From a bacterium (GTDB taxonomy: Bacteria > Patescibacteriota > Patescibacteriia > SG8-24), in the NCBI GenBank assembly GCA_021824285.1, contig JAKAKZ010000007.1, positions 1-40,073 of the forward strand: a DNA stretch of 40,073 bases, read 5' to 3'. The notes below the pieces were generated by a model. The model was given only the letters and a program-made list of their open reading frames with translations, was not told the origin of the DNA and ran no database searches. The first letter of the stretch is position 1, and every line of letters begins with the position of its first letter. Positions 1 to 40,073 of the stretch are shown one piece after another. The translations under genes were made by a program, and so were the position numbers.

Positions 1-2
1 AA

Positions 3-161
3 ATGCGCACACCGTACATGCTGGTCATCGGCGACAAGGAAAAGTCGCTCAAGAAGCTGAACGTCCGCATCCGCGGCAAGCAGAAGGAGAAGCCGATGGC
101 GCTCAAGAGCTTCATCGCGGCCGTCCAGAAGGAGATCGCGGGGCGGAAGATGACGCCGTAG
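3..161 (+). CDS. thrS: Threonyl-tRNA synthetase, C-terminal fragment (5' truncated by window)
   Basis: Frame from nt 3 reads MRTPYMLVIGDKEKSLKKLNVRIRGKQKEKPMALKSFIAAVQKEIAGRKMTP*, resembling the ThrS anticodon-binding domain C-terminus (PYMLVIGDKE..VR.R). Confidence 0.7.
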   Translation: MRTPYMLVIGDKEKSLKKLNVRIRGKQKEKPMALKSFIAAVQKEIAGRKMTP

Positions 162-220
162 GGGGAGTTTGGAGCGGGGAGCGTGTAGTCTGGAGCCAGC
201 GTCGGAAATTGAGAACATAA

Positions 221-247
221 GAATCGCCCAGCTCCGCTGGGCGATTT
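221..247. terminator. Bidirectional intrinsic terminator between convergent genes
   Basis: gaatcgcccag-ctcc-gctgggcgatttt hairpin flanked by A/T tracts. Confidence 0.75.
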
Positions 248-301
248 TGATACGTTCCTCTTTCAATCTCCAACTCCAAACTCCAGACTCCACGCTTCCG
301 A

Positions 302-1474
302 TCAGCGCACCTTCACGCTGCCGCCGCCGGATTTCGGCGCGTTGCCGCCGCGGCCCAGACGGCGCAGGTAGGCGTTCTTGGAATCGCTCTCGCGCTTTTT
401 CTTGCGGCGCGCGGCCTCTTCCGGATCGTCGATCTCCAGCTGCCGCTCCTCGAGCGCGGTGCGGATGTCGAGCATCGCGGCCCGCTTATCCGCGTGCGTG
501 CCCACGAGGGCCACGAACTGGTCGAACTGTTCCGGACGCTGGAAACGCAGGAGGTCATTGAGGCGGCGGCCCCACCAGGTCACCTGCCGCCGCTCGTATT
601 CCTCTTCCGTCAGGCCCAGCTCTTTTTCGAGGCCGCGCAGGCGCGCGTCCATGTTTTCGGCCTGGCTCTCGTAGCGCTTGAGGTCCTTCTCTAAACGGTC
701 GATTTCCGGATCGATGCGTTCGACCCGTTTGGCGCGGGCAGCGCGCTCCTTAGACTTGTCCAGCTCCGCGCGCAGCGATGCTTCGAAGGGAGAAACCTTG
801 CCCTCTTCGGCGGCGATCTCCTTGGCTAGGCGACGTCCGACGTCTTCTGGCGTCTCCTTGACGCCTTTGACGCTGACCAGCTTGCCCGGTTCAATTTTTT
901 TGAAGGCCTCATCGACCTCCTTTTCCGAGATGCCCTCGAGAGCTTCCGGCGGCGGGGGCGGTGGTTCCACCTGGCCGATGATGTCCTCGTCCGCGACCTC
1001 ATCCGGCGCGCCGATGTCCTTGCGGAGCGTCTTGCGTCCTTTGCCCGGCAGCCTGACGGCACCCGGGGCCTGTTTCTCGTCGACAATCACTTTCGGCTCT
1101 TCTGGCGCTTCCACGGTAATCTCGAAATCAGGCTCGCCGCCGGCTTTGGCGGCCTGCTCTTTCAGGATTTGCTCGTCCGTCATGGCCTCATCCACGTCCT
1201 CGTCGGCCGCTTCCGGCATGCTCATGATGGCGGCGTCGACTTTGCGCTCCAACGCGAGAATTTCTTTGTCCACGCGCGCCAGCTCGGCGTCAACGTTTTG
1301 CGCCTTCAGGTGGTCCCGGGCAATCTCGATATCGGCCTTGAATTTCTGCAGGTCATCTATTTTCTGCCTCCAGGCGCCGATTTTATCGGCGTCCGTCGAC
1401 CGCGGCGCGGACTCTGGCGCGCGGCCCGCCTTTTTCGGTTCCGTCCGCTCGCGCTTGATTTCCGGATTGGTCAT
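302..1474 (-). CDS. Hypothetical highly charged coiled-coil protein
   Basis: 390-aa ORF, ATG start, Glu/Lys/Arg-rich with coiled-coil-like heptads and a poly-Pro stretch; the opposite-strand ORFs are low-complexity Ser/Arg-rich. Confidence 0.75.
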   Translation of the reverse strand: MTNPEIKRERTEPKKAGRAPESAPRSTDADKIGAWRQKIDDLQKFKADIEIARDHLKAQNVDAELARVDKEILALERKVDAAIMSMPEAADEDVDEAMTDEQILKEQAAKAGGEPDFEITVEAPEEPKVIVDEKQAPGAVRLPGKGRKTLRKDIGAPDEVADEDIIGQVEPPPPPPEALEGISEKEVDEAFKKIEPGKLVSVKGVKETPEDVGRRLAKEIAAEEGKVSPFEASLRAELDKSKERAARAKRVERIDPEIDRLEKDLKRYESQAENMDARLRGLEKELGLTEEEYERRQVTWWGRRLNDLLRFQRPEQFDQFVALVGTHADKRAAMLDIRTALEERQLEIDDPEEAARRKKKRESDSKNAYLRRLGRGGNAPKSGGGSVKVR

Positions 1475-1625
1475 AGTCTGGTGCCGATTAGCGGCGAAAG
1501 CTCTCGCCGGCTGGTCTATACTTATTTTATCACGTTTTCCGGTTTAACGTAGTGGGCCGGCTCTCCGTCGCCAAGCGGGAACGGTTGACCTCCGCCCCAA
1601 ATTAGGCTAACTTAAGCCCACTGAT

Positions 1626-3002
1626 ATGTCCCGCGGCAAATACCACATCCTGACCTTCGGCTGCCAGATGAACAAGTCCGATTCCGAGCGGCTGGCGGCC
1701 ATCCTGAACCGTATCGGTCTCACGGAGACCGGCGACGAACAGCAGGCTGACGTCATCCTGCTGAATTCGTGTTCCGTACGCCAGACCGCCGAGGACCGCA
1801 TCTACGGCCAGGTGGGCAAGTTCGCGGAACTGCGGGCCAAGAAGCCGAACTTGATCGTCGGCGTGACCGGCTGCATGGCCGGCCGCGACAAGAACGGCAA
1901 GATGCGCGCGAAGCTTCCGGGCGCGGACCTCTTTTTCCCGACCCGCGACATGGTCCTCCTGCCGCGCTGGATTGCCGGCCTGAACCCGGACCTCGTGGAT
2001 CCGGTCGAGCTCGGCGACGACTATCTGAAGCTCACGCCGCAGTACGCCAACACCGTGCAGGCGTACGTCTCCGTACAGACCGGCTGCAACAAGTTCTGCA
2101 CCTACTGCGTGGTGCCGCACGCCCGCGGCCTGGAGCGCAACCGGCCGGCCGCGGACATCCTGACCGAAGTGCAGGGGCTCGCCGACCGCGGCGCGCTGGA
2201 GATCACGCTCTTGGGCCAGGCCGTGAACGCCTACAAGGCTCCGGACCGCTCATCTTTTTCGGCGGCCAATCCCTACAAGGACGATTACGCGGCCCTGCTT
2301 TGGGAGATCAACCGGATTTCCGGCATCCGTCGTCTGCACTGGACCGCGCCGTACCCGACGCACATGACCGAGGAGGTCATCGACGCCCTGACGCTGCCGA
2401 AGCAGGTCAATTACCTGCATCTGCCGGTCCAGGCCGGCAACGACGAGGTCCTGAAGCGCATGAATCGCCGCTACACCTCGGCCCAGTATCTGGAGATCGT
2501 CGGCCGCATCCGCACCGCCCGTCCGAACATCGCACTCGGTACGGATATCATCGTCGGCTTCTGCGGCGAGACGCCGGAGCAGTTCGAGGACACCGTCGCC
2601 CTACATAAGGAGGCTGATTTCGACATCTCCTACCACGCCATGTACAGCACGCGGTCGGGCACGCTGGCGCATCAGTACCTCAAGGACGATGTGGCGCCGG
2701 CCGAGAAGAAACGCCGTTGGAACGTACTGCAGGAGCTGATGGAGGAGACTGTTTTGCGCAAGAACCAGGCCTACGTCGGGCGCGAAGTCGAGGTGCTCGT
2801 GGACGAGTGGTCCAAGGGCTATGCCGTGGGCAATTCTCGCGAGATGAAACGCGTGCAGTTCGCCGCGCCGTCCGACTGCCGCGGCCAGCTCGTGAACGTG
2901 AAGGTCGAGACCGCGCTCGAGTGGCTGCTTAAGGGTCAGGCAACGGAAAACGCCCCCATCTCGATGGCCGAGGCGCTGGCGGGCCGCAATTTGGTGCGCT
3001 GA
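1626..3002 (+). CDS. miaB: tRNA-2-methylthio-N6-dimethylallyladenosine synthase (radical SAM methylthiotransferase)
   Basis: N-terminal YHILTFGCQMNKSDSERLAAIL, radical SAM motif TGCNKFCTYCVVPHARG, C-terminal TRAM-like region. Confidence 0.92.
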   Translation: MSRGKYHILTFGCQMNKSDSERLAAILNRIGLTETGDEQQADVILLNSCSVRQTAEDRIYGQVGKFAELRAKKPNLIVGVTGCMAGRDKNGKMRAKLPGADLFFPTRDMVLLPRWIAGLNPDLVDPVELGDDYLKLTPQYANTVQAYVSVQTGCNKFCTYCVVPHARGLERNRPAADILTEVQGLADRGALEITLLGQAVNAYKAPDRSSFSAANPYKDDYAALLWEINRISGIRRLHWTAPYPTHMTEEVIDALTLPKQVNYLHLPVQAGNDEVLKRMNRRYTSAQYLEIVGRIRTARPNIALGTDIIVGFCGETPEQFEDTVALHKEADFDISYHAMYSTRSGTLAHQYLKDDVAPAEKKRRWNVLQELMEETVLRKNQAYVGREVEVLVDEWSKGYAVGNSREMKRVQFAAPSDCRGQLVNVKVETALEWLLKGQATENAPISMAEALAGRNLVR

Positions 3003-3003
3003 T

Positions 3004-3948
3004 ATGTCCGTCAGCCGTCATCCTTCGCTACTGCCGAAGGCGCTTATGGTTCTCGGCCCCACGGCTTCCGGCAAGACCGACTTGGCTATCGCCATAGCCA
3101 AGAAGTTTCGCGGCGAAATCATCTCCATCGATTCACGCCAGATGTATCGCGGTCTGGAGATCGGCGCCGCGATTCCGTCGGGCAAATGGGCGAAGCGGGG
3201 GAGCCGCCGCGTTTTTGTCGTGGACGGCGTACCGCATCATCTGCTCGCGTTCCGTTCGCCGGCTAAGCCGCTCACGGCCGCGGAAGTCAAAGAGCAGGCC
3301 GTCGCTGCTGCCCGCGATATCGTCCGGCGCAAACGGCTACCGATCTTCTGCGGCGGCACCGGCCTCTATGCCGACGCCATCTCCCGTAATTTCGCCATCC
3401 CGGAAGTCGAACCGGACCCGGTATTCCGCGCCCAGCTAGCCAAGCGGGGGACGGCGGAGCTGTTCGCCGAACTCCGCAAAAAGGACGCGGCCTACGCCGA
3501 GCGCATCTCGCCGCAGAACCGCCGTTACATCACGCGGGCGTTCGAGGTCATGGCCGCCACCGGCCGGAAGTTTTCGGAGCAGCAGGCGGAGGGTCAGGCG
3601 CTGTTCCGCTTCCTGAAGATAGGAGTCAGCCGGCCGCGGATCGAGCTGTACCGCCGCATCGACCGGCGCGTGGATGCCATGATGGCCGCCGGCCTGCTGG
3701 AAGAGGCGCGAAAACTTGGCCGCCGCTACGGCTGGGACGGTCAGGTCATGACGAGTCTGGGCCACCGCCAGCTCGGACAGTTCTTGCGCGGGGAAATCGC
3801 GCTGGAGGAGGCAATCGGTCTGATAAAAAAACTCACGCGCCACTACGCCAAGCGCCAATTGACCTGGTTCAAGCGCGATTCAGGCATCTGTTGGGTCAAA
3901 AATAGGGCCGCGGCCTTCAGATCGGTTTCTGACTTTCTGAAAGGCTGA
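3004..3948 (+). CDS. miaA: tRNA dimethylallyltransferase
   Basis: P-loop GPTASGKTDLAIAIA, ISIDSRQMYRGLEIG, FCGGTGLYADAI; starts 1 nt after the miaB stop (TGATATG). Confidence 0.9.
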   Translation: MSVSRHPSLLPKALMVLGPTASGKTDLAIAIAKKFRGEIISIDSRQMYRGLEIGAAIPSGKWAKRGSRRVFVVDGVPHHLLAFRSPAKPLTAAEVKEQAVAAARDIVRRKRLPIFCGGTGLYADAISRNFAIPEVEPDPVFRAQLAKRGTAELFAELRKKDAAYAERISPQNRRYITRAFEVMAATGRKFSEQQAEGQALFRFLKIGVSRPRIELYRRIDRRVDAMMAAGLLEEARKLGRRYGWDGQVMTSLGHRQLGQFLRGEIALEEAIGLIKKLTRHYAKRQLTWFKRDSGICWVKNRAAAFRSVSDFLKG

Positions 3949-3980
3949 AAAAGTTTTTTTTCGCCCCGCGCACAGTACTC

Positions 3981-4008
3981 AAAAAATAGCTTAACTAAGC
4001 TATTTTTT
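3981..4008. terminator. A/T-rich bidirectional terminator hairpin
   Basis: aaaaaatagctt-aact-aagctatttttt, perfect 12-bp stem; outer tcgcccc (3961-3967) pairs with ggggcga (4016-4022). Confidence 0.75.
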
Positions 4009-4061
4009 GTCAATAGGGGCGAGTTTATTTGACAGGGCATCTAGCCTTATTCCGCCTTATT

Positions 4062-4070
4062 TGCTATACT
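4062..4070 (+). promoter_or_regulatory. Extended -10 promoter TGCTATACT
   Basis: TGCTATACT upstream of the 57-aa zinc-ribbon gene; the same 9-mer recurs elsewhere in the window. Confidence 0.5.
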
Positions 4071-4158
4071 GTTGATAGTTAATTCTTCCTTATTGCGGAC
4101 GCGGCGTCGGTGGCCAATAGGCCATTAAGGCGCGTAAGCGGTCGCAGCCATCACGTTT

Positions 4159-4332
4159 ATGGCCGAAGCAGTCATCGGTTACTGCGTTAAGTGCAAGGAG
4201 AAGCGCGAGATGAAGGACGCCCAGAAGATTGAAATGCCCGCGAAGGGCGGCGGCACTCGCCCGGCGATGAAGGGCGTCTGCGTTGCCTGCGGCACCGGCA
4301 TGTTCAAGATCCTGCCGAAGGACGCGAAATAA
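4159..4332 (+). CDS. DUF5679-like zinc-ribbon miniprotein (57 aa)
   Basis: Manual translation MAEAVIGYCVKCKEKREMKDAQKIEMPAKGGGTRPAMKGVCVACGTGMFKILPKDAK*: two CxxC knuckles with YCVKC-KREMKD and G.C.ACGT.MFKI; promoter upstream and terminator directly downstream. Missing from the ORF track because it is under 60 aa. Confidence 0.85.
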   Translation: MAEAVIGYCVKCKEKREMKDAQKIEMPAKGGGTRPAMKGVCVACGTGMFKILPKDAK

Positions 4333-4345
4333 GAATCGACCACAG

Positions 4346-4375
4346 AAAACCCCGCCTTAACCGGCGGGGTTTTTC
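4346..4375 (+). terminator. Intrinsic terminator
   Basis: aaaccccgcc-ttaa-ccggcggggttttt directly after the 57-aa gene. Confidence 0.85.
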
Positions 4376-4384
4376 GTTCAGCCG

Positions 4385-4433
4385 GCGCGGTCCGCCACAG
4401 GCACGCGTCGGTCCGTCCGGCGACGGACCGCGC
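4385..4433. repeat. Nested palindromic element, type 2
   Basis: Outer arms gcgcggtcc / ggaccgcgc and inner hairpin ggtccgtc-cggc-gacggacc; 3' half resembles 9979-10014. Confidence 0.45.
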
Positions 4434-4513
4434 TAAGCCTCGGCGCTTCACATGAGAACGGTCTTCGTAGCGCTTGAAGGTTTTGGTTTAGAGTTTCTCC
4501 GCCACTTATGTCT

Positions 4514-4548
4514 AGTCAAAGAAGGCGGGGTCCCGCCAACGGCGGGAA
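4514..4548 (+). repeat. REP-like palindromic element, copy 1
   Basis: agtcaaagaaggcggggtcccgcc-aac-ggcggga. Confidence 0.7.
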
Positions 4549-4582
4549 ATGTTTAGATTCCTGTTTACTTCAGTAAGGCATC

Positions 4583-4611
4583 AAAAATCGCGCCTGTCGG
4601 CGCGATTTTTT
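4583..4611. terminator. Bidirectional intrinsic terminator
   Basis: aaaaatcgcgcc-tgtc-ggcgcgatttttt. Confidence 0.8.
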
Positions 4612-4659
4612 CTTTCACTTTTAATCCTCTACACCTCTAAACCCTTAAACCCGATTCAA

Positions 4660-6186
4660 TCACTTCAACTTCGCCAGTTCCGCCTCAATCAACCGCCGCG
4701 CTTCCTCCGGCGGCGCTTTGCCTTTGGTCATCTTCATCATCTGACCGACTAGGAATTGGATGGCGTTGGCCTTGCCGCCGCGCCAGTCCTCGACCACTTT
4801 GGGGTTGGCGACGATGACGTTGGCCGCTACGGAGGCGAGTTCGCTCGTGTCGCTCATGGCACCGAGGCCCTGGGCGTTCATGATGTCCGAGGGATCGCCG
4901 CCGTTCCTGACCATTTCGGTCAGGATGACGAGGGCGTTCGGTCCGGTCACTTTCTTGGCGTGGATGAGCGTCAGTAGCTCGGCGAAGTTCTCCGCGTCGG
5001 TCTTGCTTTCCTCGAAGGTAAGTTTGAGTTCGGTCAGCACGCCGTTCAGCTTAGTGAGCAGCCAACCGGAAACCAGCCGGGCCATCTCCGGCTTGAGCGT
5101 CTCCAGGTCAGCGCCCTTCTGTTCGCTCTGGATCCAGGCAGCCAGTTCGGAAAACACCTTTTCCGCGAAGTCCGCGAGCGGCGCATCGTCCACGAGCGTG
5201 CGCGCGTCCGCCGGCGCCAGACCGTATTCCTCGACGAGGCGCGCGCGGCGCTGGGCCGGCAGTTCCGGTACGCGCGGGCGCATCTCTTCGATGATGGCAT
5301 CCAGGTTCATGGTCAGCAGGTCCGGCTCGGGGAAGTAGCGGTAGTCGCTCGAACCCTCTTTGGTGCGCTGCTCCACGGTGATGCCGCGCACGTCGTCCCA
5401 GCCGCGGGTCGCCTGCTTGGTCGGCGGTTTGCCGTCGAGCCAGAGCTTGGTCTGCCGCTGGATCTCGTATTCCAGCGCCCGCTCCACGGACCGGAAGGAG
5501 TTGATGTTCTTGACCTCGGTTTTGGCGTTCAGTACCGGTGCGCGCTCGCCCGGGCCCTCCGCCACCTCGCGCAGCGAGATGTTGGCATCGCAGCGCAGGT
5601 GCCCCTTCTCCATGTCCGCGTCCGAGACGCCGAGATAGCGCATGATGAGCCGCAGTTCCTGCAGGAAGAGCTTGGCCTCAAGCGGGGAGCGGAAGTCCGG
5701 CTCCGTGACGATTTCCGCCAGCGGCGTGCCGGCGCGGTTGTAGTCCACGAGCGACGATTTGCCGTCCTCGCTGTGCATCAGTTTGGCCGCGTCCTCTTCG
5801 AGGTGCACGCGGGTCAGGCGCACTTTGGCGGTCCGCTTGAGGTTGCCAACGTCCGGCACTTCGAATTCCAGGGTGCCGCCGGCGACAATCGGCTGGTCGA
5901 ACTGCGAGATTTGGTAGCCTTTGGGCAGGTCCGGATAGAAGTAGTTCTTGCGGTCGAATTTGGAGCGTCCCGCGACTTGGCTCCCGAGCGCCAAACCGAT
6001 CAGTGCGCCGAAGCGGACCGCTTGGGCGTTGACGTTCGGCAGCGTGCCGGGATGCCCCATGCAGACCGGGCAGACGGTCACGTTGGGTGCCTCGTATTCG
6101 CCGCGGTTGGAGCAGCCGCAGAACATCTTAGAGGCCGTCTTCAGTTGGACGTGGATTTCCAGGCCGATGACCGGTTCGAGTTTCAT
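4660..6186 (-). CDS. gatB: Aspartyl/glutamyl-tRNA(Asn/Gln) amidotransferase subunit B
   Basis: MKLEPVIGLEIHVQLKTASKMFCGCSN..VCPVCMGHPGTLPNVN; DYNRAGTPLAEIVTEPD; the ATG at 6186 is preferred over the upstream extension in the track. Confidence 0.95.
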   Translation of the reverse strand: MKLEPVIGLEIHVQLKTASKMFCGCSNRGEYEAPNVTVCPVCMGHPGTLPNVNAQAVRFGALIGLALGSQVAGRSKFDRKNYFYPDLPKGYQISQFDQPIVAGGTLEFEVPDVGNLKRTAKVRLTRVHLEEDAAKLMHSEDGKSSLVDYNRAGTPLAEIVTEPDFRSPLEAKLFLQELRLIMRYLGVSDADMEKGHLRCDANISLREVAEGPGERAPVLNAKTEVKNINSFRSVERALEYEIQRQTKLWLDGKPPTKQATRGWDDVRGITVEQRTKEGSSDYRYFPEPDLLTMNLDAIIEEMRPRVPELPAQRRARLVEEYGLAPADARTLVDDAPLADFAEKVFSELAAWIQSEQKGADLETLKPEMARLVSGWLLTKLNGVLTELKLTFEESKTDAENFAELLTLIHAKKVTGPNALVILTEMVRNGGDPSDIMNAQGLGAMSDTSELASVAANVIVANPKVVEDWRGGKANAIQFLVGQMMKMTKGKAPPEEARRLIEAELAKLK

Positions 6187-6267
6187 AGCGGATAGGGTCG
6201 GAATTGCGGTTCTTCGGATAGCGAAAAGAATACTACAGCCTAAAACCGCCAATCGGCAACCGGCGCC

Positions 6268-7023
6268 TTACAGGTGCCGCTTGAGGTCGTGCCACAGGAT
6301 GAGGTCGGCGGCGAAAAACAGCGGCAACGTCAGGGCGTAGACTACGCGCTGGACGGTTTCGACGAGCAGGGAAGTGCCGTCGGAAGTGATGGTCGTGGCG
6401 CTCTGTGCCGTGAAGAACAGCCCGGGATTGCCGACGGCGGCGCCGAACACCAGATAGATCACCGAGGAGGCGAGCTTGGCCAGCAGGGAGAGCGCGATGG
6501 TCGTCAGGATGAGCCGTCCCAGTACCGCCCAGAAGCGGTTGCGGACCGCCTTGCGGCTCATGGACAGCGCAGCCGCGCCATGGCGCTCATCTTCGACGAC
6601 GGCATAGCCGACGAAGTGGTAATGGACCATGGCGATGAGGCCCGGGATGATGAGGAGCAGGGTCCAGCCGAAAATCGCCAGGCCCGACAGGAAACCGGCC
6701 CAGATGAAAGGCAGTAGCTTGTGGGCCCCCTCAAGCAGGGAGTGCCGGACAGAGGCCGTGCGGCCGCGCAGCGTGCGCGACACGTGATCCATGAGCCCGG
6801 TCGTGAGAGTGAAGGCCGCTAGCCCCAGCGGGATCAGGAAAGCCAGATAGGTGAACAGCCGCACCGTCTTGTCCGCGATGGTGGTGATCACCACGCGGTC
6901 CACGGCCCAACTGGCCACGGCGAGCAGGCCGAACCAGACGGCGAATTCGCCGTAAGCCCGCACGTTGCGGCGGTAGTGGCGAAGCGAACCGATGATGATG
7001 TCACCGGGAGAGATGAGGGGCAT
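6268..7023 (-). CDS. Multi-pass membrane protein, hypothetical
   Basis: 251-aa ORF with several hydrophobic helices (FGLLAVASWAVDRV, TYLAFLIPLGLAAFTL, FIWAGFLSGLAIFGWTLLLIIPGLIAMV). Confidence 0.75.
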   Translation of the reverse strand: MPLISPGDIIIGSLRHYRRNVRAYGEFAVWFGLLAVASWAVDRVVITTIADKTVRLFTYLAFLIPLGLAAFTLTTGLMDHVSRTLRGRTASVRHSLLEGAHKLLPFIWAGFLSGLAIFGWTLLLIIPGLIAMVHYHFVGYAVVEDERHGAAALSMSRKAVRNRFWAVLGRLILTTIALSLLAKLASSVIYLVFGAAVGNPGLFFTAQSATTITSDGTSLLVETVQRVVYALTLPLFFAADLILWHDLKRHL

Positions 7024-7075
7024 TGGGCGGGTTTAGGGGTTTAGAAGTTTCCCCGTCACTTAACTTTGTTTTATA

Positions 7076-7104
7076 GAAGGCGGGGTCCCGCCCAAAAGGC
7101 GGGA
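7076..7104 (+). repeat. REP-like palindromic element, copy 2
   Basis: gaaggcggggtcccgcc-caaaa-ggcggga. Confidence 0.7.
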
Positions 7105-7175
7105 AGGTGTTTAGTGGTCATTGATTCGATTCTTAATGGTTTAACCACTCAGCCGCTTAACCGCTTCACAGACGC

Positions 7176-7184
7176 ATCATAGCA
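7176..7184 (-). promoter_or_regulatory. Extended -10 promoter TGCTATGAT
   Basis: Minus-strand TGCTATGAT upstream of the 7023 start. Confidence 0.4.
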
Positions 7185-7318
7185 AATTATAGGCTGGGTG
7201 GGGTAGGCGGGGTGGGTGTTGAGATGTCAGAGATCAGATATCGGATATCGGAATCGGTGGACGCGCGTGATCTCCCACATCTGTTCTCTGATCTCGGTTG
7301 TGAAGTTACTAAGTAACG

Positions 7319-7342
7319 AAAAAACCGCCACAAGGGGCGGCT
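7319..7342 (-). terminator. Intrinsic terminator downstream of tmk
   Basis: Minus strand reads gccgccccttgtggcggttttttc. Confidence 0.6.
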
Positions 7343-7348
7343 GGAGAT

Positions 7349-8038
7349 TTATTCTGCCTGCGCGGCTATGGGCGCCTCCGCCGACAAGAGCGGTCGGACG
7401 ACGGCCCAGACCTTCTCGTGGATCTCGTCCACGGAGAGCAGACGACCGTTCTCCACGCACTCAACGAGCGCGAATCCGGGGAAAGAGCGGGCCATCTCGA
7501 CGTAGGTGGCCTCGGCCCGTTCCAGGTGGCCCGGGTCGGCCTCGTGCGCATCCTTGGCGTTGCCGCGCCGGTCGACGAGAGTCGCGGCCACGGCGGCGGG
7601 CACGTGCAGGATGATGTTCAGGTCCGGACGCGGCAGGGCGTTTTGGCCGAACTCCAGTTCGTCCTCCCAGCGGAAGAACTCGCGCCGCTCCTGCGGGTCG
7701 CGGATCTTGCCGCCCTGGTGCCCCATGTTCGAGGCGACGAAGCGGTCGGCCACGACGTGCCGGCCGGCCTCGAGCCAGGACTCGATCTGCGGCTTGGCCG
7801 CGAGGCGGTCCTCGGCGTAGTAGAGCGAGGCCGTGCGCGGGTCGATGGCGTCGGCCGGACCGTACTTGCCGGCCAGGTACTCCTCGACCTTCTTGGCGCT
7901 CGGTTTCCCGTACTGCGGGAAGGAGATGGTTTCGACCGAAAAGCCCTCATCGCGCAGGCGACGGATGAGCCGCTCGGTCTGGGTCTTCTTGCCGGAACCG
8001 TCGGTTCCGTCGATTACGAAGAATTTTCCGTGTGGCAT
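7349..8038 (-). CDS. tmk: Thymidylate (dTMP) kinase
   Basis: FFVIDGTDGSGKKTQTERLIRRL; YYAEDRLA; VVADRFVASNMGHQG; good SD (ggaaagggaggaaaccatg). Confidence 0.88.
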   Translation of the reverse strand: MPHGKFFVIDGTDGSGKKTQTERLIRRLRDEGFSVETISFPQYGKPSAKKVEEYLAGKYGPADAIDPRTASLYYAEDRLAAKPQIESWLEAGRHVVADRFVASNMGHQGGKIRDPQERREFFRWEDELEFGQNALPRPDLNIILHVPAAVAATLVDRRGNAKDAHEADPGHLERAEATYVEMARSFPGFALVECVENGRLLSVDEIHEKVWAVVRPLLSAEAPIAAQAE

Positions 8039-8192
8039 GGTTTCCTCCCTTTCCTGATGATGGGGGATTGTAAAGGAACTATCAATCGGCGTTTTCGCGT
8101 CCGGTGGTGGATAACTCCATCCGGCGGTCGCGCTGGCGGAAAAGCGGTTATTACCCGGCGCTTTTTCTCCGTTTCGGTGCGTTATTTATATA

Positions 8193-8222
8193 GAAAACCC
8201 CGCGACCGTGTCGCGGGGGTTA
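8193..8222 (-). terminator. Intrinsic terminator after the ThyX-like gene
   Basis: aacccccgcgacacggtcgcggggttttc on the minus strand. Confidence 0.7.
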
Positions 8223-8225
8223 AGC

Positions 8226-9911
8226 TCACTTCTTCTCGTCGAGCGCCTTCTCCTTGACGCGCTGCTTGGCCTCGGATTCGGCCCGGCTCCAGAACACGTC
8301 TTCGTGGTTGACGAAGGCGATGGCCTGGCCGCGCCAGGGCGAGCGGTCCTCGACGAGGCGGTGCATCTGCTGCGCCAGCTTCCGATAGGACGGATGGCCG
8401 GCCGGCTGGGTGCGCAGCTCGACGAGATGCATGAGGGGCCGGTCATTCATGCCGAGCACCCAGCGCGTCAGCGAACCGTGGAGCGTGGCGTAGGACGCCG
8501 CGTCCGGGAAATCAGGCTGGAGACGCAGGTAGAGGTCCTGCGCCCGGCGCATGCACTCGAGCGCGCGGTCGGCGTAGCCGGCGGCGGCCAGGTCCGGCGG
8601 CATGGAGAAGCCAAGCATGGGCGTGAACTTCTGGCGCAGCTGCGTGCCCATGCGGTGCCGCATCAGGTCCTTGTAGGTCCCGAAGTCCGTGCAGCAGTCG
8701 AAGGTGTACGGGTAGCCGGACTCCAGCGCGCGGCCCGGCCGGTCGCGGCGCGTTTCGCGGTCGCCGATGTAGGCATTGATGGCCGCCTGCCGATCCTCCG
8801 GCGACAGGCGCCGCACGTACGAACGGATGGCCTGGAGCGAAGCGTCGGCATGCGGGTAGAGCATGCAGGCGATGGTCAGGCTGTCCTCCTCGTGCCGCAT
8901 GGCGGCGCGGAGCGCGTCCGCGTCGCCCGGCTTCGCCGCGCAGGCCGCCGCAATGGCGTCCTCGCCGCGGTCGAGCAGCTCTACTGGCTTGGTCGTGATG
9001 TCGCCCAGGCCGGCGAGCAGCCGGCCAGTGAGCTCCCGCATGTCCTTGCGGACGCCCTGCAGGTAGCTGCTGGCTTTCGCGCGCTTCACGTAGGACGGCA
9101 TGATGCCGTCGAGCGCGGCCTTGGCCGCCACGGCGATCGTCTGAACCTCCGGCAGGTCGTGCCCCAGGCAGTGCGAGAGCACGTTCTGGAAGAACCGCCC
9201 GTTGCCGAACACGCCGACGTTGGTCTTGGTCGCGATGGGCAGCAGGTAGCGGAGCGTGTCGCAGGCCTTGCTGCGCAGGTCGTTCGTGTAGGTGATGCGG
9301 AAGGCCTTCTGGTCCTTCTCGTCCGCGAGGTCCGCGTACTTCTCCTTCACGCCGTCGCCGTTGATGTCGTACTCCGCGGCGTCGAGCGGCTTCAACCCGC
9401 CGTAGTACGCCTTCATCGGTTCGATGAGGTCGCAGTACGTCTGGAAGATGAAGTCCATGGTCTCGACGTACGCGGTCGCATGCGGCGAGGCCATGACGAG
9501 CGGGTCGCGGAAGTAGCGGAAGCGCCCGTCGGCATCGCGCTGGTCGAAGAAGACGTAGCGCGTGGACTGCTCGATGGGGGAACCGCCGATGCGGCGGTCC
9601 TCGATCTCCTTGGTCGCCAGGATGGAGATGTTTTCAAAGGACACGTGCGTGCCTTCGAGTTCGCCCACCGAATCGTCGCCGTAGGCCACGAGCACGCGCT
9701 CGATGAGCTCTTGCGCGCGCTTCGCGTCCACGTTGCCGCCCTTCACGAACTCCTTGAGCAGGGTCTCGCGGAAGCCGCCCGGTGCGCGGCTGTAGCGCGC
9801 GTAGACGGCGCCGATCAGCCCAGTCGGACCCCTGACCGCGTAGATGTCGCTTTCGGTGTCCGTAACGAACGGCTCGAGCAGTGCTTTCTCTTCGGCGCTG
9901 AATTTCGGCAT
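8226..9911 (-). CDS. FAD-dependent thymidylate synthase-like protein (apparently two ThyX-like domains)
   Basis: N-terminal half YSRAPGGFRETLLKEF..AYGDDSVGELEGTHVSFENISILATKEIEDRRIGGSPIEQSTRYVFFD; C-terminal half LMRHRMGTQLRQKFTPMLGF; strong SD aaaggaggacgtATG. Confidence 0.75.
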   Translation of the reverse strand: MPKFSAEEKALLEPFVTDTESDIYAVRGPTGLIGAVYARYSRAPGGFRETLLKEFVKGGNVDAKRAQELIERVLVAYGDDSVGELEGTHVSFENISILATKEIEDRRIGGSPIEQSTRYVFFDQRDADGRFRYFRDPLVMASPHATAYVETMDFIFQTYCDLIEPMKAYYGGLKPLDAAEYDINGDGVKEKYADLADEKDQKAFRITYTNDLRSKACDTLRYLLPIATKTNVGVFGNGRFFQNVLSHCLGHDLPEVQTIAVAAKAALDGIMPSYVKRAKASSYLQGVRKDMRELTGRLLAGLGDITTKPVELLDRGEDAIAAACAAKPGDADALRAAMRHEEDSLTIACMLYPHADASLQAIRSYVRRLSPEDRQAAINAYIGDRETRRDRPGRALESGYPYTFDCCTDFGTYKDLMRHRMGTQLRQKFTPMLGFSMPPDLAAAGYADRALECMRRAQDLYLRLQPDFPDAASYATLHGSLTRWVLGMNDRPLMHLVELRTQPAGHPSYRKLAQQMHRLVEDRSPWRGQAIAFVNHEDVFWSRAESEAKQRVKEKALDEKK

Positions 9912-9978
9912 ACGTCCTCCTTTTGGTTGCGATGAGCGCCGGTAGCTTAGTGCTTCCGACGGGGATTGGCAAGGCTAG

Positions 9979-10014
9979 TGGGGCGGTCACGTCCGCGACA
10001 GACCGCGCTATCAA
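9979..10014. repeat. Nested palindromic element, type 2 (second copy, degenerate)
   Basis: ggggcggtcacgtccgcgacagaccgcgctat; shares gtccg(g)cgacRgaccgcgcta with 4414-4435. Confidence 0.4.
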
Positions 10015-10030
10015 CTTTTCGTCCGGCGGG

Positions 10031-10039
10031 TGCTATACT
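10031..10039 (+). promoter_or_regulatory. Extended -10 promoter TGCTATACT
   Basis: Exact TGCTATACT, 31 nt before the ATG at 10071. Confidence 0.5.
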
Positions 10040-10070
10040 TTCTACAATTAATACATCATCGGATACTTAT

Positions 10071-10715
10071 ATGGAAAATATGCCCGTCCAGCCGGCGCAG
10101 TCCGGCGACAAGCAGAAGAAGACCCTGATTATCATCGTCGCCATCGTGGTCGGCTTGGCGGTTTTGGGATGGATCGGACGAATGGCCACCGGTTTCGTCG
10201 CCCGGAAGGCTTTCGAGGCGACGACGGGCGTGAAAGTCGGTCAGAGCGGCAACTCGATTTCCTTTCAGGGCAGGAACGGGCAGGGGAGCGTGACCGTGAG
10301 CGGCGAGGGCGACAACGGTGTCGTCCGGGTGACGGACGAGAAGGGACAGGTCACTACCCTGTCCGGAAGTTCAGGCCAGGGCGCGAAGAGCTTGCCGTCG
10401 GCTTTCCCAGCTGATTTCCCGATCTTTGCCGGTGCCGCGCTGGATGCGACCTACAGTTCGGAAGGACCGGATGGCCTCGTGTACATCATTACCTGGAAGA
10501 CCTCTGCGGCCCAGTCCGACGTCGCCGATTTCTACAAGAACGGCTTGAAGCCGGCCGGCTGGAAAGTGAATTCGTCCGTCGATGTCGGCGATACCCAGAT
10601 GATTTCTTTTGAGCGCACTGCCGACGGCGGAGCGCCGGCAGATAGCGGTCTCGTGACAATTTCGACACAGGACGGCCAGACGCAGATTTCTCTTAGTCTC
10701 AAGGTTGCGAAGTAA
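10071..10715 (+). CDS. Membrane-anchored hypothetical protein
   Basis: N-in TM anchor KKTLIIIVAIVVGLAVLGWIGRM followed by a Gly/Ser-rich soluble domain; ATG at 10071 fits the promoter context. Confidence 0.75.
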   Translation: MENMPVQPAQSGDKQKKTLIIIVAIVVGLAVLGWIGRMATGFVARKAFEATTGVKVGQSGNSISFQGRNGQGSVTVSGEGDNGVVRVTDEKGQVTTLSGSSGQGAKSLPSAFPADFPIFAGAALDATYSSEGPDGLVYIITWKTSAAQSDVADFYKNGLKPAGWKVNSSVDVGDTQMISFERTADGGAPADSGLVTISTQDGQTQISLSLKVAK

Positions 10716-10742
10716 TTGGTCTCTAGTCGAAAGTTTTCAAGT

Positions 10743-10770
10743 CGAAAAGCGCGCCGCAAGGCGCGTTTTC
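10743..10770. terminator. Bidirectional intrinsic terminator
   Basis: cgaaaagcgcgcc-gcaa-ggcgcgttttcg. Confidence 0.75.
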
Positions 10771-10786
10771 GATAACTCTCAACTTT

Positions 10787-10823
10787 TCCCGCCTCTTTAG
10801 GCGGGACCCCGCCTTCTTTGACT
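10787..10823 (-). repeat. REP-like palindromic element, copy 3 (inverted)
   Basis: Reverse complement reads agtcaaagaaggcggggtcccgcc-taaaga-ggcggga. Confidence 0.7.
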
Positions 10824-10978
10824 GAAGATAGGGGGGCGGGGCAACTCCTAACTCTCAACCGTCCGAAAACAAGAATCCCCCCATCGCCAATATGAGGGAA
10901 CTCTTGCGGCCGTTTTTCTTTTTTTGTTTTGGTTTGATGTCCTCCTCCTTTTTGTTGGGTATGAAAGCAAGCGGCTGC

Positions 10979-11422
10979 TCAGCCGGCCGTAAACAACAGG
11001 ACACGGACGATCTGGGAATCGGAACAATCGGGCGCCGTGCCGGCCGGCAGGAATCTCCTGATGGCCCCAAACAGGTTAGCGATCAGGTACTCCTTAAGCG
11101 GAGTGCGTTTCTGCCGGCGCACGCGGTCCTTGTGCTCCTTGTGCTGCACCTCCTCGACCGATGAATGGTCCGAGCGGACAGCCGAAGTCAGGGGACCTGA
11201 CGACTGCTGGTCAGGCACGTGCGACTTATTAAGTTGTGTTGGCTGACTGAAGGCCCGTGTGAAGAACGAGAGGAAACCGTCGGGGCTCGTCGGTGCCGTT
11301 TTTTGTGTTTGGTCCCCGTCGGCATCCACGCGCTCCATCAGGTGCAGTACGGCGCCGTGAAGGATCACGGCTAACTGCAGAAGATACAGGCATGTCAGCA
11401 CTGTCCGGTAGACATTTTTCAT
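10979..11422 (-). CDS. Small hypothetical protein with N-terminal hydrophobic segment
   Basis: MKNVYRTVLTCLYLLQLAVILHGAVLHL; SD ggagg upstream of the ATG; no family recognised. Confidence 0.5.
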   Translation of the reverse strand: MKNVYRTVLTCLYLLQLAVILHGAVLHLMERVDADGDQTQKTAPTSPDGFLSFFTRAFSQPTQLNKSHVPDQQSSGPLTSAVRSDHSSVEEVQHKEHKDRVRRQKRTPLKEYLIANLFGAIRRFLPAGTAPDCSDSQIVRVLLFTAG

Positions 11423-11536
11423 GGTGCGGGTCCTCCTACCCCGAGTTTACCTCTCGGTCAAATACCCTGTCAAAGTTTTTTGACAAGTAAGTTATCCACA
11501 AGTCTTTTTGGCTAAATTCACGCCAATTCACGAATC

Positions 11537-11545
11537 TGATATGAT
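11537..11545 (+). promoter_or_regulatory. Extended -10 TGATATGAT, leaderless spacing
   Basis: 8 nt between the -10 hexamer and the ATG at 11554; no SD. Confidence 0.45.
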
Positions 11546-11553
11546 TATTTAGT

Positions 11554-12297
11554 ATGTCTAAGCCCAAACCGGTGCTCGAATACGATAAGGTGTCAAAATA
11601 TTTCAATAATGTTCCGGCCGTCGACGGCCTGGCGCTGTCCGTCGCGGCCGGAGAGATCGTCGGCCTGATCGGTCCGAACGGTTCCGGCAAGACCACCACC
11701 ATCAAGATGGCGTGCGGCCTGTACCGGCCGGACGCCGGCGCCGTGCGCGTCGCCGGGCTGGACGTGGTCAAGGATCCGACGGGGGCCAAACGCCGGCTCG
11801 CCTACGTGCCGGACGAGCCAGTGGCTTATGACCGCCTGACCGGCCGCGAGTTCCTGCAGTTCGTCGGGGAGCTGTTCGGTCTCGACCGCGGCTACCGCGA
11901 GAGCCGCATCGATGCGCTGCTCGACGCTTATGGGCTGCGCGGCATGGCCGAGGGCCTGTACGGGACTTTTTCGCGCGGCACCAAGCAGAAGATCTCCATG
12001 TGTGCCGGTCTGCTGCACGAGCCCGACATCCTGCTCATCGACGAGCCGATGGTGGGGCTCGATCCACAGAGCATCCAGACGACCATTTCGCTTCTGGAGG
12101 AGTACATCAAGCGCGGCGGAGCGGCGTTCATCTCGACGCACACCTTGCCGGTCGCGGAGCGGCTCTGCGGCCGCTTCGTCATGCTGGCGCGGGGTCGCGT
12201 CGCGGCCGCCGGCACCCTCGCGGAGATGCGCGCCGAGGCCGGTCTGCCGCGCGGTTCGCTGGAAGATTGCTATCTGTCCTTGGCCGGTAAATTATGA
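11554..12297 (+). CDS. ABC transporter ATP-binding protein
   Basis: Walker A GLIGPNGSGKTTTIKM, Walker B ILLIDEPMVGLDP, signature-like FSRGTKQKISMCAGLLHEP. Confidence 0.9.
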   Translation: MSKPKPVLEYDKVSKYFNNVPAVDGLALSVAAGEIVGLIGPNGSGKTTTIKMACGLYRPDAGAVRVAGLDVVKDPTGAKRRLAYVPDEPVAYDRLTGREFLQFVGELFGLDRGYRESRIDALLDAYGLRGMAEGLYGTFSRGTKQKISMCAGLLHEPDILLIDEPMVGLDPQSIQTTISLLEEYIKRGGAAFISTHTLPVAERLCGRFVMLARGRVAAAGTLAEMRAEAGLPRGSLEDCYLSLAGKL

Positions 12298-13958
12298 GGT
12301 CCGCTTTTGCGGTCATGTGGGGCGCGGTCCGGCTGGATGCTCGGCGCGCCTTCCGGCAGTCAGGCTGGGCGCAGCGCCTCGTGGCCGCGGCCTACCTGCT
12401 GCTGCTCGCTGCGGTGGCCACTGGCGCCTATTTCATGTTCCTGCGGGGCTTTCGCATCTTGTTGGCTGATGAGCTCGGCGGTCCGGTCATCGCCCGATAC
12501 GTCCTGGAGGCCTCCTTTCTGATCGTGGCGGTCCTCGGTACCGCGAGCGGTGCGGTTACGAGCGGTCGCTGGCTGTTCCTTGAGGCGGCCCGCGAGACGG
12601 TGGCGAGCCTGCCGGTGCCGCTCCATGAGCGCTTTCTGTTCCGGTTCTTCGGCCTCGCCATCTTGTCGTCCTGGCCGGTCCTGCTGATTGTCCTGCCGGC
12701 CCTTTTGGCGCTGTCTTCAGCCGCAAACGCGGGTTTGGCCTATTTCGCTTTCGCCTCAATCGCTGTCGTCCTGCTGCTGGTGCTGGTGTCGCTTCTGGCG
12801 TCGATCATGGCTTTCGCCCTGGCTCCCTTGACCCGCTACGTGCCGGCCGGCTGGCTGGCGCTTATCGAGATCGCCGGTTTCTTCCTGGCCGGCATCGCTC
12901 TTGTGCGGCGGGTCGTGCCGCGCGGCCTGTTCCAGCGGCTGATCGTCTCTTCGTCGGCGGAGTCGGCTGCGGCCCTCGACTACATCGACCGCACCTTCGC
13001 CTGGATGCCGACCCATCCGTTGGCGCGGGCTGCGGCGTTCGTGTTCGGCGGCAGCAACGATACGGTAATCGACCTGCTGACGGTCGCCCTGCTGATCGGC
13101 ACGGCGGCGGTACTGGTGGCCGTTCTTGTGCGGTTGTTCTACTCACGCATCCTGTTTGCCGCCGCCGAGACGGTGTTTCTGGCCAAACCCCAGGATGCGC
13201 CGGCACGGCGGCTGCCGCCTTTTCCTCGCGTGTTGCGTTGGCGGCACGGCTTCCTCTTCGAACGTCAGGCCTTGGAATTCTTCCGCAGCCCCGATGACCT
13301 TTCCCGCGCCGCGTCGCTCGTGCTGATCCTCGTCTTCTACGTGTTCACGGCGCGGGCCATGGCCGCGATGACCGTGAGCGGCCGGCCGGAGCTGTATTCC
13401 AGCGTCGTGGCTTTTTCCGTGGCCGCCATCGGCTACATGGCCCTGACCATGGCCATGCGCTTTGCCTTCCCGGCACCGCTACTCGAGGTGCAGCGCGGTT
13501 GGATCATCGGCGCGAGCCCGATGCATCTGCACGAGACGTACTCCTGGCAGTATTTCTTTTGGGCGGGCGGCATCGGGGCGGTGTCGGCGGCCGGCGGGCT
13601 TCTTACCGCCTGGTCGTTCGGTTTCGCCGCACCGCTCGCGGCCATGACCGTGCTGTCCGCGGTCGCCGTCGGCATGAGCGTAACGGCAATCGCCTTGGGG
13701 CAGGGGACGGTCTTTCCCGCGCGCGGCGCCCGTGATCCGGATTACGCGTCGACTTCTCCGGCCGGCATCGCGGCCATCGCCCTCTCCGGTTTCTACCTGT
13801 GGGCCGTGTGGCGCTATGTGCAGAATTACGCGCAGGTTTTCCTGTCGACCGGTCAGGTCGACAGCGCTTCCGTGGTCGGCGTGCTGACCTTGTCCTGCGC
13901 CATCGTCGCCGGCTATTGGGGTTGGGCGGTACATGCGCTGGAGAACCGTTCGGTCTGA
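12294..13958 (+). CDS. ABC transporter permease (ABC-2-like exporter)
   Basis: ATGA overlap with the upstream ATPase; 554 aa, many TM segments. Confidence 0.75.
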   Translation: MRSAFAVMWGAVRLDARRAFRQSGWAQRLVAAAYLLLLAAVATGAYFMFLRGFRILLADELGGPVIARYVLEASFLIVAVLGTASGAVTSGRWLFLEAARETVASLPVPLHERFLFRFFGLAILSSWPVLLIVLPALLALSSAANAGLAYFAFASIAVVLLLVLVSLLASIMAFALAPLTRYVPAGWLALIEIAGFFLAGIALVRRVVPRGLFQRLIVSSSAESAAALDYIDRTFAWMPTHPLARAAAFVFGGSNDTVIDLLTVALLIGTAAVLVAVLVRLFYSRILFAAAETVFLAKPQDAPARRLPPFPRVLRWRHGFLFERQALEFFRSPDDLSRAASLVLILVFYVFTARAMAAMTVSGRPELYSSVVAFSVAAIGYMALTMAMRFAFPAPLLEVQRGWIIGASPMHLHETYSWQYFFWAGGIGAVSAAGGLLTAWSFGFAAPLAAMTVLSAVAVGMSVTAIALGQGTVFPARGARDPDYASTSPAGIAAIALSGFYLWAVWRYVQNYAQVFLSTGQVDSASVVGVLTLSCAIVAGYWGWAVHALENRSV

Positions 13959-14066
13959 TATAGCGGCGCGCGTCACCGCGGCGCGAGTGAGGGCGGACAT
14001 CGGTCCGCTTGACTTATTATTTCCCGCGCGCCACCGTTAAGCAGTTCTTTGGTTCTTGGAGATAAC

Positions 14067-14495
14067 ATGCCTTTGGATACGATGGCGCTGATGCGCCGCT
14101 GGTCGCGGCGGCAGTTCGAATTCGACCGCCAGCTGGCCGAGCTGACGCCTGCCGAGTTGAGCGAAATTGCCGGTTTGGAGCTCTACGGCACGGCGCTCTC
14201 CGGCCACTGCAACCTGCGGGCCTTCTACAGCTTGGAGGGCGATTTCCCGGAGTTAGGCGAGCGTCCCGACAGCTTGCCGGACGGCCGCCTGCTCGAGATC
14301 GCGTTCTTGGCCCTGGAGCGCTACCGCACCCTGGGCGCCGACCGCGGAGGTTTTCTGCCGGAATACGTCGCGGCGCAGACTGCCCATCTGAGCTGCTGCG
14401 TCCGCTGCCGTGAAGCCGTGGTCCGCCACCTGCGTCGCTCCGGTCGGGAGTACCTCGAGCTCCGGCGTCTGCTCTGGAGTCCGCTGCTCCATTGA
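14067..14495 (+). CDS. Hypothetical protein with Cys cluster (LSCCVRCREAVVRHL)
   Basis: SD ttggag 5-6 nt before the ATG; terminator directly after the stop. Confidence 0.6.
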   Translation: MPLDTMALMRRWSRRQFEFDRQLAELTPAELSEIAGLELYGTALSGHCNLRAFYSLEGDFPELGERPDSLPDGRLLEIAFLALERYRTLGADRGGFLPEYVAAQTAHLSCCVRCREAVVRHLRRSGREYLELRRLLWSPLLH

Positions 14496-14505
14496 TCGAT
14501 CAGTC

Positions 14506-14530
14506 ATCCCCCGCATTGGGGGATTTTTTT
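14506..14530 (+). terminator. Intrinsic terminator
   Basis: atcccccgcattgggggattttttt. Confidence 0.85.
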
Positions 14531-14593
14531 GATTGGCGGCCAGATGCGCCGTTTCGCTTGGTCGGCGAATCCCGCCGGCCCTGCCCGCGGGTG

Positions 14594-14602
14594 TGGTATA
14601 AT
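14594..14602 (+). promoter_or_regulatory. Extended -10 promoter TGGTATAAT
   Basis: TGGTATAAT upstream of the AI-2E-family gene, outside the inverted repeat. Confidence 0.5.
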
Positions 14603-14621
14603 TAAAGAAGGATAAGCTGAC

Positions 14622-14784
14622 GGAGACCTCTGCAAAACTCCTTTTCTGCCGCAAGCGCGCCGGTTCGGATGCGAAATCGCGCAAGCTCCTCCGCTTATAC
14701 TCCGTATGAACAGCGTCGCTCCTGCGTTTTTTCGCCTTGAGAGGGCACGATTTCGCAACGAAAGCGCTTTTGGCAGAGGACTCC
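14622..14784. repeat. MITE-like nested inverted repeat (about 163 bp)
   Basis: Ends ggagacctctgc-aaaa (14622-) and ttttggcagaggactcc (-14784) are inverted; internal tgcgaaatcgcgc (14669-14682) pairs with gcacgatttcgca (14746-14758). Confidence 0.55.
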
Positions 14785-14785
14785 T

Positions 14786-15826
14786 ATGAGTAATCGCCGG
14801 TTCCAAATCTATTTCTTTGCGGCGGTCATGCTGGTCAGCCTTGCATTGACCGTATTGGTGTTCCGGCCGTATCTGGTGCTTCTGGCCTTCGGCGGCGTGT
14901 TCGCCATCCTCTCGCGCCCCATCCACCGCGCCTTTTTCCGGCTGGTGCGTTCGGAATCGGTCTCGGCCCTGCTGACGATCATCGTCGGCACGGCGGCCTT
15001 GGTCGTACCGGTGGCCTACTTCCTGATCGCCCTTTACGGTGAGCTTTCCGGCCTGTTCTCCTCCCTGCACATCGATTTGGGCGCGGCCGGCGATTTCATT
15101 GAACGGCATATTCCCGCAGAGTTTCATGGTCAGGTGCCGCTCATCATGGACGAGTTCGGACGTCTCCTGCGCGGCGTCGGCACGGCGCTCTCCGGCAATC
15201 TGGTCGGGTTGTTCTCCGACGTGGCCACGGTTACCTTCGACTTTTTCGTGGTCTTGATCGCCGCCTACTACCTGCTGCGCGACGGCACGAAGGTCAAACG
15301 CCTCCTGCTTCAGCTTTCGCCGCTCGGCGACAAGTACGATGAGCAGATTTTCCGCCGCGTCATCGTTGCGGTGCGCGCCGTCATGGGCGGCGTGCTGATG
15401 ATCGGCGTGCTCAAGGCCGTGCTCACGAGCATCACTTTCGCTTTCTGCGGCGTCCCGACGCCGATCTTCTGGGGCGTCATGGCCGGACTGGCGTCCATGG
15501 TCCCGGTCGTCGGTACCGCCATCGTTACGGTTCCGGCCATCGGTTATCTGCTCATGTACGGACATTACGTGGCCGCCGTGGTCCTGCTCCTGGTCTCTAT
15601 ATTCTTCATCGGCACGGTCGACAATTTCCTGCAGCCGAAGCTCGTGGAGAGCAAGACCAACATCCATCCGCTGCTCATCCTGCTGTCGATCCTCGGCGGT
15701 TTCAAGTTCTACGGGTTCGCCGGATTCGTGCTCGGCCCGTTGACCCTCGCGATGACCATGGCGCTGTTCGACGTCTATCGGCAGGAATTCCGCCAAGAGG
15801 CGGATGCGGTCGTGTCCGACAGCTGA
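14786..15826 (+). CDS. AI-2E family transporter (PF01594-type permease)
   Basis: 346 aa; N-terminal FRPYLVLLAFGGVFAILSRPIHR and C-terminal DNFLQPKLVESKTNIHPLLILLSILGGFKFYGFAGFVLGPL are typical. Confidence 0.88.
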   Translation: MSNRRFQIYFFAAVMLVSLALTVLVFRPYLVLLAFGGVFAILSRPIHRAFFRLVRSESVSALLTIIVGTAALVVPVAYFLIALYGELSGLFSSLHIDLGAAGDFIERHIPAEFHGQVPLIMDEFGRLLRGVGTALSGNLVGLFSDVATVTFDFFVVLIAAYYLLRDGTKVKRLLLQLSPLGDKYDEQIFRRVIVAVRAVMGGVLMIGVLKAVLTSITFAFCGVPTPIFWGVMAGLASMVPVVGTAIVTVPAIGYLLMYGHYVAAVVLLLVSIFFIGTVDNFLQPKLVESKTNIHPLLILLSILGGFKFYGFAGFVLGPLTLAMTMALFDVYRQEFRQEADAVVSDS

Positions 15827-15835
15827 TTCCAGGTA

Positions 15836-15865
15836 TGAAAAACGGCGCCTTCGGGCGCCGTTTTC
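15836..15865. terminator. Bidirectional terminator between convergent genes
   Basis: gaaaaacggcgcc-ttcg-ggcgccgttttcg. Confidence 0.85.
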
Positions 15866-15877
15866 GGTTGGGATGTG

Positions 15878-16402
15878 TCAGCGGTTTTGGTCGGGCGTCG
15901 CCGCATCGAAGGAGAATTTCACGCTGATGCCGGCGCCGGCCGCATCGCCGGTTCCGGCGCGGAACAGTCGGGACCAGGCATCGGCAAAGGGGCGCCAGAT
16001 CGCCGACAAGACGGGGCGCAGGTAGTCCCAGATGGCGGTCCAGGCCGTGGTCGTGGCATGGCTGACGTTTTTGGCGTCGGTCGTGGTCAACCCGCTATCC
16101 GCCACCTTGTCCTTCAGGGAAGCGGCGGTCTCCTGGGGGATGACGCCATCAGCGGTCGCGACGGCCGCCGCGTTGATGAGACGGTTGGCGGTATCCTTCA
16201 GGGAGCGGGCGGCTTTGCCCAGTAGGGCGTTCGGTGAGGGCAAAGGTGCCGCTTCGGCAGACGCCAATGCGCCTTCCGGCGTCTGACCGAAGACCGCACT
16301 GCCTGCCGATAAGGCGGTTCCGGCGGCCAAGGCGACGGCAGCGAACGACGCGGCGATCTTGAGGCTATGCCCTTTTTCGGTGAAGCGTTGCTGACGCGGC
16401 AT
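15878..16402 (-). CDS. Secreted/membrane hypothetical protein
   Basis: Signal-like SLKIAASFAAVALAAGTALSAGSAVFG; no family recognised. Confidence 0.6.
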   Translation of the reverse strand: MPRQQRFTEKGHSLKIAASFAAVALAAGTALSAGSAVFGQTPEGALASAEAAPLPSPNALLGKAARSLKDTANRLINAAAVATADGVIPQETAASLKDKVADSGLTTTDAKNVSHATTTAWTAIWDYLRPVLSAIWRPFADAWSRLFRAGTGDAAGAGISVKFSFDAATPDQNR

Positions 16403-16473
16403 ATTTTTTCGGTTTAGGTTTCGAGTTTGGCGTTCAGGAGGTGGACCGAAGGACGTGACGCACGGTTGCGGGT

Positions 16474-17427
16474 CTACGGCGCGGCATGGGTCCGACCGAT
16501 GGTCTGCATGGTCGGTTGGTGCAGCCCGTATTTTTTCTCATTAGCGGCGTAGGCGGAAAGTTCGGCTACGGTCATCTTGTCGGCGCCGGTCGGGTTATAT
16601 CCGTCGCGTATTTCCTGGCCGTCCGTGTAGCGGTCGCCGTCCGTGTCTGCTTTTTTCGGGTCCGTACCGAAGATCCGCAGCTCATCGCCGTCGCTGATGC
16701 CGTCGCCGTCCGTATCGGCCTTGTGCGGGTCGAGCCCGGCCAGCCGCTCCTCATCGAAGGTCAGACCGTCATGGTCCGTGTCCGAAGTCGGCGTTTCAGC
16801 CGTGGCGGTCGGCGGCGGCGCCGGCAGGCGGATGCTCGGACCGTCCGGTCGCGGCGGTGATCCGCCGGAGGCTAGGGCCGGGTCATACCCGTCTGGCGTC
16901 AGCAGGTGATCGCCGGGAGCCATGCTGTAGAGGCTGCCTTCCAGCGTGAACCTGATCTCGTAGCCGCCGGCGGTGAGCCGGTAGGCATATGGTTGTCGGC
17001 TCGATGGGTCCTTGGGGATGGAGGCGAGCAGTTTCGGCACCAGGGTCTCGAGCCGTTCCGGATAGCTGCCGCTCCGCTGATAGTAGGTGACGAGCGCCAG
17101 GCGGATGAGGTTGACGTCGCGATAACGGGCCTCGTCGCGCTGCACTGTTCCGGTCTGCCGATCCAAGCCGGTCGGCGAAGAGGTCGGAGCGGTTCCGGCA
17201 TATCCGCCATCTGTGTCTTTTACGCCGGATGGGGCATTAAAAGGAGCGACAGTCTGTTTGGCCGCAAGAAAGACGACGATGCCGATTGCGGCCACGAGCA
17301 CGAGGCTGCCGCTGATGCTCACGAGCAGCGCGCGACGCCTGGTCCAGGCCGATGGTCGGACCAGTCCGGCGGCTTTTTTCGCCCAAACGCTGAGCTTATT
17401 CGTGGTCGTGGCAGGCGGAATATCCAT
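16474..17427 (-). CDS. Membrane-anchored protein with GspG/pilin-like segment and TSP3-type calcium-binding repeats
   Basis: TM LLVSISGSLVLVAAIGIVVFLAA; RDVNLIRLALVTYYQRSGSYPERLETLVPKLLASIPKDPSS..YAYRL; DTDHDGLTFDEERLAGLDPHKADTDGDGISDGDELRIFGTDPKKADTDGDRYTDGQEI. Confidence 0.8.
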   Translation of the reverse strand: MDIPPATTTNKLSVWAKKAAGLVRPSAWTRRRALLVSISGSLVLVAAIGIVVFLAAKQTVAPFNAPSGVKDTDGGYAGTAPTSSPTGLDRQTGTVQRDEARYRDVNLIRLALVTYYQRSGSYPERLETLVPKLLASIPKDPSSRQPYAYRLTAGGYEIRFTLEGSLYSMAPGDHLLTPDGYDPALASGGSPPRPDGPSIRLPAPPPTATAETPTSDTDHDGLTFDEERLAGLDPHKADTDGDGISDGDELRIFGTDPKKADTDGDRYTDGQEIRDGYNPTGADKMTVAELSAYAANEKKYGLHQPTMQTIGRTHAAP

Positions 17428-17433
17428 GGCTGG

Positions 17434-17442
17434 AGTATAGCA
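17434..17442 (-). promoter_or_regulatory. Extended -10 TGCTATACT, leaderless spacing
   Basis: Minus strand: TGCTATACT-CCAGCC-ATG, 6 nt from hexamer to start codon. Confidence 0.5.
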
Positions 17443-17562
17443 TTTTTTTGTACGTGGTCCGGTACGGCGGGACGGCGATGCGCTTCCCTCCGCCGTTGAC
17501 CTTTACTTCAGAATGCGTTAGTTTCCTGCCAGAAGTTCTTTTTCGCTGAAAGGCAGAAAGCG

Positions 17563-18120
17563 ATGTCGATGCCGTCCGCACGTCTTTTCGTGGCGCTTTT
17601 GGGCGCTGTCGCGCTCGGAGGCTGTGTCAGCCACCAGGAAGCCTTCCGGCGCCAAGCCGCACAGCCGCCGGTGCCTCTGGCTCCGGACGTGGTGTCCCGG
17701 CTGGCGGTCAGCCTGCCGGACTACTCCTGGTCCGTCGTGCGCGGGCCGTCGGAGGATAATCCGTTGGCCGTCCTGCGGCTGGCCCAGCCGGCGATGCACG
17801 CCTACGTCGAGATTACCGGCGTCAGGTTCACGGCCGGTACGCCGGTCGAGGCCGCGGAACTCATGCGGCAGCAGGTGGTCGCCCGCGGCCTCGTGCCGAC
17901 CGAGTGGCAAGACGCGTCCGACGGTTCCCGGGCCTCCTTCCGGTTCGAGGCGGCGGTCAACAGCGGTCAGCGGGTGACGGTCCGCTTCGTGGCGCGGCGC
18001 ATCGCTGGCTTGCCCGACGGCCTTTTCTACGTCGTGGGCACTTGGCCCAGTTCCGACGAAGATGACCTCGGCTTGCCGCCGTTCTTTGCCGTGATTGTCG
18101 ATTCTCTGGTCTTCCGATAA
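17563..18120 (+). CDS. Putative lipoprotein
   Basis: Lipobox ARLFVALLGAVALGGC; 185 aa; terminator directly downstream. Confidence 0.7.
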   Translation: MSMPSARLFVALLGAVALGGCVSHQEAFRRQAAQPPVPLAPDVVSRLAVSLPDYSWSVVRGPSEDNPLAVLRLAQPAMHAYVEITGVRFTAGTPVEAAELMRQQVVARGLVPTEWQDASDGSRASFRFEAAVNSGQRVTVRFVARRIAGLPDGLFYVVGTWPSSDEDDLGLPPFFAVIVDSLVFR

Positions 18121-18125
18121 CTGAA

Positions 18126-18153
18126 ACGGCCCGCTTCCGGCGGGCCGTTTTTC
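18126..18153. terminator. Intrinsic terminator between convergent genes
   Basis: acggcccgc-ttcc-ggcgggccgttttt. Confidence 0.85.
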
Positions 18154-18172
18154 CGTTTATGCGCGAGACCGA

Positions 18173-19117
18173 TCAGGCTATGTCCCGCAGGACCTTTTCG
18201 AGATCAGACTCGACGCTGATGCGCGACAGGTGCTCGCGCAGCCGCCGGGCCCCCGGCAGACCCTTGAAATAATATACAAGATGCTTGCGGAAGCCCTTCA
18301 GGCTGCCTCCATCGGCCGCGGCATGGAGCGCGGCGTGCTCGCGGATGACGGCCAGACGTACCGCCATGTCCGGTTCCGGCAGCTCCTGGCCGGCGACGGC
18401 GGCGGCGATGCGGCGGAAAATCCAGGGGTTGCCGAGCGCTCCTCGGGCGATGAGTACGCCGGCTGCGCCGGTGGTCCGCAGCGCCGCGAGCGCGGCTTCC
18501 GGGGTAAACACGTCTCCGTTCGCGAGCACCGGAATGCTTACCCGCTCCCGTGCCCGGGCGATGGCCGCCCAGTCCGCGATGCCGGCGTAGCCCTGCTCCT
18601 TGGTGCGTCCATGGATCGAGATCAGATCCGCGCCCGCCTCTTCGATGCGCGGCGCGAAATCCAGTACCTCCTCCGGGCGCGACCAGCCGAGGCGCATCTT
18701 CACCGACACCGGCCGCGGCGTGGCTTTCTTGGCCGCGCGCAGGATGTCGGCCGCAGCCTCGGGTTGGCGCATCAGCGCCGCGCCGTTGAAGTTGCAGGTG
18801 ATCTTGGTCGCCGGACAGCCCATGTTGATGTCGAAGGCGTCCGGCGCGTAGAGCCGGTCGATTGTCTCGATTGCCCGGGCCATCGTTTCCGGGTCGGAAC
18901 CGAAGACCTGCTGGACGATGGGTCGTTCTTCCTCCTCGAAACGCGTCATGCCCAGGGTTTTGGCGTTGCCGTGGACGACCGCGTCGGCGCTGACCATCTC
19001 CCGGAACACGTAGGGTGCGCCGTGCCTTTTGGCGATACGGCAAAAGGCCGAATCCGTGAGGTCGGCCATGGGGGAGAGGGCAATGATGGGTTTTGGGGCC
19101 TTGCGCCAGTCGAGCAT
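18173..19117 (-). CDS. dus: tRNA-dihydrouridine synthase
   Basis: PIIALSPMADLTDSAFCRIAKRHGAPYVFREMVSADAV; DINMGCPATKI; ISIHGRTKEQGYAG; ATG at 19117 preferred over the TTG at 19159. Confidence 0.88.
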   Translation of the reverse strand: MLDWRKAPKPIIALSPMADLTDSAFCRIAKRHGAPYVFREMVSADAVVHGNAKTLGMTRFEEEERPIVQQVFGSDPETMARAIETIDRLYAPDAFDINMGCPATKITCNFNGAALMRQPEAAADILRAAKKATPRPVSVKMRLGWSRPEEVLDFAPRIEEAGADLISIHGRTKEQGYAGIADWAAIARARERVSIPVLANGDVFTPEAALAALRTTGAAGVLIARGALGNPWIFRRIAAAVAGQELPEPDMAVRLAVIREHAALHAAADGGSLKGFRKHLVYYFKGLPGARRLREHLSRISVESDLEKVLRDIA

Positions 19118-19220
19118 ACTCTGACCGCTGAGCTTAGCCTCTTTTTGGGCCGCAGTCAATCGGAAGCGACCGAATGACGGTTGTTGCTTATGCTCAAAAG
19201 GGGTACAATTAAGCGGTAGC

Positions 19221-19226
19221 TATACT
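19221..19226 (+). promoter_or_regulatory. -10 element TATACT, leaderless spacing
   Basis: GCTATACT-TTATAT-ATG; 6 nt from hexamer to ATG at 19233. Confidence 0.5.
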
Positions 19227-19232
19227 TTATAT

Positions 19233-20957
19233 ATGCCCAAGTTTTCCCGTCGGACGTACATCCTGGTCGGTTTGGCTGCGCTGGTCATCGGGGCTATCGT
19301 GTATGTCCGTTGGACAAAACCCAAGGTCAAGCCGCAGACCGAGGCCGTATCCCGTGGCACGGTCATTTCCGAAATTTCCGTTACCGGCTCGATCGCCGCC
19401 AAGACCAAGGTGACTCTCCAGCCGGAGGCCGTCGGAAAGGTCACCAAGATTTTCGTCAAAGAAGGTGATTCGGTCACCGCCGGTGACTCGCTCATGGCGC
19501 TCGACGACCGCGACGTCACCGCACGGGTGGCGGCCCAACGGGCATCGCTTGAGGCCGCCCAGGCCCAGCTGGACCAGCTCCGCGCCGGCGCCACGGCCCA
19601 GGAGATCCGTGTCGCCCAAGCGGCCGTCGATACGGCAGCCAGTCAGCGCGATGCCGCGCGTGCCACCGAATCCGACGCGCAGGTCGCCCTAGATAACGCC
19701 AGCAAGAACTTCGAGGCCGTGAAGGCCCGCGCCGCCAGCTACCTCAAGAGCCGCGTCGACGCTTTCCTGGTCGATTACGATCAGGCCGCTTACGTAGCCG
19801 CGGATTCGGTCAACCGCCTGACGACGGCGCTCTACACCAGCACCAACCAGCTGTCGTTCTATTCCTCGAGCGCCCAGGACCAGTCGCAGGCCGAGTTTTC
19901 GCGCGGTGCGGCGAAAGCCACCCTGCCGCACCTGCAGGATGCGGTCACGTCCGTGAAGGCGAAGGGCGATGACACGGGAGTCGCCGACGGCTGGGCCGGC
20001 ATCATGGCCGATCTCGCGGTGGTCAACGGTCACGTCAACGACAGCGCCGCAGTGCTGAACTACGCTCCGACACTGTCATCCACCACCCTTTCTACCTATC
20101 AGGCCAACGTCAACACCGCGCAGTCCAACATGAATACGGTCATGCAGAAGCTGACGACGGACAAGACCGGCCTGGACACCCAGGAGAAGACCAACGCCGC
20201 CGATATCCAGACCGCCCAGACCGCGCTCTCGAACGCGCAGGCTGCGCTGACCGCGGCAAGCAATTCCGTCCGGTCCGCGGAAAATTCCCTGGCGCAGGCG
20301 CAGGCGAATCTGGAACTCAAGCGCGCCCCGACCAGGCCAGAGTCCATTGAAGCCCAGCTGGCGCGGGTGCATGCCGAAGCCGCCGCGTTGGACGGCCTGC
20401 TGACCGAACTTTCCAAGCGCACCATCCGCGCTTCCATTGACGCCATCGTGACCGACATCCCGGTGACCGTGGGCGAGAATGTCGCGCCGGGACAGCCGGT
20501 CGTGGTGCTCAACACCAAAGGCAATTTCGAGATCATCGCCAACGTTTCGGAAATCGACATCGCTAAGGTAAAAGTCGGTGATCCGGTCAGCATCACGCTC
20601 GACGCTTTCCCGAAGGACCAGACCTGGACCGGCAAAGTCCTCTCCATCCAGCCGGCCGAAAAGGTCGTCGAGGGCGTCGTCTTCTACGAGACCAAGGTGC
20701 TGTTCGATGCCGAAGACGCGCGCCTGCGTTCCGGCATGACCGCGAACCTGGAGATCGAAGCCGGCCGCCGCGACAACGTCCTTCGTCTGCCGATCCGCGC
20801 CCTCAAGGAGACTGCGGGCCGCAAGTTTGTCGAGGTCCTGAAGAATGGCCAGACCGCCCAGACTGACGTCACTATCGGCCTTGAGAACACCAACTACGTG
20901 GAGGTGCTCTCCGGCGTAGCAGAAGGCGACCAGGTGGTCGTCGGCACCGCACAATGA
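19233..20957 (+). CDS. MacA/HlyD-like periplasmic adaptor-type protein with extended coiled coil
   Basis: Single N-terminal TM; biotinyl-lipoyl-like halves (TLQPEAVGKVTKIFVKEGDSVTAGDSLMALDDRD / RTIRASIDAIVTDIPVTVGENVAPGQPVVVL); long Ala/Gln/Asn-rich coiled coil. Confidence 0.85.
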   Translation: MPKFSRRTYILVGLAALVIGAIVYVRWTKPKVKPQTEAVSRGTVISEISVTGSIAAKTKVTLQPEAVGKVTKIFVKEGDSVTAGDSLMALDDRDVTARVAAQRASLEAAQAQLDQLRAGATAQEIRVAQAAVDTAASQRDAARATESDAQVALDNASKNFEAVKARAASYLKSRVDAFLVDYDQAAYVAADSVNRLTTALYTSTNQLSFYSSSAQDQSQAEFSRGAAKATLPHLQDAVTSVKAKGDDTGVADGWAGIMADLAVVNGHVNDSAAVLNYAPTLSSTTLSTYQANVNTAQSNMNTVMQKLTTDKTGLDTQEKTNAADIQTAQTALSNAQAALTAASNSVRSAENSLAQAQANLELKRAPTRPESIEAQLARVHAEAAALDGLLTELSKRTIRASIDAIVTDIPVTVGENVAPGQPVVVLNTKGNFEIIANVSEIDIAKVKVGDPVSITLDAFPKDQTWTGKVLSIQPAEKVVEGVVFYETKVLFDAEDARLRSGMTANLEIEAGRRDNVLRLPIRALKETAGRKFVEVLKNGQTAQTDVTIGLENTNYVEVLSGVAEGDQVVVGTAQ

Positions 20958-21021
20958 TTTAAGGTTTGGAAGTATGGAGTAGCGCCGCTCCGAACTCCCG
21001 CACCTCCGCACCTCCATCCAA

Positions 21022-21699
21022 ATGCCGCCCCTCATCCGTCTCGAGCATCTCGTCAAGGAATATAGCGACAGCGAGCAGCCCGTGCTCGCGCTTGATGGCG
21101 TTGACTTGACCATCGAAGCCGGTGACTTCGTGGCCATCATGGGTCCGTCCGGCTGCGGCAAGTCCACGCTCATGCACCTGCTCGGCTTCCTGCTTTCGCC
21201 GAGCTCCGGCAAGTATTTTTTGGAGGGCAAGGACGCCTCGAGCCTCACGGATGACGAACGGGCAGATATCCGCAACCGCCGAATCGGCTTCGTCTTCCAG
21301 AGCTTCAACCTGCTGCCGCGCACCAGCGTGCTCGACAATGTGCTGCTGCCGGTCGAGTATATGCCCGACGCGGACCGGGCGGCCGCCCGCAAGCGTGCGC
21401 TCGAGCTGCTTAAGCTGGTCAAGCTGAGCCATCGGCTGAACGCGAATCCCAACCAGCTCTCGGGCGGCGAGCAGCAGCGCGCCGCCATCGCCCGCGCGCT
21501 CATCAACCGGCCGGCACTGATTCTGGCCGACGAGCCGACCGGCAACCTCGACTCTAAGACCTCCGATGAGGTCATGGACCTGCTTTCCGAACTGCACCAT
21601 GAAGGCCACACGATCGTCATGGTGACCCACGAGGAGGAGATCGCGGCGCGGGCGCACCGCACCATCCGCATGAAGGACGGCCGCATCGTCTCTTCCTGA
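21022..21699 (+). CDS. MacB/LolD-type ABC transporter ATP-binding protein
   Basis: MGPSGCGKSTLMHLLGFL, LSGGEQQRAAIARALINRPALILADEPTGNLDSKTSDEVM. Confidence 0.93.
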   Translation: MPPLIRLEHLVKEYSDSEQPVLALDGVDLTIEAGDFVAIMGPSGCGKSTLMHLLGFLLSPSSGKYFLEGKDASSLTDDERADIRNRRIGFVFQSFNLLPRTSVLDNVLLPVEYMPDADRAAARKRALELLKLVKLSHRLNANPNQLSGGEQQRAAIARALINRPALILADEPTGNLDSKTSDEVMDLLSELHHEGHTIVMVTHEEEIAARAHRTIRMKDGRIVSS

Positions 21700-21700
21700 T

Positions 21701-22939
21701 ATGGCCCTCCTGCCGGTCGCGGACATCATTTACTCGGTCCGGACGCTCTCGGCCGCCAAAAGCCGGACTCTGCTCACCATGCTCGGCATCATCATCGGGG
21801 TGATGTCGGTCGTGGCCGTGGCCTCCGTCGGCCAGAGCGCGCAGGACCTGGTACTCGGCGAAGTGCAGGCCGTGGGCGCCAACCGCATCAGCATCTTCCC
21901 GGGCGGCAGCCAGGAAAACACGCCGCCGCCCATCGTCATGGGCATCGTCTCGACCACGCTTACGGAGCGCGATTACCGCGCCATTCGCGACCTGCCGCAC
22001 GTCGTCGTCGGCTCGCCGATCGTCACCTCCGTGGCGTCGCTGACCTATAAGGAAAAATCTTTCATGGTTCAGGTCTGGGGAGTGGGGGAGGAGTTCCCGG
22101 CCCTGCAGGACGCCAGGATCGCCAGCGGCCGCTTCTTCTCGCGCAGCGACGTCGAGTCCTACGGCCATCTGGCGGTGCTCGGCAGCAAAGCGGCCACGGA
22201 TCTGTTCGGCGACGAGGATCCGGTCAACAAGACCATCCGCCTCAAGGATGCGGCCTTCCAGGTGGTCGGCGTGCTCCAGGAGCGCGGCTCCTCCATCGGC
22301 CAGGGCCAGGACAGCCAGATTTTCATTCCCGTGACCACGGCCCAGAAGCTGATTCTCGGCATCACCTACATCAACGCCGCCTCCGTCAAGGTGGACGCCT
22401 CGAATCACGTGACGCAGGCCATCGATGACATCAAGTACACGCTGCGCCGCCGGCACCACATCACCGATCCGGCCAAGGACGATTTTTCGGTCCGTTCGGC
22501 CGACACGGCCATCGGCATCCTCGACAGCATCACGACCGTCATCAACGTCTTCTTGCTGGTCGTGACCGCCATTTCGCTCGTGGTCGGCGGCATCAATATC
22601 ATGAACATCATGTACGTCGCGGTTAGGGAGCGGACGCGCGAGGTCGGCCTGCGCAAGGCGCTCGGGGCGCGGTCGCGCCGCATCTTCCTGCAGTTCCTGG
22701 CGGAGAGCTCGATGATTTCGCTCTCCGGCGGCCTGATCGGCCTGGCGCTCGGCGCGGCGATCGCCTACGGCATCACGCTCGTGGCCGTGCAGTACGGGCT
22801 CGACTGGTCGTTCTCCCTGTCCGTTCCCGCCATCGCCGCGGCGCTTTCGGTCTCCACCGTGATCGGCCTGGTTTTCGGCGTGGCGCCGGCCATGGCCGCG
22901 GCCCGGCTCGACGCCATCCGCGCCCTGCGTTACGAGTGA
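21701..22939 (+). CDS. MacB/FtsX-family ABC transporter permease 1
   Basis: AAKSRTLLTMLGIIIGVMSVVAVASVGQSAQ; ISLVVGGINIMNIMYVAVRERTREVGLRKALGARSRRIFLQFLAES. Confidence 0.92.
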   Translation: MALLPVADIIYSVRTLSAAKSRTLLTMLGIIIGVMSVVAVASVGQSAQDLVLGEVQAVGANRISIFPGGSQENTPPPIVMGIVSTTLTERDYRAIRDLPHVVVGSPIVTSVASLTYKEKSFMVQVWGVGEEFPALQDARIASGRFFSRSDVESYGHLAVLGSKAATDLFGDEDPVNKTIRLKDAAFQVVGVLQERGSSIGQGQDSQIFIPVTTAQKLILGITYINAASVKVDASNHVTQAIDDIKYTLRRRHHITDPAKDDFSVRSADTAIGILDSITTVINVFLLVVTAISLVVGGINIMNIMYVAVRERTREVGLRKALGARSRRIFLQFLAESSMISLSGGLIGLALGAAIAYGITLVAVQYGLDWSFSLSVPAIAAALSVSTVIGLVFGVAPAMAAARLDAIRALRYE

Positions 22940-22943
22940 CCCT

Positions 22944-24200
22944 ATGCAGTTCCGCGACCTCCTCCGCACGGCCCGCCGCAACCTCTGGCGCAACAAGATC
23001 CGCACCGCGCTGTCTCTTTTGGGCGTGGTCATCGGCGTGTTCTCGGTCACCCTGATCATCTCGCTCGGCGTGGCCGTGAAGGCCGCCATCGTCGATTACG
23101 TCAACAGCATGGTGGGTCCGGACCTGATTTCCGTGAATTCCGCCGTGCCCGGCGCCACGCAGGAGAACTCCATGCGTGCACTGATGATGGGCGCGGCGCC
23201 GCCGTCCATCACCTACGAGGACGTTCAGGCCCTGGCCGATCCGCGCAACCTGCCGTATGCCCTGGTCGTGAACGGCGTAGTGAGCGGCCAGGACTACGTC
23301 CGCCACGGCGATCAGGACTACCGGTCCATGCTCATTGGTTCGTCATCGACTTACCTGCAGATCCAGCCCATCATCCGGCTGGGAGAGGGACGCTTCTTTT
23401 CGGCCGATGAGGAGCTGGCCCGTGCCCCCGTGGCGGTCATCGGCAGCAGGATCGCGGAGAACCTGTTTCCGGGCCAGGACGCCATCGGCCAGAAGGTTCA
23501 CGTCAAAGATCTGTCCCTTACGGTCATCGGCGTCCTCAAGCCGGCCGGCAGCCTGCTCGGCCTGGATATCGACGCACTGGCGTTCATGCCGCTGCCGCTC
23601 ATGCAAAAGCGTCTCCTGGGCTCGGACAAGGTCCGTGAAGTGCACATCCGCGCCACCGACCAGTACCACGTGGACGGAACAATCGAGGACATCAAGCGCA
23701 CCTTGCGCCGCCGGCACCACATCACCGATCCGGCCAAGGACGACTTTATCGTCATTTCGGCGCGCGAAATGACCGACCGTCTCAACACCATCACCGACGT
23801 GATTACCTATTTCCTCGGCTTCCTGGCGGCCATCTCGCTCGTCGTCGGCGGCATCGGCATCATGAACATCATGATGGTCTCGGTCACCGAGCGCATCCGC
23901 GAAGTCGGTCTGCTCAAGGCGCTCGGCGCGCGCAACCGCGACATCTTCCTGCAGTTCCTGGCCGAGGCGGTGGCGCTGACGACGGCCGGCGGCCTGCTCG
24001 GCGGGGGATTGGGTTTCCTGCTCACCATGGTCGCTATCGCCATCATGCGTCATCAGGGCCTTAACGTGCCCTATACCGCCTCGGTCGAGGCCTTCCTAGG
24101 CGCGGCAGTCGTCGCGGCCGTGACCGGCATCGTTTTCGGCCTGCAGCCGGCGCGCCGTGCTGCGCGGTTGGAGCCCATTGCGTCGTTAAGATATGAGTAG
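22944..24200 (+). CDS. MacB/FtsX-family ABC transporter permease 2
   Basis: NKIRTALSLLGVVIGVFSVTLIISLGVAVK; ISLVVGGIGIMNIMMVSVTERIREVGLLKALGARNRDIFLQFLAEA. Confidence 0.92.
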   Translation: MQFRDLLRTARRNLWRNKIRTALSLLGVVIGVFSVTLIISLGVAVKAAIVDYVNSMVGPDLISVNSAVPGATQENSMRALMMGAAPPSITYEDVQALADPRNLPYALVVNGVVSGQDYVRHGDQDYRSMLIGSSSTYLQIQPIIRLGEGRFFSADEELARAPVAVIGSRIAENLFPGQDAIGQKVHVKDLSLTVIGVLKPAGSLLGLDIDALAFMPLPLMQKRLLGSDKVREVHIRATDQYHVDGTIEDIKRTLRRRHHITDPAKDDFIVISAREMTDRLNTITDVITYFLGFLAAISLVVGGIGIMNIMMVSVTERIREVGLLKALGARNRDIFLQFLAEAVALTTAGGLLGGGLGFLLTMVAIAIMRHQGLNVPYTASVEAFLGAAVVAAVTGIVFGLQPARRAARLEPIASLRYE

Positions 24201-24342
24201 CGGAGATGCGGATGGCCGAAGATGCGGAGGCCGGCCGTATCGCCATCGGATCACCCCATATTTCCGCGTCCCCGCCACTTCGCGTCCCCGCATCTCGTCC
24301 ACCATTGATATTTCCGCCAGTTTCCGTTACTAATAAGCCGTT

Positions 24343-25785
24343 ATGCCGCGTCGGACAGAGAAAAATGGCTCGGACGTCCAGCTGCCCCAGATCACGGGCG
24401 GCCTTTTCTATCAGTATTTGGCCTGTCCGCACTGGCCCTATTTCGACCTCTATGGCGACCCGGCCAAGAAACGCCGCGGTAACCGGTTTTCCGAACTGCT
24501 GCTCGAGATGGGCGTCCTGCAGGAAGGGAAGTTCCTGGCCGCGCTTGGCCCGGTGACCGAAGTGACGGCTAAGGGTCCGAAAGCCCGCACTGACGCCACC
24601 CTGAAGCTCATGCGGGAGGGCGCGGACCTGATCCACGGCGGCCGCATCGAAGCCGGCGATTTGGCCGGCGAACCGTCGCTTCTCGAGAAACGCACCGATG
24701 GCTCCTCGGATTTCGGCGCCTACTACTACATGCCGATCCAGATCAAGAGCGCCGAACGCCTGACCGATGCGCACCGCTGCCAGCTCTCCCTCTACGGCGA
24801 GATTCTGGCGGAGGTTCAGGGCACGGCACCCGACGAGGCCTGCATCTGGAACGGCAGCGGCGCCCGGCTCTGCTTCGCCCTGCACGAGTTCGAGGAGGAT
24901 TTCCACCGCCTGCTCGACGAGATCCGCGCCGTACTCCAGGGCCGCATGCCTCCGCCGCAGCTCACCTCGGGCTGCAAGCAGTCGCCCTGGTTCGGCGAGT
25001 GCAAGGCCCTGGCCGAAGCCGCCGACGACATCGCCCTCCTCTATAACGTGAAGAAAAAATCATTGCAGGCCCTGCGCGACCGCGGCATCCGGACGCTCGC
25101 CGACGTCCGGGCCATGAAGCCGGAAGACCTGCCGGGCGGCTCCAAGTACCTGACCGACGATCTTCTGGACCGCATCAAGCTGCAGGCCGAGTCGCTCCAT
25201 GACCGGAAGCACTTCGTGCGGCGTCCGTTCGCGCTGCCGCAGGCCGAGACCGAAATCTTCTTCGACATCGAGGGTGATCCGCTCCGTCAGGTCGAGTATC
25301 TGTTCGGCTTTCTGGTGCGCGACCGGAACGGCGAGCGCTACGAGTATCAACTGGCCGAGCGGCCGGAGGACGAGCGGCACCTGTGGCGCGAGTTTCTCGA
25401 TTGGATCGCCCGGCTCGACGGCGATTACGTCGTCTATCATTACGGCACCTATGAGACCGCCCGCCTCGACCTGCTGGCCGCCCGCTACGGCGGTTCGCCG
25501 GCGCTCGATGCCTTCCGCGCCGCCATGGTCGACCTCAACGAGACGGTCAAGGAGAGCCTGGTCTTCCCGCTTTACTTCTACGGACTTAAGGACATCGGCG
25601 GCTATATCGGTTTCGAACGGTCCAAGCAGATTTCCGGCGGCGGGGAATCCGTGGCCTTTTATGAGGATTGGCTCGCCAAAGGCGACCGCCGTAAGCTCGA
25701 TGCCGTGCTCGATTATAACCGCGACGATGTGGTGGCCACGCGCTGCCTGAAGGATTGGCTTGTGGGGGTGGGTGAACGGGTTTAG
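24343..25785 (+). CDS. TM0106-family RecB-like putative nuclease with RNase H-like C-terminal domain
   Basis: MPIQIKSAERLTDAHRCQLSLYGEIL; central RGIRTLADVRAMKPEDL helix-hairpin region; EIFFDIEGDPLRQVEYLFGFLV; YHYGTYETARLDLLA; YNRDDVVATRCLKDWL. Confidence 0.8.
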   Translation: MPRRTEKNGSDVQLPQITGGLFYQYLACPHWPYFDLYGDPAKKRRGNRFSELLLEMGVLQEGKFLAALGPVTEVTAKGPKARTDATLKLMREGADLIHGGRIEAGDLAGEPSLLEKRTDGSSDFGAYYYMPIQIKSAERLTDAHRCQLSLYGEILAEVQGTAPDEACIWNGSGARLCFALHEFEEDFHRLLDEIRAVLQGRMPPPQLTSGCKQSPWFGECKALAEAADDIALLYNVKKKSLQALRDRGIRTLADVRAMKPEDLPGGSKYLTDDLLDRIKLQAESLHDRKHFVRRPFALPQAETEIFFDIEGDPLRQVEYLFGFLVRDRNGERYEYQLAERPEDERHLWREFLDWIARLDGDYVVYHYGTYETARLDLLAARYGGSPALDAFRAAMVDLNETVKESLVFPLYFYGLKDIGGYIGFERSKQISGGGESVAFYEDWLAKGDRRKLDAVLDYNRDDVVATRCLKDWLVGVGERV

Positions 25786-25820
25786 GGGTTTAGAGTCTAG
25801 TGGTCTAAGAGAGAAGGTCA

Positions 25821-25845
25821 ACCGCGCCTGACAAGGGCGCGGTTT
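25821..25845. terminator. Intrinsic terminator
   Basis: accgcgcctgacaagggcgcggttt; GC stem, weak T tract. Confidence 0.55.
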
Positions 25846-25941
25846 GGCGTCCGGGGATCACGCCCCCCGCACCCATAAACTTCTACACTCCTAAACTTTT
25901 ACACTTCTAGACCCACCCAATATAATGATGTGGACATCTCT

Positions 25942-27267
25942 ATGCCCACCGCCACCCCGCTCGCCTACGACCACTCTTTGATGCTGGCTTCCCAGGTCGG
26001 CACCGCCGGTCTGCCGGACAGCGAACTGCCGGCCCTGAAGCGCCGACTGGCCGAGGTACGGACCGCCCTAGCCGAACAGAAGCGGTCCGGCCGCGTCGGT
26101 TTTTTCGGCATTCCCGAACGGCAGGCGGAAATCCGGGCAGCGGTCTCCTTGGCGAAGAGCATCAGGCGCGAGTTCCGGACGCTCCTCGTGCTCGGGATCG
26201 GCGGTTCGGATCTCGGGGCCCGCGCGCTGCTCAAGGCGCTCCAGAAACGGGGGAAGGGAATGGAGGTACTTTTTGCCGGCGGCAACACCGATCCGGAAGA
26301 GCTGGCCGAGCTTCTCGGGACCCTGGACCTGAAGCGCACGGCCGTGAACGTCATCTCCAAATCCGGCGATACCGTGGAGCCCATGTCCGCGTTCCTCATC
26401 CTGCGCGATCGGCTGATCGCCAAGGTCGGCCGACAGAAGCACGCGCGCCACATCATCTGCACGACGGACGAGAAATCCGGCGCGCTTCGCACGATCGCCG
26501 ACCGCGAGGGTTACCGCACTCTGCCCGTGCCGCGCGACATCGGCGGACGCTATTCGGCGCTCACCGCCGTCGGCCTCTTTCCTGCGGCCTGCGCCGGCAT
26601 CGACCCGAAGCGCCTGGTCGCCGGGGCCGATGCCGTAATGCGCGATTTTTTCGCCGGCACCGGCACGCCCGCACCGCTTCTCTTCGCCGGCCTGATGCAC
26701 GACGCTTACGTCCGAAGGGGCCAGCACCTCACGGTGCTCATGCCGTACGCCGAGGCGCTGCGCGAGTTCGCCTTCTGGTTCCGCCAGCTCTGGGCCGAAA
26801 GCCTTGGCAAGACGCATGACCGCCACGACAACGCGATCCATGTCGGACTGACGCCGATCGCCGCTCTCGGGGCTACGGACCAGCATTCCCAGATCCAGCT
26901 GTATAATGAAGGGCCGTTCGACAAGACCGTGACCTTCATTGCGGTCAGGAAATTCCGCGCCGACTTGCGCGTCCCCAAAGCCTTCAAGGATCTGCCCGGT
27001 GTCGCGTCCCTCGGCGGACACCAGATGAGCTACCTGATTCATGCGGAACGTGCGGCCACCGCTCGGGGGCTGGCCGAACACGGACGGCCGAGCGGCACGA
27101 TCGCGCTGTCGGCAATCACTCCGGAAAGCATCGGCGGCCTGATGATGTTCTTCATGTTGGCGACCGCCGCAGCCGCCGAACTGTTCGACATCAACGCCTA
27201 TGACCAACCCGGCGTCGAAGCCGGCAAACAGGCGATGAACGCCGTTTTAGGCCATAAGGCCAGCTGA
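25942..27267 (+). CDS. pgi: Glucose-6-phosphate isomerase
   Basis: LVLGIGGSDLGARALLKAL; NVISKSGDTVEPMSAFL; DIGGRYSALTAVGLFPAACAGID; GATDQHSQIQLYNEGPFDKT. Track start is GTG 25930; ATG 25942 also fits. Confidence 0.88.
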   Translation: MPTATPLAYDHSLMLASQVGTAGLPDSELPALKRRLAEVRTALAEQKRSGRVGFFGIPERQAEIRAAVSLAKSIRREFRTLLVLGIGGSDLGARALLKALQKRGKGMEVLFAGGNTDPEELAELLGTLDLKRTAVNVISKSGDTVEPMSAFLILRDRLIAKVGRQKHARHIICTTDEKSGALRTIADREGYRTLPVPRDIGGRYSALTAVGLFPAACAGIDPKRLVAGADAVMRDFFAGTGTPAPLLFAGLMHDAYVRRGQHLTVLMPYAEALREFAFWFRQLWAESLGKTHDRHDNAIHVGLTPIAALGATDQHSQIQLYNEGPFDKTVTFIAVRKFRADLRVPKAFKDLPGVASLGGHQMSYLIHAERAATARGLAEHGRPSGTIALSAITPESIGGLMMFFMLATAAAAELFDINAYDQPGVEAGKQAMNAVLGHKAS

Positions 27268-27286
27268 TTCCCGTGATCGTCAGCCC

Positions 27287-28573
27287 ATGACCGAACCGGA
27301 CTTGAATCAGCTGACCGCGCAGCCGACCCCGCCTGCGGCGCCTTCGCCGCAGGGCCGCTTTGCCGCTTTCGCGCATCGCTTCGGCCTGCTGCCCGTGATC
27401 TTCATCGCTTTGCCGACCGCCGCCTTCCTGTGGCTGGAGATACGGCCGGACACCTTCACCCCGATTACCCGCGCCATCCTGCCGATGGACAACGCCGTGC
27501 GCGCCGTGGAAGGGCCGGGCGAGGCGGCGCCGGACACCCATCTGCCCACGCCGGCCGTCGTCAAAGGCATCTATGTTTCCGCTTTCGGTGCCGGCGACCG
27601 CCGCCTGATGGGCGGCCTAATCGACCTGGTCGACCGCACCGAGCTCAATGCCATGGTCATCGATATCAAGGAGGGCCGCGGCGAACTGGCTTTCCGGCCG
27701 AAATCGGCGGCGCTGCAGCCGTACGCCGCTGCCAAACCGGCACTCGGCGATCTGCCGACTTTCCTGAAACCGCTGAAGGAAAAGAAGATCTACACCATCG
27801 CCCGCGATTTCGTCTTTCAGGACCCGACCTTCGCGGAACGCATGACCCAGTGGGCGGTCCAGCGCCAGAGCGGGGGAATCTGGCGCGACCGCAAAGGCAT
27901 CCCATGGCTCGATGCCGGCTGCGCGGAGGTCTGGAAATACAACGTCGCCGTGGCCCAGGAGGCGTATGACGCCGGTTTCGACGAGATCCAGTTCGACTAT
28001 ATCCGTTTTCCGACCGACGGCGACCTCAAGTCCATGGTCTTCCCGTGCTTTCCAGACAGCAAGGAAAAATGGCAGCAGATGGGCGAGTTCTTCAGCTACC
28101 TGGACCATGAGCTTCGGGTGCGCCGCAAGATCCCGATTTCCGTGGATCTGTTCGGCCTGACTATGGACCAGGCGGATTACGATCTCGGTATCGGCCAGCG
28201 CTTGCGTGACGCTCTGCCGCATTTCGATTTCATTTCGCCGATGACCTATCCGTCGCATTACGCCTCGGGCTTCGAGGGATTCGTGAATCCGGCGGACCAC
28301 CCCTATGAGGTGGTAAGGAAGAGCATGTCGGACGGCCAGCGGTTCCGAGCCGGCCTACAGACGGCTACCACGGACGGTGCAGCGTCCGCTTCCGCGAAAC
28401 TTGGCGCCTTCCGTCCGTGGCTGCAGGCCTTCGATTTGGGCGCGGTCTACGACCGTTCCAAGATTCAGGCACAGATCAGTGCGGCCATGGAGAACGGCGC
28501 GAGCGGTTGGCTGCTCTGGAACGCCAGCAACCGCTATTCCGCGGCTACGCTTGAACCTGAACCGGCCAAATAG
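27287..28573 (+). CDS. Putative glycoside hydrolase, DUF4015-like
   Basis: VKGIYVSAFGAGDRRLMGGLIDLVDRTELNAMVIDIKEGRGELAF; EIQFDYIRFPTDG; ISVDLFGLTMD; FISPMTYPSHYASGFEG. Confidence 0.85.
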   Translation: MTEPDLNQLTAQPTPPAAPSPQGRFAAFAHRFGLLPVIFIALPTAAFLWLEIRPDTFTPITRAILPMDNAVRAVEGPGEAAPDTHLPTPAVVKGIYVSAFGAGDRRLMGGLIDLVDRTELNAMVIDIKEGRGELAFRPKSAALQPYAAAKPALGDLPTFLKPLKEKKIYTIARDFVFQDPTFAERMTQWAVQRQSGGIWRDRKGIPWLDAGCAEVWKYNVAVAQEAYDAGFDEIQFDYIRFPTDGDLKSMVFPCFPDSKEKWQQMGEFFSYLDHELRVRRKIPISVDLFGLTMDQADYDLGIGQRLRDALPHFDFISPMTYPSHYASGFEGFVNPADHPYEVVRKSMSDGQRFRAGLQTATTDGAASASAKLGAFRPWLQAFDLGAVYDRSKIQAQISAAMENGASGWLLWNASNRYSAATLEPEPAK

Positions 28574-28607
28574 TAGAATTAGCCACGAACCGCTTTGCGG
28601 TCAGACT

Positions 28608-29342
<735 letters not shown>

Positions 29343-29349
29343 ACCGCAT

Positions 29350-30303
29350 ATGGAACCAGCCCTGCCGCCGCTGCATCCGCTCGTCCCGGCCCTGATGTCG
29401 CATCTGGGCTTGCGTATCGTCGACGCCATCAAGTGGAACGTCATCGCCTGCACCGATGATGAGGGCAACGTGCCCAAGTGGATCATCAAGCTCGGCAGCG
29501 AACCGCGCAAGAACGAGAGCCTGGCTTACGAGATCCGCATCATGCGCGAGGTCCTGCCAACGCTCGACACCAGCGAATTTGAGCGCCTGGTCCTGCCGGA
29601 GTACGTCGACGACGGCGTCTTTGAGGAGGTGCGCTGGCTCCGCATCCGTTACATGGAGGGCAGGCCGCTGGTCTATGAGTGGTCCGAGCTGACGGACAAG
29701 ACCGATATTCTCGGCGGCCGCGCCATCGAAACCGATGTCGCCCTGGCGGCAATCGACGTCCTGCGCGATCTGCGCTCCGTCGACATCTCCTCACTGCCGG
29801 CCTTCGTGCGGCGTTTCGATTTCGAAAAATGGATCAATGAGTTCCGCACGAAGAGCGGCGTCCTGGTCGGCCAGGGCGTCATGGAGCCGGAGACCGTGGA
29901 GTCCGCTCTCGCGCTCTTCACCTCGAAGCGCGTCCAGCGCTACGAGGGCTCGATGTTCACGAACGGCGATTTCTATCCGCGCAACTTCATCATGTTGCCG
30001 CAGGGCAAGATCGGCGTGACCGATTGGGTGGGGGGAGTGGATCCCTGGGAGTTCGTGGCCATGCACGCCTGGATCCTGATGTGGGGCAATCCCAAGTGGC
30101 AGATCGAGTACACTCATGCCCTGAAAAAGCATTTCCCGATCGATGTCGAGGAGATGCGCATCGGCCTGCTGGTCCGTTCCTTCGAACAGGCTTACCGCTG
30201 GCGCGAGTCGGTCGAGGAGCGCATCGGCTTCGCCCGGACCCAGATGCTGGCCTATTTCCACCAGTGTCTCGACCTCGACTACGTCAAGACGCTGTTCAAC
30301 TGA
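29350..30303 (+). CDS. Protein kinase/aminoglycoside phosphotransferase-fold protein (divergent)
   Basis: WIIKLGSEPRKNESLAYEIRIMREVLP (Lys..Glu-like pair), TNGDFYPRNFIMLPQGKIGVTDWVGG resembles an APH HGDxxxxN...xDW core. Confidence 0.6.
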   Translation: MEPALPPLHPLVPALMSHLGLRIVDAIKWNVIACTDDEGNVPKWIIKLGSEPRKNESLAYEIRIMREVLPTLDTSEFERLVLPEYVDDGVFEEVRWLRIRYMEGRPLVYEWSELTDKTDILGGRAIETDVALAAIDVLRDLRSVDISSLPAFVRRFDFEKWINEFRTKSGVLVGQGVMEPETVESALALFTSKRVQRYEGSMFTNGDFYPRNFIMLPQGKIGVTDWVGGVDPWEFVAMHAWILMWGNPKWQIEYTHALKKHFPIDVEEMRIGLLVRSFEQAYRWRESVEERIGFARTQMLAYFHQCLDLDYVKTLFN

Positions 30304-30310
30304 AATAATA

Positions 30311-30341
30311 CGAAAAGCGGCCTTTCCGGGGCCGCTTTTCG
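30311..30341. terminator. Intrinsic terminator
   Basis: cgaaaagcggcc-tttccg-gggccgcttttcg. Confidence 0.85.
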
Positions 30342-30365
30342 GTCTGCCTCCTGGCCCGTTAAACG

Positions 30366-30374
30366 TGCTATAAT
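30366..30374 (+). promoter_or_regulatory. Extended -10 promoter TGCTATAAT
   Basis: TGCTATAAT 53 nt before the ATG at 30427; SD ggtgagg before the ATG. Confidence 0.55.
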
Positions 30375-30426
30375 GAATTAAGGTAAATAAGTTCAAGGGA
30401 CAACGCGGTTCCCCGGTGAGGAAATT

Positions 30427-33400
30427 ATGCCTGCAGGTCAGGAGGCGGCCCAGAAGGGGCGCGCGCACATTCTGAGGGATATCCGTTTCGCCTGGCTGGT
30501 GGCCCTATCCGGCGCCGTCAGTTTCGTTTTGGCCGCCTCGGCCCAAGTCAACGTAACCAGCACGCCGACGCTGAATCCGCCGCCGGTCACGGTGACCCTG
30601 AATGCCCCGGTGGCAGGGACGATGCTGTCTGGCCCGACTAACGCCCTGCTCGCCACGACAAGCCAACCCGTCAGCAAGCTGGAGTTCGATTTCCTGCGCG
30701 GCGGCCAGTTGGCCGCGTCTTTCCCGTATGCCGCTTCGGCCGCAGCGAGTTCCTGGCCGGGCAACGCCGATGTCAGTCCCATGGTCAGCGACAACTATGA
30801 TGTCATGGCCGTAGCCTACGATTCCGCCGGCAATGTGCTCGCCAGCTCTGCGGCAGCGACCGTGACCGTGCAGAATCAGATGGCGATCAGGCCTCAGGTC
30901 GCCTTGGTCCTGCCGGTCGCCAATTTCATTTCGGACAACGGTCTAGTGAGCCTGGCCGCGACGGCCGGCGGCGTGGACCACGTCATTTTCCGCATCGACA
31001 GCCAGAGCACCTCCGGCAATCTGCCGCTCACGGTCGCGACCGTCGAAAATACGGCCTATGACAGCCAGGCGCTGCAATGGTCGGGGACAACGGCTTCCTT
31101 GCCGGACGGTCCCTACAGCGTGACGGCAATCGGGGTCTACACCGATTCGACCGCCAAATCGGCCATGATCCTTGCCGCACCCGTGATGTTTTCTGTGGCT
31201 CGTCCCTTGCCGTCGATCACTTGGGTCACGCCGCAGCCCTCCTCGACGACGGCCGTCTCCGTGACCGTCGACACCGACATCGCGTTGGTCGCCGCTTCCA
31301 CCCTTTCCATCGCCAACGCCACGGCCTCTTTCGATATCAAGACGTTAAGCACGACGGCCGCCGGCAATGTCGGTCAGCTTGGCGCGCTGTCTTGCGTCAT
31401 CGGTTCGCAATGCCTCCAGTGGCGGCAGAACTGGCACCCTACGGCCGTCGGCGATTACGCTGTCACGGCGCGCGTCCAGTATCCGGGCATGGCGCTCGCA
31501 AGCTCCGCCACCCTGAACTTCCATGTTGTCGCGCCTTCTCCTTCGCCGCCGCCCTTTTCCGTGAAGATGAATTCTTTGGGCGCGTCTTCCGTCTTGGCCG
31601 GTTCGCTGGTCACGCTCGGTGCCGTCACGTCGGCGACCGCCGATCGGCTGGAATTCGAACTCCGGTCTGCGGGCGGGGTGGTGAGCCCATTGGCCGCTGC
31701 TCCGCTGAATGCGCCGTCCAACACCTCTTGGTCGGCCTCCTGGACGGCGCCTAACGCCGACACCTACCAGATATGGCCCCAGGCCTGGCCGTCCGTACCT
31801 GCGGGGCTGACTGCCGTCCCGACGACCGACGCCGCCCTCACTCTCACGGTCCAACCGTCGACGACCGCGGCACCCAAGGTGACGCTGGTCGCACCGCATG
31901 CCAATCAGGCCGCAACCGTGGATTTGGCCCTTCAGCTTTACGCCACCTCCGATCAGAATAGCCCGCAATCGGTAGGTTTCTCCGTGCGCGCGCTTTTCTC
32001 CAGCGCCGTCTATGACATCCCCGGCACCTGCGCCGATCAGGTTTGCCGCGTCTGGTCGGCCAGCTGGACGCCGCCCGCGGCCGGACAGTATTCCATAGTC
32101 GCCAGGGTCAGGCCTGTCGGCTTTACGGCGGACACGGTCTCCGCAAATGTCGGAATCTCGGTGGCTGCGGCCGCGTCGGCTCCGGCGAATACGGCACCCA
32201 AATTCAACGTCCACCTGACCGGACCGCTCTCCAATCCGCCGGCCGGCAGCACGGCCGTGACTCTGAGCGCCGTCACGAACGCCACTGCCGACTATCTCGA
32301 TTTCGTCTTGCGGCCGAGCGCCCCCGGCGCTTCCGCCATCACGGTGCACTCGGTGGCGGCCGACAGTCTGCGCCGCAGTTGGAGCGTCGTGTGGACAGCG
32401 CCGACGAGTGATACCTATAAGCTTTCGGCATCGTCCGCCTACCTGGGCGCACCGTCTACTTTCCAGGCGACATCCGACAACATTTTGTCATTCACCGTGC
32501 TGCCGTTGGCCCCTGCGCCTGCCGTGCCGCCCGCGCATCCCAAAGTCGTGCTGATCGGTCCGGATGCCGGATTCGTACCCACGGCCAATGCGGTCGTGCG
32601 TCTTTACGCGTCTTCAGACCTCGCGAAGCCGGAAGCCACCGGGTTCTTGGTCTATCTGCCGGGTTCTACGGACGGTCAGAAGATTACGCCGGTAGCCTGC
32701 GTCACCGGCACCGATTGCCGCTATTGGACGGCGGACTGGATGCCGCAGACGGCTGGAGAATATGGGATTGCGGCTTTTACGAGGGTGACCGGCGCCACTA
32801 CCGATATCCTTTCCGAAAAGCGCGTTCTGCTGGTGAGCGAGCCGGCCACGGCGGCGCTTACAGTAACAGTGCTTTATCCTGGAGACGGCGCGACCCTAAG
32901 CGCCCGAACCGTTAACTTGACCGCCCGAACTTCCGTCGCCGCCGCGAAATTGGGTTTTGTCATTCGGCCCCAGACCCCCGGTGCTGCAGCCTATCCCGGC
33001 CTGCCGGCGGCACCAGACACGGCCGGGACCGGCTGGAGCGCGACCTGGCAGGCACCGGCCAACGGCACATATGAGGCCGTCGCCGAGGCCCTGCCCATTG
33101 CGGGCGCCACGATCACCACGAGTGCTGTCGCGGTCCGCTCGCCGGCCGTTACGTTCTCTGTCGCTTCAGCTACGCTCCCGACATCCGACACCGCTAAACC
33201 GCCATCCGCTCTTATCGCGTCGGCCGCGCTGCTCTCGCCCAGCCGGGGCGCTTCGGCGGTCGCGGGCCGCCCCGTCAGCCTCGTGGCCACGGTTGATCCG
33301 GACGAAGCCCAGCTGCAATTCGTCATCAAGGCCTTGGACGGCACGGTGCGGACCGTGGATTCGGCCTGTTCCGTGTCTGAAGGGTGCGGCGTGCGCGAAG

Positions 33401-35262
33401 CCAAGTGGACACCGCCGGCGCCAGGCAACTATGCGGTTTTCGTGCGTGCCAAGTTTCCCGGCGAAGCCACGGCTCGGGATTTTCCTTCCGTTAACCTGAT
33501 GGTGGGCGATGCCTCCCTGGCGTTGCCGGCCCCGGCAACGCCGGCCAGCGCCGATCTTACGGTCAAGCCGCCGGCGAGCGACGAACCGGTGGCGATTGGA
33601 GTGCTTCAGCCGACAGTTCCGCAGATCAGCGGACCGCTGGCTGTTTCTTTCCGCACGTCCGGTCCGGTCAAGAGCGTCAAATGGTCGGTTTATCCGAGCG
33701 GCGGTAACCAACCGCTGTTCACCAGACTGGCGGTGCGGCTGCCCGACGGCACTTGGGCCGGCTTCTGGAACACGAAAGACGTGCCGAACGGCCGGTACCA
33801 GCTCGTTGGCCTCGTAGCCGATCCCGCGTCCGAAGCTCCCGCGAGCGCGCGTCGTGAGCTGACCGTCCAGAACGAGGTTCTGGCCGTCCAGATTCCGCCC
33901 GCCGCCGGCACGGTCCAACCGTCCGCGGAGGCGATGCCGCCCTCTACGCCCACGCCAATCGTCGAACCCATCATGATCATCCCTCCGGCAGTCGTCAGGG
34001 CGGCGGTGAGCGAGCTGCCGCGCGGTGCCGAGGCGCTGCCGACGGCAGAGGTGAAACTTTCGTCCATGGACGCCACGACCGATGCGCGCTGCCTGGCCGC
34101 CAGGATACCCGCGGCGAAATGCCGTGAATGGCTGGATTACAAGCTGACGCCGCAGCGCTGCCGCGACGCCGGCATCGTCGTGCGCGAGGAATGCGTGGCT
34201 TATCTGCAGAGTCAGCCGGCCGAGACGCCGGCGCAGGATCCTTGTGCGGGCAAGACCCGGGAGCAGTGCCTGCAGACCCTCGACGGCCTGACGGGCGGCA
34301 TGGCAGCGGCGTCGTCGATGCGCCAGACGCAGACCGCGGTGGCTGATGCGGTCGGGACGGTCTTCACGATGGCCGCCAGCGGCGCGCCGACGCCTCCGGT
34401 GACGGCGATGGCGACGGCCGATCTGGCCCCGCCGACCGTGGCCGCGCAGGTGGCCAAGCTGGTGCCGCTGGTCTCGCCGGACAGCCTGACGGTTCGCGTC
34501 CTCGCTTCGACGGAGTACGCCAAGACCGAGGAGGGCAATGCCGTCAGCCAGGTGCCGGGCATCGTTGTGGTCGATTCCGACGGCGACGGGTTGCCTGACG
34601 ATTTAGAGCGGCGCATCGGTACCGATCCGCACAAGCGCGACACGGACAACGACGGCTACGACGATTTCACGGAGCTGAAGAACGGCTATGACCCGTTGAC
34701 GCCGGGCGGTAACAGCGGCCGCAGGTTCGAGATTGCCCCTATCGATCGGGCCGTGATTTCCGGCGTCCCGCTCGAACAGCCACGCACCAGCGGCCAGATC
34801 CACGATGAGCTGAAGGTCACCGACGTGTCGGCCGCTCCTGCCTCCACCGACGGCGCGGGACCGCGCACCAAGCTCGCCGGCCGCGCCCTGCCCGGCCAGG
34901 TCGTGACTATCTACGTCTACAGCTACCTGCCGGTCGTGCTGACCACGCAGGCCGACGCGGACGGCAATTGGAGCTACGACCTCGCTTCCGGGATGTCGGA
35001 GGGCAAGCATGAGGCTTACGTGACGGTGACCGACGAGAGCGGGACAATACAGGCTAAGAGCGAACCGTTGGCCTTCATGATCAATCAGGCGCAAGCGCAG
35101 ACGCCGCGCGATTACTACGACAGCCTGCCGCTCGCCGAAACCGCGATTCAGACGCCGGTGAACCGCATGGTCGGCTGGTATCTGGTCGGCGCCGTCCTGG
35201 CCATCCTGCTGGGTCTCGGCATCGGCGGCGTCCTGGTCTATAGCCGCTTGAAGAGGGAATAG
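30427..35262 (+). CDS. Giant modular surface protein (Ig-like repeats, TSP3/calcium-binding repeats, C-terminal TM anchor)
   Basis: 1611 aa; N-terminal hydrophobic FAWLVALSGAVSFVLAASAQ; repeated W(S/T)AxWxxPxxGxY modules; DSDGDGLPDDLERRIGTDPHKRDTDNDGYDDFTELKNGYDP; terminal MVGWYLVGAVLAILLGLGIGGVLVYSRLKRE. Confidence 0.92.
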   Translation: MPAGQEAAQKGRAHILRDIRFAWLVALSGAVSFVLAASAQVNVTSTPTLNPPPVTVTLNAPVAGTMLSGPTNALLATTSQPVSKLEFDFLRGGQLAASFPYAASAAASSWPGNADVSPMVSDNYDVMAVAYDSAGNVLASSAAATVTVQNQMAIRPQVALVLPVANFISDNGLVSLAATAGGVDHVIFRIDSQSTSGNLPLTVATVENTAYDSQALQWSGTTASLPDGPYSVTAIGVYTDSTAKSAMILAAPVMFSVARPLPSITWVTPQPSSTTAVSVTVDTDIALVAASTLSIANATASFDIKTLSTTAAGNVGQLGALSCVIGSQCLQWRQNWHPTAVGDYAVTARVQYPGMALASSATLNFHVVAPSPSPPPFSVKMNSLGASSVLAGSLVTLGAVTSATADRLEFELRSAGGVVSPLAAAPLNAPSNTSWSASWTAPNADTYQIWPQAWPSVPAGLTAVPTTDAALTLTVQPSTTAAPKVTLVAPHANQAATVDLALQLYATSDQNSPQSVGFSVRALFSSAVYDIPGTCADQVCRVWSASWTPPAAGQYSIVARVRPVGFTADTVSANVGISVAAAASAPANTAPKFNVHLTGPLSNPPAGSTAVTLSAVTNATADYLDFVLRPSAPGASAITVHSVAADSLRRSWSVVWTAPTSDTYKLSASSAYLGAPSTFQATSDNILSFTVLPLAPAPAVPPAHPKVVLIGPDAGFVPTANAVVRLYASSDLAKPEATGFLVYLPGSTDGQKITPVACVTGTDCRYWTADWMPQTAGEYGIAAFTRVTGATTDILSEKRVLLVSEPATAALTVTVLYPGDGATLSARTVNLTARTSVAAAKLGFVIRPQTPGAAAYPGLPAAPDTAGTGWSATWQAPANGTYEAVAEALPIAGATITTSAVAVRSPAVTFSVASATLPTSDTAKPPSALIASAALLSPSRGASAVAGRPVSLVATVDPDEAQLQFVIKALDGTVRTVDSACSVSEGCGVREAKWTPPAPGNYAVFVRAKFPGEATARDFPSVNLMVGDASLALPAPATPASADLTVKPPASDEPVAIGVLQPTVPQISGPLAVSFRTSGPVKSVKWSVYPSGGNQPLFTRLAVRLPDGTWAGFWNTKDVPNGRYQLVGLVADPASEAPASARRELTVQNEVLAVQIPPAAGTVQPSAEAMPPSTPTPIVEPIMIIPPAVVRAAVSELPRGAEALPTAEVKLSSMDATTDARCLAARIPAAKCREWLDYKLTPQRCRDAGIVVREECVAYLQSQPAETPAQDPCAGKTREQCLQTLDGLTGGMAAASSMRQTQTAVADAVGTVFTMAASGAPTPPVTAMATADLAPPTVAAQVAKLVPLVSPDSLTVRVLASTEYAKTEEGNAVSQVPGIVVVDSDGDGLPDDLERRIGTDPHKRDTDNDGYDDFTELKNGYDPLTPGGNSGRRFEIAPIDRAVISGVPLEQPRTSGQIHDELKVTDVSAAPASTDGAGPRTKLAGRALPGQVVTIYVYSYLPVVLTTQADADGNWSYDLASGMSEGKHEAYVTVTDESGTIQAKSEPLAFMINQAQAQTPRDYYDSLPLAETAIQTPVNRMVGWYLVGAVLAILLGLGIGGVLVYSRLKRE

Positions 35263-35273
35263 GACAGATATGA

Positions 35274-35305
35274 GCCGCGGCCGCGTGTTCGGCCGCGGTT
35301 TTGTT
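35274..35305 (+). terminator. Intrinsic terminator
   Basis: gccgcggccgcgtgttcggccgcggttttgtttt. Confidence 0.75.
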
Positions 35306-35341
35306 TTAGCGGGATGACGGCTTTATCCTCGGCGGCCATTC

Positions 35342-35350
35342 TGCTAACAT
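35342..35350 (+). promoter_or_regulatory. Extended -10-like TGCTAACAT, near-leaderless spacing
   Basis: 13 nt between hexamer and ATG at 35364. Confidence 0.35.
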
Positions 35351-35363
35351 CAACGCAAAGCTC

Positions 35364-36245
35364 ATGCGCACCGCCTATACCGTCACCCTGCTTTTAGTCG
35401 CCGCAGCCGCCGGATTCTTTTTCGGCCGTTTTTCCGGTACGCCGCTCGACGTGACAGTCCTGAAAAAGGAGATTCCGCTGTTCGCGCCGCCGCCGAAGAC
35501 TACCCCGTACGAAGTCGGCATGTCGCGGCCCACGGAACCTAGCGCGACGACTGATCTGGTCCTGGAAACGCCGGTCGACGGGACGGTCGTGGACGGCGAG
35601 CTCGATGTCGCCGGCCGTGTCCGTGTCGCCGGCCGCTCCGTCGGCATCGTCGTGCACGACGCCTCCGGCACGGTCATCGCGCAGACCGACGCCGACCTCA
35701 CGGACAGCGATCCGACTACCGGTTTCGCCAGATTCTCCAAGAGCCTGCAGCTGCTGACGCCGCAGGTGGGCGGCGGCGACGTCGTGGTTTCCCTGCGGGG
35801 CGCCGACGGTCAGGTGGAGGCGGCGGTCAGCCGCCCTGTCCGCTTCATCGAGCCGCACGTGGTCACCATCAGGCTGTTTTTTTCCTCCGCTTCAACCGAC
35901 GGCGGCGATTGTTCGGCCGTCGTGCCGGTCAGCCGTACCGTTTCCAGCAAGACCTCCGTCTACCGGGCCGCGCTTGAAGCCTTGCTTGACGGACCGACCG
36001 CCGACGAGAAGTCCATGGGTCTTACGAGCCGCATCCCGCCTGCCGCCGTCCTGAAATCGGTGGCCGCCGACGGCTCCGGCATGGTTTTCGCTGACTTTTC
36101 CCGCTCGCTCGACAAGGGCATATCCGGATCCTGTCGGGTCTCGGCTATCCGCGCGCAGATCGAGGAGACCTTGAAACAATTTCCGGAAGTGCGGGGCGTG
36201 ACCATCGCCGAAGATGGGCGTTCCGAAGGCGTCCTTCAACCATAA
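35364..36245 (+). CDS. GerMN-domain protein with Gmad2/Ig-like domain, membrane anchored
   Basis: N-terminal TM; LVLETPVDGTVVDGELDVAGRVRVAG; VTIRLFFSSA..RAALEALLDGPTADEKSMGLTSRIPPAAVLKSVAADGSGMVFADFSRSL..VSAIRAQIEETLKQFPEVRGVTI. Confidence 0.8.
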   Translation: MRTAYTVTLLLVAAAAGFFFGRFSGTPLDVTVLKKEIPLFAPPPKTTPYEVGMSRPTEPSATTDLVLETPVDGTVVDGELDVAGRVRVAGRSVGIVVHDASGTVIAQTDADLTDSDPTTGFARFSKSLQLLTPQVGGGDVVVSLRGADGQVEAAVSRPVRFIEPHVVTIRLFFSSASTDGGDCSAVVPVSRTVSSKTSVYRAALEALLDGPTADEKSMGLTSRIPPAAVLKSVAADGSGMVFADFSRSLDKGISGSCRVSAIRAQIEETLKQFPEVRGVTIAEDGRSEGVLQP

Positions 36246-36249
36246 CCAT

Positions 36250-37278
36250 ATGCTCAAAAAGACATTACTGTTCGCACTGGTTTCCTTCGGACTGGTCTGG
36301 ACCTATTACTGGTACGTGCGCGGCATCAAACTCCTGTTGGCGGAGGAGGATGTCCAGACCCTGCAGCCTTACGCGTCTTTCGCCGTGCGCTTGCCGGAGA
36401 AGACCGCCGCGGGACCGCGCTGGGAGTCGGCAACGCCCCTACCCGTGGAACTGACGGCCGCGGAAGCGGTGACGCTGGGCAGCAGCATTTATGTCATCGG
36501 CGGGCTGGATGCCTTCGGCCGTTCCGTGGCGGCCGTGCGGGCTTTCGACGTCCTGCACAACTCTTGGAGCGATCGTGCCCCATTGCCGAAGCCGTTGCAG
36601 AACGTGGCGGCCGCGGCCTACGGCGGCAGGATATACGTCTTCGGCGGCTTTGCCGGCCTGACTGACGTGCCGAGCAATTCCGTATATATATATGAAGCCT
36701 CGACCGACAGCTGGTCCAGCGGCCGCAAGATGCCGCAGGCCACGGGCGCTGCTGCCGCGGTCACTGTCGGTGACGCGATCCATGTCCTGGGCGGCTTCTC
36801 CCAAGGCCAGAGTTCGGACATGCATTACATTTATGATCCGGCGCTTAATTCCTGGCGTCAGGCGGACGCGCTGATCTCTGGCCGTGACCGGTCGGCTGTC
36901 CTGAACCATGACGGGTTGATCTACGTCTTCGGCGGACGCCAGGGTTCGGTACTGTATCCGATCGCCGACACGGCCATCTATTCTCCAGGCAACGACAGCT
37001 GGGACGATTTTCCGCACATGCCCGTCAAACGGGCGAATGGCGGCGTGGCCGAGGTCAACGGACAGGCCTATCTTTTCTGCGGTGAAACCGCTACGACCGT
37101 AATCGGCCAGGTTGATGCCCTTGATTTCGAGAACCGTTCTTGGTCCCAGGCGCTGCCCATGCCTACGCCACGGCAGGGCTGTGCCGTCGCGTCTTATGGC
37201 GGGCGGATATTCGTGATCGGCGGCGGACGCAAGCCCGTGCTTTCGGTCTCGAGCCTCAATGAGGTATTCGTGCCATAA
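36250..37278 (+). CDS. Kelch-repeat (beta-propeller) protein, membrane anchored
   Basis: YVIGGLDAFG, YVFGGFAGLTDV, HVLGGFSQG, YVFGGRQGS, FVIGGGRKP with spaced W residues; N-terminal TM. Confidence 0.88.
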   Translation: MLKKTLLFALVSFGLVWTYYWYVRGIKLLLAEEDVQTLQPYASFAVRLPEKTAAGPRWESATPLPVELTAAEAVTLGSSIYVIGGLDAFGRSVAAVRAFDVLHNSWSDRAPLPKPLQNVAAAAYGGRIYVFGGFAGLTDVPSNSVYIYEASTDSWSSGRKMPQATGAAAAVTVGDAIHVLGGFSQGQSSDMHYIYDPALNSWRQADALISGRDRSAVLNHDGLIYVFGGRQGSVLYPIADTAIYSPGNDSWDDFPHMPVKRANGGVAEVNGQAYLFCGETATTVIGQVDALDFENRSWSQALPMPTPRQGCAVASYGGRIFVIGGGRKPVLSVSSLNEVFVP

Positions 37279-37374
37279 CGAAGTGTGAAGCGTGGAGTTC
37301 GAAGCGTGGAGCTACGAACACACAGCCGCCATCCATCAAACTCCACACTCCCCACTTCGCACTCCAAACTTCTA

Positions 37375-38634
37375 ATGCCTCCGTTTTCCGTCGCCCAATT
37401 CCTGGAATTCCTGAATGCCGCCCTGTCGACGGCCGTTTTTCCCGAGGGCGTCGCGGTGGAGGGCGAGGTCGCGGAGTATCGGGTTTCCCAGGAACGCTGG
37501 ATCTGGTTCAAGTTGAAGGACAAGGAGGCGACCGTGGACTGTTTTGCTACGGTCTGGCAGCTCCGGACGCCGCTTGAGGACGGCATGCAGGTGCGGCTGT
37601 ATGGTCGGCCCAAAGTCCACCCCAAGAGCGGTCGTTTTTCGCTGAACGTGGAACGGGCGGAACTAGTCGGGGAGGGAGCCTTACGCCGGGCCTATGAGCT
37701 GCTTAAGCGGCGGCTCGCGGAGGAGGGCGTGTTCGCGCCCGAGCGCAAGCGCCCGCTGCCCAGGTTTCCGCGGCGCATTGGTCTCATCACGTCGCGGGAA
37801 GCAGCGGCCTATTCTGACTTTCTGCGCATCCTCGGCAATCGCTGGGGCGGAGTGGAGATCGTCCTGGCCCATGTCCAGGTCCAGGGCCGCGAGGCAGTGG
37901 GGGATATCGTCCGCGCTTTCCGCTGGTTCAATGCCCATCCGTCGTCCGCTGATGTCCTGGTGCTGACGCGCGGCGGCGGTTCGCTCGAGGACCTGCATGC
38001 CTTCAATGATGAGGCGACCGTGCGCGCCGTCTTCTCGTCCAAGATACCGGTGGTAGTGGGAGTGGGCCATGAGCGGGACGAGACCCTGGCTGATTTCGCC
38101 GCCGATGTCCGCGCTTCCACACCGACCAATGCCGCGGAGCTCGTGGTGCCGGACCGGTCCGAGATCGCGGCCGCGCTCCGTTCGGCTGAAAGGCATCTGG
38201 AGCACTCGCTGCGCCTGTCGCTGGAGTCCCGCGTTGCCGGCGTGCGTCACGCCGTCAGCGTGCTGGAGCGGCGCGCGCTTTCCGGGGTCGCCGACCTTGG
38301 CCATCTGCTGAAGGACTTCGGTTCCCGGCTGGCCGCCTTTCGACTGCGCGCGGAAACACGGGCGCGCGTCGTCGACCAGTCGGCCGCCCTGCTGCACTCT
38401 TCGGCGTCCAGGCTCGTGGAACGGGAACGCGCGCGGCTAGAGGCGGAAATCCGTCTGCTGGCCGGCTTGGACCCGCGCCGCCTGCTTGCTCGCGGTTATG
38501 CTATCGTCCGGGCCGGCGGTCAGGTCATCAAAGCGGCGTCTCAAGCGTCGGTCGGAACCGTCTTGGACATCGCTCTAGCCGAGGGCCGACTCTCGGCCAA
38601 GACCACCTCTTCCACGAAGAACGAAAACGGTTAA
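37375..38634 (+). CDS. xseA: Exodeoxyribonuclease VII large subunit
   Basis: EGVAVEGEVAEYRVSQERWIWFKLKDKEATVDCFA; RIGLITSREAAAYSDFLRIL; VLVLTRGGGSLEDLHAFNDEATVRAVFSSKIPVVVGVGHERDETLADFAADVRASTPTNAAEL. Confidence 0.94.
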   Translation: MPPFSVAQFLEFLNAALSTAVFPEGVAVEGEVAEYRVSQERWIWFKLKDKEATVDCFATVWQLRTPLEDGMQVRLYGRPKVHPKSGRFSLNVERAELVGEGALRRAYELLKRRLAEEGVFAPERKRPLPRFPRRIGLITSREAAAYSDFLRILGNRWGGVEIVLAHVQVQGREAVGDIVRAFRWFNAHPSSADVLVLTRGGGSLEDLHAFNDEATVRAVFSSKIPVVVGVGHERDETLADFAADVRASTPTNAAELVVPDRSEIAAALRSAERHLEHSLRLSLESRVAGVRHAVSVLERRALSGVADLGHLLKDFGSRLAAFRLRAETRARVVDQSAALLHSSASRLVERERARLEAEIRLLAGLDPRRLLARGYAIVRAGGQVIKAASQASVGTVLDIALAEGRLSAKTTSSTKNENG

Positions 38635-38646
38635 ACTACCTACGAT

Positions 38647-38874
38647 ATGCCTAAACAGGAAAAGAAAAGCGATTTCGGCGAAGCCTACAAGGAACTCGAG
38701 GAGATCGTCGCCTGGTTCGAGCGCGAGGACGTCGACCTCGACGAGGGCCTCGCCAAGTTCGAACGGGGATTGGCCCTGGCCGCCAGGTGCCGCGCCAAGC
38801 TGCGCGAGGTGGAGAACAAGGTCAAGGAGATCCAGTCCAAGTTCGGCGACCTCGAAGGGGGCAACGAGGAATGA
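38647..38874 (+). CDS. xseB: Exodeoxyribonuclease VII small subunit
   Basis: FGEAYKELEEIVAWFEREDVDLDEGLAKFERGLALAARCRAKLREVENKVKEI. Confidence 0.93.
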   Translation: MPKQEKKSDFGEAYKELEEIVAWFEREDVDLDEGLAKFERGLALAARCRAKLREVENKVKEIQSKFGDLEGGNEE

Positions 38875-38890
38875 CCATGCGTCAACCCGT

Positions 38891-38917
38891 AAAATCGCGC
38901 TCAACCGCGCGATTTTT
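38891..38917 (+). terminator. Intrinsic terminator
   Basis: aaaatcgcgc-tcaacc-gcgcgattttt. Confidence 0.8.
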
Positions 38918-38972
38918 CAATTAATGAACTCTCAACTCTCGATTTTCAAACCTCAACTTCCGGCCAAAAATG

Positions 38973-38981
38973 TGGCATAAT
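38973..38981 (+). promoter_or_regulatory. Extended -10 promoter TGGCATAAT
   Basis: TGGCATAAT 44 nt before the ATG at 39026. Confidence 0.45.
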
Positions 38982-39025
38982 ATATAGGTAAGTACGGCCC
39001 GCCAGGCCGCTTCCCGCGCACCCCT

Positions 39026-39775
39026 ATGCAGACCTCCGTCAACCCCAAGGCTTTCGGCCGGCTCACGCTCATCATGCTCGGCAGTTTCGGCTACGCGATG
39101 TACGCGCCGGCACTGCCGAACCCAGACATCAATGCTCTTCATCTGGTGGTCGCTCTGGTCTTCGTCGTGACGGTCGGCGTCCTCCTGATGCACGCCTTGA
39201 ACCGCCGGCAGCGCCTCCTGGACGCGGTACGCGTGGAGCTCAACAAGCTGCGCCGCCTGTATCACGTCTCCAAGAATCTTTCCCAGCTGTCCGGCGAATT
39301 CCGTCCCTGGTTCACGGAATTGCATGGCCACATCTACAAGTACATGAGTCGGTTCGCGGAAAAGGATTTCTCGGCCTACGATTCCTTCAATCGCGACTTC
39401 CGCGAGATCAGCTATCACGTCTACACCATCCCGGCGATGTCCGGTGCCAAGGAGCAGGCGCTGTTCGCCGACCTGCTGCGCACCACGTCCACGGTCGCCG
39501 AGGCCCGCCAGCTGATCAAGGAGCTGTGGGACAACCGCTTGAGCTTCAACGTCTGGGTCATGATCCTGCTTTTGACCATGTCCTACATCGGGGCGGTCAC
39601 GGTCGCCATGCCGGAGACGATGGACGGCCGGCTGGCCGGCGGCTTTGCGGTGGCGGCTGGCTGTCTTGCCATCGACCTGCTCTGGAAGATCGACTCGCTG
39701 GCCACGGAACAGTCGGCGCTCGCCAAACGCTACGTAGACAACGTCGCCAAGCTGGAACTGGGCCGGCGGGAATGA
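39026..39775 (+). CDS. Membrane protein, hypothetical
   Basis: 249 aa, TM segments at both ends (LHLVVALVFVVTVGVLLM; VWVMILLLTMSYIGAVTVAM). Confidence 0.75.
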   Translation: MQTSVNPKAFGRLTLIMLGSFGYAMYAPALPNPDINALHLVVALVFVVTVGVLLMHALNRRQRLLDAVRVELNKLRRLYHVSKNLSQLSGEFRPWFTELHGHIYKYMSRFAEKDFSAYDSFNRDFREISYHVYTIPAMSGAKEQALFADLLRTTSTVAEARQLIKELWDNRLSFNVWVMILLLTMSYIGAVTVAMPETMDGRLAGGFAVAAGCLAIDLLWKIDSLATEQSALAKRYVDNVAKLELGRRE

Positions 39776-39776
39776 T

Positions 39777-40073
39777 ATGGGCGTTAGCGAGACGGAAAAA
39801 GCGAAGACGGGGATATTCTATAAGTTGGGTGTTTTTTCATATCGACGGAACGCAAAGCAGGCCGTCGGTTTTTATTTAGCATATCTGCTTCTTGGATTAG
39901 TTTTGGGTTTTGTAGTAGGTGCGGGCACTTACCTCATATCAGGCAGTACCGTCGATCGTCAGTTCGGTATCCGTATGGGTAACTTGTTTGCTATCGCGTA
40001 CTGCACCGTTGTGTCGTCGTTGGTGCTCCGCGCACATGGGCAAACTCGCGACTTCGGACGCATTCTGCTTGTG
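39777..40073 (+). CDS. Membrane protein, partial (runs off window)
   Basis: Open frame MGVSETEKAKTGIFYKLGVFSYRRNAKQAVGFYLAYLLLGLVLGFVVGAGTYLISG... to the last base; TGATATG junction with the preceding gene. Confidence 0.65.
   Translation, partial: MGVSETEKAKTGIFYKLGVFSYRRNAKQAVGFYLAYLLLGLVLGFVVGAGTYLISGSTVDRQFGIRMGNLFAIAYCTVVSSLVLRAHGQTRDFGRILLV

Follow-up and report, generated by a model that had tools for sequence, protein, structure and literature searches.

Roughly one in five gene-to-gene gaps in this draft bacterial genome carries paired, facing blocks of short degenerate words, and on balance we lean towards regarding these blocks as a lineage-specific family of dispersed intergenic repeats, made of convergent short units and kept alike by DNA-level exchange between loci, with at least 51 copies in the 43% of the genome that was sampled. 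The sample, taken in stretches, amounts to 571 kb of a single 1.33 Mb draft assembly, of which the window (the whole 40,073-nucleotide stretch of DNA analyzed here) is contig C7, and its genes were called with a simple home-made codon model. The closest match of the MiaB protein encoded in the window is from Candidatus Uhrbacteria, at 62% identity.

Facing arrays in the spacer after thrS

The fragment of thrS that opens the window encodes 52 amino acids that are 96% identical to the C-terminus of a 604-aa ORF on contig C43, which represents the full thrS gene and which relatives match over its full length. Several sites within positions 1-56 of the window are different in the C43 copy, and the next 127 bases are identical. 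Strain variation was considered as an explanation for this second thrS end and rejected, because identity of the final 127 overlap bases up to the contig end has the look of an assembly-graph overlap; the start of the contig seems to be a minor variant joined at that overlap.

The arms at this locus extend from 2 nt past the thrS stop codon to 2 nt short of the end of the convergent gene (Table 1). As described in the first-pass annotation, AGCGTGTAGTCTGGAG (180-195) and CTCCAGACTCCACGCT (281-296) match as inverted copies at 15 of 16 positions, and a repeat tool recovers the arm pairs 177-195/281-299 (17 of 19 matching) and 164-174/274-284 (11 of 11). The intrinsic terminator reported amid the arms was likewise found as a hairpin, and the suggested RNA folding of the region (155-305) yields -67 kcal/mol (z = -5.5), a stability attained by none of 200 shuffles. 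Shuffled spacers do not pair equally well either: with the terminator masked, the inverted-arm score of the thrS spacer is reached by none of 100 dinucleotide shuffles, and the same holds for its periodicity score. The thrS 16-mer finds a partner matching at 15 of 16 positions in no other sampled spacer and one matching at 14 of 16 in four; the locus therefore illustrates its class well and is not a special case.

The architecture had also been said to recur, with different words, at other spacers of the window, and six further spacers can indeed be named (Table 1). For the spacer at 4333-4659 the inverted-arm score is reached by 6 of 100 shuffles and the periodicity score by none. The arms that fill the spacer at 37279-37374 read GAAGTGT GAAGCGT GGAGTTC GAAGCGT on one side and CTCCACA CTCCCCA CTTCGCA CTCCAAA CTTC on the other. 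No Rfam model matches within the window at gathering score.

Table 1. Coordinates of the thrS locus, of further array spacers in the window (contig C7) and of related features elsewhere in the sample.
Feature	Location	Strand	Basis or remark
3' end of thrS (threonyl-tRNA synthetase)	18..161	+	stop codon 159-161
Left G-rich heptamer array, GGAGTTT GGAGCGG GGAGCGT GTAGTCT GGAG	164..195	+	reading, inverted-repeat search, periodicity
Intrinsic-terminator hairpin between the arms	217..251 (about; core 222-246)	.	hairpin search
Right C-rich array, same word class as left arm	268..299	-	G-rich on - strand; + strand letters CTCC-AA-CTCC-AAA-CTCC-AGA-CTCC-ACG-CTTCC
Convergent neighbor ORF, 390 aa	302..1474	-	no Pfam match
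Spacer containing two terminator hairpins, octamer arms of the GGTTTAGA type	4333..4659		
Spacer with inverted arms, octamers of the GGGTTTAG type	7024..7348		0/100 shuffles in both tests
Short spacer with mixed GGAG-type arms	20958..21021		0/100 shuffles in both tests
Spacer with GGAGATGC-type octamers	24201..24342		reading; TRF array 24204-24233
Spacer with RGTYTARR octamer arms flanking a terminator hairpin	25786..25941		
Spacer filled by heptamer arms, no terminator	37279..37374		between a Kelch-repeat gene and xseA (exonuclease VII large subunit)
RAYT-like gene with AAGGGGACAGTCCCTTTT-type repeats	L208:1215-2000 (G000:C58, around 36651-36980)		
Spacers with GA/CT runs	L011:3103-3447, L011:4498-4860, L029:16685-16886, L035:2678, L047:7661-7947, L047:16370		

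Extent across the sampled genome

In all, 324 spacers of 50-500 bp were scored for inverted arms and for periodicity (periods 6-9) against 100 shuffles each, a spacer being taken as positive when its score was reached by at most one of them. Significant inverted arms were detected in 73 spacers and periodicity in 83, with about 6.5 expected in either case, and 51 spacers were positive for both. The first 282 kb contain 67 arrays of at least three GRAG cores, against 6 expected from a first-order simulation, and the density of GRAG words in spacers is 7- to 15-fold higher than elsewhere, the upper value being that of the GRAG heptamers. The proposal that a degenerate repeat system forms inverted arms at many spacers is thus upheld far above chance, with word classes that differ between spacers. 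Contig ends fall inside arrays in 2 of 55 cases, as compared with 2.5% of interior stretches, which is not clearly an enrichment.

Near-identical array copies amount to one tandem-duplicated pair only. Two adjacent spacers (L011:141-370 and L011:731-976) are near-identical; one palindrome is almost unchanged between them and the other has diverged within its word class, and the two spacers constitute a small natural record of word change.

Word classes and composition of the arms

At least five word classes (GRAGYKK, GRAGWYGC, RGTYTARR, RGTTGAR and GAGGTKTK), defined after inspection of the data, can be distinguished. The dominant ones are the GRAGYKK heptamers, which include GGAGTGT, GGAGCGT, GAAGCGT, GGAGTTT and GGAGCGG, and the GRAGWYGC octamers, which include GGAGATGC and GGAGACGC. 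Array length is narrowly distributed, mostly at 3-5 units, and a few long regular arrays are also present (G000:C4 6771-6865 and G000:C52 1458-1545). Within the heptamer, G1, A3 and G4 are about 90% conserved even with the middle unit unconstrained; position 6 is occupied by G in 147 units, T in 69, C in 16 and A in 3, and position 7 by T in 144, G in 60, A in 21 and C in 10. The variable positions are not mutation-like; their composition obeys a rule that mutation by itself would not produce. Long GA/CT dinucleotide runs were also observed in spacers (Table 1), often opposite degenerate CTCTTTCTCTCT tracts and in several instances within near-identical spacers, and the GA-type tracts seem to be one further arm class.

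In 71 of 77 spacers both arms belong to the same class, whereas permutation gave 19.5 on average and 36 at most; the tally is inclusive, some class patterns being single words. This agreement stops at the level of the class. The system had been described as locus-specific, and locus-specific complementarity was rejected in three versions of a comparison between own and foreign arms: own heptamer arms pair no better than swapped arms of the same class (p = 0.99), the same is true of extended arms (p = 0.96), and by RNA duplex energy own arms are, if anything, worse (p = 0.99). The corresponding values for the small sets are p = 0.69 for the octamers, p = 0.19 for RGTYTARR and p = 0.42 for RGTTGAR. 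With all classes pooled, own arms are far better (15.05 vs 10.02), because arms share a class.

A role for slippage had also been suggested, and here the classes part company. The octamers show a weak local similarity (p = 0.004); adjacent heptamers agree at 4.867 of 7 positions, against 4.865 for shuffled units (p = 0.51), their similarity is the same as that to heptamers from any locus (0.695 vs 0.695), and identical heptamer neighbors are, if anything, rarer than expected. Since neighboring heptamers are no more alike than units elsewhere, local slippage does not explain the heptamer class and was rejected for it. Arms, in short, share word class and not word order, and each heptamer behaves as if drawn independently from a vocabulary common to the whole genome.

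Polarity and position relative to genes

In 73 of the 77 spacers with both arms, and in all 45 of those with significant inverted arms, the G-rich arm lies ahead of the C-rich one. Within classes, all 21 heptamer pairs are G-first, and so are 7 of 7, 7 of 7 and 4 of 4 pairs in the others. Arrays lie nearer to the gene on the 5' side of their own G-rich strand in a proportion of 116:27, and unpaired arrays do so in a proportion of 50:15. Common descent of a palindromic unit would trivially give one class its polarity; it does not account for the same polarity in every class.

The placement of the arms at transcription-unit ends, and with it a role in 3'-end protection, was not borne out. An adjacent outward array is found at 59 of 329 gene 3' ends (17.9%) and at 54 of 319 gene 5' ends (16.9%; p = 0.76), and double-positive spacers occur between divergent genes (8/58) as well as between tandem (36/203) and convergent ones (7/63). 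Specificity for 3' ends was rejected on both counts, the equal frequency at the two gene ends and the similar rate in divergent spacers. Of 35 strict pairs, 12 enclose a terminator between their arms, 3 have one beyond the arms and 20 have none.

Distribution among relatives

All nine same-family genomes examined have a hairpin or terminator after thrS, and in none of the nine is it accompanied by arms. The arms that the first-pass annotation would have expected at orthologous spacers are therefore lineage-specific, although not unreal, and are most simply read as arrays that this lineage acquired to the left and right of a pre-existing terminator. Double-positive spacers, in relatives sampled by one or a few stretches per genome, number 1 of 221 in the same family, 11 of 240 in other Patescibacteria and 4 of 183 in other bacteria. 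These few present the same architecture in other words, such as AACTGAC, TTCAATT or GTAGCGA. Array density is thus exceptional in this genome, and the architecture is not unique to it.

The four-core heptamer pattern, with 88 occurrences here, has none in the nine same-family genomes, and in a phylum sample of 380 genomes five others contain 1-2 matches. To judge from the letters of one locus, a near-identical vocabulary recurs in a distant genome from another class of the phylum (G075), in which L211:1440-1540 harbors a true facing pair (GGAGCTT GGAGTTT GGAGCGT). In two other Patescibacteria, heptamer arrays of GGTTGAG or AGTTGAA lie apparently within coding sequence (L217 near 1500 and L227 near 1500). 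The open-licence literature yielded no report on point of such repeats in Uhrbacteria, Patescibacteria or the Candidate Phyla Radiation.

Comparison with known repeat systems

The closest known counterpart is provided by the convergent GGGAATC heptamer pairs of Xanthomonas, described as GGGAATC / GGGANTN heptamers together with the GGGGA(C/T)T repeats of Nostoc (Rehm et al. 2015, PMC4692102). The Xanthomonas heptamers have a mode of four units, are placed nearer to the 5'-neighboring ORF and form 70-75 convergent inverted pairs per genome (PMC4692102). The two systems have in common intergenic G-rich heptamer arrays of about four units with some degenerate positions, enriched 15-fold in spacers in the present case, as well as gene-proximal placement and convergent pairing; the octamer classes depart from the 7-nt period. 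The system reported here differs in harboring several vocabularies and both 7- and 8-nt units in one genome, in comprising classes with few or no GG runs, in having most of its detected arrays paired and in its host, a tiny Patescibacteria genome. Furthermore, the repeats of Rehm et al. are under-represented between divergent genes, a shortage not seen here (8/58). Four GGG tracts, as needed for a three-layer quadruplex, occur in none of 52 heptamer arrays, and four GG tracts in 18 of them; G-quadruplex formation was hence rejected as a general property. The lack of arrays with four GGG tracts, the lack of divergent depletion and the several degenerate vocabularies set the system apart from the quadruplex-forming family, and it looks like an extreme, many-worded relative of the Xanthomonas repeats rather than a member of that family.

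The heptamer repeats of cyanobacteria are named STRR. These repeats, for which a Calothrix report is cited in PMC4692102, and the TAACTGA arrays of Beggiatoaceae, Cyanobacteria and Bacteroidetes (MacGregor 2015, PMC4679880) resemble the present system as intergenic heptamer arrays scattered among genomes. The TAACTGA repeats of the Beggiatoaceae genome are mostly one exact word, arranged as direct repeats upstream of start codons (PMC4679880), and they lack the facing-pair architecture seen here. With REP/REPIN sequences and their RAYT transposases the system shares dispersed intergenic palindromes, but it has no conserved palindromic core, and unit number and word order vary. Intrinsic terminators and 3' stabilizing hairpins are comparable insofar as the arms at thrS, and those of 12 of the 35 strict pairs, enclose a terminator, yet arms are equally frequent at 5' gene ends and mostly without a terminator.

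Origin and possible function

In the reading that we favor, with some reserve, an element would consist of two arrays of degenerate 7- or 8-mers, mostly 3-5 units each, with the G-rich strand reading inward from each flanking gene. Such arrays would have spread into sequence where insertions are tolerated, and would stay alike through DNA-level copying or exchange between loci, by ectopic conversion or template switching. On this view the imperfect hairpin, in RNA or DNA, would arise largely as a by-product, and any part it played in buffering transcription in both directions would be secondary. This reading is consistent with the enrichment in spacers and the proportion of double-positive ones, with arms that match in class and not in units, with neighboring heptamers only as similar as units from any locus, with equal frequency at 5' and 3' gene ends, and with the absence of arms at orthologous thrS spacers together with a genome-specific vocabulary. 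Against it, the position constraint and the rule-like variation are more orderly than neutral drift would leave, and exchange by itself does not explain why all classes have the same fixed polarity.

It is possible, if rather unlikely, that the arms are instead selected as two-way transcript-end or insulator hairpins, in which the RNA arms would form a long imperfect stem around the terminator or in its place, stabilize 3' ends and limit read-through in both directions, with selection keeping pairing only at the level of the class. The very stable fold at thrS, the class match, the terminator between the arms in a third of the strict pairs (12/35) and a strand-symmetric design suited to both directions would all be expected on these grounds. 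No excess at gene 3' ends accompanies them, however, the rate in divergent spacers is similar, 20 of the 35 strict pairs have no terminator, relatives lack the arms at thrS, and the RNA duplex energy of own arms is no better than that of foreign ones.

We consider it doubtful, more so than hairpin selection, that GRAGYKK and its sister words are degenerate recognition units of a nucleic-acid-binding protein, with facing arrays organizing the chromosome or isolating neighboring genes. Conserved core letters with restricted alternatives elsewhere, the narrow array length and the fixed polarity would suit such a protein, but several unrelated vocabularies with 7- and 8-nt periods would require several proteins, and no candidate has been identified. 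None of exchange, hairpin function and protein binding fully explains the R/Y/K rule.

Local slippage combined with hairpin-templated copying, whereby the polymerase would switch template at the terminator hairpin and write an inverted copy opposite, would account for fixed polarity and for class-matched arms on either side of a hairpin, and the octamer similarity and the few long regular arrays are in line with it. It also predicts a match in word order between own arms and alike neighbors, neither of which is true of the heptamers, and it is very unlikely, being already disfavored unless later exchange has erased the signal.

Transposase-driven mobility of a palindromic element, of the REP or MITE kind, is similarly disfavored and, in our view, slightly less probable still. 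A palindromic unit would show the same polarity whichever direction it was inserted in, and the genome does contain one Y1 transposase (RAYT-like) gene. On either side of this gene, on C58, stand clusters of a different, palindromic AAGGGGACAGTCCCTTTT-type repeat, with which it apparently makes up an ordinary REP/RAYT pair distinct from the word arrays, none of which adjoins it, and RAYT/REP mobility of the arrays was rejected on this basis. Moreover, arm length and word order vary, near-identical copies are restricted to the tandem-duplicated pair, and the thrS arms enclose a terminator that relatives also have. Equally improbable is a telomere-like mode of writing, in which an enzyme working from a few templates or rules would extend 3' DNA ends at spacer breaks with degenerate G-rich 7- or 8-mers, and the two capped ends would then be joined head to head. 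Such a generator would account for a larger share of the statistics, namely the constant G-first polarity, arms alike in class but not in units, the independence of neighboring words and the R/Y/K degeneracy. It fits poorly, however, with arms that enclose a terminator common to relatives, it has no candidate enzyme, and no reverse transcriptase (RVT_1) was found in the assembly.

Heptamer repeats in bacterial spacers have been found in several groups and have no accepted origin or function. The coexistence of several vocabularies in one genome gives access to statistics that are beyond the reach of single-word genomes, and the combination of class-matched but unit-unmatched arms, independent neighbors and rule-bound positions tells against a simple hairpin-selection model and, in the case of the heptamers, against slippage in its simple form. 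The mechanism that generates such repeats thereby becomes directly testable through the comparison of strains.
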